From an uncultured Alphaproteobacteria bacterium (GTDB lineage: Bacteria > Pseudomonadota > Alphaproteobacteria > MPNO01 > UBA2964): a stretch of DNA of 64,000 nucleotides. The DNA is taken from contig OX638326.1 of assembly GCA_951812775.1 (NCBI GenBank), forward strand, positions 1,562,335 through 1,626,334, read 5' to 3'. Shown here piece after piece: positions 1-64,000 of this stretch (position 1 is the stretch's first letter; every line of letters begins with the position of its first letter). Made by a program: the position numbers and the translations under genes. The notes beneath the pieces are model-generated. The model ran no database searches. It had not been told where the DNA came from and saw nothing but the letters and a program-made list of their open reading frames with translations.

Positions 1-634
1 ATTTCGGAGCGCACAACATTGCAGCATCGGTGTTATCAATTTGCAGATAGGTTGATCCGGCTGCCGACAAATCCTTAATTTCGTCACGATAGGCCTGCGT
101 TAGATCTTCAAAAAACTCTTCGATATCGGGGTAAACATCTTCATTCACCGCTTCACGCCCACCGCGAACGTAGAATAACGTTGGCGACGGCACAGTTACC
201 TTGATTGTCCGGTCAGTCAGCTCCTTCAGGAATAGGTAGTCCTGCAGAACGATGCCACCTTGCTGACGGCTAATCTTGGCATCGGTATGTGCAACGGGCG
301 GCTGAAATCCTGTTCCCGCAAAGGCATCGCCATCCTCCAGCCGTCGCAATTCGACGCCTTCAAACCTGCCAATTGAGTCATAAGCCCAGGATCCACGACG
401 AAACTCACCATCAGTAGCAACCTGCAAGCCGACGGCTTTTTCAAACGCCACCAGTTCGCGGATGCAGTCATCTTCTATCGAATGCAGCTGATCAAGCGAT
501 ATATCCTCTTCTTCTTTGAAATCCGGGGGCGGCTCCAACTCGAGCCCAGCTTTCCGACGCGCGTCCTTGAGACGTTCCGGACGCAAAAAGCTGCCAACAA
601 CATCGGCACGAAATGGCGGCTTGGTACGGGTCAT
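1..634 (-). CDS. MetE-like (cobalamin-independent methionine synthase II-like) protein, C-terminus cut off by window edge
   Basis: The first 211 codons are visible; the gene runs off the left edge. The start is the ATG at 634-632, 13 bases after the stop of the preceding 2OG oxygenase gene, so it is probably the last gene of the UbiD/2OG operon. The N-terminus reads RADVVGSFLRPERL and residues 74-83 read TDGEFRRGSW. Both are hallmarks of the short MetE-C-terminal-like proteins of the YxjG/YxjH type. Characterised relatives are methyltransferases with a zinc-bound thiol acceptor; the zinc ligands would lie in the missing part. The real substrate is unknown, and its partners suggest a catabolic rather than methionine-synthesis role (inference). 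Confidence 0.8.
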   Translation of the reverse strand, partial: MTRTKPPFRADVVGSFLRPERLKDARRKAGLELEPPPDFKEEEDISLDQLHSIEDDCIRELVAFEKAVGLQVATDGEFRRGSWAYDSIGRFEGVELRRLEDGDAFAGTGFQPPVAHTDAKISRQQGGIVLQDYLFLKELTDRTIKVTVPSPTLFYVRGGREAVNEDVYPDIEEFFEDLTQAYRDEIKDLSAAGSTYLQIDNTDAAMLCAPK

Positions 635-646
635 TTGATCTAATTC

Positions 647-1228
647 CTATTTGAAAGGTTCTTGTCCCAGCACCCACGCCGTAAGAGAGAACCGAGAGCC
701 CGAAGTCACCGGCGCGACCCGATGCAAAACAAAACTGGGGAATATCACGATGGTTCCCCGTTCCCGGGGCGCGATGTCTGTTTGCGGCCCATACCAAGCC
801 TCAAAATTGCCACCTTCATAACTGTCACCATCGCTTAGCTGAACGGTAACGCCAAGTTTGCGCAAACTGAAAGGATGTTTGGAGCTGATGTCCAAGTGCC
901 AGTCGTAATGACCTTCCTTGGTGTATTCCGCCACCTGAAAATCCTCCGACTCAAATAAATCGAACTTCCAGGCTTCCGAATTCAAATGCAGAACAATTTC
1001 GAAAACCTTTTTATAGAGCCATTCCGTTTTCTCAGTTCGTGCTATTCGCGCTATATCACTATCGCGAACCTCCGGTTCAACGCTGCGCTCTCCAACAACA
1101 CCTTTTGCAAGCCCCTCCTCATGTGCAAGAGCTATAACCGCGTCACATTCCTCATTGCTAAAGACACCACGCGCGCTAGCACACATATGCAATACACGGG
1201 ATGAGATGGGAGCAGTCGGGTTTGCCAT
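647..1228 (-). CDS. Prolyl-4-hydroxylase-like 2OG-Fe(II) oxygenase
   Basis: A 193-residue protein of the P4Hc/2OG-FeII_Oxy family. The iron-binding triad is visible as H111-x-D113 (in GHYDWHLDI) and H169 (in FVLHRVAP), with R179 in GSRFSLTAW as the likely 2-oxoglutarate carboxylate ligand. Such enzymes couple 2-oxoglutarate decarboxylation to substrate hydroxylation in the cytoplasm. No signal peptide is seen. The gene starts 3 bases after the UbiD-like stop codon and ends 13 bases before the MetE-like start, so the three are very probably co-transcribed. The substrate is unknown. It could act on a small molecule or on a protein side chain, as some bacterial P4H homologues do. Confidence 0.85.
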   Translation of the reverse strand: MANPTAPISSRVLHMCASARGVFSNEECDAVIALAHEEGLAKGVVGERSVEPEVRDSDIARIARTEKTEWLYKKVFEIVLHLNSEAWKFDLFESEDFQVAEYTKEGHYDWHLDISSKHPFSLRKLGVTVQLSDGDSYEGGNFEAWYGPQTDIAPRERGTIVIFPSFVLHRVAPVTSGSRFSLTAWVLGQEPFK

Positions 1229-1231
1229 GGC

Positions 1232-2689
1232 TCAATCAAACAATTCCGGAAACTTTTCACGCATTTGCGCTTTCAATTCGGGGCTAGCCTCTGCCACAGT
1301 CGGAAATTCATCCTTCCATCCATAGGGCCGACTGGCATCGATAAGCCCGCGGTTATTCTGCCAGGGCGGCTCACGCAATATTGGATCCAACGGCGTTGAC
1401 CATGACCGTTTCACAAACTGCACGTCCTCCGGTGGATCACAGCGGGTCGACATCGCCCAGATCACATCAAACATGTTGGAGGGATCGATATCGTCATCCA
1501 CCACTACCACCCAGCGACCCGCATAATTTCCAGCGTGGCAATTCATCGCGAGCATCCCCGCCTGCGACGCGTGTCCGGGATAAAGCTGTTTAATCGAAAT
1601 TACATTAAACAAACGGCCTGCCCCTGCCTCATGGCACCAAACACCGCTAATGCCATTCAAACCGGCTTTCTCACATTCATCCCATATCATTGCCGATTTC
1701 ACTGCCGCCCGTGCAAAGGTGAAGTTCTCCGGCGGGCGTGACGGGATCGCCAAGGTCAAAATAGGATCGTTACGATGATAGATGCGCTTGATTTCCACGA
1801 CAGGCAGTTCACTGGAAGCCGAAGCGTAATACCCCATAAATTCGCCAAACGGTCCCTCTTCGCGAATTTCATCGCCGTAGATTTCACCCTCCAGCACAAT
1901 CTCTGCATGGGCTGGAATGGGCAGACCATGAATCTCGCTCGGGATCACTTCAAGCGCCCGTCCCCGCATGCCACCAGCATAAGCGAACTCGTCCACCTCA
2001 TGATCGATCTCCTGATGCGACACCAGAAAGAGGAGAGGGTCATGTCCACAAGAAATTAAAACAGGACAGGGTTCACCCTTGGCAAAATATTTTTCGCTGA
2101 TGAGCCGCCCCTGTTTGCCCGGCGACATCCATATGCCGACTGTGTTCTCGTCATGCACCATCACCCGATATGTGGCTGAGTTTACCCAACCTGTGTCGGG
2201 ATCGCGCATAATGACCGCGTCATCGGTACCGATATAGCGCCCACCATCAAGCTCATGAACGAATGGGGCGGGAAATTTCCAGACATTCACCTCATCGTCT
2301 CGCATGATGTTTTCCATGACCGGGCCTGTAGAAACCTCGACCGGCGGAATAAGTTTGAACTCGCGTTTTGAGCGTTCACGATAACTTTTAACGAGATCAA
2401 TCTCATCCTTTGGTTCTGGCAACCCCAGGACAACAGCGAGACGCTTAAAGGCATTGGCAGCGCCGGAGAGAATGCGCATTCCCTCGGGATAGCCTTTGAT
2501 GTTGTCAAACAGCATGGCTTTTGCCCGACCCGGCTTCGCCGCAGCGGTCATTTCTGAAATCGCGCCAACTTCCAGATTCCAGTCCGCGCCATCAACATGC
2601 GCAACCTCGCCCATCTCCTCGAACTGCTCCAATAAATCGCGCAGATCCTGATAGCCTTCGTTGCGCCGGGGCGCTTCCTCATTCGCCAT
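1232..2689 (-). CDS. UbiD-family (prenylated-FMN dependent) decarboxylase
   Basis: A 485-residue UbiD/FDC-like protein. The family reversibly decarboxylates unsaturated or aromatic carboxylic acids using prenylated FMN and metal. The cofactor region NSATYRVMVHDENTVGIW contains the conserved Asn and Arg. The EEGPFGEFMGYY segment supplies the two glutamates of the E-R-E catalytic set. I chose the ATG at 2689 because GGAG lies 8 bases before it; an in-frame upstream start at 2731 lacks such a site. It is first in an operon with a 2OG oxygenase and a MetE-like protein. No UbiX-type prenyltransferase gene is in the window. Ubiquinone synthesis is unlikely given the context; aromatic acid breakdown is an inference. 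Confidence 0.9.
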   Translation of the reverse strand: MANEEAPRRNEGYQDLRDLLEQFEEMGEVAHVDGADWNLEVGAISEMTAAAKPGRAKAMLFDNIKGYPEGMRILSGAANAFKRLAVVLGLPEPKDEIDLVKSYRERSKREFKLIPPVEVSTGPVMENIMRDDEVNVWKFPAPFVHELDGGRYIGTDDAVIMRDPDTGWVNSATYRVMVHDENTVGIWMSPGKQGRLISEKYFAKGEPCPVLISCGHDPLLFLVSHQEIDHEVDEFAYAGGMRGRALEVIPSEIHGLPIPAHAEIVLEGEIYGDEIREEGPFGEFMGYYASASSELPVVEIKRIYHRNDPILTLAIPSRPPENFTFARAAVKSAMIWDECEKAGLNGISGVWCHEAGAGRLFNVISIKQLYPGHASQAGMLAMNCHAGNYAGRWVVVVDDDIDPSNMFDVIWAMSTRCDPPEDVQFVKRSWSTPLDPILREPPWQNNRGLIDASRPYGWKDEFPTVAEASPELKAQMREKFPELFD

Positions 2690-2940
2690 TACCAATACTC
2701 CAAAGCAGTATTTTGAAAGATGGAAGAGCAACTTTTATAGCCTGAAGGGTCCAGCAACAAGGGACACCCCAGATTGGACAAAGTATGGAAGCTCCTTGAA
2801 TGAACAACCAAAATGTAGGTTAGAAACCGGTTCCAATGTCAGGCTTAACCAGCTTGCCCGGCCAATCAATTGCCGAGGAACTCGTTAGCTCTGCTGTATC
2901 TGTGGGCACCAAATAATCGCCCGCTTAAATCTCGGCCAAC

Positions 2941-3999
2941 CTATTCGGCATCCAGCGGTGCCACAAACTTCGTCGTCTCGTCATAAATACCCTGGGTGAA
3001 TTTGTGAATCTCAGGCGGCAAGAGCCGTCTGTCACCGGTGTTCATCCACAGACGCAAGAGATGACGTTTGCGCTCAGGCTCCGGCCAATCCTCGAAATCT
3101 GTTCGCGAATGAAGAGTCACATGGTTCATGACGTAGCTGATATCGCCCCGTCCCAAGGGCACTTCAATGGCAATTTCCGGCGCGATATCGCGGAACATCT
3201 GAAGCGCTTCCTTTTGGGATTCGGTAAATTTTGGCACGCCAGGTAACATCTGGCCTTTGTTCAAGGCCGAACTGACTCCCCGCACTGCAAAATATCCCTC
3301 GTGGAAATTGAAGATGCCCTGCCGAATATAAGGGTCCTTCTGCCCGGGATGCTTTTCGTTCGAAAGTTGGCGATAGAACTTCCATCCAAGTTCTTTTGCC
3401 AAATCCGGGCGTCGTTTCAGCATTTCATTGTAAAGCGTTACCGCACTACAGACGAGGTGTTCACCGCCTGACTTGGCATCATGAATACAACCCAGCGCGA
3501 GGACATCAGCCTGATCACAATGGAAAACCATATGGGCATTTGTTTTATAGCCACGCGTCTTGGAATAGTCGCCGCCGATATCTTTTACATGCCCCAGAAG
3601 ATGTCCTTGGCGATTTTGCGAAAGCGCCCGGCCGACATAGACAGAAATGCCCCAAAATGCAGCCGCATACTGGGCGCGGTTAAAGTCGTCTATCGGTAAG
3701 CCCTGAATTAGGACGAGACCTCGCCCCTCCATCAGTTCATCCTGAACATCCTGGAGACGCGGGCCCAATGTTGGCAGCGGGAAGTCTTCTTTAGTAATGT
3801 CCTTGATATCAAGGCCACGTTCCTCAACGCCCGCGACTGCCGTCTTTACTTCGGCGATTTCACTATCTGACAACCGATAAATCCAATCGTCATTCGCCAG
3901 AATATCGTCCGGATACCACATAGCCGGATCGATAAGTGGTTTGCCCAGCTCACCTGGTTCGCGAGGTAAACTACTACGTTTCCACGTATTTTCAGCCAT
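2941..3999 (-). CDS. TauD/TfdA-type 2OG-Fe(II) dioxygenase
   Basis: A 352-residue protein of the TauD/TfdA superfamily. H160-C-D162 (in MVFHCDQADVLAL) and H297 (in NHVTLHSRTDFEDW) form the iron site, and an arginine in RKRHLLRLW is the likely 2-oxoglutarate ligand. The N-terminal 90 residues before the core are longer than in TauD itself, as in larger family members. The upstream gap to the UbiD-like gene is about 250 bases with no visible feature, so it probably has its own transcript. The substrate is not predictable; the TauD family includes sulfonate, phenoxyacid, carnitine-precursor and halogenating enzymes. Confidence 0.85.
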   Translation of the reverse strand: MAENTWKRSSLPREPGELGKPLIDPAMWYPDDILANDDWIYRLSDSEIAEVKTAVAGVEERGLDIKDITKEDFPLPTLGPRLQDVQDELMEGRGLVLIQGLPIDDFNRAQYAAAFWGISVYVGRALSQNRQGHLLGHVKDIGGDYSKTRGYKTNAHMVFHCDQADVLALGCIHDAKSGGEHLVCSAVTLYNEMLKRRPDLAKELGWKFYRQLSNEKHPGQKDPYIRQGIFNFHEGYFAVRGVSSALNKGQMLPGVPKFTESQKEALQMFRDIAPEIAIEVPLGRGDISYVMNHVTLHSRTDFEDWPEPERKRHLLRLWMNTGDRRLLPPEIHKFTQGIYDETTKFVAPLDAE

Positions 4000-4092
4000 A
4001 AGCCTAATCCCGTCCTGTAAAATTTATGCTCTATTTTGTCATAATAACCGGAAATGCAAAATGCCTATTTCCGACAGCAATGTTTGCGTTTT

Positions 4093-4821
4093 TCAGCCAA
4101 TTTTATGACGTTTTACTTTCACCTGGCCAGACGGTGTCAGCCTGACCACATTCACTGTTTTAGCGAGATCAGGAGAACCCGAATAATAGGCTGGGACTGA
4201 TTTGTCTCCAACCCTGACAGGCCGGTTCCAATGCCCCAATGCCACGTAATCTGCGCCAGTCGCAGCGAGTTCTGCATCGTCAAATAACCATGACGCTCTA
4301 AGCGCCGTTCGCCGGTCAGCAACCGGTTCGTAATGGCCATGGGCCAATGCCACCTGCCAGCGGGTCTTGCGCCGCAGCGGTTTCGCCAGCGGGTTCATAT
4401 CGTCATAGTTATGATGGGCCCGCCCCCAAATCTCCAAATCCAAATCGGCAAACTGTATTGCCCGCTTGTGAGTGACGCCGAGAATATGAAGATTATCCGC
4501 CTTCGCCATTGATTTGTGATGCCACGGCGAATCCGGAATTGCTGGATCGTGATTGCCAGGCAGAGCAACAACGTGCATCGGTGCGTCGCTCATAATATTT
4601 GCGGCTTTTGTAACAATATCGCTGGCGAGCCGGTTATGTTCGAAAACGTCACCGACAAGAAGAACGATATCGGCTTTCACGGCCTCAGCGGTTGTCAAAA
4701 CATCCAGCAGAGGGTTCGTGCCGTCACCATCATTCGCCCGGGCTGTATATCCATCATCCACATGGATGTCCGAGCTATGAACAAGCACGATTTCTTTTGA
4801 AGCCTTGATCGATTTACTCAC
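4093..4821 (-). CDS. Metallophosphoesterase (calcineurin-like, SbcD/YkuE-like)
   Basis: A 242-residue single-domain metallophosphoesterase. All family motifs are present in order: DxH in SSDIHVD, GDxF in LVGDVFEHN, GNHD in LPGNHDP, and the two C-terminal histidine motifs AHGHYEP and LGHWNRP. These bind a di-metal centre that cleaves phosphoesters. It lacks the SbcD capping domain, and no sbcC lies next to it, so a nuclease role is not supported. The assigned start is GTG at 4821 with no strong ribosome binding site, so the true start could be further in. Neighbours do not indicate a substrate. Confidence 0.8.
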   Translation of the reverse strand: MSKSIKASKEIVLVHSSDIHVDDGYTARANDGDGTNPLLDVLTTAEAVKADIVLLVGDVFEHNRLASDIVTKAANIMSDAPMHVVALPGNHDPAIPDSPWHHKSMAKADNLHILGVTHKRAIQFADLDLEIWGRAHHNYDDMNPLAKPLRRKTRWQVALAHGHYEPVADRRTALRASWLFDDAELAATGADYVALGHWNRPVRVGDKSVPAYYSGSPDLAKTVNVVRLTPSGQVKVKRHKIG

Positions 4822-4892
4822 GAAGGGGAAATCCGTTTTATTGATCTTTTTGTTAATACTGATGTCACGAGTGACGCCAAGACCGCACTATT

Positions 4893-5828
4893 CTACCCCC
4901 GACTGGCATGCGCGTCCAAGGAGCCACAAATCTCCCGTATTTGTTCGCGGTACCAGATATGTCTGGGGTCGCCATCATAACGAGCCGGCCAAACCAGAAA
5001 ATGGCCTAGCGGCCCGAGTTCCAATGGCAACTCTGTATGAATGAGGTTATGGCTTTTGCCAAAGATGGTTGCCAGCCTTTTTGTAAAAACAGCGATCATA
5101 TCTGAAGAACATAAGAGTTCTGGCACGGCAGAAAAACCACCGACAAAGACCTTTGCAATTCGCTCCAATCCGCGATCAGCAAGTAAATTATCGAAGGCGG
5201 CCCGTTGGCCACCTGTGGCACTTACGACGATATGCGGATACGAAACCAACACTTTAGCATCGAAGGAGGTCGTTTCCGAAAGCATTGGATGTCCTTGGCG
5301 ACATACACAAACCAACTCCTCATCAAACAGTCATTCTGACCGTAAATGTGTCGGCAGGTTTTCGGGCCAACCCAGCGCCAAATCAATTTCGTCATTTTCA
5401 AACAGACTAATCGTTTGGTCCCGATCAGTTGTTTTTACATGAAGACCTAACCCCGGCGCCGTCTCGCCCAACCGCTCCACCAATGGCGGCAAGACCGAGA
5501 GGCTGAGTCTGTCCGGCAGCCCGATACGTAAAATACCCACTGCCGTTGAAGGATCGAATTGTGCCCCTTCCGAAAGGCAAATTTCGGCAAGCTGCATAAT
5601 GTCATGTAGAGGGTCACGGAGTGCTTCAGCCCGCGGTGTCAACGTAAGACCACCGGCGCCTCTAACCAGAAGTTCATCACCCAAGAGTTTTCTCAGTCGA
5701 TTCAAAGCGTTGCTGATCGCTGGCTGGGTCCGGCCAAGCCTTTCGGCTGCGCGGGTAACGTTTTGCTCTTCGATCAAGGTGTTCAAGACCTTGAGGAGAT
5801 TCATATCTAGATTGGCGAGATATGACAT
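4893..5828 (-). pseudogene. LysR-type transcriptional regulator split by an in-frame TGA
   Basis: Together the two halves make a normal 311-codon LysR protein in one frame: an N-terminal winged helix-turn-helix (about residues 5-65, AERLGRTQPAISNALNRLRK) and a periplasmic-binding-like effector domain. Codon 166, at 5333-5331, is TGA between LPTHLRSE and LFDEELVCVCRQGHP. That position is usually an ordinary residue, so a point change such as CGA or TGG to TGA explains it. The truncated product would keep the DNA-binding domain but lose half the effector domain. It follows two other broken genes on the same strand, which it presumably controlled. A sequencing error cannot be excluded for this single base. 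Confidence 0.85.
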
Positions 5829-5902
5829 AGACCCTCTACAGTCATTAAATCAATTAAAGTAACAATATTTATTGATTACAGAAATAACTAGAGGTCGCAC
5901 CG

Positions 5903-6507
5903 TCAACCATCTCCCGAGGCTTTGACGTTTCTTGCAAAGGCAATGACCTCATCGAGCGGCAGATCACCCGTCTTCTGAACAATTTGTTTCATTATGGAGA
6001 GCGCATCTGCAGAGTACCCGGCCAGTGTTTCAGCAACTCGTTCCGCCTCGAGCATCAGATCTTCAGAATCGACAACATAACTCACTAAGCCCATCTGGCG
6101 GGCCTCATCAACATCTATGCTACGCCCGGTCGAATACAGGTCGAATACAGGTCGAATACAGCTTTTTCCCCGATATGTTTCACGAGTAACGGCAAAACGC
6201 CTGCAACAGTGAAACCCCTTTTAATTTCCGGATAGCCAAACTTCGCCTCATGGCTGGCGATTACCATGTCGCATGCAATAGCAAGCGCAGCCCCGCCGCC
6301 CAAAGCCGGGCCGTCCACAACCGCAATAACAGGTTTGGTCTTTGCCGCCAACAGAACTACCCGGACATCCTTATCTGCCTCGGCATTCTCAAGCGTCTCG
6401 ATCAACGCCTCGACCAGTTCAGAATTAAGCGCGTTCCGCTTTTCCGGGCGTTGCATGGTTAATCGCAAGAGCGATCCGTTTCGGTCTATTCTCAGGACAT
6501 CACTCAT
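5903..6507 (-). pseudogene. Enoyl-CoA hydratase/isomerase family gene, internally deleted and frameshifted
   Basis: The reading starts like a crotonase (MSDVLRIDRNGSLLRLTMQR, EKRNALN) and continues through VDGPALGGGAALAIACDMVIAS. Between VRVVLLAA and KTKPVIAVVDG about 60 residues are missing without a frame change. That segment normally holds the first oxyanion-hole peptide, so the product would be inactive. A second lesion follows: three copies of an 11-bp unit at 6129-6161 shift the frame to an early stop. With two copies the frame reads AVFDLYSTGRSIDVDEARQM and continues into GLVSYVVDSED, a normal crotonase C-terminus. Corrected length is only about 197 residues against the usual 255-265. 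It lies between a broken oxidoreductase and a broken regulator. Confidence 0.9.
6129..6161. repeat. 11-bp unit in three exact tandem copies
   Basis: The unit GTCGAATACAG occurs three times head to tail. Two copies keep the enoyl-CoA hydratase frame open, so the third is the likely recent addition, by replication slippage. Confidence 0.95.
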
Positions 6508-6516
6508 CTTCGTCTC

Positions 6517-7452
6517 TTAGCGTACGACCAGGACAATTTTGCCCCGCACATGCTCGGTCGCGCTCAGTTCATGTGCCTTTTTGATCTGATCAAGTGGCAG
6601 CTCAGTGATTTCGGGTGCCCAAACCGCGCCCTGGGCTACGAGATCGGAGATAACCGCCATATGACCGGCGGCGCGCGGCACTTTAGGTCGTAGATATTCA
6701 ATATCATCACGAGGTGAATATTCTTCTGGCGGTCGTGTGATGTAGACCAGCCGACCATCTGGTTTTAAAACCGTTTCGCTGCGCGACGGCACCTCTCCGC
6801 CTACCGTTTCATAAACGACGTCGCATTCTTTAACGATTTCGGTGAAATCCTGATTTCGATAATCAATTACAATATCCGCGCCCAGACTTTTTACATAGTC
6901 GTGATTGGGCGCGCTTGCCGGTGCATAGACTTTCGCGCCAACATGTTTCGCATGTTGAACCGCAAAACCGCCGACACCACCCGCAGCGGCATGTATTAAA
7001 ATCGTTTCACCCGACGTCAAACCAGCGACATCATCCAGCGACATCATCCAGCGATACAAGCGCCGTTAGTCCAACCAGCGCAATTGCCGCTGCCTCCTTA
7101 TGAGACATTGAGGATGGCTTTCTAGCGAGTTGATTGGCGGGAACCGTCAACGCTTCGGCATAACACCTCCGCTGGTCCTGAGCTGTTGTGCCATAGACCT
7201 CATCGCCTACTGAGAACTCTGTTACGCCTTCTCCGACAGATCGCACAACCCCGGAACGACACCCAACACGTGCGGGAAATTCAGTCTTAAGGCCGCCTGG
7301 CGTTCCCCATTCCTAATTTTCCAATCTACCGGATTCACGCTTGCCGCATGAATATCCGCAACAACCTCCCCTGGACCTGGAACCGGATCCAGAACATTGC
7401 GAAAGGCAAGGACTTCGACCCCACCATAATTATCAATCTCAACCGCTTTCAT
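6517..7452 (-). pseudogene. NAD(P)H:quinone oxidoreductase-like MDR gene with two frameshifts
   Basis: Three overlapping reading frames join into one zinc-independent medium-chain dehydrogenase of about 308 residues. The N-terminus (MKAVEIDNYGGVEVLAFRNV) and the middle (VRSVGEGVTEFSVGDEVYG) are separated near 7245-7255, where about 4 bases seem to be missing from the usual LGxDFSGVV stretch. The middle and the C-terminal half (GETILIHAAAGGVGGFAVQ, the nucleotide-binding glycine motif) are separated by a 13-bp tandem duplication at 7024-7049. Removing one copy gives LTALVSLDDVAGLTSGET, which reads normally. With two lesions it is a genuine pseudogene. It was probably first in an operon with the broken hydratase, 9 bases downstream, and the LysR gene. 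Confidence 0.9.
7024..7049. repeat. 13-bp unit in two exact tandem copies
   Basis: AGCGACATCATCC is repeated exactly twice and followed by a partial AGCGA. One copy restores the oxidoreductase frame, so the duplication is a frameshifting slippage event. Confidence 0.95.
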
Positions 7453-7573
7453 TTTGTTCCCAATACTACAAAATTTCGTATCGACAGAATGACCCAGAAT
7501 TTAAACCGCCGCCACCGTTGCCGCATCCCATTCTGTCGTGCAATCTGCTGAAAACAAATCCAGGGAGGGATCC

Positions 7574-8125
7574 ATGGCCAGATTGGCGCCAATTCCACGC
7601 GAAGAGATGACCGAACAACAGGGTATATTGCACGACCGTATCGCTGCTCAACGAACGGGCGGACAGGTCGGTGGTCCCTTTGCGGTCATGCTCCATGCGC
7701 CAAATATTTGTGACCCGGTCTCGCAGTTTATCGACCAATTGATGTCGGACTCACCGCTGGCCCACAATCTCAAGGAGGTAACAATCCTGACGATCGCCCA
7801 GGCCTATCAGGCACCTTATGAATGGGTTGTCCATGAGCGGCGGGCGCGACGATTTGGATTGGATGATGCGGTTATCGAAGCGCTTAAGGCGGGACAAACC
7901 CCAGACTTCTCAGATCAGACCGAAAAACTCGTCTATGACATTACTAAAGAAATGCTCGACCAACGCCGCATAAGCGATGCGCTATACCAACAGGCCGAGG
8001 CGGCCCTGGGCAAGGAACCGCTGGTCGAATTTATCATTTTGCTGGGCTTCTATATTTCTGTCGCCGTCCTACTGGTTTCCTTCGATGTAGAAGGCCCCGA
8101 CGGCGAGAATCCCTTTTCGTCCTGA
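7574..8125 (+). CDS. Carboxymuconolactone decarboxylase (CMD)-like protein
   Basis: A 183-residue all-helical CMD/AhpD-like protein. The ATG at 7574 has a strong GGGAGGGA site before it; in-frame upstream codons lack one. The core signature is VTILTIAQAYQAPYEWVVHE. The Cys-x-x-Cys/His redox pair of AhpD is absent, with Tyr-Glu-Trp-Val-Val-His instead, so a peroxidase role is unlikely. The family includes lactone decarboxylases and many proteins of unknown function. The bicupin gene starts 14 bases downstream, so the two are probably an operon and may act on the same compound (inference). A second protein with the same EW-x-x-H motif is encoded at 17867-18472. Confidence 0.8.
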   Translation: MARLAPIPREEMTEQQGILHDRIAAQRTGGQVGGPFAVMLHAPNICDPVSQFIDQLMSDSPLAHNLKEVTILTIAQAYQAPYEWVVHERRARRFGLDDAVIEALKAGQTPDFSDQTEKLVYDITKEMLDQRRISDALYQQAEAALGKEPLVEFIILLGFYISVAVLLVSFDVEGPDGENPFSS

Positions 8126-8139
8126 CCGGGAACCAAACT

Positions 8140-9120
8140 ATGAGCAAAGATAAATATGCTATCCGCCGGATCGTCGCCGGTCATAACGAAAAGGGTCGCG
8201 CCACCATCGTTATGGATGGCCCTGCGCCAAATCAGCAAATTCGGGAGCAAGGTCACATCTCAACTTTTATCTGGAGTTCGGATGAAACGCCAGCGGAAGT
8301 ATGGAGCGGTGAAGATTTTGGCACGCGCGAGAATATAATCCAACCGGCCCCAAACGGTTCGGGATTTCGAATAGTCGAATTCCCACCCGGTGCACCTGGC
8401 ATGATGCACTGCACAGATACGCTTGATTACGCCATCTGTATGTCCGGCGAAATTGACATGGAGATGGATGATGGCGTGACCGTCCATATGAAGCCGCACG
8501 ATATTCTGGTTCAGCAAGGTACGATCCATTCTTGGCTCAATCGCGGCACCGAACCCTGCCGTGTCGCTTTTGTGCTTATCGATGCCAAGCGACCAGCAGA
8601 TGGTAGTCTACAGGGTCCGGGCCCACAGCCCCTCTCCGATATCGAGCCTTACCCGGAGGGAAAAACGCCGCCGCTCCCGCCTGTCCGACGTATCGTGACG
8701 ACCCATGATGAAAATGGGAAAGCCGTCGTCATGCATGACGGGCTTGCGCCGCAGCGCCTGTTACGGCCACGGGGGAATGTATCAACATTGATCTGGGGCA
8801 GTGATGAAACCCCGGCCGAAATATGGACCGATGAAGATTTCGGTCTTCGGGAAAACGAAATTGAACCACCGCCCCTTGGGTCATGGTGCCGGGTGATTGA
8901 TTACCCGCCCGGACCTGGCCGGATGCATCGGACCGAGAGCGTTGATTATGTCATCTGCCTCAACGGCGAAATCGATATGGAACTCGACGATGGCGAAATG
9001 GTGCATATGAGCGCCGGCGACGTCATGATCCAGCAAGCCAATTTGCATAGCTGGATCAATTCAGGCCCGGAAACCTGCCGGATTGTTTTTGCGCTTATCG
9101 GTTCAAAACCGAAAAGTTGA
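8140..9120 (+). CDS. Bicupin: two tandem cupin domains
   Basis: A 326-residue protein made of two copies of one cupin module, about residues 8-150 and 183-324. Each begins with IRRIV or VRRIV and runs through STFIWSSDETPAEVW or STLIWGSDETPAEIW, then a beta-barrel motif (HCTDTLDYAICMSGEIDMEM; HRTESVDYVICLNGEIDMEL) and a second motif with a histidine (QQGTIHSW; QQANLHSW). The His and Asp residues could bind a metal. Single-module relatives of about 160-190 residues are common and mostly uncharacterised. It is probably co-transcribed with the CMD-like gene and ends 1 base before the convergent CocE-type gene. A paralogue with the same architecture lies at 40751-41737. Confidence 0.8.
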   Translation: MSKDKYAIRRIVAGHNEKGRATIVMDGPAPNQQIREQGHISTFIWSSDETPAEVWSGEDFGTRENIIQPAPNGSGFRIVEFPPGAPGMMHCTDTLDYAICMSGEIDMEMDDGVTVHMKPHDILVQQGTIHSWLNRGTEPCRVAFVLIDAKRPADGSLQGPGPQPLSDIEPYPEGKTPPLPPVRRIVTTHDENGKAVVMHDGLAPQRLLRPRGNVSTLIWGSDETPAEIWTDEDFGLRENEIEPPPLGSWCRVIDYPPGPGRMHRTESVDYVICLNGEIDMELDDGEMVHMSAGDVMIQQANLHSWINSGPETCRIVFALIGSKPKS

Positions 9121-9121
9121 T

Positions 9122-10783
9122 TTAGACCGCCACCGCGGGGACCAGCAGATGTGAGTCATACTCACCACCTGTATAAATGACATGGTGTCCCGCATTAACC
9201 GTCTCCTCGTGCTTAAAGCGGTTATAGACGTCTATGATGTCATAGCCCTGTACAATCAGCTGCAATTTGTCACCTGCGCGGAAACCGGTTGCAGACGCCA
9301 AAATTTCAACCTCGCAGGGCACGATTTCTCCCGGCTCCAGTTTGAGAAGACGTTCATGCTTGAGCCAGGGCTGCCAAGGCGTCGATTTTTCTTCATCCAA
9401 TTCACGATGCGATACCCGAAGCCAGCCACTCGCCGCCAATCCGTTCTCAATATGCTGAAAGTCGGGGAAACAGACCTCATTTCCATGCTTGTCGAATTTT
9501 TTGATCGCTACATGAAGATCAAGATCGTCTGCCCCTTCTGCGCTGACCCAGAGCTTGAGCTTCATATGCCCGATGAGATCAACCGCTTCCTCGAATGTAT
9601 ATTCCCAGCTCGTGCTATCGACTTCCGTTTCTGATTTTTGAGCGGCGTATTCGGACTGCGCCTGAGCAGAAGCGGGAGCATCATTTAAAGAGTTGTCCGC
9701 CGCATCGAGATAAAGCGGCCGGTAGTCGGTTTCGGGAATAGGAAAATCGTCAAAATAGCGTTCGCGACCATCATAGAAATAATCCCGTACCTCGATGCGG
9801 ACACGCGGTGTCTCACGCACGCCGTTTTCCTGCCCTTTCAGGAAGCAATCGAAGAAACGTTTCTGCAGCTCCAACCCTTCGCGGGCGTAGTAAGTTTCCC
9901 ACTCTTTACGGCCATGCCCGTAAAGCCATTTATTCTCAGAACTCGCCTGCTTGTAGCCCTCTACCGAGCCCCGAGTATGGAGACCGGCTGTGGCCCAACT
10001 CGCCACCGCCAGAATGGCCGTATTGATCTTGGTCAGGTCGGGATGTTTGCTGCGCCAGAAACCGTCCATCAGCGGGCGATTATTCTGTTCGCCAATCGAG
10101 TCCTCAGCCGTCGCATCTCGGGCAATAAAGCCGGTCTGTGAATTCATTCGACGCCCCCAGATTTCGCGATAGAAATTCGTATCGGGCATGCCGCCATGAG
10201 TGACATGTTCGCGATAAAAATCGTTAAAACCTTCCCAGGGAATGGCAGCTTTCAAATGGGGCGGGTTTTCCGACGCACCCAGCCATTGCGTTGCCGCAAG
10301 ATAGGACACGCCATTTGATCCAACATTGCCGTCGCACCAATCCTGTTCCGCAATCCACTCCACCAGATCATGAAAGTCTCTCGAAATTTGCGGATCAAAG
10401 TGCGCGAAATGCTCTCCTTCGCTTTGATTGGTCGCCCGGCAATCAGCACCAACGACCACGTAGCCATTGGGGACCCAGTAAACCGGATCCGGCATTTCCC
10501 AGCCGGTGTATTCGGAAAATGGCAACGGCCCGACATTGGGAATTCGTTCAAACTGTTTGTCCGGGGGGTAGGAGTGTTTGCCATAGGGGGCGAGACTCAG
10601 GATCGCCGGGTATTTACCCGGTGTCGCAGGTCGAAAGACATTGGTCATCAACCTGATGCCATCACGCATTTCTGCCGCGACATCTTCTTCGAAGATGATC
10701 TGCGCCTCTTTATCTACGCCGTACGTATTCCAAGTCCGCGTCTCAGAAACATTTATCGTTTTAACTTTGGTTTCCGGAAGCAT
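9122..10783 (-). CDS. CocE/NonD-type alpha/beta hydrolase (X-Pro dipeptidyl-peptidase S15 family)
   Basis: A 553-residue cytoplasmic hydrolase. The N-terminal catalytic domain begins with EMRDGIRLMTNVFRP, typical of CocE-like enzymes, and holds the nucleophile S160 in SNGVSYLAATQW. The C-terminal third (about residues 380-545) is the jelly-roll domain of the family, with LKLWVSAEGADDLDLHVAI. Characterised relatives cleave esters such as cocaine, amides or Xaa-Pro peptides; the substrate here is unknown. GGGAGGGA lies just before the ATG. It converges with the bicupin gene with almost no gap. No signal peptide is visible. Confidence 0.85.
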   Translation of the reverse strand: MLPETKVKTINVSETRTWNTYGVDKEAQIIFEEDVAAEMRDGIRLMTNVFRPATPGKYPAILSLAPYGKHSYPPDKQFERIPNVGPLPFSEYTGWEMPDPVYWVPNGYVVVGADCRATNQSEGEHFAHFDPQISRDFHDLVEWIAEQDWCDGNVGSNGVSYLAATQWLGASENPPHLKAAIPWEGFNDFYREHVTHGGMPDTNFYREIWGRRMNSQTGFIARDATAEDSIGEQNNRPLMDGFWRSKHPDLTKINTAILAVASWATAGLHTRGSVEGYKQASSENKWLYGHGRKEWETYYAREGLELQKRFFDCFLKGQENGVRETPRVRIEVRDYFYDGRERYFDDFPIPETDYRPLYLDAADNSLNDAPASAQAQSEYAAQKSETEVDSTSWEYTFEEAVDLIGHMKLKLWVSAEGADDLDLHVAIKKFDKHGNEVCFPDFQHIENGLAASGWLRVSHRELDEEKSTPWQPWLKHERLLKLEPGEIVPCEVEILASATGFRAGDKLQLIVQGYDIIDVYNRFKHEETVNAGHHVIYTGGEYDSHLLVPAVAV

Positions 10784-10841
10784 GTTGTCCCTCCCTCTTT
10801 TAGTCAGCTTAGAACATATTCTTTTTAATTTGAAACCGGCC

Positions 10842-12359
10842 TTACTTGGTTGCCCCGCGCGACAACAGCATCACAACCGGAATGGAGGCCAGAGCGCCAA
10901 TCATGATCAAATAAAAATCGTTAAAGAAACCGATCGACATTGCCTGCCTGGCTATCTCTGAATCCAAAAGCCGCAATCCGTCTACGGAGGACAGGCTCCA
11001 TTGTTCTGGTAACCAGGGCTCCTGCATAGCCTCCGTGTACGGGGTGACACGTTCCGTCATATGCGCATGTGCGGTGGATTGGGAACGCGACAGAATGCTG
11101 ATGACGACCGAAACGCCGATACCGCTGCCATAGTTTCGGAACAGGCTGGTAAAGGTCGAGGCTTCTGTACGTAGATTGGACGGTAGCGTCCAAAACGACA
11201 CCGCTGTCAACGGCACCCAGATAGCCCCGATGCCGATGCCGTTAAAAACCGCCGCAATAATGAAATCCCACAACCCGACATCGACTGTAAAATTGGACAT
11301 TCGCCAGGCAGAGAACGCAACACAGCAAAAACCAAAAATAATGACGGCTCTGGGGTCCACCTTGTTCGATAACCGCCCGGCAACCACTAAACCAATCAGT
11401 GTACCGATGCCGCGCGGCATCATCACCATCGCTGCGAGCAAGATCGGAAACTCTCTGAGATTTTGTAGGAACAACGGCATGATGACGTTCATCGACAAAA
11501 CCAGAAATCCCAGCATGAACTGGAACAGAATGCCCAACATCAGATTCCTATCGCGAAATATTCCCGGACTGATGAACGGGTTCGATGTCGTCAGGCTATG
11601 GGTCGTAAACAGATAAAGCCCAAGTACAACGCAGCTCGTCGTGATGATGATGTAGTTGGAGTCGAACCAGCCTTCAATTTCCCCGCGATCAAGCGTCAAT
11701 TGCAGCGATGCCAGCGCCAGAACAAGAAACAAGTACCCCATAATATCAAAGGGTTTATTCCGATCCGTCGCTGTTTCCTTAACAGAGACAGTCGCACCGA
11801 TTACCCCAAGAATGGCGAACGGTGTTGAGCAATAAAACACCCAGCGCCAGCTAAACTCGTCCGTTAGCCAACCGCCAATAACTGGTCCCATGACCGGCGC
11901 GAACATTACACCAGTTCCCCAGATCGCCACCGCCTGCCCGTGCCGTTCGCGCGGATAGGAGTCCAGCATGAGTGCCTGTGAGATCGGCACTATTGGCGCC
12001 GAGCACATACCCTGCAGGCCGCGAAAGAACATGATCTCTGGTATCGATTCCGCATTGCCTGACATCAGCGAGCAAAAGGCAAACCCCGCTAGGGCGCCAA
12101 TGAATAGCCGCTTTCGTCCAATCCGTGCAGCAAGCCAGCCGGTCGCAGCCATTGTTGTTGCCTGCATCATGAAATAAGTCGTCACCACCCAGGAAACCTG
12201 ATCCTGGTTGGCCGACAGACCGCCCTGCATATGAGGCAATGCAATAGCGGCAATATTGATATCGAGCACGATGACCGTCGTCGCCATCATCGCGGTCGCA
12301 GTAATCAATGGCCGATTGATACCGGAGAACTTCTCTGCTTCCTGGGGAATAGACGCCAT
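10842..12359 (-). CDS. DHA2-type drug:H+ antiporter (EmrB/QacA family)
   Basis: A 505-residue inner-membrane MFS protein with about 14 predicted membrane segments. Motif A is visible as GWLAARIGRKRLF near residue 80 and the antiporter motif C as GPVIGGWLTDEF. With the adjacent membrane-fusion protein (stop 12 bases upstream of this ATG) it should form an EmrAB-type pump coupled to an outer-membrane channel not encoded here. Third gene of the marR-emrA-emrB-type operon and probably derepressed when the MarR protein binds a ligand (inference from family). The short gap to the CocE-type gene has no clear terminator. Confidence 0.88.
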   Translation of the reverse strand: MASIPQEAEKFSGINRPLITATAMMATTVIVLDINIAAIALPHMQGGLSANQDQVSWVVTTYFMMQATTMAATGWLAARIGRKRLFIGALAGFAFCSLMSGNAESIPEIMFFRGLQGMCSAPIVPISQALMLDSYPRERHGQAVAIWGTGVMFAPVMGPVIGGWLTDEFSWRWVFYCSTPFAILGVIGATVSVKETATDRNKPFDIMGYLFLVLALASLQLTLDRGEIEGWFDSNYIIITTSCVVLGLYLFTTHSLTTSNPFISPGIFRDRNLMLGILFQFMLGFLVLSMNVIMPLFLQNLREFPILLAAMVMMPRGIGTLIGLVVAGRLSNKVDPRAVIIFGFCCVAFSAWRMSNFTVDVGLWDFIIAAVFNGIGIGAIWVPLTAVSFWTLPSNLRTEASTFTSLFRNYGSGIGVSVVISILSRSQSTAHAHMTERVTPYTEAMQEPWLPEQWSLSSVDGLRLLDSEIARQAMSIGFFNDFYLIMIGALASIPVVMLLSRGATK

Positions 12360-12371
12360 TGCGCCGGCCGG

Positions 12372-13439
12372 TCAGTCTTTTTCGCCAATGCGGGCAAACG
12401 CGGAGCTGATGATCCCTGCCAGACTACGCTCCCGCTTTGTATCAATAACAACGGAGACCGTCATACCGGCGCGCAATTCCGGTCCGTTGCCCCCCTTTTT
12501 GAGCTCAATCCGAACAGGTACCCGCTGGACAACCTTGACCCAGTTCCCACTCGCGTTTTGCGGCGGTAGGACAGAAAGCTCTCCCCCCGTCGACGGGCTT
12601 ATGGAACTCACCGCCGCCGCAAACTCGAAATCCGGATAGGCATCCACAGTGAGGCTCACCTTCTGTCCAGGACGAACGAAGGTGAGCTGTGTTTCCTTCA
12701 AGTTCGCTTCAACCCATGTCTCATTCGTCTGGATAATGGGAAGAACCGCCTTACCCTCTTCAACATACTCGCCGGTCTGCAAAGACACTTTGCCAACGAT
12801 ACCAGCGGCGGGAGATCGTATTTGAGTCCGCCGCAAGTTCAACGCAGCGCTGTGCAATTTAGCTTCCGCCTCGAGATATAACGGGTGCTGGTTGGACGGA
12901 ATATCGTGCTTGCCACCCAGACGCGCGAGCACTTGTAAAATCTTTTGTTCCAGCGTGCGAGCAAACTGGCGCGCTTTGGTCAAATTGCGTTCCGCCTCAT
13001 CATATCGCGCCCTCGAGGCCACGCCACGCGCTGACAATTTGCGCTGGCGGTCAAAAACCCGCTTAAAATAGGCGACCTCTTGGCGGGCGTCGGCACGTTC
13101 GGCAATGGCCTGACGGTACTCAGCGCGCAAGGCCTGCAATGTATTGCGAATACCACCTAACTCGGCTTCCGCCTTGGCAACATTGATCCGATGCGGTTCC
13201 GGGTCGAGGGTGAACAAGAGGTCTCCGCGTTTAACGCGATCATTCTCCTTGACCAAAACGCGGATTGCGCGACCGTCGATATCTGCACTCACCGCCAGAT
13301 GGTGTGCTTTGACGTAAGCATTTTCGGTCGTGACATACCGGGTACTCTTAACCCAGTAATGTCCACCAATGATAATTGCTACGATCGGAACGATGCCCAA
13401 CAGGAATAAGCGCAGCAGCATTTTTGACCTGAACCGCAT
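12372..13439 (-). CDS. EmrA/HlyD-type membrane-fusion protein
   Basis: A 355-residue periplasmic adaptor: an N-terminal membrane anchor (about residues 5-25, LLRLFLLGIVPIVAIIIGG), a split lipoyl-like domain (HHLAVSADIDGRAIRVLVKE and RSPAAGIVGKVSLQTGEYV), a long alpha-helical hairpin rich in Ala/Arg/Glu (about residues 90-190), and a beta-barrel. It links the DHA2 pump to an outer-membrane channel. I prefer the ATG at 13439, 4 bases after the MarR stop; a GTG at 13454 overlapping marR is the alternative. The tight spacing suggests translational coupling. Confidence 0.88.
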   Translation of the reverse strand: MRFRSKMLLRLFLLGIVPIVAIIIGGHYWVKSTRYVTTENAYVKAHHLAVSADIDGRAIRVLVKENDRVKRGDLLFTLDPEPHRINVAKAEAELGGIRNTLQALRAEYRQAIAERADARQEVAYFKRVFDRQRKLSARGVASRARYDEAERNLTKARQFARTLEQKILQVLARLGGKHDIPSNQHPLYLEAEAKLHSAALNLRRTQIRSPAAGIVGKVSLQTGEYVEEGKAVLPIIQTNETWVEANLKETQLTFVRPGQKVSLTVDAYPDFEFAAAVSSISPSTGGELSVLPPQNASGNWVKVVQRVPVRIELKKGGNGPELRAGMTVSVVIDTKRERSLAGIISSAFARIGEKD

Positions 13440-13443
13440 CGTC

Positions 13444-13902
13444 TTACTTCTCACCGTTTTCGGAACTCAACAGTTCCGACAGGTTGGATTTCACCTGCAA
13501 CAAGGCAGTGTTTAGTTGATTGGCCTCTGTCCGGGTCAGGCCAGCGATCGCCGCATTCAGGACTTCATCTGCAAGTGAGAACATCTCATCAAGGACAGGT
13601 GCCGCGCGTTTCGTTAGAAAAACCCTTTTGGTACGGGCATCTTTGTTATCAGCTCTTCTGGTCACCCACACTTTCTCTTCGAGTCTCTCAATCAGCTTCC
13701 CGAGGGTCGGTTTCTCAATCTCCAGTTCCGCCGCAAGCTCAGTCTGGGTACAGCCTTCGATCCGGCTGATCCGCGCCAACACCCGCCATTGGGCCCGAGT
13801 CAGCCCCAACGGTTCAACGCGTCGGTCATAAACCGTGCGCAACATACGTGACACATCGCCGATCAGGTAACCGACATGGTCGGTTGGTTCCCGAAAACTC
13901 AT
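13444..13902 (-). CDS. MarR-family transcriptional regulator
   Basis: A 152-residue winged-helix repressor. The recognition region reads GCTQTELAAELEIEKPTLGKLIERLEEK, broken here as QTELAAELEIEKPTLG and following residues, and the wing reads DARTKRVFLT. First gene of the efflux operon. A near-perfect 18-bp inverted repeat at 13953-13989, about 50 bases upstream of the start, is the probable operator for autoregulation. The intergenic region is shared with the divergent HbpS/GlcG-like gene, which may be co-regulated (inference). Confidence 0.88.
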   Translation of the reverse strand: MSFREPTDHVGYLIGDVSRMLRTVYDRRVEPLGLTRAQWRVLARISRIEGCTQTELAAELEIEKPTLGKLIERLEEKVWVTRRADNKDARTKRVFLTKRAAPVLDEMFSLADEVLNAAIAGLTRTEANQLNTALLQVKSNLSELLSSENGEK

Positions 13903-13952
13903 TGTTACTAATTTCCCTTTTTCAAATCGTCCCGAAAATTAATAAGCTAGAT

Positions 13953-13989
13953 TATAATAAGCAAGCTAATAATTAGTTAGCTTATTATA
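13953..13989. promoter_or_regulatory. 37-bp palindrome, probable MarR operator
   Basis: Left arm TATAATAAGCAAGCTAAT and right arm ATTAGTTAGCTTATTATA are reverse complements with two mismatches, around one central base. It lies between the divergent marR gene and the GlcG-like gene. A further partial copy (AATAAGCTA) sits just to the left at 13941. AT-rich palindromes of this size are typical MarR-family sites; binding is inferred from position. Confidence 0.7.
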
Positions 13990-14100
13990 TTAAACGACAA
14001 TCTTTAGTGATCGAAATCTCATATGTCGCTGCCAATAGACTCCTTTTACCTCGGGCCCTAAACTTTCTTGCTCACCGGAACCGATGGAAAGACACCCGTC

Positions 14101-14538
14101 ATGATCATGAAACCCGTCTTAACGCCAGGCGATGCCAAGCAACTCCTCGCGGCCGCCGAAGAGGAAGCAAAGCGTCAGGGCTGGGAAGTGGTGATTTCTG
14201 TCCTGAATGATGGTGGGCGGATCATCGCGGTACATCGCATGAATGGGGCCCGTCCCGGCAATGACGACACCTCGCTCGGTAAAGCCAATATTGCTGCCAT
14301 GACAGCGAGGCCGAGTGGGGTTTGGGAACGATGGATTCAAAACGATCACAAAGCATATGCGACTTTCGGCCTTGTAGCCGCTGCCGGTGGCGTCCCAATC
14401 ATCATCGATGGCCATCTGGTCGGCGCGATGGGCGTTTCCGGAGTCAAAGCCATTCAGGATGAACAAATCGCCCTGCACGCCATCGATACTGTCTTTCCTG
14501 AGGCAACGACGGCGCGCATTGATGAAGAGAATGATTAG
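14101..14538 (+). CDS. HbpS/GlcG-like protein
   Basis: A 145-residue protein of the GlcG/HbpS (PduO C-terminal-like) family. Visible features are LTPGDAKQLLAAAEEEAKRQ, ISVLNDGGRIIAVHRM, and the glycine-rich VAAAGGVPIIIDGHLVGAMG typical of the fold. Members bind haem or cobalamin-like ligands or have unknown roles in catabolic loci. The ATG at 14101 follows GGAAAG; an in-frame start at 14068 is less likely. It is divergent from the efflux operon and followed after 30 bases by an MFS gene, so it may share that transcript. Confidence 0.75.
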   Translation: MIMKPVLTPGDAKQLLAAAEEEAKRQGWEVVISVLNDGGRIIAVHRMNGARPGNDDTSLGKANIAAMTARPSGVWERWIQNDHKAYATFGLVAAAGGVPIIIDGHLVGAMGVSGVKAIQDEQIALHAIDTVFPEATTARIDEEND

Positions 14539-14568
14539 AAACTGATCATAGCGAGATAGAGAACCTAT

Positions 14569-15831
14569 ATGGCCGAACCCGGCAGTAGTGCTATTTTTCG
14601 CACCCTACAGATTCCCAATTTCCGGAATTACATGGCCGGTAACTTAGCGTCACAGGCCGGCATGTGGGTGCAGCGGATTGCTGTTGGCTGGTTAACCTGG
14701 GAACTAACGAAAAGTCCGACCTGGCTTGGTGCTATGGCGATGGCAGACTTCTTTCCAAACGTCATTATGGCACCTCTTGCCGGAGCACTGGCAGATCGTA
14801 TGGATCGACTGAAGGCCGTCCGACTTTACGTCACCATCTCTGCCATAATCTCATCCGTTATTGTGTGGCTCACGGTAACGGATCAAATCACCGCCTATTC
14901 CCTATTTGCCCTGGTCTTGATGAATGGCGTCGTGATGTCCTTCAATTACCCGGTCAGACTGTCCCTCATACAATCTCTCGTTGGCCGGGAAGCCTTGACT
15001 TCGGCAGTGAGTATCAGCGCAATTGTTTTCAATATCGCTCGTATTGGCGGCCCTGCCCTTGCCGGACCGGCTATCGCTATTTGGGGCGTCGGACCGGTCC
15101 TCACCTTCACCGTCGTCGCTGATTTTGTATTCGTTTTCACCCTTTACAAAGTTCAGCTGCTCAACACCGCGGGTAAAAAAGTAAAAGAGGCTACGACACT
15201 AGGCACCGAAATCATGGACGGCTTTCGGTACGCATTCAATCATCCGGGCATAGGGCCCTTATTGATAATTCTGGTCATGATGGCGATTTTTGGCAGACCG
15301 TTTATCGAGTTGCTCCCAGGCTTCGCGGATAAAATCTTTGGCCGCGGCGTTGATGGCTTTGCCTGGCTTACATCAATTCTCGGGGTCGGGTCCTTTATCG
15401 GTAGTATATCACTGGCAAAACGCGATGGTGTCACCGGCCTCACCCGTATTCTCATCCTCAACACACTGATCCTCTCAATCGCGGTAATCGGATTTGCATC
15501 CACCGACAATTTCTGGATCGCTATGTTGTTTACGCTGGCCGTGGGGTACGCCATCGTTGCGATCGGCGTCATCGAACAAACATTGATTCAGGTTGCAGTC
15601 GACGACTCAATGCGGGGTCGCATGTTGAGTTTTTACACACTCATCGCCAGGGGTTGCCCATCTTTAGGCGCCCTTCTAATGGGTTGGCTATCGTCATTCT
15701 ACGGGCTGCAACCACCAATTATCGGGGGCGCTATTATCTGTATTGGTGTTTGGGCTTGGTCACGACGACGGCTCAAAATGCTTGAGAGTTCGCTCGAATC
15801 CTTTCCCGAAGACGGGAAAGCCAATCAATAA
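14569..15831 (+). CDS. MFS transporter (MFS_3/EntS-like)
   Basis: A 420-residue inner-membrane protein with about 12 predicted helices. The N-terminal FRTLQIPNFRNYMAGNLASQ and GMWVQRIAVGWLTWELT are characteristic of the MFS_3 group, whose members export siderophores or drugs. A motif A-like ALADRMDRLKAVR follows helix 2. Substrate unknown. It follows the HbpS/GlcG-like gene by 30 bases and overlaps the convergent recX end by 7 bases. Confidence 0.82.
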   Translation: MAEPGSSAIFRTLQIPNFRNYMAGNLASQAGMWVQRIAVGWLTWELTKSPTWLGAMAMADFFPNVIMAPLAGALADRMDRLKAVRLYVTISAIISSVIVWLTVTDQITAYSLFALVLMNGVVMSFNYPVRLSLIQSLVGREALTSAVSISAIVFNIARIGGPALAGPAIAIWGVGPVLTFTVVADFVFVFTLYKVQLLNTAGKKVKEATTLGTEIMDGFRYAFNHPGIGPLLIILVMMAIFGRPFIELLPGFADKIFGRGVDGFAWLTSILGVGSFIGSISLAKRDGVTGLTRILILNTLILSIAVIGFASTDNFWIAMLFTLAVGYAIVAIGVIEQTLIQVAVDDSMRGRMLSFYTLIARGCPSLGALLMGWLSSFYGLQPPIIGGAIICIGVWAWSRRRLKMLESSLESFPEDGKANQ

Positions 15832-16421
15832 GACTTGTCGAGCCCCATCGCCTTTTTGATGTCGTCAAAGCCGTAGCCACGTCGCTGTAGCCAGGAAATA
15901 TCACGGCGTTCCGTCGTTTCATCTATTCGCCCTGTCCGAAAGGGACCGCGTTTCGCTCGTTGCAGGGCAGACAATGCCATTGCCGCCGCGCTCTCAGGCG
16001 CTTCAATGTCTACAATCCCCGCATCAGGCAGCGCATTTTCAATTGCAGACACCAACCCCTTCTCCACCCTCTCACCTTCGACCATAGAAGTTCGGGATGC
16101 CATATAGACAGCGCGATTGGCGGCGTAGCCGGAGCGCAGGGCTGAACGCAGTTTTGCCGACGCCGCTTCTTGGTCATTCACATAGCCAGCATCAGCCATT
16201 TTCTTGACCACCAGGGGAATTTCTTCAAACATTTCCAGGCGGGCGTCGCTATCTTTGACTTCACGATAGATACGCTGTTTTAAGTAATCTGCGAGCTTGG
16301 CTTCCGAGACGACATAGCGCCGGCAATAATACAGCGCAATATTCTCCAGTCTTTTCGCCGTCATCTTGCGCGGCTTTTTTTGGCCTTTTTGTTTGGCCCT
16401 CTTTTGAAACCCTTCAGTCAC
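15825..16421 (-). CDS. recX: RecX-family regulatory protein
   Basis: A 198-residue protein of the alphaproteobacterial RecX type, with RLENIALYYCRRYVVSE, LADYLKQRI and a KKMADAGYVNDQEAA block. RecX binds RecA filaments and limits recombination. The preferred start is the GTG at 16421, which overlaps the end of the CinA-like gene by 8 bases, implying coupled translation; a later ATG at 16364 is possible. A basic linker (KRAKQKGQKKPRK) precedes the helical repeats. No recA lies in the window, so the link to RecA is by family only. Confidence 0.8.
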   Translation of the reverse strand: MTEGFQKRAKQKGQKKPRKMTAKRLENIALYYCRRYVVSEAKLADYLKQRIYREVKDSDARLEMFEEIPLVVKKMADAGYVNDQEAASAKLRSALRSGYAANRAVYMASRTSMVEGERVEKGLVSAIENALPDAGIVDIEAPESAAAMALSALQRAKRGPFRTGRIDETTERRDISWLQRRGYGFDDIKKAMGLDKSY

Positions 16422-16914
16422 CGCCAGTTTCGCGCAGAGTAGCTTCCAATAGTTCGAGTGCCGCGGAAGCGAAGTGCCACATATTTGCCTCACGCTCATT
16501 GCTTTCAGTTTCGATCATAATCGCAATTTCAATTGCGCCAGCAACGGCCACGCAGCAATGGCCGGCATCATCGCCATAACGATTGCCGCCCGGACCACTC
16601 GCACCGGTTTCGCAAAGCGCCCAATCGGTACCCAGTTTCTCGCGCATTTGCCGCGCCATAATCAGGGCATATTCCTCGGTCGACGCCCTCATTGTCGCGA
16701 TGTCTTCTGACACACCCATAAGGCCGCGCCGCGCATCACGCGTATAAATCACACCACCACCAACAAAATAGTTTGATGCGCCTGGAATTGAGAGAAGTGC
16801 GGCCGATATTAGGCCTCCCGAAGACGATTCAGCTACTGAGACCGTACATTTACGTTCTTTGAGCAGGGCCGCCACTGAGCCCGCCATCGCACCAAGTTCC
16901 ATCCTTTTTCTCAT
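16414..16914 (-). CDS. CinA C-terminal domain protein (nicotinamide-nucleotide amidase-like)
   Basis: A 166-residue stand-alone CinA C-terminal domain. Conserved stretches are VSVAESSSGGLISAALLSIPG, GGVIYTRDARRGLMGV and CETGASGPGGNRYGDDAGH. Family members of this size (PncC) deamidate NMN to recycle NAD. In related proteins AESxTGG supplies the catalytic serine; here it reads AESSSGG. The recX start overlaps its 3' end. The N-terminal start could also be at the Met 4 codons further in. Confidence 0.8.
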   Translation of the reverse strand: MRKRMELGAMAGSVAALLKERKCTVSVAESSSGGLISAALLSIPGASNYFVGGGVIYTRDARRGLMGVSEDIATMRASTEEYALIMARQMREKLGTDWALCETGASGPGGNRYGDDAGHCCVAVAGAIEIAIMIETESNEREANMWHFASAALELLEATLRETGGD

Positions 16915-16926
16915 CCCCTAAAAGTG

Positions 16927-16970
16927 TTCCGTTATATCTTGCCCGGTTTTCCGTTATATCTTGCCCGGTT
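16927..16970. repeat. 22-bp unit in two exact tandem copies
   Basis: The unit begins TTCCGTTATATC and ends TTGCCCGGTT; copies occupy 16927-16948 and 16949-16970. It lies just upstream of the divergent CinA-like and DUF1194 genes, so it may duplicate a promoter element or be a neutral slippage product. Confidence 0.95.
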
Positions 16971-17026
16971 TAGAGCGTTAGGGCTACGCTTTGATGATCA
17001 GGTGATGTTTGTTCGCGAGGCTCAAC

Positions 17027-17860
17027 ATGTCAGCACACTCCGTGGCGCGAATACTGTTAGTCCCACTTCTTATCGCGACCTCTGCGGTTCCCGGCTGGTC
17101 AAAACAGGCTGTCGATCTTGAGCTCATCATGGCAACCGACGTGTCGCGTAGTATTGATCAGGATGAAGCCCAACTGCAACGACAGGGTATCGCCGATGCT
17201 TTCCGCAGCAAAGAAATCATTAAGGCGATCTCGTCAGGTTTTCTCCGCCGTATAGCCGTCGCCTATATCGATTACTCCAGTGCGTTTCACAACAAAATCG
17301 TCATCGATTGGCGCATCCTTCACAATGCGAAAACCGCGAATGATTTTGCCGATGAACTGCTGCGCGCACCGCCAACCTATGGCCGTCGTACATCGATCAG
17401 TGACGCTCTTGAACTCGCCACCAAAATGATCGAAACCAATGACATAGAAGGTACAAGACGGGTTATCGATGTCTCCGGTGACGGGCCAAACAACTGGGGT
17501 GGTCAGGTCAATTTTGTTCGCGACGCCACGATCAAGAAACGGATCACCATCAACGGCTTACCCATCATGAACGACCGCGGCAGATTCATGAGCCGTTACT
17601 ATCTGCCTGATCTGGATAAATATTATCTCGGTTGCGTCATTGGGGGACCCGGCGCGTTTATGGTCGTGGCCAACAATTTCAAAGACTTTGCCCGCGCGGT
17701 ACGCCGTAAACTCATCCTCGAAATTGCAGCAAAACCGGCCAAGATTGTCCCAGTATCCCTACTCGCACAGCGTCGTTTGGGCGCGAAGCCCCAGGCCTAC
17801 AAAAAGGGCTGTGATATTGGCGAAAAGATGCGCGCTATCCCCTGGGACGACGACACCTGA
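17027..17860 (+). CDS. DUF1194 protein with von Willebrand A-like fold
   Basis: A 277-residue secreted protein. Residues 1 to about 25 form a signal peptide (LLVPLLIATSAVPGWS). The mature part opens with LELIMATDVSRSID, a DxSxS metal-binding (MIDAS-like) motif, and has a later VSGDGPNNWGG loop, as in DUF1194 proteins. The ATG at 17027 follows GAGG; a start at 17009 is less likely. Function of the family is unknown; a periplasmic role is inferred. It converges on the CMD-like gene with a 6-base gap. Confidence 0.8.
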   Translation: MSAHSVARILLVPLLIATSAVPGWSKQAVDLELIMATDVSRSIDQDEAQLQRQGIADAFRSKEIIKAISSGFLRRIAVAYIDYSSAFHNKIVIDWRILHNAKTANDFADELLRAPPTYGRRTSISDALELATKMIETNDIEGTRRVIDVSGDGPNNWGGQVNFVRDATIKKRITINGLPIMNDRGRFMSRYYLPDLDKYYLGCVIGGPGAFMVVANNFKDFARAVRRKLILEIAAKPAKIVPVSLLAQRRLGAKPQAYKKGCDIGEKMRAIPWDDDT

Positions 17861-17866
17861 TGAGCC

Positions 17867-18472
17867 CTAATCTACTGGCAAGAGTGGCTCTTTTCCTGGA
17901 TGTAGTTGAATATCGAATGCCGTCAGCAAGGCACCCGTTGCCGCATAACTTCCGATAACGGAAACAATATCGATCAGCATTCTGGTGCCAAAAATTTGAT
18001 GTGCTGACGCAAAGGTATCCGACGTCAATTTTCGATCACCGATAAGTTGACGCCCTAGCCGGATGGCAACTGCATCTGTTTCCTCCAAGTCATCCGTGGG
18101 TTTACGGAACTTGATCAAATCGACGATCTCTTGCGAAATCCCAACCTTTAACGCCGCAGGTTCATGAGCGGTCCATTCAAATTGGTGGTTGAGCTCCCGT
18201 GCTGTCGCGAGGATCACGAGCTCCCGAACCCGTTTACTAATGCCGGATTCATGGCGCAGGTAATAATTGATCTCCTGGGTCAGCTTCGACAGTTTCGGGC
18301 TATGGAGTCTGATTCCGCCCGGACCACGGATACCGACATATGTTCCGCCGTCAGGGTCCATGAAATGATCAAAAATTTCCTTTGCCTCCTCCTCAAGTTC
18401 TTCCCGTTTGGGCAAAGGAAGACGAAAACCGGAATCGTCATAAACATCTGGCGGAAATTTCGACTCTGTCAT
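17867..18472 (-). CDS. Carboxymuconolactone decarboxylase (CMD)-like protein
   Basis: A 201-residue CMD-like protein with RVRELVILATARELNHQFEW followed by TAHEPAALKVGIS. As in the protein at 7574-8125 it lacks AhpD redox cysteines and carries EW-x-x-H instead. It starts 8 bases after the stop of the TauD-type gene, so the dioxygenase and this protein are probably made together and act in one pathway (inference). Distinct enough from the first copy not to be a recent duplicate. Confidence 0.8.
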   Translation of the reverse strand: MTESKFPPDVYDDSGFRLPLPKREELEEEAKEIFDHFMDPDGGTYVGIRGPGGIRLHSPKLSKLTQEINYYLRHESGISKRVRELVILATARELNHQFEWTAHEPAALKVGISQEIVDLIKFRKPTDDLEETDAVAIRLGRQLIGDRKLTSDTFASAHQIFGTRMLIDIVSVIGSYAATGALLTAFDIQLHPGKEPLLPVD

Positions 18473-18480
18473 TGGCTGTC

Positions 18481-19473
18481 CTATTTTTTCCTGGTCATTG
18501 TTGTCGCCGGGCGCGCAAGATTCTTGCGATGGCTTCCGGTTTTTTCGGCCTTGTCAGTGCCGCGAATATTCATTTCCACGACAGCTGATTTCAATTTTCT
18601 TTTAACACCGAATGGCTTGTCGCCCCTGACAGTAAGTCGTTCCATCCGTCGACGGTGCGGTAGGTAATCACGCGGCGCATAATGCTGGGTCGACCGATTA
18701 TCCCAAATAATGATCATATTAGCTTCCCAGCGAACCCGGTACTGATATTCGGGGACTTCCGGAAGTTGATAGAGCATTTGGAGAATTTGTTCGCTCTCAA
18801 AATCCCGAACGCCTTTGATGAATTTTGTGGTCTGCGGGCTTACATAGATTAGCCGCTTTTTACTCACCGGATGGACCCGCACTACGGGGTACGCCATATT
18901 GGGAAAAAGCTCTTCCATCTCAACAAGCTTCTTCCGACCTTCGTAGGTATTCTGATAAAGCGCCCGAAAAACCTTGAAGTCATTTACTGCTTCAAGGTTG
19001 CCATAGAAATCCTGTAACGCCGGATTAAGGCCGTCATAGGCCGCCGTCATACTGGCGAGCAACGTATCGCCGCCAACCGGCGGGACAATCGTCGAGCGGA
19101 TAATTGTCGCGGCAGGAGGCTCTTCGCGAAACATCTCATCGCTATGCCATTGATCCGTCGAGAGCGGCGGATTGTCGCCATCATTATCAAGGACAATAAG
19201 CTCGGGGTGATCAGGAAGACTGGTCGCAAAGGGATGAACTGTCAGCTCACCAAACTGGCGGCCAAAGGCAATATACTCATCCTGTGTTAGGTCCTGATTG
19301 CGAAAGATCAGCAGCCCATGCGCAACGAATGCTTTCTGGATGGCCACCATGTCGGCCTTGGCAACAGGCTGTGTCAGATCAACGTTGGAAATCTCCGCGC
19401 CTAGTGCTGCGCCAACCTGCTTGACGACCACCTTTGATTTTTGTCGTTTTCGCTTCGCCGCCACTGTCGCCAT
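18481..19473 (-). CDS. TauD/TfdA-type 2OG-Fe(II) dioxygenase
   Basis: A 330-residue protein starting at the ATG at 19473, which follows GGGAGAAACGTC. H110-x-D112 (TDQWHSDEMF) and H264 (DNRSTQHYAPRDY) form the iron site; an arginine in LPHRRRMERLTV binds 2-oxoglutarate. Both ends are unusual: a Lys/Arg-rich N-terminus (AAKRKRQKSK) and a basic tail of about 40 residues after RGDKPFGVKRKLKS that ends TMTRKK. The core resembles alpha-ketoglutarate-dependent taurine or 2,4-D dioxygenases, but substrate is not predictable. Upstream gene of a two-gene unit with a CMD-like protein. Confidence 0.87.
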   Translation of the reverse strand: MATVAAKRKRQKSKVVVKQVGAALGAEISNVDLTQPVAKADMVAIQKAFVAHGLLIFRNQDLTQDEYIAFGRQFGELTVHPFATSLPDHPELIVLDNDGDNPPLSTDQWHSDEMFREEPPAATIIRSTIVPPVGGDTLLASMTAAYDGLNPALQDFYGNLEAVNDFKVFRALYQNTYEGRKKLVEMEELFPNMAYPVVRVHPVSKKRLIYVSPQTTKFIKGVRDFESEQILQMLYQLPEVPEYQYRVRWEANMIIIWDNRSTQHYAPRDYLPHRRRMERLTVRGDKPFGVKRKLKSAVVEMNIRGTDKAEKTGSHRKNLARPATTMTRKK

Positions 19474-19545
19474 GACGTTTCTCCCATCTTTGAAAAAAGG
19501 ATAGGCAATCACCTGCACAACCGCAACAGAAGCAGTAAGTGCGAG

Positions 19546-21438
19546 TCAGGAACGAACGGGCGCTGTCAGCGTGTTGTTGACGATATCTTCGGGTAAATCA
19601 TCAAAGGACGCGTAGTTTAACTCATAGAGTTTTGCGTAAAGACCATTCTTCTCGATCAATGCATCATGCGTATCAGTTTCGATGATCCGCCCTTCCTGCA
19701 GAACGATGATCCTGTCAGCATTGCGCACCGTTGCCAGGCGATGCGCAATCACGATGCCTGTTCGGCCTTCCAGTAGTCGCTGCAATGCGATCTGAATCTG
19801 GCGCTCTGTGTAGCTATCGATATTTGCCGTCGCTTCATCGAGGATCAAAATCTTAGCATCCGCTACCAAAGCGCGGGCAAAGCTCAGAAGCTGTCTTTGC
19901 CCCATCGACAGGTTGTGGCCTTGCTGTTCGAGGACGGTATCATACCCGTATGGCAACGCGGTAATAAACTCATGTGCACCGACTATTTTGGCGGCTTCTT
20001 CAACATCTTCACGCGTCGCATCAGTCGTCCGATAGCGTATGTTCTCCAGAATGCTACCGGTAAACAGGAAGGGATCCTGCAGAACCATTGCGACATGTCG
20101 GCCCAGCGCCGCTTTCGCATAGTCCCGCACATCGACATTATCTATAAGGATTTCGCCGTCCCAGACATCATAAAAACGATTTAACAATGCCGTAATGCTG
20201 GTCTTACCTGACCCGGTTGGTCCAACAAGGGCAATCGTCTCGCCCGGCTGCACCTTAAAGCTCAACTCCTTGAGGATAGGCTGGTCTTTGTAATACCCGA
20301 ATGTGACGTTTCGAAACTCCAATGTCCCCTCAACATTTTCGGGGTCCGCCGCATCCGGTTTGTCTGAGATCGCCAAGGGTACATCCAGGACCTCAAATAT
20401 CCTCTGGCCAGAAGCCATCGCCCGCTGCATTACACTGTATTGGATGGTCAGCGACCGGATGGGATCAAAAAACCGCTGCACGTAAAACAGAAAGGCGACC
20501 ATCACCCCAACATCCAGCGCCTTATCAAGCACCAGCGTGCCACCAACAACGACGACAATCGCCATGGCTGCCCCTGTCAGCGTGTCAACGATCGGGACCA
20601 TGACTTGTGCAAATTTTGCGGCGCGAAGGTGAGCCCGAAGGTTTTCCTGAGATTTGTCGCCGTAAAGTTCGAGATTTACGGCTTCACGATGCATACCCTG
20701 CACGGTTCGCACCGAATGAATACCTTCTGCAAGAGCACCGTTGGTGATCGAGTTGGTTTCGCGCGCCCGGCGGAATGCTTTTCTCGCCCATGGTAACCAA
20801 ACCATTCGAACGAAGAACAAGGTCGGTACGACGGAAAGCGTTAGCAAACCAAGCTCAAAGTTCAACGTCAGCATTATGATGACAATGCCGAACAGCAAAA
20901 CGAGGTCACCGAATGCCGTAATGGAATTTTCCAGAAATTCCTGCAGAGAATTCACATCTCCCTGCAGGCGGGACATCATGCGCCCTACTTCGGTACGATC
21001 CATAAATGTTAGCGCGACATCCTGGAGATGCGCGTACATGGCAGTCCGAAGGTCAAAAATTACCCGTTCTCCGGTCAACCCGACGAGCCGGTCTTGCAGA
21101 TAGTTGGCGGCGTAATTCACGAGGATAACGGCTGCAAAAATCGCAACGGCAAATGTCAGCAATGCCTGACTGCCGGTATCGCCGACGAGTGCTTTATCGA
21201 TGGCGTAGCGAATAACCAACGGTATCGAGAGCTGCGCGGCCGTAAAAACGAGCACCGATACCATCGCGAAATACATTGTCTTGCGGTATGGCTTCACATA
21301 TTCCGCAAACCGACGAACAACCTTTCGGTCGAATGCTGCGCCAAAGATCACCTCATCTTGGCTGATTTGCGAGCCGACAACAGCACGCGGTGGCCGAACG
21401 GCATTGGGATCAGCGGCGGTACGGAAGGCTGACGTCAT
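19546..21438 (-). CDS. ABC exporter half-transporter, subunit with consensus Walker B
   Basis: A 630-residue half-transporter: six membrane helices (about residues 50-330) fused to an ATPase domain. Walker A is GPTGSGKTS, Walker B ILILDEATANID with the catalytic Glu, and the H-loop IVIAHRLAT. The signature reads NLSMGQRQ rather than LSGGQ. Its ATG overlaps the stop of the other subunit by 4 bases. The complementary defects in the two subunits fit a heterodimer with one working and one degenerate ATP site, as in LmrCD or TM287/288. Substrate unknown; drugs or lipids are typical. Confidence 0.9.
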   Translation of the reverse strand: MTSAFRTAADPNAVRPPRAVVGSQISQDEVIFGAAFDRKVVRRFAEYVKPYRKTMYFAMVSVLVFTAAQLSIPLVIRYAIDKALVGDTGSQALLTFAVAIFAAVILVNYAANYLQDRLVGLTGERVIFDLRTAMYAHLQDVALTFMDRTEVGRMMSRLQGDVNSLQEFLENSITAFGDLVLLFGIVIIMLTLNFELGLLTLSVVPTLFFVRMVWLPWARKAFRRARETNSITNGALAEGIHSVRTVQGMHREAVNLELYGDKSQENLRAHLRAAKFAQVMVPIVDTLTGAAMAIVVVVGGTLVLDKALDVGVMVAFLFYVQRFFDPIRSLTIQYSVMQRAMASGQRIFEVLDVPLAISDKPDAADPENVEGTLEFRNVTFGYYKDQPILKELSFKVQPGETIALVGPTGSGKTSITALLNRFYDVWDGEILIDNVDVRDYAKAALGRHVAMVLQDPFLFTGSILENIRYRTTDATREDVEEAAKIVGAHEFITALPYGYDTVLEQQGHNLSMGQRQLLSFARALVADAKILILDEATANIDSYTERQIQIALQRLLEGRTGIVIAHRLATVRNADRIIVLQEGRIIETDTHDALIEKNGLYAKLYELNYASFDDLPEDIVNNTLTAPVRS

Positions 21439-23336
21439 TCAGCTGCTCCCTTTGTGGCGTTCACGGTCTCTTCGCCCTCGCGACTCTGCAAAGAAAATAA
21501 TGCCGCATACTTGCCGCCCTGTGCGACCAGATCATCGTGCAAACCTTGTTCAACTACAGCGCCATTCTCAATGAACAGTATTTCATCGGCGTGGCGCAAT
21601 GTGCCCAAACGATGCGAAATAATGATCGTGGCAGCGCTCTGTGCCTGTTCTTTTAGCGCCTGCCGAATGCGCTGTTCTGTGCCAGCATCAATTGCTGCCG
21701 TTGAGTCATCGAGAACAAGAATTTCAGGCTGCAACATAGCCGTGCGCGCAATCGCAATCCGTTGTTTTTGCCCCCCGGAAAGAGAGACACCGCGTTCTCC
21801 AACCAGCGTTTCATACCCTTTCGGCAATCCATCAATAAACCCATCAATCTGCGAAATCGTCGCAGCATTGCGAATTTCTGTCTCTTCAGCCCAGGGGTTT
21901 CCGTAAGCAATGTTATTTTCCAACGAGGCGGTAAACAGAAAGGGGTCCTGCGCCAAAACACTGACCTTGCTGCGAAGCGATGACAGTTTGACTTCACGTA
22001 TATCAACCCCATCGATGGTGATTTGTCCCCCAGCTACGTCGTAAAATCGCGGTAGCAGATGTGCGATGGTCGACTTTCCGCTTCCCGGTGGGCCAACAAT
22101 TCCCAGTGTTTTGCCGCGTCTGACTTCAAAGGAAATACCATTCAGAACCGTCGGCAACCCTTCGCCGGGATAGGCAAAACTCACATTCTCGAATTTAACG
22201 GTCTCAATTTGATCAGATAGTTCCTTTGCATCGGGCTTGTCGGCAACGACAGGATCGAGATCAAGTACGCCAAACATGCGCGCGCCGCAAGTTAATGTCC
22301 GGGCGAACGAATTGACGACCAAGCCAAGCTGTCTCACCGGCAATTGCAGGATCGTCATAAAGGTCAAAAATTCCGTCAGTGTCCCCACGGTCATTTGCCC
22401 ATCAATCACCCGCGTGCCACCGACCCACAGGATGAGCCCCATCGCCACGAAATAGGCGAATGTCATCGCTGTGGTGGATGAAACGCGGGTTTTTATACGC
22501 TCGGCAGCCATGGTATGGGCTTCTTCGGACGCCACATCATATTTTTCCAGCTCATAGGGTTCCGCGCCGAAAGCTCTAACGACACGGATACCCGTCAGAT
22601 TCTCATCCATAATCCGGCCAAGAACCGCCATCTTTTCCTGGAGGGTCCACCACAAGCCGCGCAGTTTCAGGCGGGAAACCGCCGATTTCCACATCACGAA
22701 CGGGACGAAGCCAAGCGCCAACAGCCCCATCACCAGATCAGTCGAGATCAATAGGTAAGCACCAACACCAACCAGTATGACCAGAAGAAAAACCCGCAAC
22801 AGCCCGGTGTTCATGAAAGAGCGAATACCTTCCAAATCCAGCATGCCTCGGGTGATCAACTCTCCGGTATGAACATGGTCATGGAATGAAAAGCTAAGCT
22901 GCTGCAATTTGGCATAGAACGCGATACGGAGGTCATACGCCAGAAGGTGGCCGATAGACTCACCACAATAGTTATGAAGGAGCGTAAACACGCCGCGTAG
23001 AACCGCTGCGGCCATAAGAAGTGAAGCAGCATAGTAAAGCGCGTCGCGTCCAGCTTCCGGAGATACATTTCCTTTGCCAACAAGCCCCAAAGCCCCATCA
23101 ACCGCATCGCCTAAAAGCTGCGGGATCATCAACTGAAAACAGGCGGCAGCGACGATGCCAAACAACGCCAAAGTAATCCGGATCCTGTTGCTGAAGGCAA
23201 GTTTGACGATCCGCCAAAAAACAATCGCGTCGTCGCTGATATTGCGATCAGGATCAATCTCCAGACCGGCATATGATCTGGCGTAAATCCGGGAACTCAG
23301 CTGATGGGGGCCTTTTGCTGATGTCGAACTGTCCAT
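21435..23336 (-). CDS. ABC exporter half-transporter, subunit with degenerate Walker B
   Basis: A 633-residue half-transporter with a fused transmembrane domain (about residues 50-340) and ATPase domain. Walker A is GPPGSGKST and the signature is VSLSGGQKQ. The Walker B reads ILVLDDSTAAID, with Asp in place of the catalytic Glu. The H-loop IIISHRLGT is intact. First gene of the pair, translationally coupled to the 630-residue partner. The start at 23336 is preceded by AGG. Export from cytoplasm or inner leaflet is inferred from the family. Confidence 0.9.
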   Translation of the reverse strand: MDSSTSAKGPHQLSSRIYARSYAGLEIDPDRNISDDAIVFWRIVKLAFSNRIRITLALFGIVAAACFQLMIPQLLGDAVDGALGLVGKGNVSPEAGRDALYYAASLLMAAAVLRGVFTLLHNYCGESIGHLLAYDLRIAFYAKLQQLSFSFHDHVHTGELITRGMLDLEGIRSFMNTGLLRVFLLVILVGVGAYLLISTDLVMGLLALGFVPFVMWKSAVSRLKLRGLWWTLQEKMAVLGRIMDENLTGIRVVRAFGAEPYELEKYDVASEEAHTMAAERIKTRVSSTTAMTFAYFVAMGLILWVGGTRVIDGQMTVGTLTEFLTFMTILQLPVRQLGLVVNSFARTLTCGARMFGVLDLDPVVADKPDAKELSDQIETVKFENVSFAYPGEGLPTVLNGISFEVRRGKTLGIVGPPGSGKSTIAHLLPRFYDVAGGQITIDGVDIREVKLSSLRSKVSVLAQDPFLFTASLENNIAYGNPWAEETEIRNAATISQIDGFIDGLPKGYETLVGERGVSLSGGQKQRIAIARTAMLQPEILVLDDSTAAIDAGTEQRIRQALKEQAQSAATIIISHRLGTLRHADEILFIENGAVVEQGLHDDLVAQGGKYAALFSLQSREGEETVNATKGAAE

Positions 23337-23455
23337 CCTGGGAAATTACACCTGCATTTGAATCGATACCAGCCATCGCCGACAGCAATGGGGTTGATGC
23401 CGAAAAACCGGCGCATCATACTCGGAAAAATCAAAACTGATACCCGACAGGCGAT

Positions 23456-24586
23456 ATGACTAATTCTCTAAAGCCAAACCCGCTGTTCAACGATAACAAG
23501 ATGAAAATTGGCATTATCGCCATGAACTGTTCACACGGCTCGACGATCACGACAGCGGACAATACCTGGGACATGACCTGGCCGGAAACGGAAGAAGTCG
23601 TGAAAATGGCAGATCAGGCAGGGTTTGAAGTTTTGCTGCCAGTCGCGCGATGGAAAGGCTATGGCGGCGAAACCAACTTCAACAACCGTACATTTGAAAC
23701 TTTTAACTGGGCAGCGGCGGTTTCAGCGATCACCGATTACAGCTGTATCTTTTCCACCGCCCATGTACCGCTCATCCACCCCGTCGCCGCGGCCAAACAA
23801 TGCGCAACGATTGACCACATCTCCGGCGGACGGTTTGGTTTCAATGTTGTGTGTGGCTGGTTCAAGAATGAATTCGAGATGTTTGGGGCGGCTTGGAAGG
23901 AACATGAGGTTCGTTATGAATATGCCACCGAATGGTTAAAGTTCGTTCGCCAAATTTGGACTACTGAAGGTGAGTTCGATTTCAACGGCCAATGGTTTAC
24001 ATCGAAAGCTGTCTGGAGTGAGCCCAAACCAATCCAAAAACCCATGCCCCCAGTGATGAATGCCGGCGGATCGCCAGCCGGACAGAAATTTGCCGCAACC
24101 CAGTCCGATATGAATTTTGTTCTGCTAAAAGAGCGCGACAAAGAAGGCGGCAAGGCGCAAATGAGTCACCTCAAGGGTATGGCCAAGGAAGCCGGTCGTG
24201 ACATTCAGGTTTGGATACATGCCTATATCGTGTGCCGGGAAACTGAAAAGGAAGCGCGGGACTACGCTGAACATTACATCGTCGAGAAAGGCGACTACGT
24301 CGCCGTAAACAACCTGCTGGAAATTTTCGGGATGCAGTCAGAGACCCTTCCCGCCGAAGTCCTGGATCAATTCCGGCGTCATTTTATCGGTGGCCATGGA
24401 GGCTACCCGTTAATTGGCACCCCTGAGCAGATCGTTGACGAGATGAATGACCTGGTCGAAATGGGTATCGATGGCATTCTGCTTTCCTGGGTCGATTACA
24501 AAACCGAATGCCAGCAGTGGATCGACAAAATTATGCCGCTAATGGAACAGGCTGGCCAACGCGCGCCGAAACCGACAGTCGCCTAG
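23456..24586 (+). CDS. Luciferase-like flavin-dependent monooxygenase (RutA/SsuD-like)
   Basis: A 376-residue LLM-class TIM-barrel protein. Features are MKIGIIAMNCSHG, FNNRTFETFNWAAA, FSTAHVPLIHPVAAAKQ, DHISGGRFGFNVVCGW and a C-terminal GTPEQIVDEM. These match two-component monooxygenases such as RutA (uracil ring opening) and SsuD (alkanesulfonates), which take reduced FMN from a separate reductase. The flavin reductase-like gene at 50004 is a possible but distant partner. The alternative internal start at the Met of MKIGII is possible. It ends overlapping the convergent hydrolase gene by 4 bases. Confidence 0.85.
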   Translation: MTNSLKPNPLFNDNKMKIGIIAMNCSHGSTITTADNTWDMTWPETEEVVKMADQAGFEVLLPVARWKGYGGETNFNNRTFETFNWAAAVSAITDYSCIFSTAHVPLIHPVAAAKQCATIDHISGGRFGFNVVCGWFKNEFEMFGAAWKEHEVRYEYATEWLKFVRQIWTTEGEFDFNGQWFTSKAVWSEPKPIQKPMPPVMNAGGSPAGQKFAATQSDMNFVLLKERDKEGGKAQMSHLKGMAKEAGRDIQVWIHAYIVCRETEKEARDYAEHYIVEKGDYVAVNNLLEIFGMQSETLPAEVLDQFRRHFIGGHGGYPLIGTPEQIVDEMNDLVEMGIDGILLSWVDYKTECQQWIDKIMPLMEQAGQRAPKPTVA

Positions 24587-25473
24587 TCATCCTTTTGAAG
24601 GCCAGACAGCAGAGCGGAAGCCCCTTCATAGGGTGTTTTTTCGGCCCAGCGCCCCGCTTCGACCATGGCAAAGAACTCTGATAGCTGCCCGTTAAATGCC
24701 GCGGGTTCTTCTAAATTAATCGTGTGACCGGTTTTGGGTACGACCCACAGACCCGACGCCGGAATCGTGCGCTTAAGATAGAGCCCCGGTTCCAGACACC
24801 AATCATCTTCGTCGCCGCTGATGATAAGTGTTGGAACCTTCATCGCCCGCAAATCATCTTCCAAATCGTAGAGACTTGGGCGCACTTTCTGCACACCCCG
24901 CATCGTCAAAGCAGAACCGGTGGCAGAATGTTCAGCCAGCGTATCGCGGAACTCCGCCCAGCCTTGCGGATCCTTTTCCCTGAATTGCTGACGATAGGCC
25001 CCATCAGCATACATTTGCGCCATTTCAGCGGCACCAATCTTGTCATACTCCGCCGCCAGCACTTCACAATCGGCAGCATATTGCTCCCGCTGGTCATAAG
25101 CCGCACCGTAACCGCACGCAGCGACAGTGAGAGATATCGCCATTTCCGGGTATCGGATTCCAAAATGAAGAACCGCAAACCCGCCCATGGAAATACCCAC
25201 TATATGGGCTTTCTCAACAGCGGCGCCGCGCATCACGGCTGCTATATCGTCAGCGGCTATCGCCTGCGAATACTGCTCTTGCTCCTCGGGAACATCAGAC
25301 GGCGGAAATCCGCGGGCATTATAGGTAATGCAACGGTAGCGGCGTGAGAAAAAACGAACCTGTGTCGCCCAACTCCGGTAATCGTCGGCAAATTCGTGCA
25401 CAAAGACGATGGGAATGCCCTCGCCAGATTCCTCAAAAAACAGCTTTACGCCGTTGTTATCTGCAAATGCCAT
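24583..25473 (-). CDS. Alpha/beta-hydrolase
   Basis: A 296-residue alpha/beta-fold hydrolase. The nucleophile elbow GISMGG places Ser at 95; LIISGDEDDWC and KTGHTINLEEP supply the acid and His. AAGGAAGGA precedes the ATG. Similar proteins are annotated as 3-oxoadipate enol-lactonases or haloperoxidase-like hydrolases, but the sequence does not decide. It lies downstream of the TAXI gene but behind a terminator, so expression is probably separate. Confidence 0.85.
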   Translation of the reverse strand: MAFADNNGVKLFFEESGEGIPIVFVHEFADDYRSWATQVRFFSRRYRCITYNARGFPPSDVPEEQEQYSQAIAADDIAAVMRGAAVEKAHIVGISMGGFAVLHFGIRYPEMAISLTVAACGYGAAYDQREQYAADCEVLAAEYDKIGAAEMAQMYADGAYRQQFREKDPQGWAEFRDTLAEHSATGSALTMRGVQKVRPSLYDLEDDLRAMKVPTLIISGDEDDWCLEPGLYLKRTIPASGLWVVPKTGHTINLEEPAAFNGQLSEFFAMVEAGRWAEKTPYEGASALLSGLQKDD

Positions 25474-25524
25474 CTATCCTTCCTTCGACCCAAAACTCAA
25501 ATCTATTCCAAACTGCTTCGCACC

Positions 25525-25556
25525 AACAAAAAATGGCGGCCCGAAGACCGCCATTT
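25525..25556 (-). terminator. Rho-independent terminator after the TAXI receptor gene
   Basis: Perfect 9-bp stem AAATGGCGG/CCGCCATTT with an 8-base loop, followed on the minus strand by a T run. It lies 20 bases beyond the stop of the receptor gene. Confidence 0.85.
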
Positions 25557-25575
25557 CTATTGAAATCGAATGGTT

Positions 25576-26556
25576 TTATTTACCGCCGATTTTGCGGCCA
25601 AGTTCTTTCAAAGCACGAATGGCACCAGGATGGTATGGCGCCATATCAGGTGCACCAAAATTCTTTGGCTTCACCCGATTGAAAGCACCAAAACCTTTGG
25701 CGAGGTGCTTTTTATTTGTGGCGAGTGCCTTCGTCACCTTATAGACAACTTCTTCATTCATATCCTTATGTGTAAACAACACATAATCGATCTGAACAAT
25801 ATTGGTTGGCTTAAAGATGCCAGGCATCTTGGTGTTTTTTTCCAGAACGATTTCTGCTGCAGGCATGATCTTCTTAAAGCGTGCCAATCCTGCCGGCGTC
25901 GTATCCATATCAAGATAAGTGAACCCGCCCCTCTTGCGCAGCTGCGTATTTACCTTCCGGCCGGCACCCGACCCAAGGCTGATCCATGAGATATCTGTTT
26001 TACCTTCGCCGAGGGCGAAAATGCCCTTGGCAAACCCGGAAACCGGTACCTTTTTGAAATCATCGTAAGACATGTTGCCATTCGCCAGAGCGCCCTTGAT
26101 GAAAATTTCAATGATGCTCAAGGAGGTATATTTTGAGGTAATCCGTTTTCCCTTGAGCTTCTTCAAATCATGAATCGATTTGGCGCCAAAATCCGTTACC
26201 GTTGCGATACCGGTCCGTAGTGGGAACATACGGCCAATGAGGCGCAGGTTTTTGTGCGGACGACCTTTAAACGTACCAACACCCTTGTAGGCGTAAAGTG
26301 TCTCCATACCGTTAGAGAAACCGAAATCAACTTCGCCACGGTTCACGATTGGAATATAGGTCGTGGACCCACCCATTGGCTGGGGGCGACCTTTCACGCC
26401 GGGGGCTTTAGCGCTAACAGTCTTCGCAACAGCAATACCGGTGCGGTAGCCGAGACTGCCCTGTGGGTTCGTCGCAAAAACCGCAACCTGCGCGGCCGCG
26501 ACACCGACCATGGCTGAAGCGGCCGTAAAAGCCGCTGCAAATACAATCTTATTCAT
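25576..26556 (-). CDS. TRAP transporter solute receptor, TAXI family
   Basis: A 326-residue periplasmic binding protein with a signal peptide (about residues 1-22, FAAAFTAASAMVGVAAA). The mature part shows VAVFATNPQGSLGYRTG and GGSTTYIPIVNRGEVDFGF, typical of TAXI receptors, and a C-terminal MAPYHPGAIRALKELG. It delivers a solute to the adjacent fused permease. GGAGGAAG precedes the ATG. Second gene after the permease and closed by a terminator. Characterised TAXI ligands include glutamate-like compounds, but the ligand here is unknown. Confidence 0.9.
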   Translation of the reverse strand: MNKIVFAAAFTAASAMVGVAAAQVAVFATNPQGSLGYRTGIAVAKTVSAKAPGVKGRPQPMGGSTTYIPIVNRGEVDFGFSNGMETLYAYKGVGTFKGRPHKNLRLIGRMFPLRTGIATVTDFGAKSIHDLKKLKGKRITSKYTSLSIIEIFIKGALANGNMSYDDFKKVPVSGFAKGIFALGEGKTDISWISLGSGAGRKVNTQLRKRGGFTYLDMDTTPAGLARFKKIMPAAEIVLEKNTKMPGIFKPTNIVQIDYVLFTHKDMNEEVVYKVTKALATNKKHLAKGFGAFNRVKPKNFGAPDMAPYHPGAIRALKELGRKIGGK

Positions 26557-26645
26557 AACTTCCTCCGAAATTGAAACAGGTAATTCTTATGAAATTCGTC
26601 TCACTTGATAGAAGCTTAGCCGGATAATTTGATGCCGTCACGGCC

Positions 26646-28586
26646 CTAAAGGGTTTTCGCCGCATCGCGCGCCCTAAACACTTCAAAGATGATCAGGAGA
26701 GCACCCAGGCCCACGCCCAACGCATTCAAACCGGCTGCCTGGGGGGAAATCTCGTACGGCAGCATTGCGCAAATTCCGGCAGCTGCAAACAAGCAGCGAG
26801 CGATTGCGTGGATCGGGCGTTTAAGAAAACCGATTACCGCCAAAGATGCGTAGAGCGTCCCAATCACAGCCGTCACGACATTGATCGTGATGTCTTTTGG
26901 GTCCCCAATCAAAATTAGCGTTGGCGAGAACACAAACAGGAAGGGAACAAAATATGCCGTCCAGCCAAACTTCATCGCGACGAACCCTGTCTCCATGGGG
27001 TTCGCTTTGGTCAATGTGGCGGCGGCAAACGCCGCCAACGCAATGGGCGGTGTAATCATCGACATCATGCCGAAATACAGGATGAACAAATGCGCCGGTA
27101 TTGGTTCGACACCCGCTTCAATGATTGCAGGTGCGATGAGGGCAGCCAGCAATACATAAATGGCCAGTGTCGGCATTCCCATGCCCAGAACGATACAAAT
27201 CATCGCACTGATCAGAAGCAACACAATCAGACTTTCCCCAGCCATCCCGACCAGCATTTGCGTCAGAGCAAAACCAAGTCCCGTCAAATTGAGAATACCA
27301 ATGACAAACCCGGCAGTTGCCGTAATCATCAAGAGTTCGATAACGATCCTGCCAGTACTGCAGAAAATGTCGAACAAATCACCAATTTTGAGTTTCTCCC
27401 CCCTGTACGGCTTAATAAAAGCAATCAACAAGGAAGCAGAAGACCAGATCGCTGCACGCTCCGGCGGCAAATTTAGTTCAAAGAGGGTGTAAATCAGTAC
27501 CACAAACGGCAGAACGAAATGCCAGCCGTCGCGCAAAACGTCACGGGCACGTGGCAACTCCAGATCAACAAACTTGATGTCATCGCGTGCCGCGATCAGG
27601 TCGACCTGAATGAACACTGCAAAATAATAGAGAACAGATGGCACTAGCGCCGCAATGGCGATATCCGCATAGGGTATCTCAAGTGTTTCCGCCATCAGGA
27701 AGGCGGCGGCACCCATAATTGGCGGCATAAACTGCCCGCCCGTGGAGGCTATCGATTCAATCGCACCGGCATGTGTCGCCTTGTACCCGGCGCGTTGCAT
27801 CAGCGGGATCGTAATGATCCCCGTCGTCACAACATTGGATACCGCTGTTCCGGAAACAGTGCCGAACAACGCTGAAGCCACTACCGATATCTTTGCGGCG
27901 CCGCCTCTTCGGCGGCCTACCGTCGCCATGGCAAGATCGGTAAAGAACTGCCCACCGCCCGCTTTCATCAAGATTTGCCCCATCAGGATGAACATAATGA
28001 CGATGGTTGTTCCAACCTGCAGCGGAATGCCAAATAAGGCGTTGGGATTGAATCCCATATTGATCGCGAGTTGCCATATGGCAACGTTGGTTCCCTCAAG
28101 GTCGCCCGGCACCATGTGACCAAGCGGCGCATAAAGAACAAAAACACCTGCAACAGCGAGCATGACATAACCCGCAGATCTCCTTAGTCCATCAAGAACC
28201 AGGACCATGACGATACCGCCGAGACCGATTGCCAACGGTGTGCTTTCCGCAAGGCCAAACTCACGCAAATGCAGGAAATTCACGGAGATATAAAGCAGGA
28301 CGACAAATGAAATGGCTGCCAGCAGAATATCGTACCAGGGAACGCGGGTGTCTTCCGCCCTATTAAGCCGAATTTCCAGGAACACGACAGACAGAGCAAA
28401 CGCCATAACAAAGGCATAATATTGCTCCTGCACAAAGGCGTAGCCGAACCATTCAAAGAAATCGATATTCCAAAGCAGGGCGGCAAAAGCCATAAAGGCA
28501 GCGAGGCCGCGCCAAGTCTTTTTCGCCCACGGTTGCATAGGGTTTTGATTTTCTACGGGGTCGGTCCCCTGTGCCGCATCCGCCAT
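26646..28586 (-). CDS. TRAP transporter fused 4TM/12TM permease
   Basis: A 646-residue inner-membrane protein in which the small (DctQ-like) and large (DctM-like) TRAP subunits are fused, as usual for TAXI systems. The conserved core FGTVSGTAVSNVVTTGIITI and ASTGGQFMPPIMGAAAFLMAE is intact, and VLGMGMPTLAIYVLLAAL lies in the second repeat. It couples uptake to an ion gradient (family knowledge). The receptor gene follows after 89 bases; the gap upstream of it is 163 bases and holds no clear signal. Confidence 0.92.
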   Translation of the reverse strand: MADAAQGTDPVENQNPMQPWAKKTWRGLAAFMAFAALLWNIDFFEWFGYAFVQEQYYAFVMAFALSVVFLEIRLNRAEDTRVPWYDILLAAISFVVLLYISVNFLHLREFGLAESTPLAIGLGGIVMVLVLDGLRRSAGYVMLAVAGVFVLYAPLGHMVPGDLEGTNVAIWQLAINMGFNPNALFGIPLQVGTTIVIMFILMGQILMKAGGGQFFTDLAMATVGRRRGGAAKISVVASALFGTVSGTAVSNVVTTGIITIPLMQRAGYKATHAGAIESIASTGGQFMPPIMGAAAFLMAETLEIPYADIAIAALVPSVLYYFAVFIQVDLIAARDDIKFVDLELPRARDVLRDGWHFVLPFVVLIYTLFELNLPPERAAIWSSASLLIAFIKPYRGEKLKIGDLFDIFCSTGRIVIELLMITATAGFVIGILNLTGLGFALTQMLVGMAGESLIVLLLISAMICIVLGMGMPTLAIYVLLAALIAPAIIEAGVEPIPAHLFILYFGMMSMITPPIALAAFAAATLTKANPMETGFVAMKFGWTAYFVPFLFVFSPTLILIGDPKDITINVVTAVIGTLYASLAVIGFLKRPIHAIARCLFAAAGICAMLPYEISPQAAGLNALGVGLGALLIIFEVFRARDAAKTL

Positions 28587-28749
28587 TTATTCTCTTTCCC
28601 GATCGCTTGTCGCGAGTTGCAGGCAATGATTTAGTAAACCCCGACCGAGCGCAATGACAATGTAGCCAGGCTGGAATCACTCAACAGCTCATTCAAGCAC
28701 ACCGCAAGCAAGAATAGGGAGTTCTTAGCTTGGGAATGAAAGAGTCCGT

Positions 28750-29730
28750 CTATGTATCCAGCGTATTCGGAATAAAAAGGGTCTCTGGTTCGTAGAGCTC
28801 ATCGATCAATCCTTGATCGTGAGAGTACTTAATGAAGCGCGCGATGTTGTCGCGGTTTTCTCTAAACCCGTAACGCCACGGGTCACCGTCAAAAGCGTCG
28901 CGTTCCTCTTCATAGTTATGACGGCCCCACGCCAAACGGGACCAGTTCGGATCCTCGTAATAACCTTCCGCCAAATCGCGGGCATCGCTAAAGGTTTTGA
29001 TAAGCGCTTTTCCCAGATCGGGCATTTCGTCTGCCAGATCCTGATGCATCACGACAATATGCATAATTGGAAAATCGCCGTTCTTTTTGTAATAGGCCAA
29101 CTCTTCCGCTTTGCTGTCTGCGAAAAGATGGCGTGCTTTTGTTTGTCCCGTTGCTACTGAGTGTGGCGGGTGTGGCAGAAAGAAAGCGTCGATCTCGCCA
29201 GCCTCCAGCATATATCCTAGTTGCTCACGGTCACCTAAATAGTCCACTTTTACGCCCGGTTTAGTCTCGAATTTGACTTTCTCCTCGGCAGTCAAAAGCC
29301 AATGGATTTCTTCCCACGGAACATCGTAATAAAATTTCAGATCACCCTTCGCCAAAAGGGACAAAGTCGTCTGAAAGGAGCTGATAGCAACCTTCTTTCC
29401 GATCAGATCCTTTGGATGCCAGTAATCCGAGTCTGGATGCACCCACATCTGGCTCTGGCTAAAAAGCCTTCGGGGAAATACCGGGATACCCGTCAATGGC
29501 ATATTGCGCCCTTTAGCCATGAGGTAGCTCGACATTGAGAATTCGCAAACATCGAATTCTCGGTTGTGGATCATCCGGCCATGACGGTCACTACCATCCC
29601 GAAAACCTGTTCCCTGCCCGACCTGCTTGAGCTCAAACTCTATGCCGTCAGGAGGAACAGCCGTGCCGTCATAAAACGGGAAATGTCGGTCATAGCGGTC
29701 GAGCGCTAGTGTTAATGTTCTTGCCGCCAT
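28750..29730 (-). CDS. 4,5-dihydroxyphthalate decarboxylase-like protein (periplasmic-binding-protein fold)
   Basis: A 326-residue protein resembling 4,5-dihydroxyphthalate decarboxylase (Pht5) and NMT1-like binding proteins: LALDRYDRHFPFYDGT, PPDGIEFELKQVG, CEFSMSSYLMAKGR, GKKVAISSFQTTLSLLAKG. There is no signal peptide, which favours a cytoplasmic enzyme over a transport receptor. The ATG at 29730 follows GGAG and sits 5 bases after the amidohydrolase stop; a TTG one codon earlier is possible. Most proteins of this group are untested, so phthalate as a substrate is not established. Confidence 0.75.
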   Translation of the reverse strand: MAARTLTLALDRYDRHFPFYDGTAVPPDGIEFELKQVGQGTGFRDGSDRHGRMIHNREFDVCEFSMSSYLMAKGRNMPLTGIPVFPRRLFSQSQMWVHPDSDYWHPKDLIGKKVAISSFQTTLSLLAKGDLKFYYDVPWEEIHWLLTAEEKVKFETKPGVKVDYLGDREQLGYMLEAGEIDAFFLPHPPHSVATGQTKARHLFADSKAEELAYYKKNGDFPIMHIVVMHQDLADEMPDLGKALIKTFSDARDLAEGYYEDPNWSRLAWGRHNYEEERDAFDGDPWRYGFRENRDNIARFIKYSHDQGLIDELYEPETLFIPNTLDT

Positions 29731-29735
29731 CAATG

Positions 29736-31475
29736 TTACTCCGCAGCGCTGGCTAATGTCGGACTTGCTTGGGGACCGCGGACCAGTTTTCCGGGCAACG
29801 CCCCTGTGGACTCTCCATCGAGATAAGTTGCTACGCCGCCGAGATAGGTTGCTTTATAGCCCTCGCCCTTTTGCATAAAGCGTCTCCCCCCCATGGGCAG
29901 GTCATAGGTGAGATAAGGATAGCTTTGACCAAGTTTGTCATAATCGATGATATTGATATCTGCACGATAGCCCGGTGCAAGACGACCGCGATCATGCAAA
30001 CCTATCGCTTCAGCTGTCGCACTGGTTATCCAGCGAACCAGCCAGGGCAAATCAATCCGCCCGTTTGGCCGGTCTCTGCCCCAGTGGGTCAGGACAAAGG
30101 TTGGATACCCTGAGTCAGAAATATGCCCGACATGCGCGCCGCCATCGCTTAAACCGAGACAGCTGCGTGGGTGACGGATCATCTCGCTGCAAACATCAAG
30201 ATTATACTGCGCATAGTTGGTGTTGGGTGAGAACAGGAAGGCTTTGCCCTCTTTCTCGAGCAACAGATCGTATGTGAACTCCAGTGGATCGCGCCCCTCT
30301 CGCGCTGCCATATTGCGGATCGACCGGTCTTCCGAGGGCTCATAATCAGGGGGATCCCCCAAACGGAAAGTGAAATCAAAATTAGTACAACGGTCAATGA
30401 CACGCTGACTGCGATGGACCGGTTTTTCCGCCAATAACTTCGCGCGAAATGACGGATCACGCATGATCGCTACTTTCTCTTCCAGCGGTTTATCAGCGAT
30501 TTCTTTATAGGAAGGGTGGAGATAGAAAGCATGCTGGCTCAGGCTCAGCCCATACATTGACCCTATGGAGCGCGGCGCAATCTGAGCACGCATTTCCAGG
30601 CCTTCTTCGGAGGCAGCATCAATGCCGTCCAGAATATCTCGCCATCCATCTGGATCCCGGTGTCGCTGGGTAACTGTAATGGAGAGTGGGCGCCCCGATT
30701 GACGCATAATCCGCTGCCACATAGCGATTTCTTCGTGGCGGTCATCAGGACTGAACTCACCGATCATCTGGATAACGCCGGTTCCAGCATCTTTCAGCCC
30801 CATCGCAATCCCGGTAAGTTCTTCCTCCCGTGCTTTTAACGTCGGTGTCGGATCACCCTGAACTGTCATGTGATTTAGTGACCGCGATGTCGTAAAGCCG
30901 AAACCGCCAGCTTTCATTGCCTCTGCCGCAAGGCCGCGCATTTGTTTGATATCATCTTCATTGGCATCCTCGAGATGCAACGCCCGCTCCCCCATCACAA
31001 ATACACGTAGCGCCGCATGTGGGAGTTGGGCGCACAAATCCATGTCGTGCTTTCGTCTATCCAGAGCGTCTAGATAATCTGGAAATGACTCCCAATCCCA
31101 TTGCAATCCTTCATGCAAGGCAGAGCCGGGAATTTCCTCAACGCCTTCCATGAGATCAATTAGGCTCTGACGGTCCTGTTCCCGCACCGGCGCAAACCCA
31201 ACGCCACAATTGCCAAACGCGGTGGTGGTCACGCCATGCCAGCTGGACGGCACAAGCCGTTCTTCCCAGGTTGCCTGGCCGTCATAATGCGTATGGATAT
31301 CAACGAACCCGGGGGTAACCAGCATGCCCTTGGCATCGATCTCTTCCGTGCCCCTGCCGGTAACGTTGCCGACAGCAACGATTTTGCCATCCTTTACGGC
31401 AACATCACCTTCAAAGATTTCGTCGCCACTGCCATCGGCAATATTGCCACCACGGATAATCAGGTCGTAATCCAT
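29736..31475 (-). CDS. D-aminoacylase-like amidohydrolase
   Basis: A 579-residue amidohydrolase-superfamily enzyme of the N-acyl-D-amino-acid deacylase type. The metal-binding TPGFVDIHTHYDGQATWEE follows an N-terminal beta-sandwich (DLIIRGGNIADGSG). The C-terminal part holds LGLSDGGAHVGHISD with the conserved Asp, and the closing strand ADINIIDYDKLG. Such enzymes hydrolyse amide or cyclic imide bonds. GAGGCAGG precedes the ATG. Translationally close to the next gene (5 bases), so both probably act in one catabolic pathway (inference). At this length it fits the larger members of the group. Confidence 0.87.
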   Translation of the reverse strand: MDYDLIIRGGNIADGSGDEIFEGDVAVKDGKIVAVGNVTGRGTEEIDAKGMLVTPGFVDIHTHYDGQATWEERLVPSSWHGVTTTAFGNCGVGFAPVREQDRQSLIDLMEGVEEIPGSALHEGLQWDWESFPDYLDALDRRKHDMDLCAQLPHAALRVFVMGERALHLEDANEDDIKQMRGLAAEAMKAGGFGFTTSRSLNHMTVQGDPTPTLKAREEELTGIAMGLKDAGTGVIQMIGEFSPDDRHEEIAMWQRIMRQSGRPLSITVTQRHRDPDGWRDILDGIDAASEEGLEMRAQIAPRSIGSMYGLSLSQHAFYLHPSYKEIADKPLEEKVAIMRDPSFRAKLLAEKPVHRSQRVIDRCTNFDFTFRLGDPPDYEPSEDRSIRNMAAREGRDPLEFTYDLLLEKEGKAFLFSPNTNYAQYNLDVCSEMIRHPRSCLGLSDGGAHVGHISDSGYPTFVLTHWGRDRPNGRIDLPWLVRWITSATAEAIGLHDRGRLAPGYRADINIIDYDKLGQSYPYLTYDLPMGGRRFMQKGEGYKATYLGGVATYLDGESTGALPGKLVRGPQASPTLASAAE

Positions 31476-31600
31476 AGCCTGCCTCGCTTACCTGTGTAGG
31501 GCGCCCGCCAGTTCATCCGGTCTTTGGCCACATTTTGATCACTGACGGTAACACAAACTCAATCGGGACACCTAGCCAAACAAAACGGCCTCAGGTCTCA

Positions 31601-32881
31601 CTAATCAATTTGACCGAAATCGACCAAGCTATAAGCGCCGGGGTGCCGTGTTTTAACCGATCGAAGTTCATCAACGGTGTGACAACCGAGCTGCCCCAGA
31701 GTCGCACTGAAATCTTCTTTGAATAAATCTATCATATGCGCAGGCCCTTTTCCGCCCAGTGCCCCCAAACTCCACAGAAATGCTTTGCCCGCGAATCCAG
31801 CGTTGGCACCAAGCGCTATCGCGCGTGCGATATCAACACCAGAGCGCACCCCGCTATCAACGATTATCTCGGCACGGCCATCGACCTGCGCCGCGATTGC
31901 CGGCAGAGCATCAATGGATGCCGGAAGTGCATCGATTTGACGGCCACCATGGTTGGTCACGACAAGACCATCAATCCCTTCGGCGATCGCCCGCTCTGCA
32001 TCCCCGGGGTGCAACACGCCCTTTAGAAGCAGCGGGCCCTTCCAGGCTTCCCGGTACCGCGCGATCTCTTCCCAGGTAAAGGCACCACCGCCTTCAGCAC
32101 GGATGAACTTTGTAGAGTCCTCAATGCTGGTTTTTCCATCCATATAGGGCCGCAAACTGACAAAGCGTGGGATACCATTGCGCATCATGGAAAACAGCCA
32201 GGGCGGCGAACGCATAGCATCCAGCCTTAATCTATTGGTTAGTTTAAAGGGTGCCATGATCCCGCTTTTCACTTCACGAGGTCGCGTTGTTCTGACAGGG
32301 GAGTCCCAGGTCAGCATCAAGGCATGGACACCGGCAGCTTCTGCCCTCTGCACCAAATCCATACCGATCTTGTGATCATTGCGCGGAAATCGGTAAAGCT
32401 GAAGCCACAGCACGTCGGGTGCCAATGCCGCCGCCTGCTCGATTGTGATCGCTGACAAAACACCAAGCGTATAGGGAATTCTTGCTGCCTGCGCCGCTTT
32501 GGCAAAATATGTTTCTGCACCAGGAAACCCTGTGCCGGGACCGCCAATAGGTGAGATTCCGACAGGTGCCGAATAGGGTCGACCAAACAGCTCCACATCT
32601 GTTGGCGGCGGCGACACAACCTTTCCGTATCGCGGTACCATTTCAATTGAATCAAAAGCGTTCCAGTTTCGGGCGATTCCTGTGTCGCTACCCGCCCCGC
32701 CATCGACATACTCAAAAGCAAAATTGGGCAGCCGTTTACGGGCCCTTGCCCGAAGGTCCTGCGCCGTTGGATACCGGCGTTTTAGCTTGAGTTGGGCCGG
32801 TAAAATGAGGTTCTCGTCTTTTGTTTTTGATGTTTTTTGACCTTCAGTCATCTCAGCCGATGCTGGCCTGCTATCTGGCAT
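31601..32881 (-). CDS. FMN-dependent alpha-hydroxy acid oxidase/dehydrogenase
   Basis: A 426-residue TIM-barrel flavoprotein of the lactate/glycolate/mandelate dehydrogenase family. Active-site elements are FAFEYVDGGAGSD (Tyr), DVLWLQLYRFPRN (QLY) and VTNHGGRQIDALPAS (His/Arg), with DSGVRSGVDIARAIALGA binding the flavin phosphate. An N-terminal extension of about 35 polar residues precedes the fold, so an internal start is possible. It oxidises 2-hydroxy acids to 2-oxo acids; which one is unclear. An 8-bp inverted repeat lies about 25 bases upstream and may control it. Confidence 0.87.
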   Translation of the reverse strand: MPDSRPASAEMTEGQKTSKTKDENLILPAQLKLKRRYPTAQDLRARARKRLPNFAFEYVDGGAGSDTGIARNWNAFDSIEMVPRYGKVVSPPPTDVELFGRPYSAPVGISPIGGPGTGFPGAETYFAKAAQAARIPYTLGVLSAITIEQAAALAPDVLWLQLYRFPRNDHKIGMDLVQRAEAAGVHALMLTWDSPVRTTRPREVKSGIMAPFKLTNRLRLDAMRSPPWLFSMMRNGIPRFVSLRPYMDGKTSIEDSTKFIRAEGGGAFTWEEIARYREAWKGPLLLKGVLHPGDAERAIAEGIDGLVVTNHGGRQIDALPASIDALPAIAAQVDGRAEIIVDSGVRSGVDIARAIALGANAGFAGKAFLWSLGALGGKGPAHMIDLFKEDFSATLGQLGCHTVDELRSVKTRHPGAYSLVDFGQID

Positions 32882-32905
32882 AGTGAAGCCCCGTTTGTAT
32901 TTATA

Positions 32906-32930
32906 TGATCACCATCATAGCAGGTGATCA
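32906..32930. repeat. Inverted repeat upstream of the hydroxy-acid oxidase gene
   Basis: TGATCACC and GGTGATCA are perfect 8-bp arms around a 9-base spacer. It sits between the tRNA-Ser 3' end and the oxidase start. It could be an operator for the oxidase gene or a stem ending the tRNA transcript; the lack of a T run makes a terminator less likely. Confidence 0.55.
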
Positions 32931-32964
32931 GGAGAAGGCTAATCTTGCCAAGAAACGGGAAAAC

Positions 32965-33054
32965 TGGCGGAGGGAGAGGGATTCGAACCCTCGAGACGGT
33001 TGCCCGCCTACTGATTTAGCAAACCAGCGCCTTCAGCCACTCGGCCACCCCTCC
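32965..33054 (-). tRNA. tRNA-Ser (anticodon GCU)
   Basis: Reading the minus strand from 33054, the acceptor GGAGGGG pairs with TCCCTCC (32975-32969, one G-U), followed by discriminator G and an encoded CCA at 32967-32965. The anticodon loop TTGCTAA gives GCU, reading AGC/AGU codons. A long variable arm and the T arm GAGGG-TTCGAAT-CCCTC fit class II serine tRNA, 90 nt including CCA. Confidence 0.95.
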
Positions 33055-33092
33055 GCCGTGGAGTGGTGTTGTTACACGCTGTATGCACGGCC

Positions 33093-33121
33093 TATCTAAG
33101 ACAGGCATATCCCCCTGTCAA
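33093..33121 (-). promoter_or_regulatory. Sigma-70-type promoter for tRNA-Ser
   Basis: On the minus strand a consensus TTGACA (33121-33116) and TAGATA (33098-33093) are separated by 17 bases, ending about 38 bases before the tRNA 5' end. Confidence 0.7.
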
Positions 33122-33193
33122 CGACAGGAGGCCAATCTGGTCAATTAGGAGTAAAATTCAGAAAGAATAAGCAACGAAATAGGTCTGAAACAC

Positions 33194-33556
33194 TCAGCCC
33201 ATCGACCACTGGCGATAGGCATCTTTCATGTCATCCAATGCCGCGGCAATAGATGCAGCGTTTGCGCCTTTTTTGTCGCAAGCCTTCTTGTACCCGTCTC
33301 GGGCATCGACAAATCTGACCCAGAGATCAGCTTGTCCTACAGCCCCGTCACCGGCCCGCCGATTATTTGTTGCGCCTGCATTCTTTTCGTTCGCCGCAAG
33401 CGCGGTTTTCAATTTTTTAGCGACATCTTGTTCGCCGACAGCATAGGCATGCGTAAATGCAACCAGGATTTTATCACTCAAGCGACGACTTGCTTCTGAT
33501 CGCTGGCCTGTGGCGGCCATAGCGTCATCAAAATTGAAACTGTCGAGCGGGCTCAT
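33194..33556 (-). CDS. Small protein of unknown function
   Basis: A 120-residue soluble, Ala-rich, probably helical protein that I do not recognise. The ATG at 33556 follows GAAGGAGGGCGCC, a strong site, so the longer frame upstream is not used. It has no signal peptide. Visible stretches include SEASRRLSDKILVAFTHAYA and VRFVDARDGYKKACDKK. It is divergent from another small unknown gene. Confidence 0.7.
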   Translation of the reverse strand: MSPLDSFNFDDAMAATGQRSEASRRLSDKILVAFTHAYAVGEQDVAKKLKTALAANEKNAGATNNRRAGDGAVGQADLWVRFVDARDGYKKACDKKGANAASIAAALDDMKDAYRQWSMG

Positions 33557-33712
33557 GGCGCCCTCCTTCAAATAAAATATCGATGATCTGACTATGGCGC
33601 GTTGTTGTTTATTTTCGGTTAAGCAAAAACTGAGGACCATTAAACCAATTGTTAATCATAACGGGTCGAAACTTTCTCCATAGGGAATTCAACTCATTTG
33701 GGGAGAAGCATC

Positions 33713-33934
33713 ATGTCACTTTCAAAACAATCCATCGAAAACCTTCTCGACCTCGTCGAAATCAAGATTAGCACGTTACAGGTCCTGGACCGTGAAGATG
33801 TGCGCGAGATGAAATGTCTCGAAGGTTGTCGCGACGAGCTAGTCGATATGACAGGACAAGGAAAACCTATGCGCCGCCGCGGACGGCCTCGCTCGGCCGC
33901 GAATGACCTTCAGTCCGCACCAACACACCACTGA
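33713..33934 (+). CDS. Small protein with a C-terminal AT-hook-like motif
   Basis: A 73-residue protein with a helical N-terminal half (SKQSIENLLDLVEIKISTLQ) and a basic C-terminal RRRGRPRS, which matches the AT-hook core RGRP. The ATG at 33713 follows TTGGGGAGAAGC. The N-terminal half has one cysteine pair region (MKCLEGC). DNA binding is only an inference from the motif. I do not recognise the family with certainty. Confidence 0.7.
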   Translation: MSLSKQSIENLLDLVEIKISTLQVLDREDVREMKCLEGCRDELVDMTGQGKPMRRRGRPRSAANDLQSAPTHH

Positions 33935-33942
33935 TACTAAGG

Positions 33943-33972
33943 CACCCGCCTCAGATTACGCTGAGACGGGTG
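33943..33972. terminator. Hairpin between convergent genes
   Basis: CACCCGCCTCAG and CTGAGACGGGTG form a 12-bp stem with one mismatch and a 6-base loop, placed 9 bases after one gene and 11 before the end of the convergent GST. There is no T run, so it may be a weak or Rho-assisted bidirectional terminator. Confidence 0.5.
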
Positions 33973-33983
33973 AAGAAAAGTTC

Positions 33984-34610
33984 CTAGCCCGGAACCTGGG
34001 CGGCTAAGCCGCGCTGCACGCCCGGACGGGCATCAACAGCCTCAAACCAGCGTTTTACGTTGGGAAACTCGTCTAGCGAGACCCCCTGCCATTCATAACG
34101 CATGGTCCAGGGGAACACGGCAATGTCAGCGATCGAAAACGCACCTGCCGCTAACCATTCATTGTCTGCCAAACGACCATCCATAACGCCCCATAGCCTG
34201 CGACACTCCTTTGTGTAGCGCTCGATCCCGTATGGGACTTTCTCTGGTGCCGCACGACGAAAATGATGGGTTTGGCCAAACATCGGTCCAACGCCGCCCA
34301 TCTGGAACATCAACCACTGAATGACCTCATAGCGCTTCGCCGTATCAGATGGCATTAGTTTGCCATGCTTTTCCGCCAAATACATAAGGATCGCCCCGGA
34401 TTCGAACATCACATAGGGTTTGCCGTCGGGACCATCCTGATCAATGACTGCAGGTATTTTCTGATTGGGGTTTAACGCCGTAAACTCGGGCGTGAACTGG
34501 TCATCCTTACCAATGGCGATAGGGTGAATTTTGTATTCGACCTCCAACTCCTCCACCGCAATATTAATTTTGCGTCCGTTGGAGGTTGGCCAGTTATAAA
34601 TATCGTACAT
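33984..34610 (-). CDS. Glutathione S-transferase (Ure2p/nu-like), copy 3 of a tandem trio
   Basis: A 208-residue GST: thioredoxin-like N-domain (YNWPTSNGRKINIAVEEL; ALNPNQKIPAVID; FESGAILMYLAEK) and helical C-domain (WLMFQMGGVGPMFGQTHHF; SIADIAVFPWTMRYEWQG). TSNGRK replaces the Tyr/Ser catalytic motif, as in YfcG/YghU-like enzymes, many of which bind glutathione disulfide and act as disulfide reductases. AAGGAAG precedes the ATG, 23 bases after the previous GST's stop. Confidence 0.87.
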   Translation of the reverse strand: MYDIYNWPTSNGRKINIAVEELEVEYKIHPIAIGKDDQFTPEFTALNPNQKIPAVIDQDGPDGKPYVMFESGAILMYLAEKHGKLMPSDTAKRYEVIQWLMFQMGGVGPMFGQTHHFRRAAPEKVPYGIERYTKECRRLWGVMDGRLADNEWLAAGAFSIADIAVFPWTMRYEWQGVSLDEFPNVKRWFEAVDARPGVQRGLAAQVPG

Positions 34611-34633
34611 AAAACTTCCTTATCTAAGACGAA

Positions 34634-35266
34634 TTAGCTTGGGACTTGCATGCCATGTTGAATTGCAGCGCGTTTCGATAACCGATTATACCAGTTCCGG
34701 ACGCCAACGAAATCATCGAGTGAGAACCCAAAAAACTCGTGCCGGGCAATCCACGGGTAGGCAGCCATATCGGCGATTGTATAAGTCTTGGCCAGATACT
34801 CATATTCGCGCAAACGAAAATCCAGGACGCCGACCAGACGCCGCATCTCATCGCTATAGCGCTGCTGCCCAAATGTCACCACCTCTTCTGAGGTTGCTTT
34901 AGGGGCGTGCTGAGACCAGTAAAACACCTGAACAATTGTCGGCGCCAAGCCGGTTGTGACGAGCGACAACCATTGCTGACATTCCAGCTTTGTGACCGCA
35001 TCATTGCCCATAAAGCGTCCGGATTTTTCCGCGAGATACTGCATGATCGCCCCGGTTTCAAATACTCTTATCGGTTTTCCCGCTGGGCCATCCTGATCAA
35101 TGATTGCCGGAATTTTCTCATTGGGGTTTATCGCCCGATAATCAGGGTCGTGTTGCTCACCCGCCCGAATGTTTACGACATGGGTGGTATAATCGAACCC
35201 CGCCTCCTCAAGCAGGATCGAGACCTTGCGACCGTTCGGTGTGCTTGTTGTGTAGAGATCAATCAT
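34634..35266 (-). CDS. Glutathione S-transferase (Ure2p/nu-like), copy 2 of a tandem trio
   Basis: A 210-residue GST with LYTTSTPNGRKVSILLEEAG, AINPNEKIPAIIDQ and FETGAIMQYLAEKSG in the N-domain and TIADMAAYPWIARHEFFG in the C-domain. Compared with the flanking copies the C-domain has diverged around the substrate pocket (TTGLAPTIVQVFYWSQHAP), suggesting a different electrophile. It starts 14 bases after the stop of copy 1 and is preceded by AGAAGGA. Confidence 0.87.
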   Translation of the reverse strand: MIDLYTTSTPNGRKVSILLEEAGFDYTTHVVNIRAGEQHDPDYRAINPNEKIPAIIDQDGPAGKPIRVFETGAIMQYLAEKSGRFMGNDAVTKLECQQWLSLVTTGLAPTIVQVFYWSQHAPKATSEEVVTFGQQRYSDEMRRLVGVLDFRLREYEYLAKTYTIADMAAYPWIARHEFFGFSLDDFVGVRNWYNRLSKRAAIQHGMQVPS

Positions 35267-35280
35267 TCCTTCTGACCTTT

Positions 35281-35925
35281 CTAGAACCCGTCATCACGTG
35301 GGGGGATTTGTAGACCACGCTTGACCGTCGGCCGCTCTCCCACGCGTGCCAACCAGTCTTTCACGTTCGCATAGCGATCCAGCTCAATCTCCTGCATATC
35401 GTAGCGATAAATCCAGGGATAGGCGGCAAAGTCAGCGATTGAAAGTTCGCCGGCAAGATAGTCGCGACCTTCAAGACCATCGTTAAGCACGCCATAAACA
35501 CGGTTGTTTTCTTCCTGCCACATATCGAGATGGGCGTGCTCTTTTCCGCTATCACGGTTACGAACCTGCCAGTGGACACATAGTCCCGTATGGGTGATGT
35601 GACCCGCAGCGAAATAGAGCCAATTAAGAACCTCGATTCGTGCCGCTCCCTCCTTCGGAAAAAACTTGCCGGACTTCTCAGCCAGATACTGCAGGATAGC
35701 GCCAGACTCAAAGACCGAGACTTGCTCTCCACCTGGCCCATCATCATCTACGATGCAGGGCACCCTGCCATTGGGATTAATCGCGAGATACCAGTCTTCC
35801 TTTTGCTCTTTCTTTTCCAGCGCCATCGGCCGGACCGTGTATTCAAGCCCGCATTCCTCAAGCATGATCGATGCCTTACGGCCATTCGAAGTTGCCTTGC
35901 TGTAAAGTGTGATCATCTCTGTCAT
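35281..35925 (-). CDS. Glutathione S-transferase (Ure2p/nu-like), copy 1 of a tandem trio
   Basis: A 214-residue GST with LYSKATSNGRKASIMLEECG, AINPNGRVPCIVDDDG and FESGAILQYLAEKSG, and a C-domain with SIADFAAYPWIYRYDMQ. First gene of the trio, so the promoter should lie near 35926-36050, between it and the divergent MFS gene. A fourth paralogue lies at 41746-42465. Start may be the first Met or the Met three codons later. Confidence 0.87.
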   Translation of the reverse strand: MTEMITLYSKATSNGRKASIMLEECGLEYTVRPMALEKKEQKEDWYLAINPNGRVPCIVDDDGPGGEQVSVFESGAILQYLAEKSGKFFPKEGAARIEVLNWLYFAAGHITHTGLCVHWQVRNRDSGKEHAHLDMWQEENNRVYGVLNDGLEGRDYLAGELSIADFAAYPWIYRYDMQEIELDRYANVKDWLARVGERPTVKRGLQIPPRDDGF

Positions 35926-36051
35926 CCCGCCATTCGATTTGATTGTCCGGCATAAGCCGCACAGGCAAAAACGTCCAGCCCCACTTGCGAGTTCACTGAC
36001 AGAAGATCATTCTTAGGAACCCGCGCTCCGGTGCTCTTTCCTGCAGTATCT

Positions 36052-37306
36052 ATGACTAACCCTCAATCCACACCTGAAACCTACTCCTGGCGGCTGCAAC
36101 TACCGATTTATGCGAGTGGTTTCTTTAACGGCAATATTTATTTCCTGACCGGTATTTTGATGCCGCTCTGGGGAGCGATTGTCGTTAAGGAACCTTTCCT
36201 CATCGGGTTGATCGTCGCATCGCGCCAGATCTTGCCGGTTTTGCTCACCATCCATGGTGGGGCGCTGATGGACCGGTTCGGCGCGCGGCGGATCATGCTG
36301 GTATTTGGTGCGATCGGTGTGGCCACGATGGCCGCTTTCCCGTTCTTTCCGTTTCTCGCAATGATTATTGCGCTGCAGATGCTCAACGGACTTGCGGAAT
36401 CACCTGGCTGGGTCGGTAGTCAGGCACTTGTTGGGCAACTAATGAAGGGTCACGCAACCTATGCCGGCCATTTAAGTTTCGCATTACGGCTCGGCGGGTT
36501 TCTCGGCCCCTGGCTGGCGGGCATCGCTTGGCATCAATATAGCCCCACGACAGGGTTTTATTTCATGGCGTTATGGATTGCCGGCGGCTGGGTCGCAGGC
36601 TGGCTGGTCCCGGCTGCCGAAGTTGCCAAGCATGACAGCCCGAAGAAAAAGGGTAGCGTCTGGGCGGTGTTGCCAAGCTGGTCAGATTACGTCGCGACCT
36701 TCCGGATGCTCGGCATTGCCTCCGTATTGCTGGTCACAGTGGTTACGTTGGTACGGCAGACCGGCTCGGGCATTCAGCTATCCTTCTTATCCGGTTTGGT
36801 TAAATCAGCTCGGCATTACCGCCGCCGATATCGGCTTTATGGTCGGGTGCAGCCATATCGTCTCCGCCTCATCCTCCCTTTCGGTGGGGTGGGTAACCCG
36901 CTGGGTACGGCCGCAATGGTTGTTGATCTTCACCATTGGGCTCTCCGTGGCCGTGATGGCCAGTACGCCCTTGTTTGGAAATGACTACATCACCCTGCCC
37001 TACGTCGGCAAGGTCTATTTCATTCTGTTTGGTGTGATCTGTCTGCGCGGTCTGACACAGGGTTGGAACATGCCGCTAATGATGTCGATTGGCATGCAGG
37101 CGGTTTCGGCCAGCGAACAGGGCAAGGTCGTCGCGCTCCGCATCACAACCAACCGGCTTGCCTCTGCGGTCATTCCGTTGCTGATGGGCAGCATTGCCCA
37201 ATGGGTAGGGCTTGAAGAAAGTTTTTATGTCATTGGTGGCATCGGATTGACCGGGTTGGCGCTGACCGTGGTCTGGATGGTACGATCACCTGCCTTCAAA
37301 AAATAA
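36052..37306 (+). pseudogene. MFS transporter with a +1 frameshift
   Basis: Two frames join into one 417-residue MFS protein. The first reads from the ATG at 36052 (TYSWRLQLPIYASGFFNGN) to RQTGSGIQLSF; the second continues YPVWLNQLGITAADIGFMVG to VVWMVRSPAFKK. The break is at about 36783-36792, where one extra T in TTCTTATCC shifts the frame; the neighbouring paralogue reads GSGVQSSFYVVWL across the same point. As it stands the protein loses about its last five helices. A single-base difference could be a sequencing error. The intact paralogue follows after 22 bases. Confidence 0.85.
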
Positions 37307-37328
37307 ATAACCCCGGCAGCAAGTTTTT

Positions 37329-38651
37329 ATGACAACAGATGCGCCACAAAGCTATTCGGTAAAGATGCAGTCTGCTGTTTATGGCACGGCGTTTTTCAAT
37401 GGCAATGTGCAATCGATGGGGTCAACCATCATTGCCTTGCTCGTCGTCGCGCTCATCGACAAGAAGCTCGGTCTACTCGTTGGCGTTGTTATTGCATCGC
37501 GCCAATTTCTAACCGTCTCCATGTCGGTTTTTTCGGGCACCATGATGGACAATTTCGGCACCAAACGCGTCATCATGGTGTTCGGTTTAACCGGCGCTCT
37601 CTCGGCGGTCGCCTATCCCTGCATCGCCCCACTCTTTGGCGTCGAAATTGGTGACAGTCTGAAAAATCCGGGTGTGCTGTTTGTACTCTCCATTATCCTC
37701 GTTCAAATGATTTCCGGATGGTCTGAAGGTACCGCCTGGATTGGTAGCCAAACTTTGGTCGGCCAGCTCATGAAAGGCCATCCGGTCTATGCGGGCCGCA
37801 TGACGTTCGTCGCGCGGGTCGGCGGATTTCTGGGTCCACCCGCTATCGGGTATGCCTGGGATTTCTGGGGCCCCTGGGGGGGGTTTGGTTTTCTCGCCAT
37901 CTGGATTTGCGGCGGTATGATCGCAGCGTCGTTCCTGCCGGATACCCGGGAAGCCACCCAGCCGTCTCGTGACGATGCGGATGCCTTGAGAGAAGCCAAC
38001 GAAAATGGCGAAACGCCGAAGAAACAGTCGAGCTACGGCGAAACGTTGCGTCTGTTGCTCATCCCCGCCGTCGCCATGGTTATTATGGTGACGGTCATGC
38101 GGCAAACCGGCTCTGGCGTACAAAGCTCGTTTTATGTCGTCTGGCTGGGTGAACATGTTGGGATCAGCGGCAGCATGATTGGCTGGCTTATCGGTGCCGC
38201 CAATGGTGCCTCTGCCGTCGCAGCACTTTGCACCGGGCCGCTTATGAAACGATACCCGGCACATTGGCTGCTTATTCTTATGGTCACTGTCTCTGTCGCC
38301 GCCATCGCGATAACACCGCTGTTCGGGACCAATTTTGGAACATTGCTGTTTATGGCATTGCTCTTTGGCATTTGCGTTCGTGGATTTGCTCAGGGGTTAA
38401 ACCTGCCGCTGATGATGGTCATCCTGTCACGCAATGTCGCGCCGCATTTACAAGGACGAGTCACCGCGCTCCGAATTTCTTTCAATCGATTTGGAGGATT
38501 GCTGGTCCCACCCGGAATGGGAGCACTTGCGGACATGGAGGCCGTCGGCGGACTCGCCAACGCCTTCTATATCGTTGGCATCGCCGGTGTCATCGCCCTC
38601 GGCCTGGTCGCCGTTTGGGTTCGGTTCTCACCGAGTTTTAAGACGGAATAA
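37329..38651 (+). CDS. MFS transporter, intact paralogue of the preceding gene
   Basis: A 440-residue inner-membrane protein with about 12 helices and a cytoplasmic loop rich in charged residues near the middle (DDADALREANENGETPKK). It shares several blocks with the upstream gene, including VIASRQ, SGTMMDNFGTKRVIMVFG (motif A region), WIGSQTLVGQLMKGHPVYAG and RGFAQGLNLPLMM. The two arose by tandem duplication. Substrate unknown; the nearby GST and TauD genes suggest uptake or export of a compound handled there (inference). Confidence 0.85.
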   Translation: MTTDAPQSYSVKMQSAVYGTAFFNGNVQSMGSTIIALLVVALIDKKLGLLVGVVIASRQFLTVSMSVFSGTMMDNFGTKRVIMVFGLTGALSAVAYPCIAPLFGVEIGDSLKNPGVLFVLSIILVQMISGWSEGTAWIGSQTLVGQLMKGHPVYAGRMTFVARVGGFLGPPAIGYAWDFWGPWGGFGFLAIWICGGMIAASFLPDTREATQPSRDDADALREANENGETPKKQSSYGETLRLLLIPAVAMVIMVTVMRQTGSGVQSSFYVVWLGEHVGISGSMIGWLIGAANGASAVAALCTGPLMKRYPAHWLLILMVTVSVAAIAITPLFGTNFGTLLFMALLFGICVRGFAQGLNLPLMMVILSRNVAPHLQGRVTALRISFNRFGGLLVPPGMGALADMEAVGGLANAFYIVGIAGVIALGLVAVWVRFSPSFKTE

Positions 38652-38692
38652 TTTATTTATTTTTAGTTCCGGCGGTTCGATCTAATCCAGTA

Positions 38693-39559
38693 CTAAAAAG
38701 GAACCTCGCCCAGTACCGTTGTCCGGTGCATCCTGCGCGCCTGCCCTTCTGGGACACCAAGCAAAGCAAGATGAATTGTCGTGCGGTTGTCCCACATCAA
38801 CAGATCGCCCTTTGTCCAGCGATGGTGATAGATGAAGTCGCGATTCTGGATATGCGCAAATAACCCGTCAAGAAGTGGCTGGGCCTCAGCATCATCCATA
38901 TCCTTGATACCGATCGTAAAGCGCGGCGAGATATAAAGTGCCTTTTTACCGGTATGTGGATGCGTTCGTACAATGGGATGAAATGCATCCGGCGGCGAGC
39001 GTTTATAATAATCCGGGTCATTCATGTGACGCACCGGCACGGTGAGCCGCTGGTTCTTCATGCGATTGAAGCTATGGATTCCAATCAGCCCGTCGAGCCG
39101 CGCCTTCAAGTCTTCGGATAGTGCTTCATACGCGCGCACCATATTCGTCCATTCAGTGTCACCGCCATCTTTCGGCACCTTGATTGCATGCAGCATGGTG
39201 TAGCCGGTCGGCTGATCGACATAAGAATGATCGGAATGCCATTCGCTGCCACCATCAGGTAGACCGATAAACTTCCCGTCTTCCTTCTCATTCGACAGGA
39301 TCATTACTTCCGGCTGATCCTTCATCAGATATTCCGGCGAGATGTGATATTGAATTTTACCGAAGCGCTGGGCGAAAGCCGTTTGCTGCGCCGGTGACAG
39401 GTCCTGATCCTTTATCACAACCACCAGATTATCATGGAACACGTCGCGCAATTCATTAAAGGCTGCATCGTCGAGTTCAGCGGCGTTGATCCCCGAAACC
39501 TCGGCGCCGAGTGCGTCCGACAGCGGTTTAACGATGATGTTTTCCAATACTGTTGCCAT
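38693..39559 (-). CDS. TauD/TfdA-type 2OG-Fe(II) dioxygenase
   Basis: A 288-residue protein, the size of TauD and TfdA. The ATG at 39559 follows CGAGG. H108-x-D110 (GGSEWHSDHSYVDQP) and H263 (MWDNRTTIHLALLG) form the iron site, with an arginine in QARRMHRTTVLGE for 2-oxoglutarate. The segment NAAELDDAAFNELRDVFHDN and VVVIKDQDLSPAQQTAFAQR are typical of the family. It is convergent with the MFS gene and divergent from the metallo-beta-lactamase lipoprotein. TauD-type (sulfonate) and TfdA-type (aryloxyacid) substrates are both possible. Confidence 0.9.
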   Translation of the reverse strand: MATVLENIIVKPLSDALGAEVSGINAAELDDAAFNELRDVFHDNLVVVIKDQDLSPAQQTAFAQRFGKIQYHISPEYLMKDQPEVMILSNEKEDGKFIGLPDGGSEWHSDHSYVDQPTGYTMLHAIKVPKDGGDTEWTNMVRAYEALSEDLKARLDGLIGIHSFNRMKNQRLTVPVRHMNDPDYYKRSPPDAFHPIVRTHPHTGKKALYISPRFTIGIKDMDDAEAQPLLDGLFAHIQNRDFIYHHRWTKGDLLMWDNRTTIHLALLGVPEGQARRMHRTTVLGEVPF

Positions 39560-39645
39560 AAGAACCTCGTTCATTCCCGGCCGCTTTGATTCTGACCGAG
39601 ATTACCATATTTTCTGAGTGATGACAGAGCGGGAAAGGCGGGACA

Positions 39646-40722
39646 GTGACACGATTTAAAAACTTGTTTGCCCTTACCTCTGCTGCATTGCTGTTGCTCG
39701 CCCTCGCTGGATGCAGCAAACCCGTACAAATGCCAGGCAACCCATGGCATCACACGACAGAAGGCTTTCGGAACCCGGTCGGCAGCCCGGAACGTAATAG
39801 CTGGACAGACCGCCTGCCCTGGTTATTGAACAAGTTTACAGCATTCGCAGGCCCTGTGGAGAAACAAGTCTTACCGCCGGGTCATGTTCTTCCCAAAAAA
39901 CAGGTTTTCGCCGGACTTAAATCAACGGCTGGACAAAACACGGTTACCTGGCTCGGCCATATGACGGCTTTGCTGCGCCTTGACGGCAAGACCATCCTCA
40001 CAGACCCATGGTTGACCGGCCACGCCTCGCCCGTTCGTCCGTTAGGACCCAAACGTTATGTACCGCCGGCGCTAACCGTTGACGAATTGCCCCCCATTGA
40101 TTTCGTGGTGATCTCCCACAGCCATTTTGATCACCTCGATTTACCGACCATCGAGACGTTGAAGAACCGCCACCGCATAACGGCGATGGTGCCACTGGGG
40201 CTCGGCAAATATTTTCGCGAACGCGGCTATGGCAAGGTCATTGAGCTTGATTGGGAGAAATCAGCGGCGTCGCAGGGTATAAATTTCACAGCACTCCCCG
40301 TCATCCACTGGTCCAAGCGATCCCTGTTCGCAACCAATGATACACTCTGGGCTGGCTGGGCAATTGAAGGAAAAAACGGGGCTCGCATATATTTCGGCGG
40401 TGATGCCGAATATGGCCCCGTTTATGCAGATATCGCCAAGCGTCACGGCGGGTTTGATATTGCTTTGCTCTCAATCGGCGCCTTTCTGCCCCGTATTGTA
40501 ATGAATGGTGCGCATTGTGTGCCCGAAGACTGCCTGAAAATTGGACATGACCTTCGCACCAAAGTGCATCTCGCGATGCATTGGGGGACGGTACAGCTTG
40601 GGGACGATCCCCCTCTTCAAGCCCTGAAGAGATTTATGACAGGTGGCAAAGCCCTTGGCATTGCGGCAAAAAACCTTTGGGTGATGAAAATCGGCGAAAC
40701 ACGTATCCTGCCCAAACGCTAA
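39646..40722 (+). CDS. Lipoprotein metallo-beta-lactamase-fold hydrolase (NAPE-PLD/UlaG-like)
   Basis: A 358-residue protein starting at GTG. A lipoprotein signal peptide ends at LLALAGC, with the lipidated Cys at about residue 23. The catalytic domain shows VTWLGHMTALLRLDGKTILT, the metal-binding HSHFDHLD, FGGDAEYGP and AMHWGTVQLGDD, as in NAPE-phospholipase D-like proteins. It should be anchored in the periplasm and hydrolyse a phosphodiester or ester (family inference). The bicupin gene starts 28 bases downstream, possibly in the same transcript. Confidence 0.85.
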   Translation: MTRFKNLFALTSAALLLLALAGCSKPVQMPGNPWHHTTEGFRNPVGSPERNSWTDRLPWLLNKFTAFAGPVEKQVLPPGHVLPKKQVFAGLKSTAGQNTVTWLGHMTALLRLDGKTILTDPWLTGHASPVRPLGPKRYVPPALTVDELPPIDFVVISHSHFDHLDLPTIETLKNRHRITAMVPLGLGKYFRERGYGKVIELDWEKSAASQGINFTALPVIHWSKRSLFATNDTLWAGWAIEGKNGARIYFGGDAEYGPVYADIAKRHGGFDIALLSIGAFLPRIVMNGAHCVPEDCLKIGHDLRTKVHLAMHWGTVQLGDDPPLQALKRFMTGGKALGIAAKNLWVMKIGETRILPKR

Positions 40723-40750
40723 ATACAAAAACGCCTAAGACAGGAATCCA

Positions 40751-41737
40751 ATGACCGAGCAACCAACACCAAAGCCACCGATCCGGCGGGTCATCACCGG
40801 CCATGACAAAGATATGAAAGCCGTGGTGACCATAGACGATCATGCTTCAAACCATAGCGGCAGAGAAGGTGTCCTCAACACACTGATCTGGTCATCGGAT
40901 GAAATGCCAATCGAGATTTGGTCGGATGAGGATTACGGCGCACGGCAGACGGACCGGCAACCCCCGCCGTGCGGTACACGAATCTGTTATATCGATTTTA
41001 TGCCTGGCAACGAGGCCCGGATGCATCGGACGGACACGCTGGATTATATCATTTGCCTGTCCGGCGAGATTGATATGGAGCTCGATGACGGTGTGGTCAC
41101 GCACCTCAAGGTCGGCGAGTTAATGGTCCAACAGGCGACAAATCACGCCTGGATCAATCGCGGCACAGAAACCTGCCGCCTTGCCGTTATTATGATCGAT
41201 GCCAAACGCGAACCCGGACAAGGAGATATATCACCACCTCGTATGATGCCGCATGACGGTACCGGTGATCCGCCTAGCCCTCCTCTTCACCGTGTTGTAA
41301 CCCGCAACGCAAATGGCAAATCCATTGTCGCCTGGGAAGGCAATGCCTCCAATCACAAATGGTCTGGCCGAGGCATGGTCGCGACCCTTATCTGGTCTAC
41401 AGATGAATGCCCAGCCGAAGTATGGAGCGATGACGATTACGGCGAACGGCAACTCGGCACTCAGCCCCCACGCAACGGATCGCGCTTTACCATCAACGAC
41501 TACCCCGCAGGCATGCCCGGTCGCATGCACCGCACGGATACTGTCGACATCATTGTCGTGATGGATGGTGAGATTGATATGGAGCTGGACGATGGTGCCG
41601 AAACACATCTCAATAAAGGCGACATCATGATCCAGCAGGGTACCAACCACGCCTGGTGGAATCGCAGCGACAAGACCTGCCGCCTTGCCATCATCCTGAT
41701 CGACGCCAAAGACGGCGGGTTAGAGATTACGGCTTAA
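40751..41737 (+). CDS. Bicupin: two tandem cupin domains (paralogue)
   Basis: A 328-residue paralogue of the protein at 8140-9120, with modules at about residues 10-155 and 180-325. Each carries IWSSDEMPIEIWSDEDYG or IWSTDECPAEVWSDDDYG and the cupin motifs MHRTDTLDYIICLSGEIDME / MHRTDTVDIIVVMDGEIDME followed by VQQATNHAWINRG / IQQGTNHAWWNRS. The duplication inside each protein predates the split between the two genes if domain 1 matches domain 1 (to be tested). It ends 8 bases before the convergent fourth GST gene. Confidence 0.8.
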   Translation: MTEQPTPKPPIRRVITGHDKDMKAVVTIDDHASNHSGREGVLNTLIWSSDEMPIEIWSDEDYGARQTDRQPPPCGTRICYIDFMPGNEARMHRTDTLDYIICLSGEIDMELDDGVVTHLKVGELMVQQATNHAWINRGTETCRLAVIMIDAKREPGQGDISPPRMMPHDGTGDPPSPPLHRVVTRNANGKSIVAWEGNASNHKWSGRGMVATLIWSTDECPAEVWSDDDYGERQLGTQPPRNGSRFTINDYPAGMPGRMHRTDTVDIIVVMDGEIDMELDDGAETHLNKGDIMIQQGTNHAWWNRSDKTCRLAIILIDAKDGGLEITA

Positions 41738-41745
41738 CCGCCCCG

Positions 41746-42465
41746 CTATTTCTTTTCAAACTGCTTATCGCCGAACATGATTGACCAGGCCTTGTCGTCG
41801 TGTACTGCCGGGCGCTGTGACTCTGCATCCAAAACCTTAACAGCCTTTTTAACGGCGGGCCGCGCATCGATGGCATCAAACCAGCGCGTCACGTTTGGGA
41901 AATCCGCATGATCGACACCGCGCCGTTCCGGTGTTCGGCACCAAGGCCAAACCGCCATATCCGCAATTGAATATTCACCGGCCAAGTAATCGCGTTTGGC
42001 CAACTGCTTGTCGAGAACACCGTACAGCCGATGCGCCTCATTTGTGTAGCGATCGATACCATATTGCAGTTCTTCATCGCTGGCGCGCTCCCGCGCATAG
42101 TTCCGAAAGTGGCCTGCCTGTCCAAACATCGGTCCGACACCGCCCATCTGAAACATCAACCACTGCAGAACGTCGTAATGTCCGACCGGGTCGTCAGCAA
42201 GCGAGGGCATGAATTGACCGGACTTGTCGGTGAGATAAATCAGCATCGCGCCAGACTCAAATACCGGTATTTCGTTGCCACCTGCACCATCGCGATCGAT
42301 CATCGCCGGTATCCGGTTATTGGGGCTGAATTCGAGAAACTCTTCCTTGAATTGGTCACCGGCTCGGATATTGATTGGGTGAACAGCATATTCCAGCCCG
42401 GTCTCCTCAAGCATAATATGTATTTTGTGACCGTTGGGCGTACCCCAGCTATAAAGGTCGATCAT
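41746..42465 (-). CDS. Glutathione S-transferase (Ure2p/nu-like), fourth paralogue
   Basis: A 239-residue GST with LYSWGTPNGHKIHIMLEETG, FSPNNRIPAMIDRDG and FESGAMLIYLTDKSG in the N-domain and QWLMFQMGGVGPMFGQAGHF in the C-domain, closest by eye to copy 3 of the trio. A C-terminal extension (VLDAESQRPAVHDDKAWSIM) is longer than in the others. The TPNGHK motif matches E. coli YfcG. Located about 6 kb from the trio, next to the bicupin gene. Confidence 0.87.
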   Translation of the reverse strand: MIDLYSWGTPNGHKIHIMLEETGLEYAVHPINIRAGDQFKEEFLEFSPNNRIPAMIDRDGAGGNEIPVFESGAMLIYLTDKSGQFMPSLADDPVGHYDVLQWLMFQMGGVGPMFGQAGHFRNYARERASDEELQYGIDRYTNEAHRLYGVLDKQLAKRDYLAGEYSIADMAVWPWCRTPERRGVDHADFPNVTRWFDAIDARPAVKKAVKVLDAESQRPAVHDDKAWSIMFGDKQFEKK

Positions 42466-42604
42466 CGCGTTTTGGCTCCGTATATAAGTGCGGTCCTGAT
42501 AACCGCGTTGCCAAGCATGATGATCCGGCTAAAGGACGAACTCAATGGAGTTTTGCGGGATTTTTCTGACAGCGCATAACAAATCAGCGTAAACTGTCCT
42601 CATC

Positions 42605-42883
42605 ATGCCAATTCTTCGCAATCTTCTATTTCAGGCCGCACGCCGTATCGCGAGCGATGAACGTGTTCAGCAAAAGGCGGCAGAAACCTATCGCGAGGAA
42701 ATCAAACCCCGTGCCGAGGCCGCTTGGTCTGCGACCAAGCCGCGGCTGGAAAACACCCGTGATGACATTAAGAAAATCGCGGCAGAAACAAAGCCAACCG
42801 AAGAGCCAGCGCGTTTTGCGGGCCGCGCGGTACGGCGGTTATTCGAAGAAGTTAAGGCCGAAAAGCCGAAATCTGAAAATTAA
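42605..42883 (+). CDS. Small charged protein of unknown function
   Basis: A 92-residue Ala/Lys/Glu/Arg-rich, probably helical protein ([37 protein letters not shown]). It has no membrane segment or known motif. Overlaps the convergent gatB end by 4 bases. Similar short proteins occur near gatB in alphaproteobacteria by my recollection, but I give no function. Confidence 0.65.
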
Positions 42884-44340
42884 CCTGCGAGCTTCTTACG
42901 CAGAATTTCGTTGACCATCTGCGGATTTGCCCGACCTTTGGTCGCCTGCATTACCTGCCCGACAAACCAGCCGATAATCTTTTCATTACCGGATTTATAT
43001 TGCTCGACCTGCGCGGCACCCTTGGCGATTACCTCGTCGACGATGCCTTCCAACTCTCCTGAGTCTGAGACTTGTTTTAGCCCCTTCTCTTCAACGATAT
43101 CAGCTGGATCTTTGCCGCTAGCGCACATTTCGGCAAAGACATCACGGGCGATACGACCGGAAATCGTACTGTCAGAAATCAACCCGACCAACGCCCCAAG
43201 CTGTTTGGCAGCCACCGGCGAGTCTGTGATCTCAAGGCCTTCTTTGTTGAGATAGCCAAACAGATCACTGGTCACCCAATTGGCGACTGTCTTGGCATCC
43301 TGGCCATCGGCGGCTTCTTCGAAATACTCCGCAATCGCGCGCTCTGCGACCAGGACGTCAGCGTCATATGCCGACAAACCAAACTCAGCAACAAACCGGT
43401 CCTTCTTTTCATCAGGAAGTTCAGGCAGGCTCGCGCGGATTTCCTCAACGAACTCCTCCGACAGGTTAACCGGCAACAGATCGGGATCGGGGAAATATCG
43501 ATAGTCGTGCGCTTCTTCTTTAGAGCGCATCGACCGCGTCACGCCTTTATTGGCATCGAACAGACGCGTTTCCTGATCAATTGTACCGCCACCCTCAATC
43601 ACTTCGATCTGGCGTCGCGCTTCATATTCAATCGCCTGCGCTGCAAACCGGATCGAGTTTACGTTCTTGATTTCGCAACGCGTGCCCAGATCACCGCCAG
43701 GCTTGCGAACTGAGATATTGGCGTCACAGCGCATGCTGCCCTGCTCCATATTGCCGTCACAGGTTCCGAGATAGCGCAGGATCGCCCGCAATTTTGTGAG
43801 ATAGGCCGCTGCCTCATCGGCGGAGCGCAGATCCGGCTCCGAGACGATTTCCATCAACGTCACGCCGGACCGGTTGAGATCGACATAGGTACTGCGCGGA
43901 TCCATATCATGAACACTTTTGCCAGCATCCTGTTCGAGATGAATTCGGGTGATACCGACTGTGCGGCTTTCCCCGTCCTCCATATCGATAATGATTTCGC
44001 CCTCGCCGACAATCGGATCGCTGAATTGCGAAATCTGGTAGCCCTGCGGCAAATCGGGATAGAAGTAGTTTTTCCGATCAAAAACCGAGAACCGGTTGAT
44101 CTGCGCCTTGATCCCAAGCCCTGTCCGCACAGCCTGCTCAAGGGCTTTTTTATTGATAACAGGCAACATCCCTGGCATCGCCGCATCAACGAGCGAGACC
44201 TGCTCATTTGGTTCTGCGCCAAACGATGTATCCGCACCGGAGAACAGTTTGGCTTTGGCGATTACCTGGGCGTGGACCTCAAGACCAATAACGACTTCCC
44301 AGTCACCGGTTTGCCCTTTGATCAAATTCTTCTCGGTCAT
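42880..44340 (-). CDS. gatB: Aspartyl/glutamyl-tRNA(Asn/Gln) amidotransferase subunit B
   Basis: A 486-residue GatB, full length. Conserved [43 protein letters not shown] and [19 protein letters not shown] form the kinase-like core; the C-terminal YqeY-like tail ends [17 protein letters not shown]. With GatA and GatC it converts Glu-tRNA(Gln) and Asp-tRNA(Asn) by transamidation. Its ATG overlaps the stop of the small membrane ORF by 4 bases, so it is translationally coupled in a gatC-gatA-ORF-gatB operon. Confidence 0.97.
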
Positions 44341-44660
44341 TGCACCGTGCTCCCGCGAACCGCCATCGTCGACAGCAATGTTAGCAGTGCATACATGCAG
44401 GAGCGCATCAGCCAGACCCGACCTAACCGTTTACGGTAGTCGACCTTCATCTCTTCAGCGGCCTTGAAACTCTCTGCGGCCTGCAAGGTCGCGTCGAATT
44501 TGGGCTTGGCATCACGGTGAATCTCATAAATAGCGTAGGCCTGTACGATAAGCGCGGCGCCAAAGGCGTAAATCCCGCCGATATTCGTAAAAGTAAAATA
44601 CTGATAGCCAACAACGCCGAGGCCAATATGAATAAGGACGTACCAAAAATGATAGCGCAT
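44337..44660 (-). CDS. Small membrane protein inserted in the gat operon
   Basis: A 107-residue protein with an N-terminal pair of membrane segments (about residues 8-42, [17 protein letters not shown] and [19 protein letters not shown]) and a third at the C-terminus ([13 protein letters not shown]). The middle is charged. It lies 6 bases after gatA and overlaps gatB by 4 bases, so it is made with the amidotransferase. I do not recognise the family. It is not needed for GatCAB elsewhere, so its role is open. Confidence 0.75.
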
Positions 44661-44666
44661 GGCGGT

Positions 44667-46139
44667 TTACGCTCCCCCGTCCGGCCGCGCTGTGAAACCA
44701 GCGGACTGTTCCAGCACGCTGGCGACGCGGAACAAAGTTTCTTCATCGAACGCTTTGGTGATGAGTTGTAATCCCAGCGGCAATCCATCTGACGACAGGC
44801 CAGCCGGCACCGAAATACCCGGTAGACCAGCGAGGCTGGCGGGCACCGTCATCACATCATTGAGATACATACCCAACAGATCATCGCTTTTTTCACCATG
44901 GGCAAAAGCAGCACTCGGCACCGTCGGTGTTAAAATTGCATCGACTTGCTCAAAGGCCGCCGAGAACTCGTCAGCGATTAATTTCCGAACTTTTTGCGCC
45001 TTAATGTAATAGGCGTCGTAGTAACCAACGGACAGAACATAGGTACCCATCAAAATACGACGTCGTACTTCGGATCCAAAACCTTCGCCGCGTGTATTTT
45101 CATAGACGTCAGCCAGAGTTTCTCCGTCGACGCGCAGCCCATACCGCATACCGTCATAGCGTGCGAGATTTGATGATGCTTCCGCCGGCGCGATAATATA
45201 GTAGGCCGGCAAAGCGTATTTGGTTCGGGCCAGACTAACTTCAACGGCCTCGGCACCGGCGTCTTGCAGCCATTTTATCCCTTGATCCCAAAGTGCCAGA
45301 ATTTCCGGATCGGTTCCTTCGATCCGGTATTCGCTGGGAATTCCGATTTTCATCCCTTTGATATCCTGACCAAGAACGGCCTGAAAATCAGGAACCGGCA
45401 ACTCGGCCGATGTCGTATCTTTAGGATCGAACCCGACCATCGATTGCAACAGGATCGCCGCATCCTGGACAGTTCGTGCCATCGGGCCAGCCTGATCCAG
45501 CGAGGATGCAAAGGCCACAATTCCCCATCGCGAACACCGTCCATAGGTCGGTTTCATACCGACAATGCCGCAGAACGATGCAGGTTGGCGGATCGACCCC
45601 CCGGTATCTGTTCCTGTTGCCGCCAAACAAAGACGCGCCGCAACTGCCGCCGCAGATCCGCCTGACGAACCGCCAGGAACCAATGGCTGATCATCAGATT
45701 TGCGCTTCCAGGGATTTACGACCGGTCCGAAATAGCTGGTCTCATTCGATGACCCCATAGCGAACTCGTCGAGGTTGGTTTTACCCAGCATCACCATACC
45801 GGCGTCAACCATCTGGGACGTCACGGTGGATTCATAGGGAGGCACAAACTCTTCCAGCATGTGAGACGATGCCGTACTCTTTACACCTTTTGTGCAGAAC
45901 AAATCCTTGATCGCAATCGGTAGTCCGTCGAGAGCGCCTGCCTCACCAACGGCGCGCCGTTTATCAGAGGCTTCCGCATCTGCAAGCGCTCTTTCGGGTG
46001 TTTCACTCACGAAGGCATTGAGATCACGCGCGGATTCAATTGCCGCAATATAAGTTTCGGTTATTTCCTTGGAGGAAAACTCGCCCTTGGCAAGTCCTTC
46101 TTTCGCTTCCGCCAGTGTCAATTCCGTGAGTGCCGCCAT
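44667..46139 (-). CDS. gatA: Glutamyl-tRNA(Gln) amidotransferase subunit A
   Basis: A 490-residue amidase-signature protein. The Ser-cisSer-Lys triad lies in [12 protein letters not shown] (Lys), [17 protein letters not shown] and [19 protein letters not shown]. It releases ammonia from glutamine for transfer to the tRNA-bound amino acid in GatB. The start ATG overlaps the gatC stop by one base (TAATG), indicating coupling. Confidence 0.97.
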
Positions 46140-46429
46140 TATTCGATCACCTTGGGCACAGCGAAATAGCCTTTATCTGTGTCCGGCGCGTTCGACAGAA
46201 CATCATCGCGGCGATCACCATCGCTCACCACATCATCACGTTGGCGCAAAACGGTACCTTCAGCGGTCGACGCCATTGGCGCAACGCCTTCGGTATCAAC
46301 CTCATCAAGCTGCTCAACCCAACCGACGATTTTCGAGAGTTCGTCAGCAAGGGCGTCGATATCTTCTTCTGGAACTTTAATCCGGGCCAATGTTGCAATA
46401 CGAGCCACGGTGGATTTGTCGACCGACAT
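46139..46429 (-). CDS. gatC: Glutamyl-tRNA(Gln) amidotransferase subunit C
   Basis: A 96-residue GatC, with [40 protein letters not shown] and [20 protein letters not shown], as in the family. It stabilises the GatA-GatB contact. First gene of the operon; the promoter should lie in the 120 bases shared with the divergent ruvX. Confidence 0.95.
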
Positions 46430-46551
46430 AGCGTATTCGTCTCAAAGCTTATGGTTCAGGGGTGTCTCTTTAAACGAGGTCATTCGACGAAAAGCCGCAG
46501 CTTTTTGCCGAAATTCACCCAAATTTGAGCGCGCGGAAGGTAACATCGCAT

Positions 46552-47055
46552 ATGACGGTTCGCAAGCTTATAGACTTAACAGCCTTATTGCCGCCCAATC
46601 GGCGATTGCTTGGCCTAGACGTTGGCGAAAAAACCGTCGGTTTGGCCCTGTCCGATATGTCACGCACCGTCGCAACACCAATGGAAACGCTCATCCTGAG
46701 AAAGTTCACTCATACGGCGACACAACTGTTGGATATTTGCGTCGTGCATAAAGTCGCTGCCCTGATTATCGGGTTGCCGGTAAATATGGATGGTACCGAA
46801 GGACCGCGCTGCCAGTCCGTAAGGCAGTTCGGCAGAAACCTGGAAGCACATTTCGATATGGAGATGGCATTCTGGGACGAACGTCTTTCAACCGTTGCCG
46901 TCACCAAGACGATGATCGAAGCGGATATGTCGCGCGCCAAGCGAGCAGAGAATGTTGATAAAATGGCCGCCGCATACATTTTGCAGGGCGCCCTCGATTT
47001 CATGGCCAATCAATCTGACCAGCTTCAGGACGAGAAACCCGATGGCTGGGGCTAA
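46552..47055 (+). CDS. ruvX: Holliday-junction resolvase-like / pre-16S rRNA nuclease (YqgF)
   Basis: A 167-residue RNase H-fold protein with LLGLDVGEKTVGLALSD (first acidic residue), AALIIGLPVNMDGTEGPR, FWDERLSTVAVTK and VDKMAAAYILQGALD. YqgF matures the 5' end of 16S rRNA in E. coli. GGAAGG precedes the ATG at 46552; a TTG-initiated longer frame at 46525 is less likely. The ruvX/gatC divergent pair is a common alphaproteobacterial arrangement. Confidence 0.93.
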   Translation: MTVRKLIDLTALLPPNRRLLGLDVGEKTVGLALSDMSRTVATPMETLILRKFTHTATQLLDICVVHKVAALIIGLPVNMDGTEGPRCQSVRQFGRNLEAHFDMEMAFWDERLSTVAVTKTMIEADMSRAKRAENVDKMAAAYILQGALDFMANQSDQLQDEKPDGWG

Positions 47056-47154
47056 AATCTGAAAGTAGTAATTCATGTCTGACTTGGCGGACCCGGGTTT
47101 CACTGTCACACTCACGGTTCTGGTTTCCGTTTGCCACAAAGATCAGAGGACACC

Positions 47155-47976
47155 ATGCCGAAACGCCTTACCGAAGAACAAGTCGAACGATTCCATAACC
47201 AAGGCGCAATTGCGCCGGTCAAAGTCATGGAGGCGGAGGAGGCATTCGAGTTTCGTAAAAATTTTGAAGCGCTGGAAGAAGAAATAGGGTGCGAAGCCCA
47301 AAGCCGGTTTCGCATTAAGGCACATCTACCTTTCCCTTGGCTGACCGAGCTAATCCAGAACTCCAATATGCTGGATGCCGTAGAAGATCTCATTGGACCC
47401 GATATTATCGTTTGGGGTTCCAGCTTCTTCACCAAAAAGGCAAATGATCATCGATTTGTGTCCTGGCATCAGGACTCCACCTATTACGGCTTCGACCCCG
47501 CTGAGTCTGTTACTGCCTGGATTGCTTTTTCAGATAGTACACAGGAAACCGGGTGTGTTCGGATCATCCCAGGTTCCCATAAAGGCGAAGCGGTGATGAA
47601 ACATGTTGAGACATTTGATCCGGACAACTTGCTTGCGCGGGGTCAAACCATTGAAGGCATCGAGGAAAGTGAGATCGTCGACCTGGAACTTCATGCCGGA
47701 GAAATGTCGATCCACGACAATCGGACCGTCCATAGTTCAATGCCCAACCCCTCGAATATGCCGCGCATCGGCTATGCGGTACATCTTTGCGGCCCGCATG
47801 TAAAACAAACCCAATTTGAAGGTGCTACGGGAAAACTCGTTCGAGGCACTGACAATTACGGAAATTGGGGTCCTGATATTGAAGCCAAACAACATATGGA
47901 TCCGGATTGTCTCGCGGCATTGGATGTCGCCTGGCAAAGATATCGCGACTCGATGAAAGCACCTTACCAACAGTGA
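47155..47976 (+). CDS. PhyH-family (phytanoyl-CoA dioxygenase-like) 2OG oxygenase
   Basis: A 273-residue protein starting at the ATG at 47155 (preceded by AGAGGA). H105-x-D107 (FVSWHQDSTYYGF) and H193 (IHDNRTVHSSMPNPS) bind iron, and R204 (NMPRIGYAVH) binds 2-oxoglutarate; GCVRIIPGSHKGE is typical of PhyH. Family members hydroxylate acyl-CoAs, ectoine or secondary metabolites. The next gene, a 2-hydroxyacid dehydrogenase, begins 10 bases later, so a hydroxylated acid may be passed on (inference). Confidence 0.87.
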   Translation: MPKRLTEEQVERFHNQGAIAPVKVMEAEEAFEFRKNFEALEEEIGCEAQSRFRIKAHLPFPWLTELIQNSNMLDAVEDLIGPDIIVWGSSFFTKKANDHRFVSWHQDSTYYGFDPAESVTAWIAFSDSTQETGCVRIIPGSHKGEAVMKHVETFDPDNLLARGQTIEGIEESEIVDLELHAGEMSIHDNRTVHSSMPNPSNMPRIGYAVHLCGPHVKQTQFEGATGKLVRGTDNYGNWGPDIEAKQHMDPDCLAALDVAWQRYRDSMKAPYQQ

Positions 47977-47986
47977 TCAGAATTTA

Positions 47987-48916
47987 ATGAGCGTCTTGCT
48001 TGCGTCTACCATTGGTCCGCCGGATCGATGGATTTCAATATTAGAAAATGCCCTGCCAAACGAAACATTGAGAACCGATGTTGATGCAGAGGACCTCTCG
48101 GATGTCGAAGTTGCGCTTTTTGCACATCGTGTCCCTGGTTTAATTCCCCGTTTGCCGGAGCTGAAACTTGTTATTGGCCTTCAGGCGGGCGTCGACAGCT
48201 TGATCGCGGACCCCGAACTGCCATCTGATATCCCGATAGTGCGGGCGAGCGAACCGGGCGGTGATCGAATGATCGCTGAATATGTTCTACTACACGTTTT
48301 GCGACATCATCGAAACATGCCGTTTTTTCTGGAAAATCAGAGACAGAGAGTATGGGAAAAACCGGACGTGCCAGAAGCGCGCGACTGCCGCGTCGGTCTG
48401 ATGGGGATGGGTCTTATCGCTGTGCCTTGCGCCCTGGTGCTCCAAAACATTGGTTTCCAGGTCGCGAGTTGGACCCGAACACCCAATTCGATGGATGGTA
48501 TTGAAAATTTCCATGGCGCAGACTCCCTCGAACCATTTCTTGCGCGATCTAACATTCTCATAAACGTTCTTCCGATGACCGAAGCGACCGAAGATATTCT
48601 TTGTTCGCGGACCTTTGCGATGCTACCCGAAGGCGCTTGCCTCATTAATATAGGGCGTGGTCACCATGTGGTTGATGAGGATCTAATTGCCGCATTGGAC
48701 TCCGGACAGCTCAAGGCAGCTACGCTTGATGTTTTTAGGCAAGAACCACTGCCCATAGAACATCCGTTTTGGGCGCACCCAAAAATCACTTTAATGCCCC
48801 ACACCGCGCGCAAAATCCAACCTGAAAACATTGTTCCCCAGATTGCCGACAACGTCCGGCGGTTTTGGTCAGGCGAAAAACTCGTACTTCTTGTCGACCG
48901 TAGCGCTGGATATTGA
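47987..48916 (+). CDS. D-2-hydroxyacid dehydrogenase (glyoxylate/hydroxypyruvate reductase A-like)
   Basis: A 309-residue NAD(P)-dependent enzyme of the GhrA type. The nucleotide-binding loop GLMGMGLIAVP deviates from GxGxxG in the last position (Ala). Catalytic residues appear in LINIGRGHHVVDED (Arg), TLDVFRQEPLP (Glu) and LMPHTARK (His). It interconverts 2-oxo and D-2-hydroxy acids. Second gene of the PhyH unit, 10 bases downstream, followed after about 90 bases by an AEC carrier. Confidence 0.87.
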   Translation: MSVLLASTIGPPDRWISILENALPNETLRTDVDAEDLSDVEVALFAHRVPGLIPRLPELKLVIGLQAGVDSLIADPELPSDIPIVRASEPGGDRMIAEYVLLHVLRHHRNMPFFLENQRQRVWEKPDVPEARDCRVGLMGMGLIAVPCALVLQNIGFQVASWTRTPNSMDGIENFHGADSLEPFLARSNILINVLPMTEATEDILCSRTFAMLPEGACLINIGRGHHVVDEDLIAALDSGQLKAATLDVFRQEPLPIEHPFWAHPKITLMPHTARKIQPENIVPQIADNVRRFWSGEKLVLLVDRSAGY

Positions 48917-49005
48917 GCCACCTTGCATCGGTGCCATCTGATCGATAACAAAGGCTACAATTTTATCGCCGCCAACGACCAAATCTCCAAAAAGGGCCAC
49001 CATCA

Positions 49006-49935
49006 ATGTTAGCGATCGCCGCGACGATACTGCCAATTTTCCTTCTCATTGTCGTGGGCTACGTATTTAAGAAAACCGGATTTCCCGGCGATGGCTTTTG
49101 GGCGCCAGCAGAGAAACTTACCTATTATGTTCTCCTACCCGCGCTGATTATTCGCAGCATTACAGAATCCGATCTCTCGACAATGCCGGTCGGACCGATG
49201 GCGCTGACTATTCTGTCTCTCGGCGCAAGTATGATTGTTCTTGCCTTGCTGGTTAAACCCTTCTTGCGCATCGATGGCCCTGCCTACACTTCTGTTCTGC
49301 AAGGAACGACACGCATTAATGCCTATCTCTGCTTCGCTATTGGTGACGCCCTCTATGGACCAAAGAGTGTAGCCCTCTGCGCGTATTTTCTTGCGGTCAT
49401 GATGCCGTTCATCAACGCGTCCCTGGTTCCTTTGATCTCCGCCTATGCGGGAACAGGCAAACCAAATTGGGGGCGCGTCCCGCTGCAGGTGATACAAAAC
49501 CCGATCATTATCGGGTGTGCCATTGGCTGGGCTATCAATACCCTTTCCATCCCAATGCCTGATTGGTTGATGACTTTTCTTTCGATCCTGGACCGGGGAA
49601 CCTTACCGATAGCACTCCTATGCATTGGAGCAGGTCTTGTCATTGTTATGGAGCGTTCTCGCATCCTGGCGATGGGAACAGCTGTAATTCTTAAACTCTG
49701 TATTATGCCTGTTATCGCCATTTTCCTGTGCCACCAGTTTGGCGTCACGGGATTACCACTGGCAATCATTGTTCTCTATGGCGGGGCACCGGCATCACCA
49801 GCATCCTATATACTTGCGCGACAGATGGGGGGAGATGCCCCCCTCATGGCAGCCATATTGTCCGCGCAAACAATGCTTGCCGCTCTCACCTTGCCGCCAG
49901 TCTTGGCCTACATCGCCCCTCTTGTCGCGAGTTAG
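49006..49935 (+). CDS. Auxin efflux carrier (AEC) family transporter
   Basis: A 309-residue inner-membrane protein with about ten helices in two repeats (LPIFLLIVVGYVFKKTGF at the N-terminus; ALTLPPVLAYIAPLV at the C-terminus). RINAYLCFAIGDALYGPK and IVLYGGAPASPASYILARQM are characteristic. Bacterial AEC proteins such as MdcF carry carboxylates such as malonate or malate. With the two preceding genes it suggests movement of an organic acid (inference). Confidence 0.85.
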   Translation: MLAIAATILPIFLLIVVGYVFKKTGFPGDGFWAPAEKLTYYVLLPALIIRSITESDLSTMPVGPMALTILSLGASMIVLALLVKPFLRIDGPAYTSVLQGTTRINAYLCFAIGDALYGPKSVALCAYFLAVMMPFINASLVPLISAYAGTGKPNWGRVPLQVIQNPIIIGCAIGWAINTLSIPMPDWLMTFLSILDRGTLPIALLCIGAGLVIVMERSRILAMGTAVILKLCIMPVIAIFLCHQFGVTGLPLAIIVLYGGAPASPASYILARQMGGDAPLMAAILSAQTMLAALTLPPVLAYIAPLVAS

Positions 49936-50003
49936 CTTTCGACCTTTTCAAAACAACTGTGGCGCTGGATAATAGTTTCACACTCTGACAATTGGATAAT
50001 CTT

Positions 50004-50663
50004 ATGTATTTTGACGCGGACAAGAACGATCACGGCCTTCCTTATAATCCGATCAAGGCGCTGACAGTGCCGCGGCCGATTGGCTGGATCAGTACAATCA
50101 GCAAAGACGGTGTCGGAAATTTGGCACCCTTCAGCTATTTCAACGGATTATCTTACAATCCACCCTTTGTATTATTCTCCGGTGGTTCCCGCGCTGATGG
50201 CACAAAAAAAGACTCTGTGCTCAATGCCGAAGAGACAGGCGAATTCGTCTTTAACATCGCGACCTATGACACTAAGGATAAAATGAACGATTCAAGCTGG
50301 ATCGATGACCCGGCTGTTGATGAGTTGGCCGAAGTTGGACTTACCCCGGTACCATCCGTTCAGGTAAAACCACCCAGAGTCAAAGAATCACCAGCCCATT
50401 TTGAATGTGTCTATCACCAGACGGTCGTCCTGCCCGGGCACGCACCGGAATCCGTACATCATGTCGTCTTTGGCCGTGTCGTTGGCGTGCATATCGATGA
50501 TGACTACATTACAGACGATGGGCTGGTAGATACCCTGAAGATGAAAGTCATCGCTCGCCTCGGTTATAAGGACTACACCACCGTCGAGAGCACATTCTCG
50601 ATGAATAAGAGAACAGTGGAAGACAACTACCTTCCGAACAAGAATACGCAAGCGGCGGAATAG
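50004..50663 (+). CDS. Flavin reductase-like (FMN-binding split barrel) protein
   Basis: A 219-residue flavoprotein of the flavin-reductase-like family (DIM6/NTAB). The flavin site is LTVPRPIGWISTISKDGVGN with LAPFSYFNGLSYNPP, plus FVFNIATYDTKDKMN. It could supply reduced FMN to a monooxygenase such as the LLM protein at 23456, or act as a quinone or nitro reductase. The ATG at 50004 is preferred to a TTG four codons earlier. The SprA-like gene begins 7 bases after the stop. Confidence 0.85.
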   Translation: MYFDADKNDHGLPYNPIKALTVPRPIGWISTISKDGVGNLAPFSYFNGLSYNPPFVLFSGGSRADGTKKDSVLNAEETGEFVFNIATYDTKDKMNDSSWIDDPAVDELAEVGLTPVPSVQVKPPRVKESPAHFECVYHQTVVLPGHAPESVHHVVFGRVVGVHIDDDYITDDGLVDTLKMKVIARLGYKDYTTVESTFSMNKRTVEDNYLPNKNTQAAE

Positions 50664-50670
50664 CCTGTTC

Positions 50671-51462
50671 TTGAAAGTGGGGTTTTCCAAAGCCCTCACC
50701 TCAAAATGTCTGTTGTCGTGCGCGTTAATTTCCTTTGCTGTACCTCCGTATGGAGCCGCGCTTGCAGAATCAGGTAACAAACAAACGGAAGCGCCTGGCT
50801 TACCGCCAACTCCCGGATTTCTGGGAAAGCTTAAACGCGGCGCGGATGGGATAATATTTCGTACCGGGCCAGCAGGTATACGATCCAATGTTCCATCCGA
50901 GGATATAGATAAGGTATCCCCACCGTCGACTGAGACTCGGCCGTCAAAACATCCGCACCTATCCACTCCCGAAGAACGAATCTACAGCACTCGGGGACTT
51001 GAAGAGCTGCAAGGGCAGTCAGATCACGAAAGACGGGCCGACCGGCAGCAGATTGAAATTGATGGTATCTTGCGAGATGAAGCGCGGGCCAAAAAGAACG
51101 GTGCTTCGGTTGATTCTCGTGGTCTTACGGCCCACGAAATTGCCCTGCTTGAGCAGCTGCAACGCCGAGATCGCGAGGTTAGGCGCCACGAAATGGAGCA
51201 TTTCCAAAACGGGCAGCCATACGCGTCATTTCCACAGTACTTCTACGTTACAGGGCCGCTAAATAGGCCATACGCGATTTCCGGTATCGTCAAATTTGAT
51301 GCATCGCCGGTACCAGGAAACATCAGAGAGACCGTAATAAAATTGGAAAAACTGCGACGCGCTGCTTTAGCGCCAAGAACGCCATCGCTTCAGGATCGGC
51401 AAGTTGCCGCTGAACTTGCTCGGCTGATTTCAACTCTTCGCGCGGGTCGCCACAATCAATAA
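50671..51462 (+). CDS. SprA-related putative metalloprotease
   Basis: A 263-residue exported protein with an N-terminal signal (SKCLLSCALISFAVPPYGAA). The C-terminal domain matches the SprA-related family: LLEQLQRRDREVRRHEMEHF, with HExxH at residues 173-177 as the likely zinc site, YFYVTGPLNRPYAISGIVKF, and RRAALAPRTPSLQDRQVA. Members are predicted peptidases of unknown target. The start is TTG with no obvious alternative. A strong terminator follows at once. Confidence 0.78.
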   Translation: MKVGFSKALTSKCLLSCALISFAVPPYGAALAESGNKQTEAPGLPPTPGFLGKLKRGADGIIFRTGPAGIRSNVPSEDIDKVSPPSTETRPSKHPHLSTPEERIYSTRGLEELQGQSDHERRADRQQIEIDGILRDEARAKKNGASVDSRGLTAHEIALLEQLQRRDREVRRHEMEHFQNGQPYASFPQYFYVTGPLNRPYAISGIVKFDASPVPGNIRETVIKLEKLRRAALAPRTPSLQDRQVAAELARLISTLRAGRHNQ

Positions 51463-51490
51463 AAAAGCGGGCCCTAAAGCCCGCTTTTTT
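51461..51490. terminator. Bidirectional Rho-independent terminator
   Basis: AAAAAAGCGGGC and GCCCGCTTTTTT form a 12-bp stem with a 6-base loop (CCTAAA), with T runs on both strands. It ends both the SprA-like gene and the convergent small gene. Confidence 0.93.
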
Positions 51491-51498
51491 ATGAAGAG

Positions 51499-51813
51499 TT
51501 ATGCTGCGACTCTGCCCGCTCCTGCGTCACAGGAATCAATGGCCCGAACCGCGGAGTCCCTTACCGCTTCGGGCTCCAGTAACGCCCACTGACAAATGCG
51601 TCTAAAATCAAGACTATCTGTCAGCAGCCATTCCCTGGCCTCTTCCCGTAGAACTCTGGCTTCGCGCGCTTCGCTATCACCAGTCTCGCCATTAATCCCC
51701 CTGCGATTAAGTGCGTCATGAAAAGCGCGGGCAATTACCGCACGGAACAGGGTTACTTCGCCAGCGACTGTGGCGATATTCGTCATCTCCCGATTACTCG
51801 GATCGAAATTCAT
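51499..51813 (-). CDS. Small protein of unknown function
   Basis: A 104-residue acidic helical protein that I do not recognise. I chose the ATG at 51813 because GGGGG lies about 8 bases before it. The C-terminal half (EEAREWLLTDSLDFRRICQW, ALLEPEAVRDSAVRAI) has the look of a DNA-associated or phage-derived small domain, but this is only an impression. It lies between the bidirectional terminator and the region upstream of plsY. Confidence 0.6.
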   Translation of the reverse strand: MNFDPSNREMTNIATVAGEVTLFRAVIARAFHDALNRRGINGETGDSEAREARVLREEAREWLLTDSLDFRRICQWALLEPEAVRDSAVRAIDSCDAGAGRVAA

Positions 51814-51942
51814 CCTCATGTCCCCCATAACCATCGACCATTGCAGTCGTGGTCTACTTATTAGTCTTATACTGGCCCTTATGGATCAGCGATTAGTTAC
51901 AAAGATATCTTAGTCGACCTGAACACCGTTGTGTAGCTTTTT

Positions 51943-51985
51943 ATGCGAATCTGTCTCAAAAATGCGAATTTACTCAGAATGCGAT
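51943..51985. repeat. Three spaced ATGCGA direct repeats upstream of plsY
   Basis: ATGCGAAT at 51943-51950 and 51962-51969, and ATGCGAT at 51979-51985, are spaced 19 and 17 bases apart. The first two are each followed by a T-x-CTC element. They lie about 90-130 bases upstream of the plsY start in a 250-base intergenic region and could be a protein-binding array; no function is shown. Confidence 0.4.
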
Positions 51986-52072
51986 AAGCTTGCTGCCAAT
52001 AGCGTTCAGCTTTAGAAGTAATTCCAGTCATTTAAAGAACAAATTTCCAGGCGCAGACCGAAAGGATACGTC

Positions 52073-52717
52073 GTGATCGACCCGATAAGCTGGGCACATT
52101 CCTGGCCTTATATTCTTACCGCTTTTATCGGAGGGTATTCGATTGGCTCAGTACCGTTTGGCTTGCTCTTTACCAAGATGTCTGGCCTCGGTGATATCCG
52201 TGACATTGGTTCAGGAAATATCGGGGCAACGAACGTACTACGAACCGGGAAAAAGGGTATCGCAGCAGCGACGTTGTCGGCTGACATAATCAAAGGCGTA
52301 TTCGCTGCTCTTATCGGCGCACAGTTTGGACCAGATATCGCTGTTGTCGCTGCGCTCGGTGCCTTTCTGGGCCACTTGTTTCCTGTCTGGCTAAAATTTC
52401 AGGGCGGAAAAGGTGTAGCAACTACCCTCGGCATTATATTGGCCTTGTCCTGGCAAACAGGGCTCGTCGCGGTCGGCATTTGGTTACTCACCGCGTTGGT
52501 GTTTCGCTATTCTTCTCTTGCAGCACTACTTGGAGCAATTGCCGCACCTATTTCTGCTTGGTGGTTAGCAACGCCACAGCTCGTCGAGCTCTTTGCCGTT
52601 TTCACTGTTCTTATCTGGATTCGACATCATGCGAACATAAGGCGTTTGCTCAAAGGCGAAGAAACCAAAATTGGTGCGAAAAGCCAGGAGACCGTACCGG
52701 ACGAAAGTACGTCCTGA
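52073..52717 (+). CDS. plsY: Acyl-phosphate:glycerol-3-phosphate acyltransferase
   Basis: A 214-residue integral membrane enzyme of about five helices. The conserved loops are YSIGSVPFGLLFTKMSG, GSGNIGATNVLRTGKKG, FPVWLKFQGGKGVATTLG and IWIRHHANIRRLLKGEE. It transfers an acyl group from acyl-phosphate to glycerol-3-phosphate, the first step of phospholipid synthesis. Start GTG with AAAGGA upstream. A dprA gene follows after 28 bases, the usual alphaproteobacterial order. Confidence 0.95.
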   Translation: MIDPISWAHSWPYILTAFIGGYSIGSVPFGLLFTKMSGLGDIRDIGSGNIGATNVLRTGKKGIAAATLSADIIKGVFAALIGAQFGPDIAVVAALGAFLGHLFPVWLKFQGGKGVATTLGIILALSWQTGLVAVGIWLLTALVFRYSSLAALLGAIAAPISAWWLATPQLVELFAVFTVLIWIRHHANIRRLLKGEETKIGAKSQETVPDESTS

Positions 52718-52745
52718 AGGTATGATTTGATGCGGACGGGTCTCA

Positions 52746-53875
52746 ATGGATACTGAACGACGTTCTCTTTCCCGCACTGAACATCGCGATTGGCTTAGAC
52801 TGATACGCAGCGAAAACGTCGGACCTACAACTTTTCGAAGTTTGATTCAGCGTTACGGATCAGCCGCCAGCGCCCTCGAAGCCGCGCCCGAGCTTTCGCG
52901 CCGTGGCGGTAGGAAACGCGCTATTAAAATTATTCCGGAATTCGAGGCTGACGACGAACTCGCTGTTCTTGAAGAACGGGGCGGTACTCTTATCGGCTTA
53001 TGTGAACCGGCGTACCCCGAAGCCCTCTCTACAATTCACGACCCTCCTCCTCTTCTGCAGCTGTTTGGCGATGCCAGTCTGCTCAATAAACCCTCAATCG
53101 GTGTTGTGGGTGCCCGGAACGCTTCTGCTGCCGGCCGGGTCTTCGCGCGTGATATCGCCGCCGCTGTAGGAAAGAAAGGGCTTATCGTCTCATCGGGATT
53201 AGCCCGCGGGATTGATACTGCCGCACATGAAGGGGCACTCGAAACTGGCACCGTCGCTGTCGTCGCGGGGGGGGGGGGGTCGACATTGTTTATCCCCGCG
53301 AAAACGAGGCACTTTACGAAAAAATTGTCCAAACTGGTGCGGTAATAAGCGAACAACCTTTGGGGACGTCACCCACAGCCAGGCATTTCCCACCGAGAAA
53401 CAGGCTGATTTCGGGTTTGTCGTTCGGCGTCCTCGTCGTCGAAGCCGCGCTGCGGTCAGGGTCGCTCATCACGGCGCGCATGGCGTTGGAACAGGGACGA
53501 GAAGTTTTTTCCGTCCCCGGATCACCGCGCGATCCGCGACACAAGGGTACAAATGGCCTGCTACGCGATGGGGCGACACTCACTGAAGGGGCAGACGATA
53601 TTATTTCGCAGATTTCTCCGATGTTGGAGACCGTTAAAGCGTCTCAGGAATTCGTCAAACTTCTGCCGGACGCTACCGAAACCATCCCCGAAAATGAAAC
53701 ATCGGAGGCCAGGGATCGCGTCTGCGAATTATTGGGCCCGGTTGCAGTAAGTATTGACGAACTGCTTCGCGAGTGCCAATTGTCACCCGCCGTTGTACTA
53801 ACGGTACTCCTCGAGTTGGAACTCGCGGGGCGATTGGAACGCCATCCGGGAAATCTGGTTTCGTTGATTTCGTAA
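52746..53875 (+). pseudogene. dprA: DNA-processing protein DprA, frameshifted at a 13-G tract
   Basis: Two frames make one normal-length DprA (about 374 residues). The N-terminal frame has a helical domain, then VGARNASAAGRVFARDI and [19 protein letters not shown] of the Rossmann-like domain, and ends at [12 protein letters not shown]. The second frame continues [40 protein letters not shown], and a C-terminal winged helix. The join is a run of 13 G at 53267-53279; run lengths of 8, 11 or 14 would restore the frame, and 8 gives the usual AGGVD. DprA loads RecA on incoming single-stranded DNA in transformation. As read, the protein lacks half its core. Slippage (phase variation) or a homopolymer sequencing error are both possible. 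Confidence 0.88.
53267..53279. repeat. 13-G homopolymer within dprA
   Basis: An uninterrupted run of 13 G, the longest single-base run I saw in the window. The codons here are glycine (GGG), so the frame depends directly on run length. Confidence 0.95.
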
Positions 53876-53958
53876 ACGATCCAGCAACCTAATAAGAGAT
53901 AGCATCCATTCGCTCACGGGAGACGTGACAGGTAATTTTAACGAGTAACTGAGCCGCC

Positions 53959-56559
53959 ATGGACGTTGTCGTAGTAGAGTCGCCAGCCAAAGCCAAGACG
54001 ATCAATAAGTATCTTGGCAGCGGGTTTACCGTGTTGGCAAGTTATGGACATGTGCGCGATCTGCCACCCAAGAATGGCTCCGTCGATCCTGAGCAGGACT
54101 TCAATATGCTCTGGCAAGTTGGAGACGACTCAGAAAAACATCTAAAAGCAATAATTGATGCCACGCGTGGCGCGGATCATTTGTATCTCGCGACGGACCC
54201 GGATCGCGAAGGGGAAGCGATTTCCTGGCATGTCCAGGAGGTTCTTGAAAACCGGAAAGTCCTCGACGGCGTTAACGTCCAGCGTATTGTATTCCATGAG
54301 ATCACCAAAGACGCTGTTCTGCAGGCCATCCAGGAACCACGCGATCTCGATCACGGATTGATCGAAGCCTATCTCGCCCGTCGGGCGTTGGACTATTTGG
54401 TGGGCTTCACGCTTTCTCCTGTTCTCTGGCGCAAATTGCCCGGTAGCCGCTCCGCTGGACGGGTTCAATCAGTTGCCTTGCGATTGATAAGCGAGCGCGA
54501 GAGCGAAATTGAAAAATTTGTCCCGCAGGAATATTGGTCTTTAGAGGCAGACTTCACGACCCGTCAGGGTGGTGTGATGACCTCGCGCATGACTCATTTC
54601 GAAGGTGAGAAATTCACCCGTTTTTCGCTGGCTAATGCTGAAACCGCGAACCGGGCGGCGGACACGGTTAAGACAGGTGACTTCAGAGTTACCTCAATTG
54701 AACGCAAATCGGTTTTCCGCAACCCGCAACCGCCCTTCACAACGTCCACACTGCAACAAGAAGCTTCTCGAAAGCTGGGCTTTGGTACCGCCCGAACGAT
54801 GCGTATTGCACAACGTCTTTACGAGGGTGTTGATATTGGCGGTGAAACCGTTGGTCTCATCACGTACATGCGGACGGACAGTATTTCGATGGCGCAGGAA
54901 GCCATCACTGCCAGCCGGAACCTGATTAGGGATCAATTTGGCGCTGAGTATGTTCCAGATACGCCAAATGTATTTCGCAATCGCTCAAAGAATGCTCAGG
55001 AAGCACATGAGGCTGTTCGGCCAACTGATTTCTCACGACAGCCAAAGGACATGGCGTCCTATCTGGATGATGACGGTCGTCGTCTCTATGAGCTGATCTG
55101 GAAGCGCGCGATGGCGAGTTCGATGCAGAAAGCGGCACTGGAACAGGTTGCTATCGATTCCGCCACTGTTGATCGCAAAACGGTGATGCGCGCCACAGGC
55201 TCTGTGATCGTATTCGACGGATTCCTCATGCTTTATCAGGAAGACAGAGACGACCCGACTGACGATGATGACGGTTCCTCAAAAATTCTACCGCGTGTCG
55301 CTGAAGGCGAGTCTCTGACAACTGGCGAAGTCAGGCCAGAACAGCACTTCACGAAACCACCACCCCGCTTTACTGAAGCGAGCCTGGTTCGCAAGATGGA
55401 AGAACTCGGCATTGGACGGCCTTCCACCTACGCCTCCATTATTTCAGTATTACAAGACAGAAATTACGTCCGGCTCGAGAATAAACGTTTCGAACCTGAG
55501 AATCGCGGGCGCGTCGTCACGGCGTTCCTGTCGGGCTATTTCGAACGTTATGTTGAATATAACTTTACTGCCGACCTGGAAGATCGCCTTGACCTTATTG
55601 CCAGTGGTGACACCAACTGGAAGCAAGTTCTCCGAGACTTCTGGGATGCTTTCCATGAAGCTGTGAAGGGAACCGAAAGCCTCAAAATTTCAGATGTCAT
55701 AGATACGCTTGATGCTGATCTCGGGCCGCATTTCTTCCCACCCCGTGAAGATGGCTCGGATACTAGGGTGTGCCCTTCCTGCAAAGACGGTCGTCTGGGT
55801 CTCAAGCTCGGAAAAGGCGGCCCGTTTATTGGCTGCAGCAATTACCCGGACTGCAACTACACGCGCCCCCTCTCTGTCGCCAGCGCCGAAGATGATGAAA
55901 TCGCAGGCATGTCTTTGCCAAAAGTCTTAGGTATTGATCCTGAAACAGAGAAAGACGTCACACTGCGCAAGGGCCCCTTCGGTTTTTATATCCAGCTTGG
56001 AGAACCAGAAGGAAAGCAGAAACCCAAACGCGCAACGCTTCTTAAAAATTTCTCTCCGATGGACGTAACACTGGAGATAGCGCTTGCCCTACTCTCTCTC
56101 CCCCGTGATATCGGCCCGCACCCTGAAAGCGGTGAGATGATCCAGGCAGGTATCGGCCGCTACGGCCCCTATCTTAAGATTGGCCCCGCCTATACCTCAC
56201 TCGGTCCAGAGGAAGACGTCCTTTCAATCGGACTGAACCGTGCGATAACAGTTATTAAAGAAAAACCGCCCAAAAGCCGGGGTGCTGCAACCGCTCTACG
56301 AGACCTTGGAACGCACCCATCAGACGGCAAACCAGTGGGCGTCTTCAAGGGGCGCTACGGACCATATGTCAAACACTGCCGTGTAAACGCCTCTATTCCG
56401 AAATCGGAGACAGAAGAGTCGATCACGCTGGATATGGCAGTTGAATTACTGGCTGCCCGAGCCGCCAAAGGGAAAAAAGGGAAGAAGAAAGCTGCTAAGA
56501 AAAAGGCTGCAAAAAAGAAAGCCGCAAAAAAGGCCGCAAAGGCCAAATCTAGCAGCTGA
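53959..56559 (+). CDS. topA: DNA topoisomerase I
   Basis: An 866-residue type IA topoisomerase. The Toprim domain starts VVVESPAKAKTINKYLG and holds DPDREGEAISW; the catalytic Tyr303 lies in GLITYMRTDS. A C-terminal zinc module (CPSCKDGRLG and GCSNYPDCNY) is followed by several TopoI C-terminal repeats (KGPFGFYIQLG, IGRYGPYLKIG, KGRYGPYVKHC) and a Lys/Ala-rich tail, common in alphaproteobacteria. It relaxes negative supercoils. It sits between dprA and rnr, all on the plus strand. Confidence 0.97.
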   Translation: MDVVVVESPAKAKTINKYLGSGFTVLASYGHVRDLPPKNGSVDPEQDFNMLWQVGDDSEKHLKAIIDATRGADHLYLATDPDREGEAISWHVQEVLENRKVLDGVNVQRIVFHEITKDAVLQAIQEPRDLDHGLIEAYLARRALDYLVGFTLSPVLWRKLPGSRSAGRVQSVALRLISERESEIEKFVPQEYWSLEADFTTRQGGVMTSRMTHFEGEKFTRFSLANAETANRAADTVKTGDFRVTSIERKSVFRNPQPPFTTSTLQQEASRKLGFGTARTMRIAQRLYEGVDIGGETVGLITYMRTDSISMAQEAITASRNLIRDQFGAEYVPDTPNVFRNRSKNAQEAHEAVRPTDFSRQPKDMASYLDDDGRRLYELIWKRAMASSMQKAALEQVAIDSATVDRKTVMRATGSVIVFDGFLMLYQEDRDDPTDDDDGSSKILPRVAEGESLTTGEVRPEQHFTKPPPRFTEASLVRKMEELGIGRPSTYASIISVLQDRNYVRLENKRFEPENRGRVVTAFLSGYFERYVEYNFTADLEDRLDLIASGDTNWKQVLRDFWDAFHEAVKGTESLKISDVIDTLDADLGPHFFPPREDGSDTRVCPSCKDGRLGLKLGKGGPFIGCSNYPDCNYTRPLSVASAEDDEIAGMSLPKVLGIDPETEKDVTLRKGPFGFYIQLGEPEGKQKPKRATLLKNFSPMDVTLEIALALLSLPRDIGPHPESGEMIQAGIGRYGPYLKIGPAYTSLGPEEDVLSIGLNRAITVIKEKPPKSRGAATALRDLGTHPSDGKPVGVFKGRYGPYVKHCRVNASIPKSETEESITLDMAVELLAARAAKGKKGKKKAAKKKAAKKKAAKKAAKAKSSS

Positions 56560-56571
56560 TCTGCCCGGAAA

Positions 56572-58794
56572 GTGGCAGACGACAAAAAGAACGGGACCCT
56601 TCCTACCGAAGAAGCCCTTATTGAGTATATCTCGAAAAGCGGCAAATCTCTGAGCCGCAGAGAACTCGCGCGAAACTATAAACTCGCGACCTCAGACCGA
56701 CGTGCGCTGGGTGCGTTGCTGGAAGCCCTCTCCGAAGCCGGCAAAATTCGCCGTGGCAGAGGCAAACGCTACATGGCAAATACCCACCTTCCATCGGTCT
56801 CAGTTCTGGAAGTCAGCGGTCTCGATGAGGACGGCGACATAATTTTGCGGCCAACTGATCACCGTTTCGAAAAAGCGCCACCCCGAATTCGGGCAAACAT
56901 GCGAGCATTCAAAGGACCGGCGCCCGGAGTTGGTGACCGCGTCCTCGCCCGGCTTGAAAAAAAGCGAGGCAGCTACCTGGCCCATATTATTAAACGGCTG
57001 GAACAACGACCATCAAACATAATTGGCGTTTTTCGCCGACATCCCGATAGCGGCATCGTTGAGCCAGCGGACCGACGCCTCAAAACCAACTATATGATCA
57101 ATAGTCGGGATACGGATGGAGCGGAGGACGGTGAACTCGTCGAATGTGAAACAATTTCTGGGCGCGAGCACGGACTTCCACTAGCCCGTGTCGTCGAGCG
57201 TTTTGGCAATAGCGAAGACCCTTCCTCGATCGTCCCGGCCCTGATCGCAAAACACGAAATCCCAAAGACGTTTTCTGCAGCGGCCTTACGCCAGGCAGAA
57301 CAATCCGGTGCAGCAACTATGGAGGGTCGCGACGACCTTCGGGATATTCCCTTTGTAACGATCGACGATGAGACGGCTCGAGATTTTGATGATGCAGTAT
57401 GGGCCGAACGGAATGAGACAGATGACGGATGGCATCTCATCGTGGCCATCGCAGACGTTGCCGCCTATGTCCGTCCGAGTGATGCCCTCGACAAAGTCGC
57501 ACAGGAACGTGGCAACTCAGTATATTTCCCAACAACGGTCATTCCCATGTTACCGGAACAGTTGTCGAACGGCTGGTGCTCTCTGGTTCCCAACGAAGAT
57601 CGCCCCTGTCTCGCGGTTGATATTTGGATTAACGACAATGGACAGAAGACACGTCACCAGTTTCGCAGAGGTATGATGCGGTCGGCAGCGCGGCTCACCT
57701 ACAACCTTGTGCAAAATATGCGTGATGGCGTGATTGAGGACGCCCCATCGGTAATTCCCAAAAACCCTGTTTCGGGCCTTTACGGTGCTTTTGAAGCTTT
57801 AAACAAAGGCCGTCAGGCAAGAGGTGTTATTGACCTCGATCTTCCCGAACGGAAAATCGGTGTCGATGAGCACGGAGCAATATCAGGCGTAGATATTCGC
57901 GTTCGATTAGACAGCCACCGGCTTATCGAGGAGTTCATGATCCTGGCCAATGTCTGCGCCGCAGAGACCTTGGAATCCGTCAACATGCCATGCATGTATC
58001 GAGTCCATGATGACCCCGCAGCTGATCGCGTCGCAGCGCTGCGAAAGTATCTGAAAACCATTGGCCTAGACCTTGGTGGCGGGCAGGCGGTTCGCCCCCG
58101 TCATTTTGCAAGCCTGTTGCGTAGCGCCAAAGGTCGAGCAGACTTCATGGGGATCCAGGATGCTATCCTCCGCTCCCAGGCTCAGGCAGTGTACAGCCCA
58201 AGTAATGTCGGCCATTTTGGCCTCGCCTTGCGCCGATATGCGCATTTTACCTCCCCTATCAGACGCTATGCCGATTTGCTCGTACACCGCGCCCTCATTC
58301 AGGGCCTGCATCTTGGCGATGACGGTTTATATATCGAAGACGCGGATGACTTTCCCCAAATTGGAGAACAAATCTCGATGACCGAACGCCGTGCCATGGC
58401 GGCGGAGCGTGATGCCTTTGACCGTTTGGCAACTATCTATCTGTCTGATCAGGTTGGTGCAGAGTTTAACGCCCGAATTACAGGCGTTGAGCGGTTTGGT
58501 CTGTTTGCGGAGTTGGTCGACATCGGCGCCAGCGGGTTAATACCGGTCTCAACACTGGAGGGCGGTTATTTTCGGCTGGACCCCGACCGTAGGGGATTAT
58601 TCGTTGATGGCTCCAAAACCGGATATGAGCTTGGTCAATTTCTGAAAGTTCGCCTCAAGGAAGCAAATATCGCGACCGGGGGTCTGCTTATTGAGCCCGC
58701 GGAGCAAATGTCTGAAAAAATACCGCGACAAACGCCCGCCATCGACGTAAAAATGCTGGGAACAAGCGTTCTGGGGAAAAAAAGAAGACGTTAG
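56572..58794 (+). CDS. rnr: Ribonuclease R
   Basis: A 740-residue RNase II/R family 3'-5' exoribonuclease beginning with GTG 12 bases after topA. Order of domains: N-terminal winged helix (SRRELARNYKLATSDRRALG), cold-shock domains, the RNB catalytic domain (TIDDETARDFDDAVWAE with the metal-binding Asps; GNSVYFPTTVIPMLP; HFGLALRRYAHFTSPIRRYA) and a C-terminal S1 domain (GVERFGLFAELVDIGASG). It degrades structured RNA. The C-terminus ends in a basic KKRRR. Confidence 0.96.
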   Translation: MADDKKNGTLPTEEALIEYISKSGKSLSRRELARNYKLATSDRRALGALLEALSEAGKIRRGRGKRYMANTHLPSVSVLEVSGLDEDGDIILRPTDHRFEKAPPRIRANMRAFKGPAPGVGDRVLARLEKKRGSYLAHIIKRLEQRPSNIIGVFRRHPDSGIVEPADRRLKTNYMINSRDTDGAEDGELVECETISGREHGLPLARVVERFGNSEDPSSIVPALIAKHEIPKTFSAAALRQAEQSGAATMEGRDDLRDIPFVTIDDETARDFDDAVWAERNETDDGWHLIVAIADVAAYVRPSDALDKVAQERGNSVYFPTTVIPMLPEQLSNGWCSLVPNEDRPCLAVDIWINDNGQKTRHQFRRGMMRSAARLTYNLVQNMRDGVIEDAPSVIPKNPVSGLYGAFEALNKGRQARGVIDLDLPERKIGVDEHGAISGVDIRVRLDSHRLIEEFMILANVCAAETLESVNMPCMYRVHDDPAADRVAALRKYLKTIGLDLGGGQAVRPRHFASLLRSAKGRADFMGIQDAILRSQAQAVYSPSNVGHFGLALRRYAHFTSPIRRYADLLVHRALIQGLHLGDDGLYIEDADDFPQIGEQISMTERRAMAAERDAFDRLATIYLSDQVGAEFNARITGVERFGLFAELVDIGASGLIPVSTLEGGYFRLDPDRRGLFVDGSKTGYELGQFLKVRLKEANIATGGLLIEPAEQMSEKIPRQTPAIDVKMLGTSVLGKKRRR

Positions 58795-58862
58795 GAAATA
58801 TGGACTATCCTTTCGACTGATTTGTAAATTCCAGGTAGGGCAAGTGTAACGTGAGGCGCTAA

Positions 58863-60419
58863 ATGTCGTCCGGTCCGTCAGCATATCCAATACCAAGATT
58901 CAGGCAGTTGCTCATCTCTTTTGCATGCTTGGTCCTGGCTGGGTGCGCGAACGAAGTTGAGAAGCAGAAAAACCTGGAGTCTGGAAATCTACTTACCGTC
59001 GCTCTGGAGAATCTGGCCGACCGATACATCGAACCATTACAGCCCGGTGCAATGAGCATCAATGGATTGCGGAAACTCGTTGCTGTCGACGCTATGTTAA
59101 GTATCGATCAGACCGAACATGGCGTTGCACTTAGTGTCGATGGTTCAACAACGCTTCAGCGCGCCTTACCTGAAGATACAGATCTCCATGGATGGGCTGA
59201 TCTCACAGTTCAACTGGTAAATAAAGCGAGGTCACAGTCCACCGCGATCGGAGAACTAAGCGAAGCAGAAACTCACAAACTATTACTAACGGGAATTATC
59301 GAAAACACCGACAAATATTCCCGATATCTACCACCTGATGCAGCTGGCCGCAGCCGGGCGACACGCGACGGGTTTGGCGGCATTGGCGTCGTGTTAGATC
59401 AACGCAACGATCGCGTAATTATACGCAGCGTAACACCGAACAATCCCGCAGATGAAGCTGGCGTGAAAGCAAAAGACTGGATCACGCACATAGATGGCAA
59501 ATCGACCTTGGGACTTTCTGTAGGACGCGTCGCCAAATTATTGCGCGGCAAAATCTCTCAACCCGTTAGAATTCGGGTTGTACGTGAAGGGCTGGACAAA
59601 CCACTTTCTCTCTCTGTTATCCGTGATCACGTAATTCGACAGAGCGTCATAAGTCGGCATGCGCAGAATGTCGTAATACTTCGCATAAAAACTTTTAACC
59701 AAGGAACCGTAAGCACGTTTCGCAAGGCCATTGTTAAAGCCGTCAAGGAAATGGGGAGCGATCTAAAGGGTATCGTCCTAGACCTCAGGAACAACCCCGG
59801 TGGCTTACTCGACCAGGCAATCGCTGTGGCGGATCTATTTATGGTCAGGGGCCGGATCATTTCAACAAAAGGCCGACATGCCGAGAGCAATCAAATATTC
59901 GATGCGAGCCCGGGGCAGGTCTTGGCCGACATGCCGATGGTGGTATTGATCAATGGAAGATCAGCATCGGCTGCTGAAATCGTTGCAGCTGCCCTAAGAG
60001 ACTCAGGGCGGGCCGCTCTAATCGGTTCAACATCATATGGTAAAGGCACCGTACAAACTATCGTGCGCCTACCAAACACTGCGGAATATCATCTAACCTG
60101 GGCGAGAATTTTAGCACCCTCCGGGCAAACACTAGATTCTCAGGGAATAGTCCCCGTCATTTGCACGAACATTTCGCGAGATAGGCTCGAGACCGTAAAA
60201 TCCGCCCTCGCAAGTGGTGGCGATAATTTATCCGCAGTGCAAAAAATCTATCGTCCGCACGCGGCACTTTCGCATTATTCCAGAACGCACAAACTAGCGT
60301 GCCCGCCTTCGCCAATACGACCATCCGACGACTTAGAAACCGCCAAACTATTGTTAATGAATAATAAAATTTATAAATCTACGATAGCACATCCCCCGAC
60401 AAATTTAGCCGAACGCTGA
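58863..60419 (+). CDS. S41-family carboxy-terminal processing peptidase, lipoprotein
   Basis: A 518-residue CtpA-like protease. The signal peptide ends in a lipobox at LVLAGC (Cys 28). A PDZ domain (about residues 170-240, GFGGIGVVLDQRNDRVII; AGVKAKDWITHIDGKS) precedes the catalytic domain with Ser in INGRSASAAEIVAAAL and Lys in GSTSYGKGTVQTI. KGIVLDLRNNPGGLLDQAIA is typical. It is probably anchored in the periplasm. The C-terminal 80 residues after the catalytic domain are unusual and hold a Cys (HKLACPPSP). It separates rnr from rpmG. Confidence 0.87.
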   Translation: MSSGPSAYPIPRFRQLLISFACLVLAGCANEVEKQKNLESGNLLTVALENLADRYIEPLQPGAMSINGLRKLVAVDAMLSIDQTEHGVALSVDGSTTLQRALPEDTDLHGWADLTVQLVNKARSQSTAIGELSEAETHKLLLTGIIENTDKYSRYLPPDAAGRSRATRDGFGGIGVVLDQRNDRVIIRSVTPNNPADEAGVKAKDWITHIDGKSTLGLSVGRVAKLLRGKISQPVRIRVVREGLDKPLSLSVIRDHVIRQSVISRHAQNVVILRIKTFNQGTVSTFRKAIVKAVKEMGSDLKGIVLDLRNNPGGLLDQAIAVADLFMVRGRIISTKGRHAESNQIFDASPGQVLADMPMVVLINGRSASAAEIVAAALRDSGRAALIGSTSYGKGTVQTIVRLPNTAEYHLTWARILAPSGQTLDSQGIVPVICTNISRDRLETVKSALASGGDNLSAVQKIYRPHAALSHYSRTHKLACPPSPIRPSDDLETAKLLLMNNKIYKSTIAHPPTNLAER

Positions 60420-60448
60420 AATAGGCTATTAAATGGGATGTGAATTGC

Positions 60449-60476
60449 TTGACAGCGCGTAATTGTGGACTATGTT
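60449..60476 (+). promoter_or_regulatory. Sigma-70-type promoter for rpmG
   Basis: TTGACA at 60449-60454 and TATGTT at 60471-60476, spaced 16 bases, about 37 bases before the rpmG start codon. Confidence 0.65.
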
Positions 60477-60512
60477 GTGCGCATCTGAATTTAGGGCACG
60501 GAACCGATTGTC

Positions 60513-60680
60513 ATGGCCAAGGCTAACTCGATACAAATAAAGCTCGTCAGCAGTGCTGACACTGGCTTTTACTACGTTACACGCAAAAACCCTCGGACAC
60601 TGACCGACAAGGTCGAAATGCGTAAATATGATCCTGTTGTCCGAAAACACGTAATGTTCAAGGAAGCCAAGATTAAATAG
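60513..60680 (+). CDS. rpmG: Ribosomal protein L33
   Basis: A 55-residue L33 (bL33): [40 protein letters not shown] and a basic end. No zinc-ribbon cysteines, so it is the zinc-free form. It has its own promoter upstream and a strong terminator downstream. The rpmG-pleD-divK neighbourhood is a known alphaproteobacterial arrangement. Confidence 0.95.
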
Positions 60681-60703
60681 GCCCTTTGCTTTGAAAATTA
60701 GAC

Positions 60704-60737
60704 AAGCCGCCCGGTTTTTGCCGCGGCGGCTTTTTTA
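60704..60737 (+). terminator. Rho-independent terminator after rpmG
   Basis: AAGCCGCC and GGCGGCTT pair as an 8-bp stem, extendable inward by CGG/CCG with one bulged C, and are followed by a run of six T. It lies 24 bases after rpmG and just before the convergent pleD end. Confidence 0.88.
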
Positions 60738-60758
60738 TTGCGAGGGCACCAAAATAAT

Positions 60759-62219
60759 TCAGCCTGTAGCTTGCTTGGCGGAAAGCGGGCGCTCAGGTGT
60801 CGGCAATGCTTCCTGAACGGGCTCCCCTGCCTCAGATAACGGCAAGGCTCCAGTAGCTGTTGTAACCTTGTTACGGCCCGTGCGCTTGGCTTCATACAAT
60901 GCCGCATCAGCATGGCGGAGCAAATTTTCGAGATCACTGTCGCCCGCCAACACACAAGCAGCGCCAATACTCACCGTTATCGCCAAACCGTCATCAACAC
61001 CTGAAACTACAAATTTCCCGCCCGAGATCGATGTACATAACCTTTCTGCCGCAGCAGATGCGGACGCCAAAGAAGAATCCGGCAGTAAAACAACGAATTC
61101 TTCACCGCCCAATCGGACAGCTGTATCAAATCCGCGCAAATTACTTTGAATACGTTTCGCAACGGCCTGAAGGATTTCATCTCCCGCTTCATGCCCATGT
61201 GTATCATTGACGGTTTTAAAATGGTCGATATCAAGGATTAGGGCCGAGATTGGTTTTCCTGAATCCGCAAGCCGCGCAACAATTCGTTCAAAATGGGACT
61301 CTAAATATCGCCGGTTATACATCCCGGTCAGGCTATCCGTGACAGCGGCATTGACACTGAAGGTATAATTTTCCCGCAGGCGTTCCTCATAACGTCGACG
61401 TCTAATTTGAGTCCGCGAGCGAGAAATAAGCTCATCGCGTTCGACCGGCCGAACAAGGTAATCATTTACGCCAAGCTCTAGGGCTTTTGCGAGACGGTCT
61501 TCCTCATTTTCCGGTACCACGATTAGGATGGGCCGATGTCTGGTTTCTGGTTCAGACCGCATTTGTGAACATAAACGCAAGGCATCCTGGGATCGATTGC
61601 CGTCGCTGACCAGCACGAGATCATAGTCTCCGCTTTTAGCCATGGAGATGGCCTGATCATCATCTTCAGCGAGTTCAACCGAATGCCCTTGCAAGGACAA
61701 TGTTTCAGTTACAAGGTCACGGTCATACATACCTTCTGCGACGATAAGGACAGACCCTGGTGCTTTCTGGTCAACACAATTTTGAGCAGCATCTGTTACA
61801 CCAAGCTCTACAGCGGTCGCTTCGCGGGCGCGCCACTCATCACTCGCCCTTTTTAGGCGGACCAATGATCTAATCCGCGCGAAAAGTGCAACATCATTGA
61901 CGGGTTTCGTCAGGAAATCGTCAGCACCTACCTCCAGTCCGCGGACACGATCCCGAACCTCGTTGAGTGCAGTTACCATTACAACTGGAATATGTGCCGT
62001 GACTGGATTGTTTTTTAAATGGCCGCAAACTTCATAGCCATCCATCCCAGGCATCATCACATCCAAGAGAATAATATCCGGTAGATGATCTTCCGCAACA
62101 ACGAGCGCAGAGGGACCGTCAACTGCGGTAAGCACTTCGTAGTATTCTACGAGCAGCTTTGCTTCGAGCAATTTCACATTCACAGGGGTGTCATCAACGA
62201 CTAAAACACGGGCGGACAT
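60759..62219 (-). CDS. pleD: PleD-type response regulator diguanylate cyclase
   Basis: A 486-residue REC-REC-GGDEF protein. The first receiver has Asp 9/10 and the phosphorylation site D53 in LLDVMMPGMDG, the same number as Caulobacter PleD. The second receiver (about residues 155-275) lacks the phospho-acceptor. The cyclase carries the active GGEEF signature (VRLGGEEFVVLL) with an RxxD inhibitory site (RGFD) five residues before it. It makes c-di-GMP when phosphorylated. The divK gene lies just upstream, 26 bases away. Confidence 0.95.
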   Translation of the reverse strand: MSARVLVVDDTPVNVKLLEAKLLVEYYEVLTAVDGPSALVVAEDHLPDIILLDVMMPGMDGYEVCGHLKNNPVTAHIPVVMVTALNEVRDRVRGLEVGADDFLTKPVNDVALFARIRSLVRLKRASDEWRAREATAVELGVTDAAQNCVDQKAPGSVLIVAEGMYDRDLVTETLSLQGHSVELAEDDDQAISMAKSGDYDLVLVSDGNRSQDALRLCSQMRSEPETRHRPILIVVPENEEDRLAKALELGVNDYLVRPVERDELISRSRTQIRRRRYEERLRENYTFSVNAAVTDSLTGMYNRRYLESHFERIVARLADSGKPISALILDIDHFKTVNDTHGHEAGDEILQAVAKRIQSNLRGFDTAVRLGGEEFVVLLPDSSLASASAAAERLCTSISGGKFVVSGVDDGLAITVSIGAACVLAGDSDLENLLRHADAALYEAKRTGRNKVTTATGALPLSEAGEPVQEALPTPERPLSAKQATG

Positions 62220-62245
62220 CTTGGATCAGGACTCCGGAAAATTGT

Positions 62246-62614
62246 TCAGTCGATAACTTTTTCGATCGTCTCAAGAAATGTCGAAACAGAGATTGGTTTT
62301 GCGACATAGGCTTCGCAACCACCGTTTCGAATTTTCTCTTCGTCGCCTTTCATTGCAAATGCGGTAACGGCGATAACCGGAATGTCCCGGAGATCATCGT
62401 CTTCTTTGATCCACTTTGTGACCTCCAGCCCAGAAACTTCCGGAAGCTGGATATCCATCAAAATAAGGTCGGGTCGGTGCGTGCGGGCGAGATCAAGAGC
62501 TTCCCGACCATCTTTGGTTTGAAATGTCTCATAGCCGTACACCTTGAGGAGATCATGAAAAAGTTTCATGTTTAGCTCGTTGTCTTCGACAATAAGAATT
62601 TTCTTTGGTCCCAT
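62246..62614 (-). CDS. divK: DivK single-domain response regulator
   Basis: A 122-residue receiver domain: [20 protein letters not shown], phosphorylation site D54 in [13 protein letters not shown], the T/S residue in [15 protein letters not shown] and Lys in YVAKPISV. DivK controls CtrA through DivJ/PleC/DivL in Caulobacter. It is first in the operon with pleD. Confidence 0.95.
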
Positions 62615-62829
62615 ACTCTACCACCGTACCAAACTTTGCCCTTTATGGCTCAAAGTCGTGCATTTACAAACCGAATTTTGGTGTAAAAAGGTTAACAAGC
62701 TATGATCACTGCATACACACCAGTTACGTTTTCTTGGAAACAAACACTCAAGATCCTCAGTATTTTTCAACCCATATTGCAAAATATGCGAACAAATCAT
62801 TCAGGATGAACAAGGGAGAAGCGTCTTAA

Positions 62830-63744
62830 ATGCGCATTGGGGTCGATTTGGGCGGTACAAAAATCGAGTTTTCTGCGATTTCCGCAGAGGGACACCTTTT
62901 GGTCCGCAACCGCGTTCCTGCACCCCAGAATAAATATCAGGATACCTTAGAGGCGATTAGAGATGGGGTTCTTCATCTGGAAGCAATGCTCAATCGATCA
63001 GGTAGCGTCGGCATTGGTATTCCCGGCACCATTTCGCCATATACCGGCCTTGTTAGGGGAGCGAATTCAACCTGGCTGATTGGGCACCCCTTAGATAAGG
63101 ATCTCGAAAGTATATTGGGACGACCAGTGCGCGTGGAAAATGATGCCAATTGTTTCACATTATCGGAGGCCATAGACGGCGCAGGCAAAGGTCATGACGT
63201 CGTTTTCGGCGTCATTTTGGGCACTGGCGTTGGTGGCGGCGTGGTCATCAATAGACGATTGATTCCTGGTCAAAATGGAATCGCAGGAGAATGGGGGCAT
63301 TCACCACAACCCGGGGTAACCGTTACAAAGGAATACAAGGACTCTGTAAAACGAACATGTTATTGCGGCAAACAGAATTGCATCGAAACTTTTCTATCCG
63401 GTCCTGGGTTTTCACGAAGCCATTCCGAAATAGGTGGGCTATCAGCTACCCCACCCGAAATCATTGAACGCTGGCAAGCAGGAGACTCGGTCGCAGATTC
63501 CTCTATATCGAGATATGAGGAACAGCTTGCTAGAGCATTAGCAGGTATCATCAACCTTCTGGACCCAAATGTAATTGTCTTAGGCGGTGGAATGTCGAAC
63601 GTCGAAAGGCTTTATGAGACGGTGCCCCGACTATGGCAAAACTGGTGTTTTTCCGACCGAATCAACACATTGTTGGTGCCACCGAAACACGGTGATTCCA
63701 GTGGCGTACGGGGCGCTGCATGGCTATGGCCGCATAACCAGTAG
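62830..63744 (+). CDS. ROK-family sugar kinase
   Basis: A 304-residue ROK kinase. The ATP-binding IGVDLGGTKIEF, GIGIPGTISPYTG and the catalytic region ENDANCFTLSEA are followed by a zinc motif (CYCGKQNCIETFLSGPG) and the second phosphate site VFGVILGTGVGGGVVIN. It phosphorylates a hexose such as fructose, glucose or N-acetylglucosamine; the specificity is not decided here. The gene is divergent from divK with about 215 bases of shared upstream region holding no feature I can name. GGGAGAAG precedes the ATG. Confidence 0.9.
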   Translation: MRIGVDLGGTKIEFSAISAEGHLLVRNRVPAPQNKYQDTLEAIRDGVLHLEAMLNRSGSVGIGIPGTISPYTGLVRGANSTWLIGHPLDKDLESILGRPVRVENDANCFTLSEAIDGAGKGHDVVFGVILGTGVGGGVVINRRLIPGQNGIAGEWGHSPQPGVTVTKEYKDSVKRTCYCGKQNCIETFLSGPGFSRSHSEIGGLSATPPEIIERWQAGDSVADSSISRYEEQLARALAGIINLLDPNVIVLGGGMSNVERLYETVPRLWQNWCFSDRINTLLVPPKHGDSSGVRGAAWLWPHNQ

Positions 63745-63747
63745 TCT

Positions 63748-64000
63748 TCAGCTTTTGCAATGCGATCTTTCTGCGATTTCTAATCTTACCAGCTCGGCTC
63801 GGACGACAAATTCTTCGAAATCCATTAAAAATTTATCGGCCACACCGTTTTCATAGATCGCCATATTTATCTCGTGGTCCGGTGCCGTTTTCGCGCTATC
63901 CCGTCGAAAATATGCGAGTCCCACTGGCCATGACTTTTCGCCGGTCATCGAAGGTGGCAACACGTTAGATGGATTCTTCGCAACCTTGGACTTACCTATA
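63748..64000 (-). CDS. C-terminal fragment of an EipB-like (DUF1849) envelope protein
   Basis: The frame is open through the right edge, so only the last 83 codons are seen. VGLAYFRRDSAKTAPDHEIN, YENGVADKFLMDFEEFVV and RAELVRLEIAERSHC match the end of EipB/DUF1849 proteins by my recollection, which are periplasmic and needed for envelope integrity in Brucella. The final Cys is typical of the disulfide-bonded barrel. It overlaps no gene and is convergent with the ROK kinase, with 3 bases between. Confidence 0.6.
   Translation of the reverse strand, partial: IGKSKVAKNPSNVLPPSMTGEKSWPVGLAYFRRDSAKTAPDHEINMAIYENGVADKFLMDFEEFVVRAELVRLEIAERSHCKS

Follow-up and report, generated by a model that had tools for sequence, protein, structure and literature searches.

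The window, i.e. the whole stretch of 64,000 nucleotides analysed here, belongs to an alphaproteobacterial genome (G000; the labels G001-G023 denote its relatives, among which G007 is a near one) and contains the gene dprA between plsY and topA, interrupted by a run of guanines. The features of the locus are the following:

52073..52717, plus strand: plsY, the upstream neighbour of dprA, which adjoins topA in dprA-deleted relatives.
52746..53875, plus strand: dprA, 374 codons with an 8-G tract, here frame-broken with its end as read at 53345 (Pfam/NCBIfam matches of both halves, stop positions).
52746..53345, plus strand: upstream open reading frame as read, 199 amino acids, comprising the N-terminal HHH domain and about half of the Rossmann domain.
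53267..53279, plus strand: 13-G tract at native codons 174-177, in the AGG[VI]D loop at the end of a Rossmann strand, five bases more than in every genus relative.
53279..53875, plus strand: downstream half of dprA in its native frame, with the remaining Rossmann domain and the winged helix.
53754..53782, plus strand: element TTGACGAA-N12-TGCCAATTG, embedded in the 3' end of dprA, a probable promoter or control element of topA.
53959..56559, plus strand: topA, intact, the downstream neighbour of dprA.

The tract at 53267-53279 consists of exactly 13 consecutive G and is the only G run longer than 8 in the window; under a Markov model fitted to the runs of the window itself, 0.002 G or C runs of at least 13 would be expected per window, by which a chance origin is ruled out. 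In a profile search, the upstream frame (52746-53266) matched DprA_N and DNA_processg_A and the downstream frame (53279-53875) matched DNA_processg_A and DprA_WH, so that the two halves carry DprA domains in two different frames. Together they contain all of the domains by which we recognise DprA (PF21102, PF02481 and PF17782) above cut-off, while the frame itself is interrupted, 13 G leading to a first stop at codon 199. The run count, the stop positions and the domain matches bear out the sequence-only reading, which had described a dprA put out of frame by 13 G, and we agree with it on the identity of the gene and on how unusual such a tract is in an alphaproteobacterial dprA. Its statement that 8, 11 or 14 G keep the frame is correct. 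Tract lengths of 8, 11, 14 and 17 all open the frame, giving 374-377 amino acids, but the native length of 374 amino acids, which is that of the G007 protein, is obtained with 8 G only.

In the genus relatives, the codons at the place of the tract are GC(T/C)-GGx-GGx-AT(C/T), with no tract, which leaves the window with five additional bases. The length of the surrounding stretch AV-x-(A/G)GG-x-D-xx-(Y/F)P is identical in 80 of 80 DprA loci, the longest G run in it being 5. In a structural model of the intact G007 DprA (mean pLDDT 75), it forms the end of the Rossmann strand 170-174 and the following turn, the residues 177-180 of which are modelled with low confidence. With 11 or 14 G the frame is open and 1 or 2 extra glycines are placed in this invariant loop. 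Because the loop length is invariant in all 80 loci and the tract is five bases too long, only 8 G would, judged from the sequences, restore a native DprA, and the products of 11 or 14 G are predicted to have an altered loop.

The comparison with related strains, which the sequence-only reading had proposed as a check, yielded no conserved tract: the G tract is absent from dprA in every genus member that has the gene and from the 80 wider loci. An intact dprA was found in G002, G007, G009 and G010. The gene is broken by a 2-bp deletion in G004 and by several stops and deletions in G001, and it shows a +1 shift in G003, a draft genome in which topA is frameshifted too, so that this may be an error. 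In G005, G008, G011, G012, G021 and G023 (the last two from another family of the same order), plsY adjoins topA with no full dprA in between. dprA has been broken or deleted independently in several members of the genus and family and appears to be a dispensable gene. With regard to comEC, which is intact in G000 (802-amino-acid frame), the genomes of the order other than G000 that have comEC contain 10 intact and 1 broken dprA, as opposed to 2 intact and 8 broken in those without it (Fisher p=0.002, a value which is only indicative, as the genomes are all related and include several incomplete drafts). Since comEC is intact in G000 and its presence tracks an intact dprA, a working dprA would be expected there, which speaks against an inactivation. 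The two halves of dprA differ from G007 with a dN of 0.069 and 0.072, the value for plsY being 0.096; any loss of dprA should therefore be recent, although dS is saturated and the dating is accordingly weak. An old pseudogene is ruled out by the low dN of both halves, within the same limits of dating, and comEC is also intact.

Both halves are indeed well conserved, as had been remarked from the sequence, but for the last 48 codons or so the DNA is conserved for another reason. Within the genus, the synonymous difference of these 48 codons is 0.18-0.30 vs 0.66-0.82 in the preceding 150 codons, and this conservation at the DNA level persists in the pseudogene of G001. Outside the genus, the retention of the codons ATT GAC GAA and TGC CAA TTG in 76 loci greatly exceeds what codon bias would give, with CAA in 57 of 58 cases (20 expected) and TTG in 44 of 46 (6 expected), and the synonymous sites of the element are conserved across the Alphaproteobacteria. 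Of 80 loci, 38 have the element TTGACGAA-N12-TGCCAATTG without any mismatch and 65 have it with at most 3; six dprA-less genomes retain it at 147-193 nt upstream of topA, with 0-2 mismatches. A TTGACG box is a feature of alphaproteobacterial sigma-70 promoters, which the element resembles. It is therefore probably a promoter or control element of topA that is independent of DprA. As this probable topA element is kept without dprA, the conservation of the 3' end by itself is no proof of a working DprA.

A pattern search of the complete G000 sequence (4.149 Mb, one contig) revealed 18 G or C runs of at least 9. Runs of at least 11 number 12 vs 1.9 expected, or 10 if transposon copies are counted once. 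A general expansion of homopolymers is ruled out, as there are only 4 A/T runs of 9 and none longer. Besides the 13 G of dprA, the runs of at least 11 comprise one in the RNase P RNA (11), one in a Tn3 transposase (11), some in intergenic stretches, and runs of 17 and 11 in each of two copies of an IS1595-type transposon that carries a DNA methylase. An inverse-autotransporter adhesin has a run of 12, out of frame, in its signal peptide, and a flippase-like gene has one of 16, in frame, at its start. In rnpB (L057:4001-4011, tract 2028533-2028543), 11 G stand in place of the GGAGGG of G007, which is a gain of five bases as in dprA; since this essential gene is unsuited to an on/off switch, the growth of G-runs reflects, at least in part, a general mutational tendency of the genome. 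The two transposon copies (L056:3788-5961 and L058:4465-6638), in which the DNA methylase lies in two frames, differ by 1 mismatch in 2174 bp and have identical tract lengths of 17 and 11. This fits poorly with slippage at a very high rate, unless the assembly made the copies alike. A loss of mismatch repair is ruled out as the cause of the expansion, mutS and mutL being intact, a point that we count against an inactivation by run growth. Of the seven tracts in coding frames, the assembly shows five in frame (p=0.045 with a chance of 1/3 per tract, from a small sample), which hints that the assembled lengths are mostly right. Among the tract loci of the relatives compared, a counterpart exists for a single G000 tract (9 long, near 3683958), namely in G002.

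Some further runs may be described here in their own right. The adhesin gene (L055:3920-4881, tract 1440556-1440567) has 12 G in the signal peptide, its frame is off by one, and a 40-bp direct repeat follows. The other gene (L060:2881-4032, tract 2918611-2918626), which we take to encode a flippase-like protein and for which a Pfam search gave no match, has an in-frame tract of 16 bases directly after the start and overlaps a glycosyltransferase gene. These two tracts are in classic contingency positions and are better candidates for phase variation than dprA. A palindrome of C10-G11 (L061:4001-4021) has an S49 peptidase gene on one side and an ihfB-like gene on the other. Many G/C runs of at least 10 also occur in the Defluviicoccus-type genomes G013 and G016 of the same order; among the matches listed, most are densely clustered and close to contig ends, and being a different picture they were rejected as a parallel.

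We consider the best explanation to be a recent and real inactivation of dprA in a genome with several expanded G-runs, and not a selected switch of DprA, and would give this about an even chance of being correct. The precursor would have had about 8 G (GCG GGG GGG GTC, corresponding to the conserved AGGV loop codons), which polymerase slippage may have extended to 13 in the G000 lineage, knocking dprA out of frame. The 13-G tract would in principle still be unstable, with no selected on/off switch for DprA. This reading builds on what was observed, namely the tract, the broken frame, the five bases gained relative to the relatives, the invariant loop, the other expanded runs and the recurrent dprA losses among family members.

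Apart from dprA, the window contains further frame breaks with respect to G007, from which we infer that gene loss is ongoing in G000. A presumed enoyl-CoA-hydratase-like pseudogene (5918-6507) carries an 11-bp tandem duplication and has lost about 120 bp. A gene presumably encoding an MFS-like transporter (36052-37303) has one extra T near 36787, which is either a frameshift or an error.

The sequence-only reading had seen in dprA a possible phase-variable competence gene. Accordingly, slippage would be reversible, and cells with 11, 14 or 8 G would make DprA, resulting in a mixture of transformable and non-transformable cells, which we regard as possible but unlikely. The frame logic and the identity of the gene agree with this proposal, as do the long tract with 14 G one slip away, the conservation of the rest of dprA, the retained comEC and the presence in G000 of the adhesin (off) and the flippase-like gene (on), which are typical contingency genes with tracts at the start. 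G tracts of 7-8 or more have lengths prone to slip (PMC6321876), and the 13 G in the coding frame of dprA are within this range. However, 11 or 14 G would burden the invariant loop with glycines, and the native protein requires 8 G, five slips away from 13. Contingency tracts are found preferentially within the first fifth of genes (PMC2823697), whereas the dprA tract lies mid-gene, at codon 174 of 374, and not at the 5' end. Moreover, no relative has the tract, so that no kept tract of varying length is seen; dprA has been lost repeatedly in the family; the run in rnpB gained the same five bases where a switch makes no sense; and the tract lengths of the near-identical transposon copies are the same. 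The literature searched contains no report of dprA phase variation, two apparent matches being a letter string in a reference list and the title of a reference. That this alphaproteobacterium has a poly-G phase-variation repertoire comprising the surface adhesin, the flippase-like gene and dprA, with random switching from cell to cell of the capacity to integrate DNA after uptake, appears quite doubtful.

An error in the assembled homopolymer length, which the sequence-only reading had named as the alternative, with a true length of 11 or 14 and dprA open, is likewise unlikely. Homopolymers of more than 10 are difficult for most sequencing platforms, and the intact comEC, the conserved dprA and the second single-base frameshift in the window, that of the MFS gene, fit such an error. 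The in-frame excess among the coding tracts speaks against it, as do the assembled runs of 16-17 G, according to which long runs were not simply collapsed, and a true length of 11 or 14 would still leave an abnormal loop. A repair of the frame during expression, in which slippage of the RNA polymerase or a -1 ribosomal shift, both of which slippery homopolymers allow, would yield some full-length protein, is highly improbable. The native frame would be reached from 13 G by a -1 shift, but the product would have 2 extra glycines in the invariant loop.

Should the G tract nevertheless switch dprA, the population would be hedging its bets on transformability, a situation undescribed for dprA in the literature searched. 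Under the inactivation that we favour, without any switching, the growth of a G-run would be able to inactivate a core gene despite intact mismatch-repair genes. In either case, the probable topA control element accounts for part of the conservation at the 3' end of dprA, and this conservation provides no evidence for a working DprA.

In comparison with known systems, dprA of G000 resembles the poly-G contingency loci of Campylobacter, Helicobacter and Neisseria (PMC6321876, PMC2823697, PMC5084427) in having a slip-prone coding tract that is off as sequenced, and in the about a dozen such runs present in the genome. Unlike those loci, the tract lies mid-gene in a core recombination gene, is absent in all relatives, gives a native protein at only one length and was seen at a single length. 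The loss of dprA together with competence genes is another parallel, as several family members have it broken or deleted and also lack a comEC match, from which G000 differs by its intact comEC. The gene itself corresponds to DprA/Smf, the DNA recombination-mediator protein A (PF02481, PF21102, PF17782; PDB 3MAJ), in its three domains and in the order plsY-dprA-topA, and differs from it by the frame that is broken at the AGG loop.
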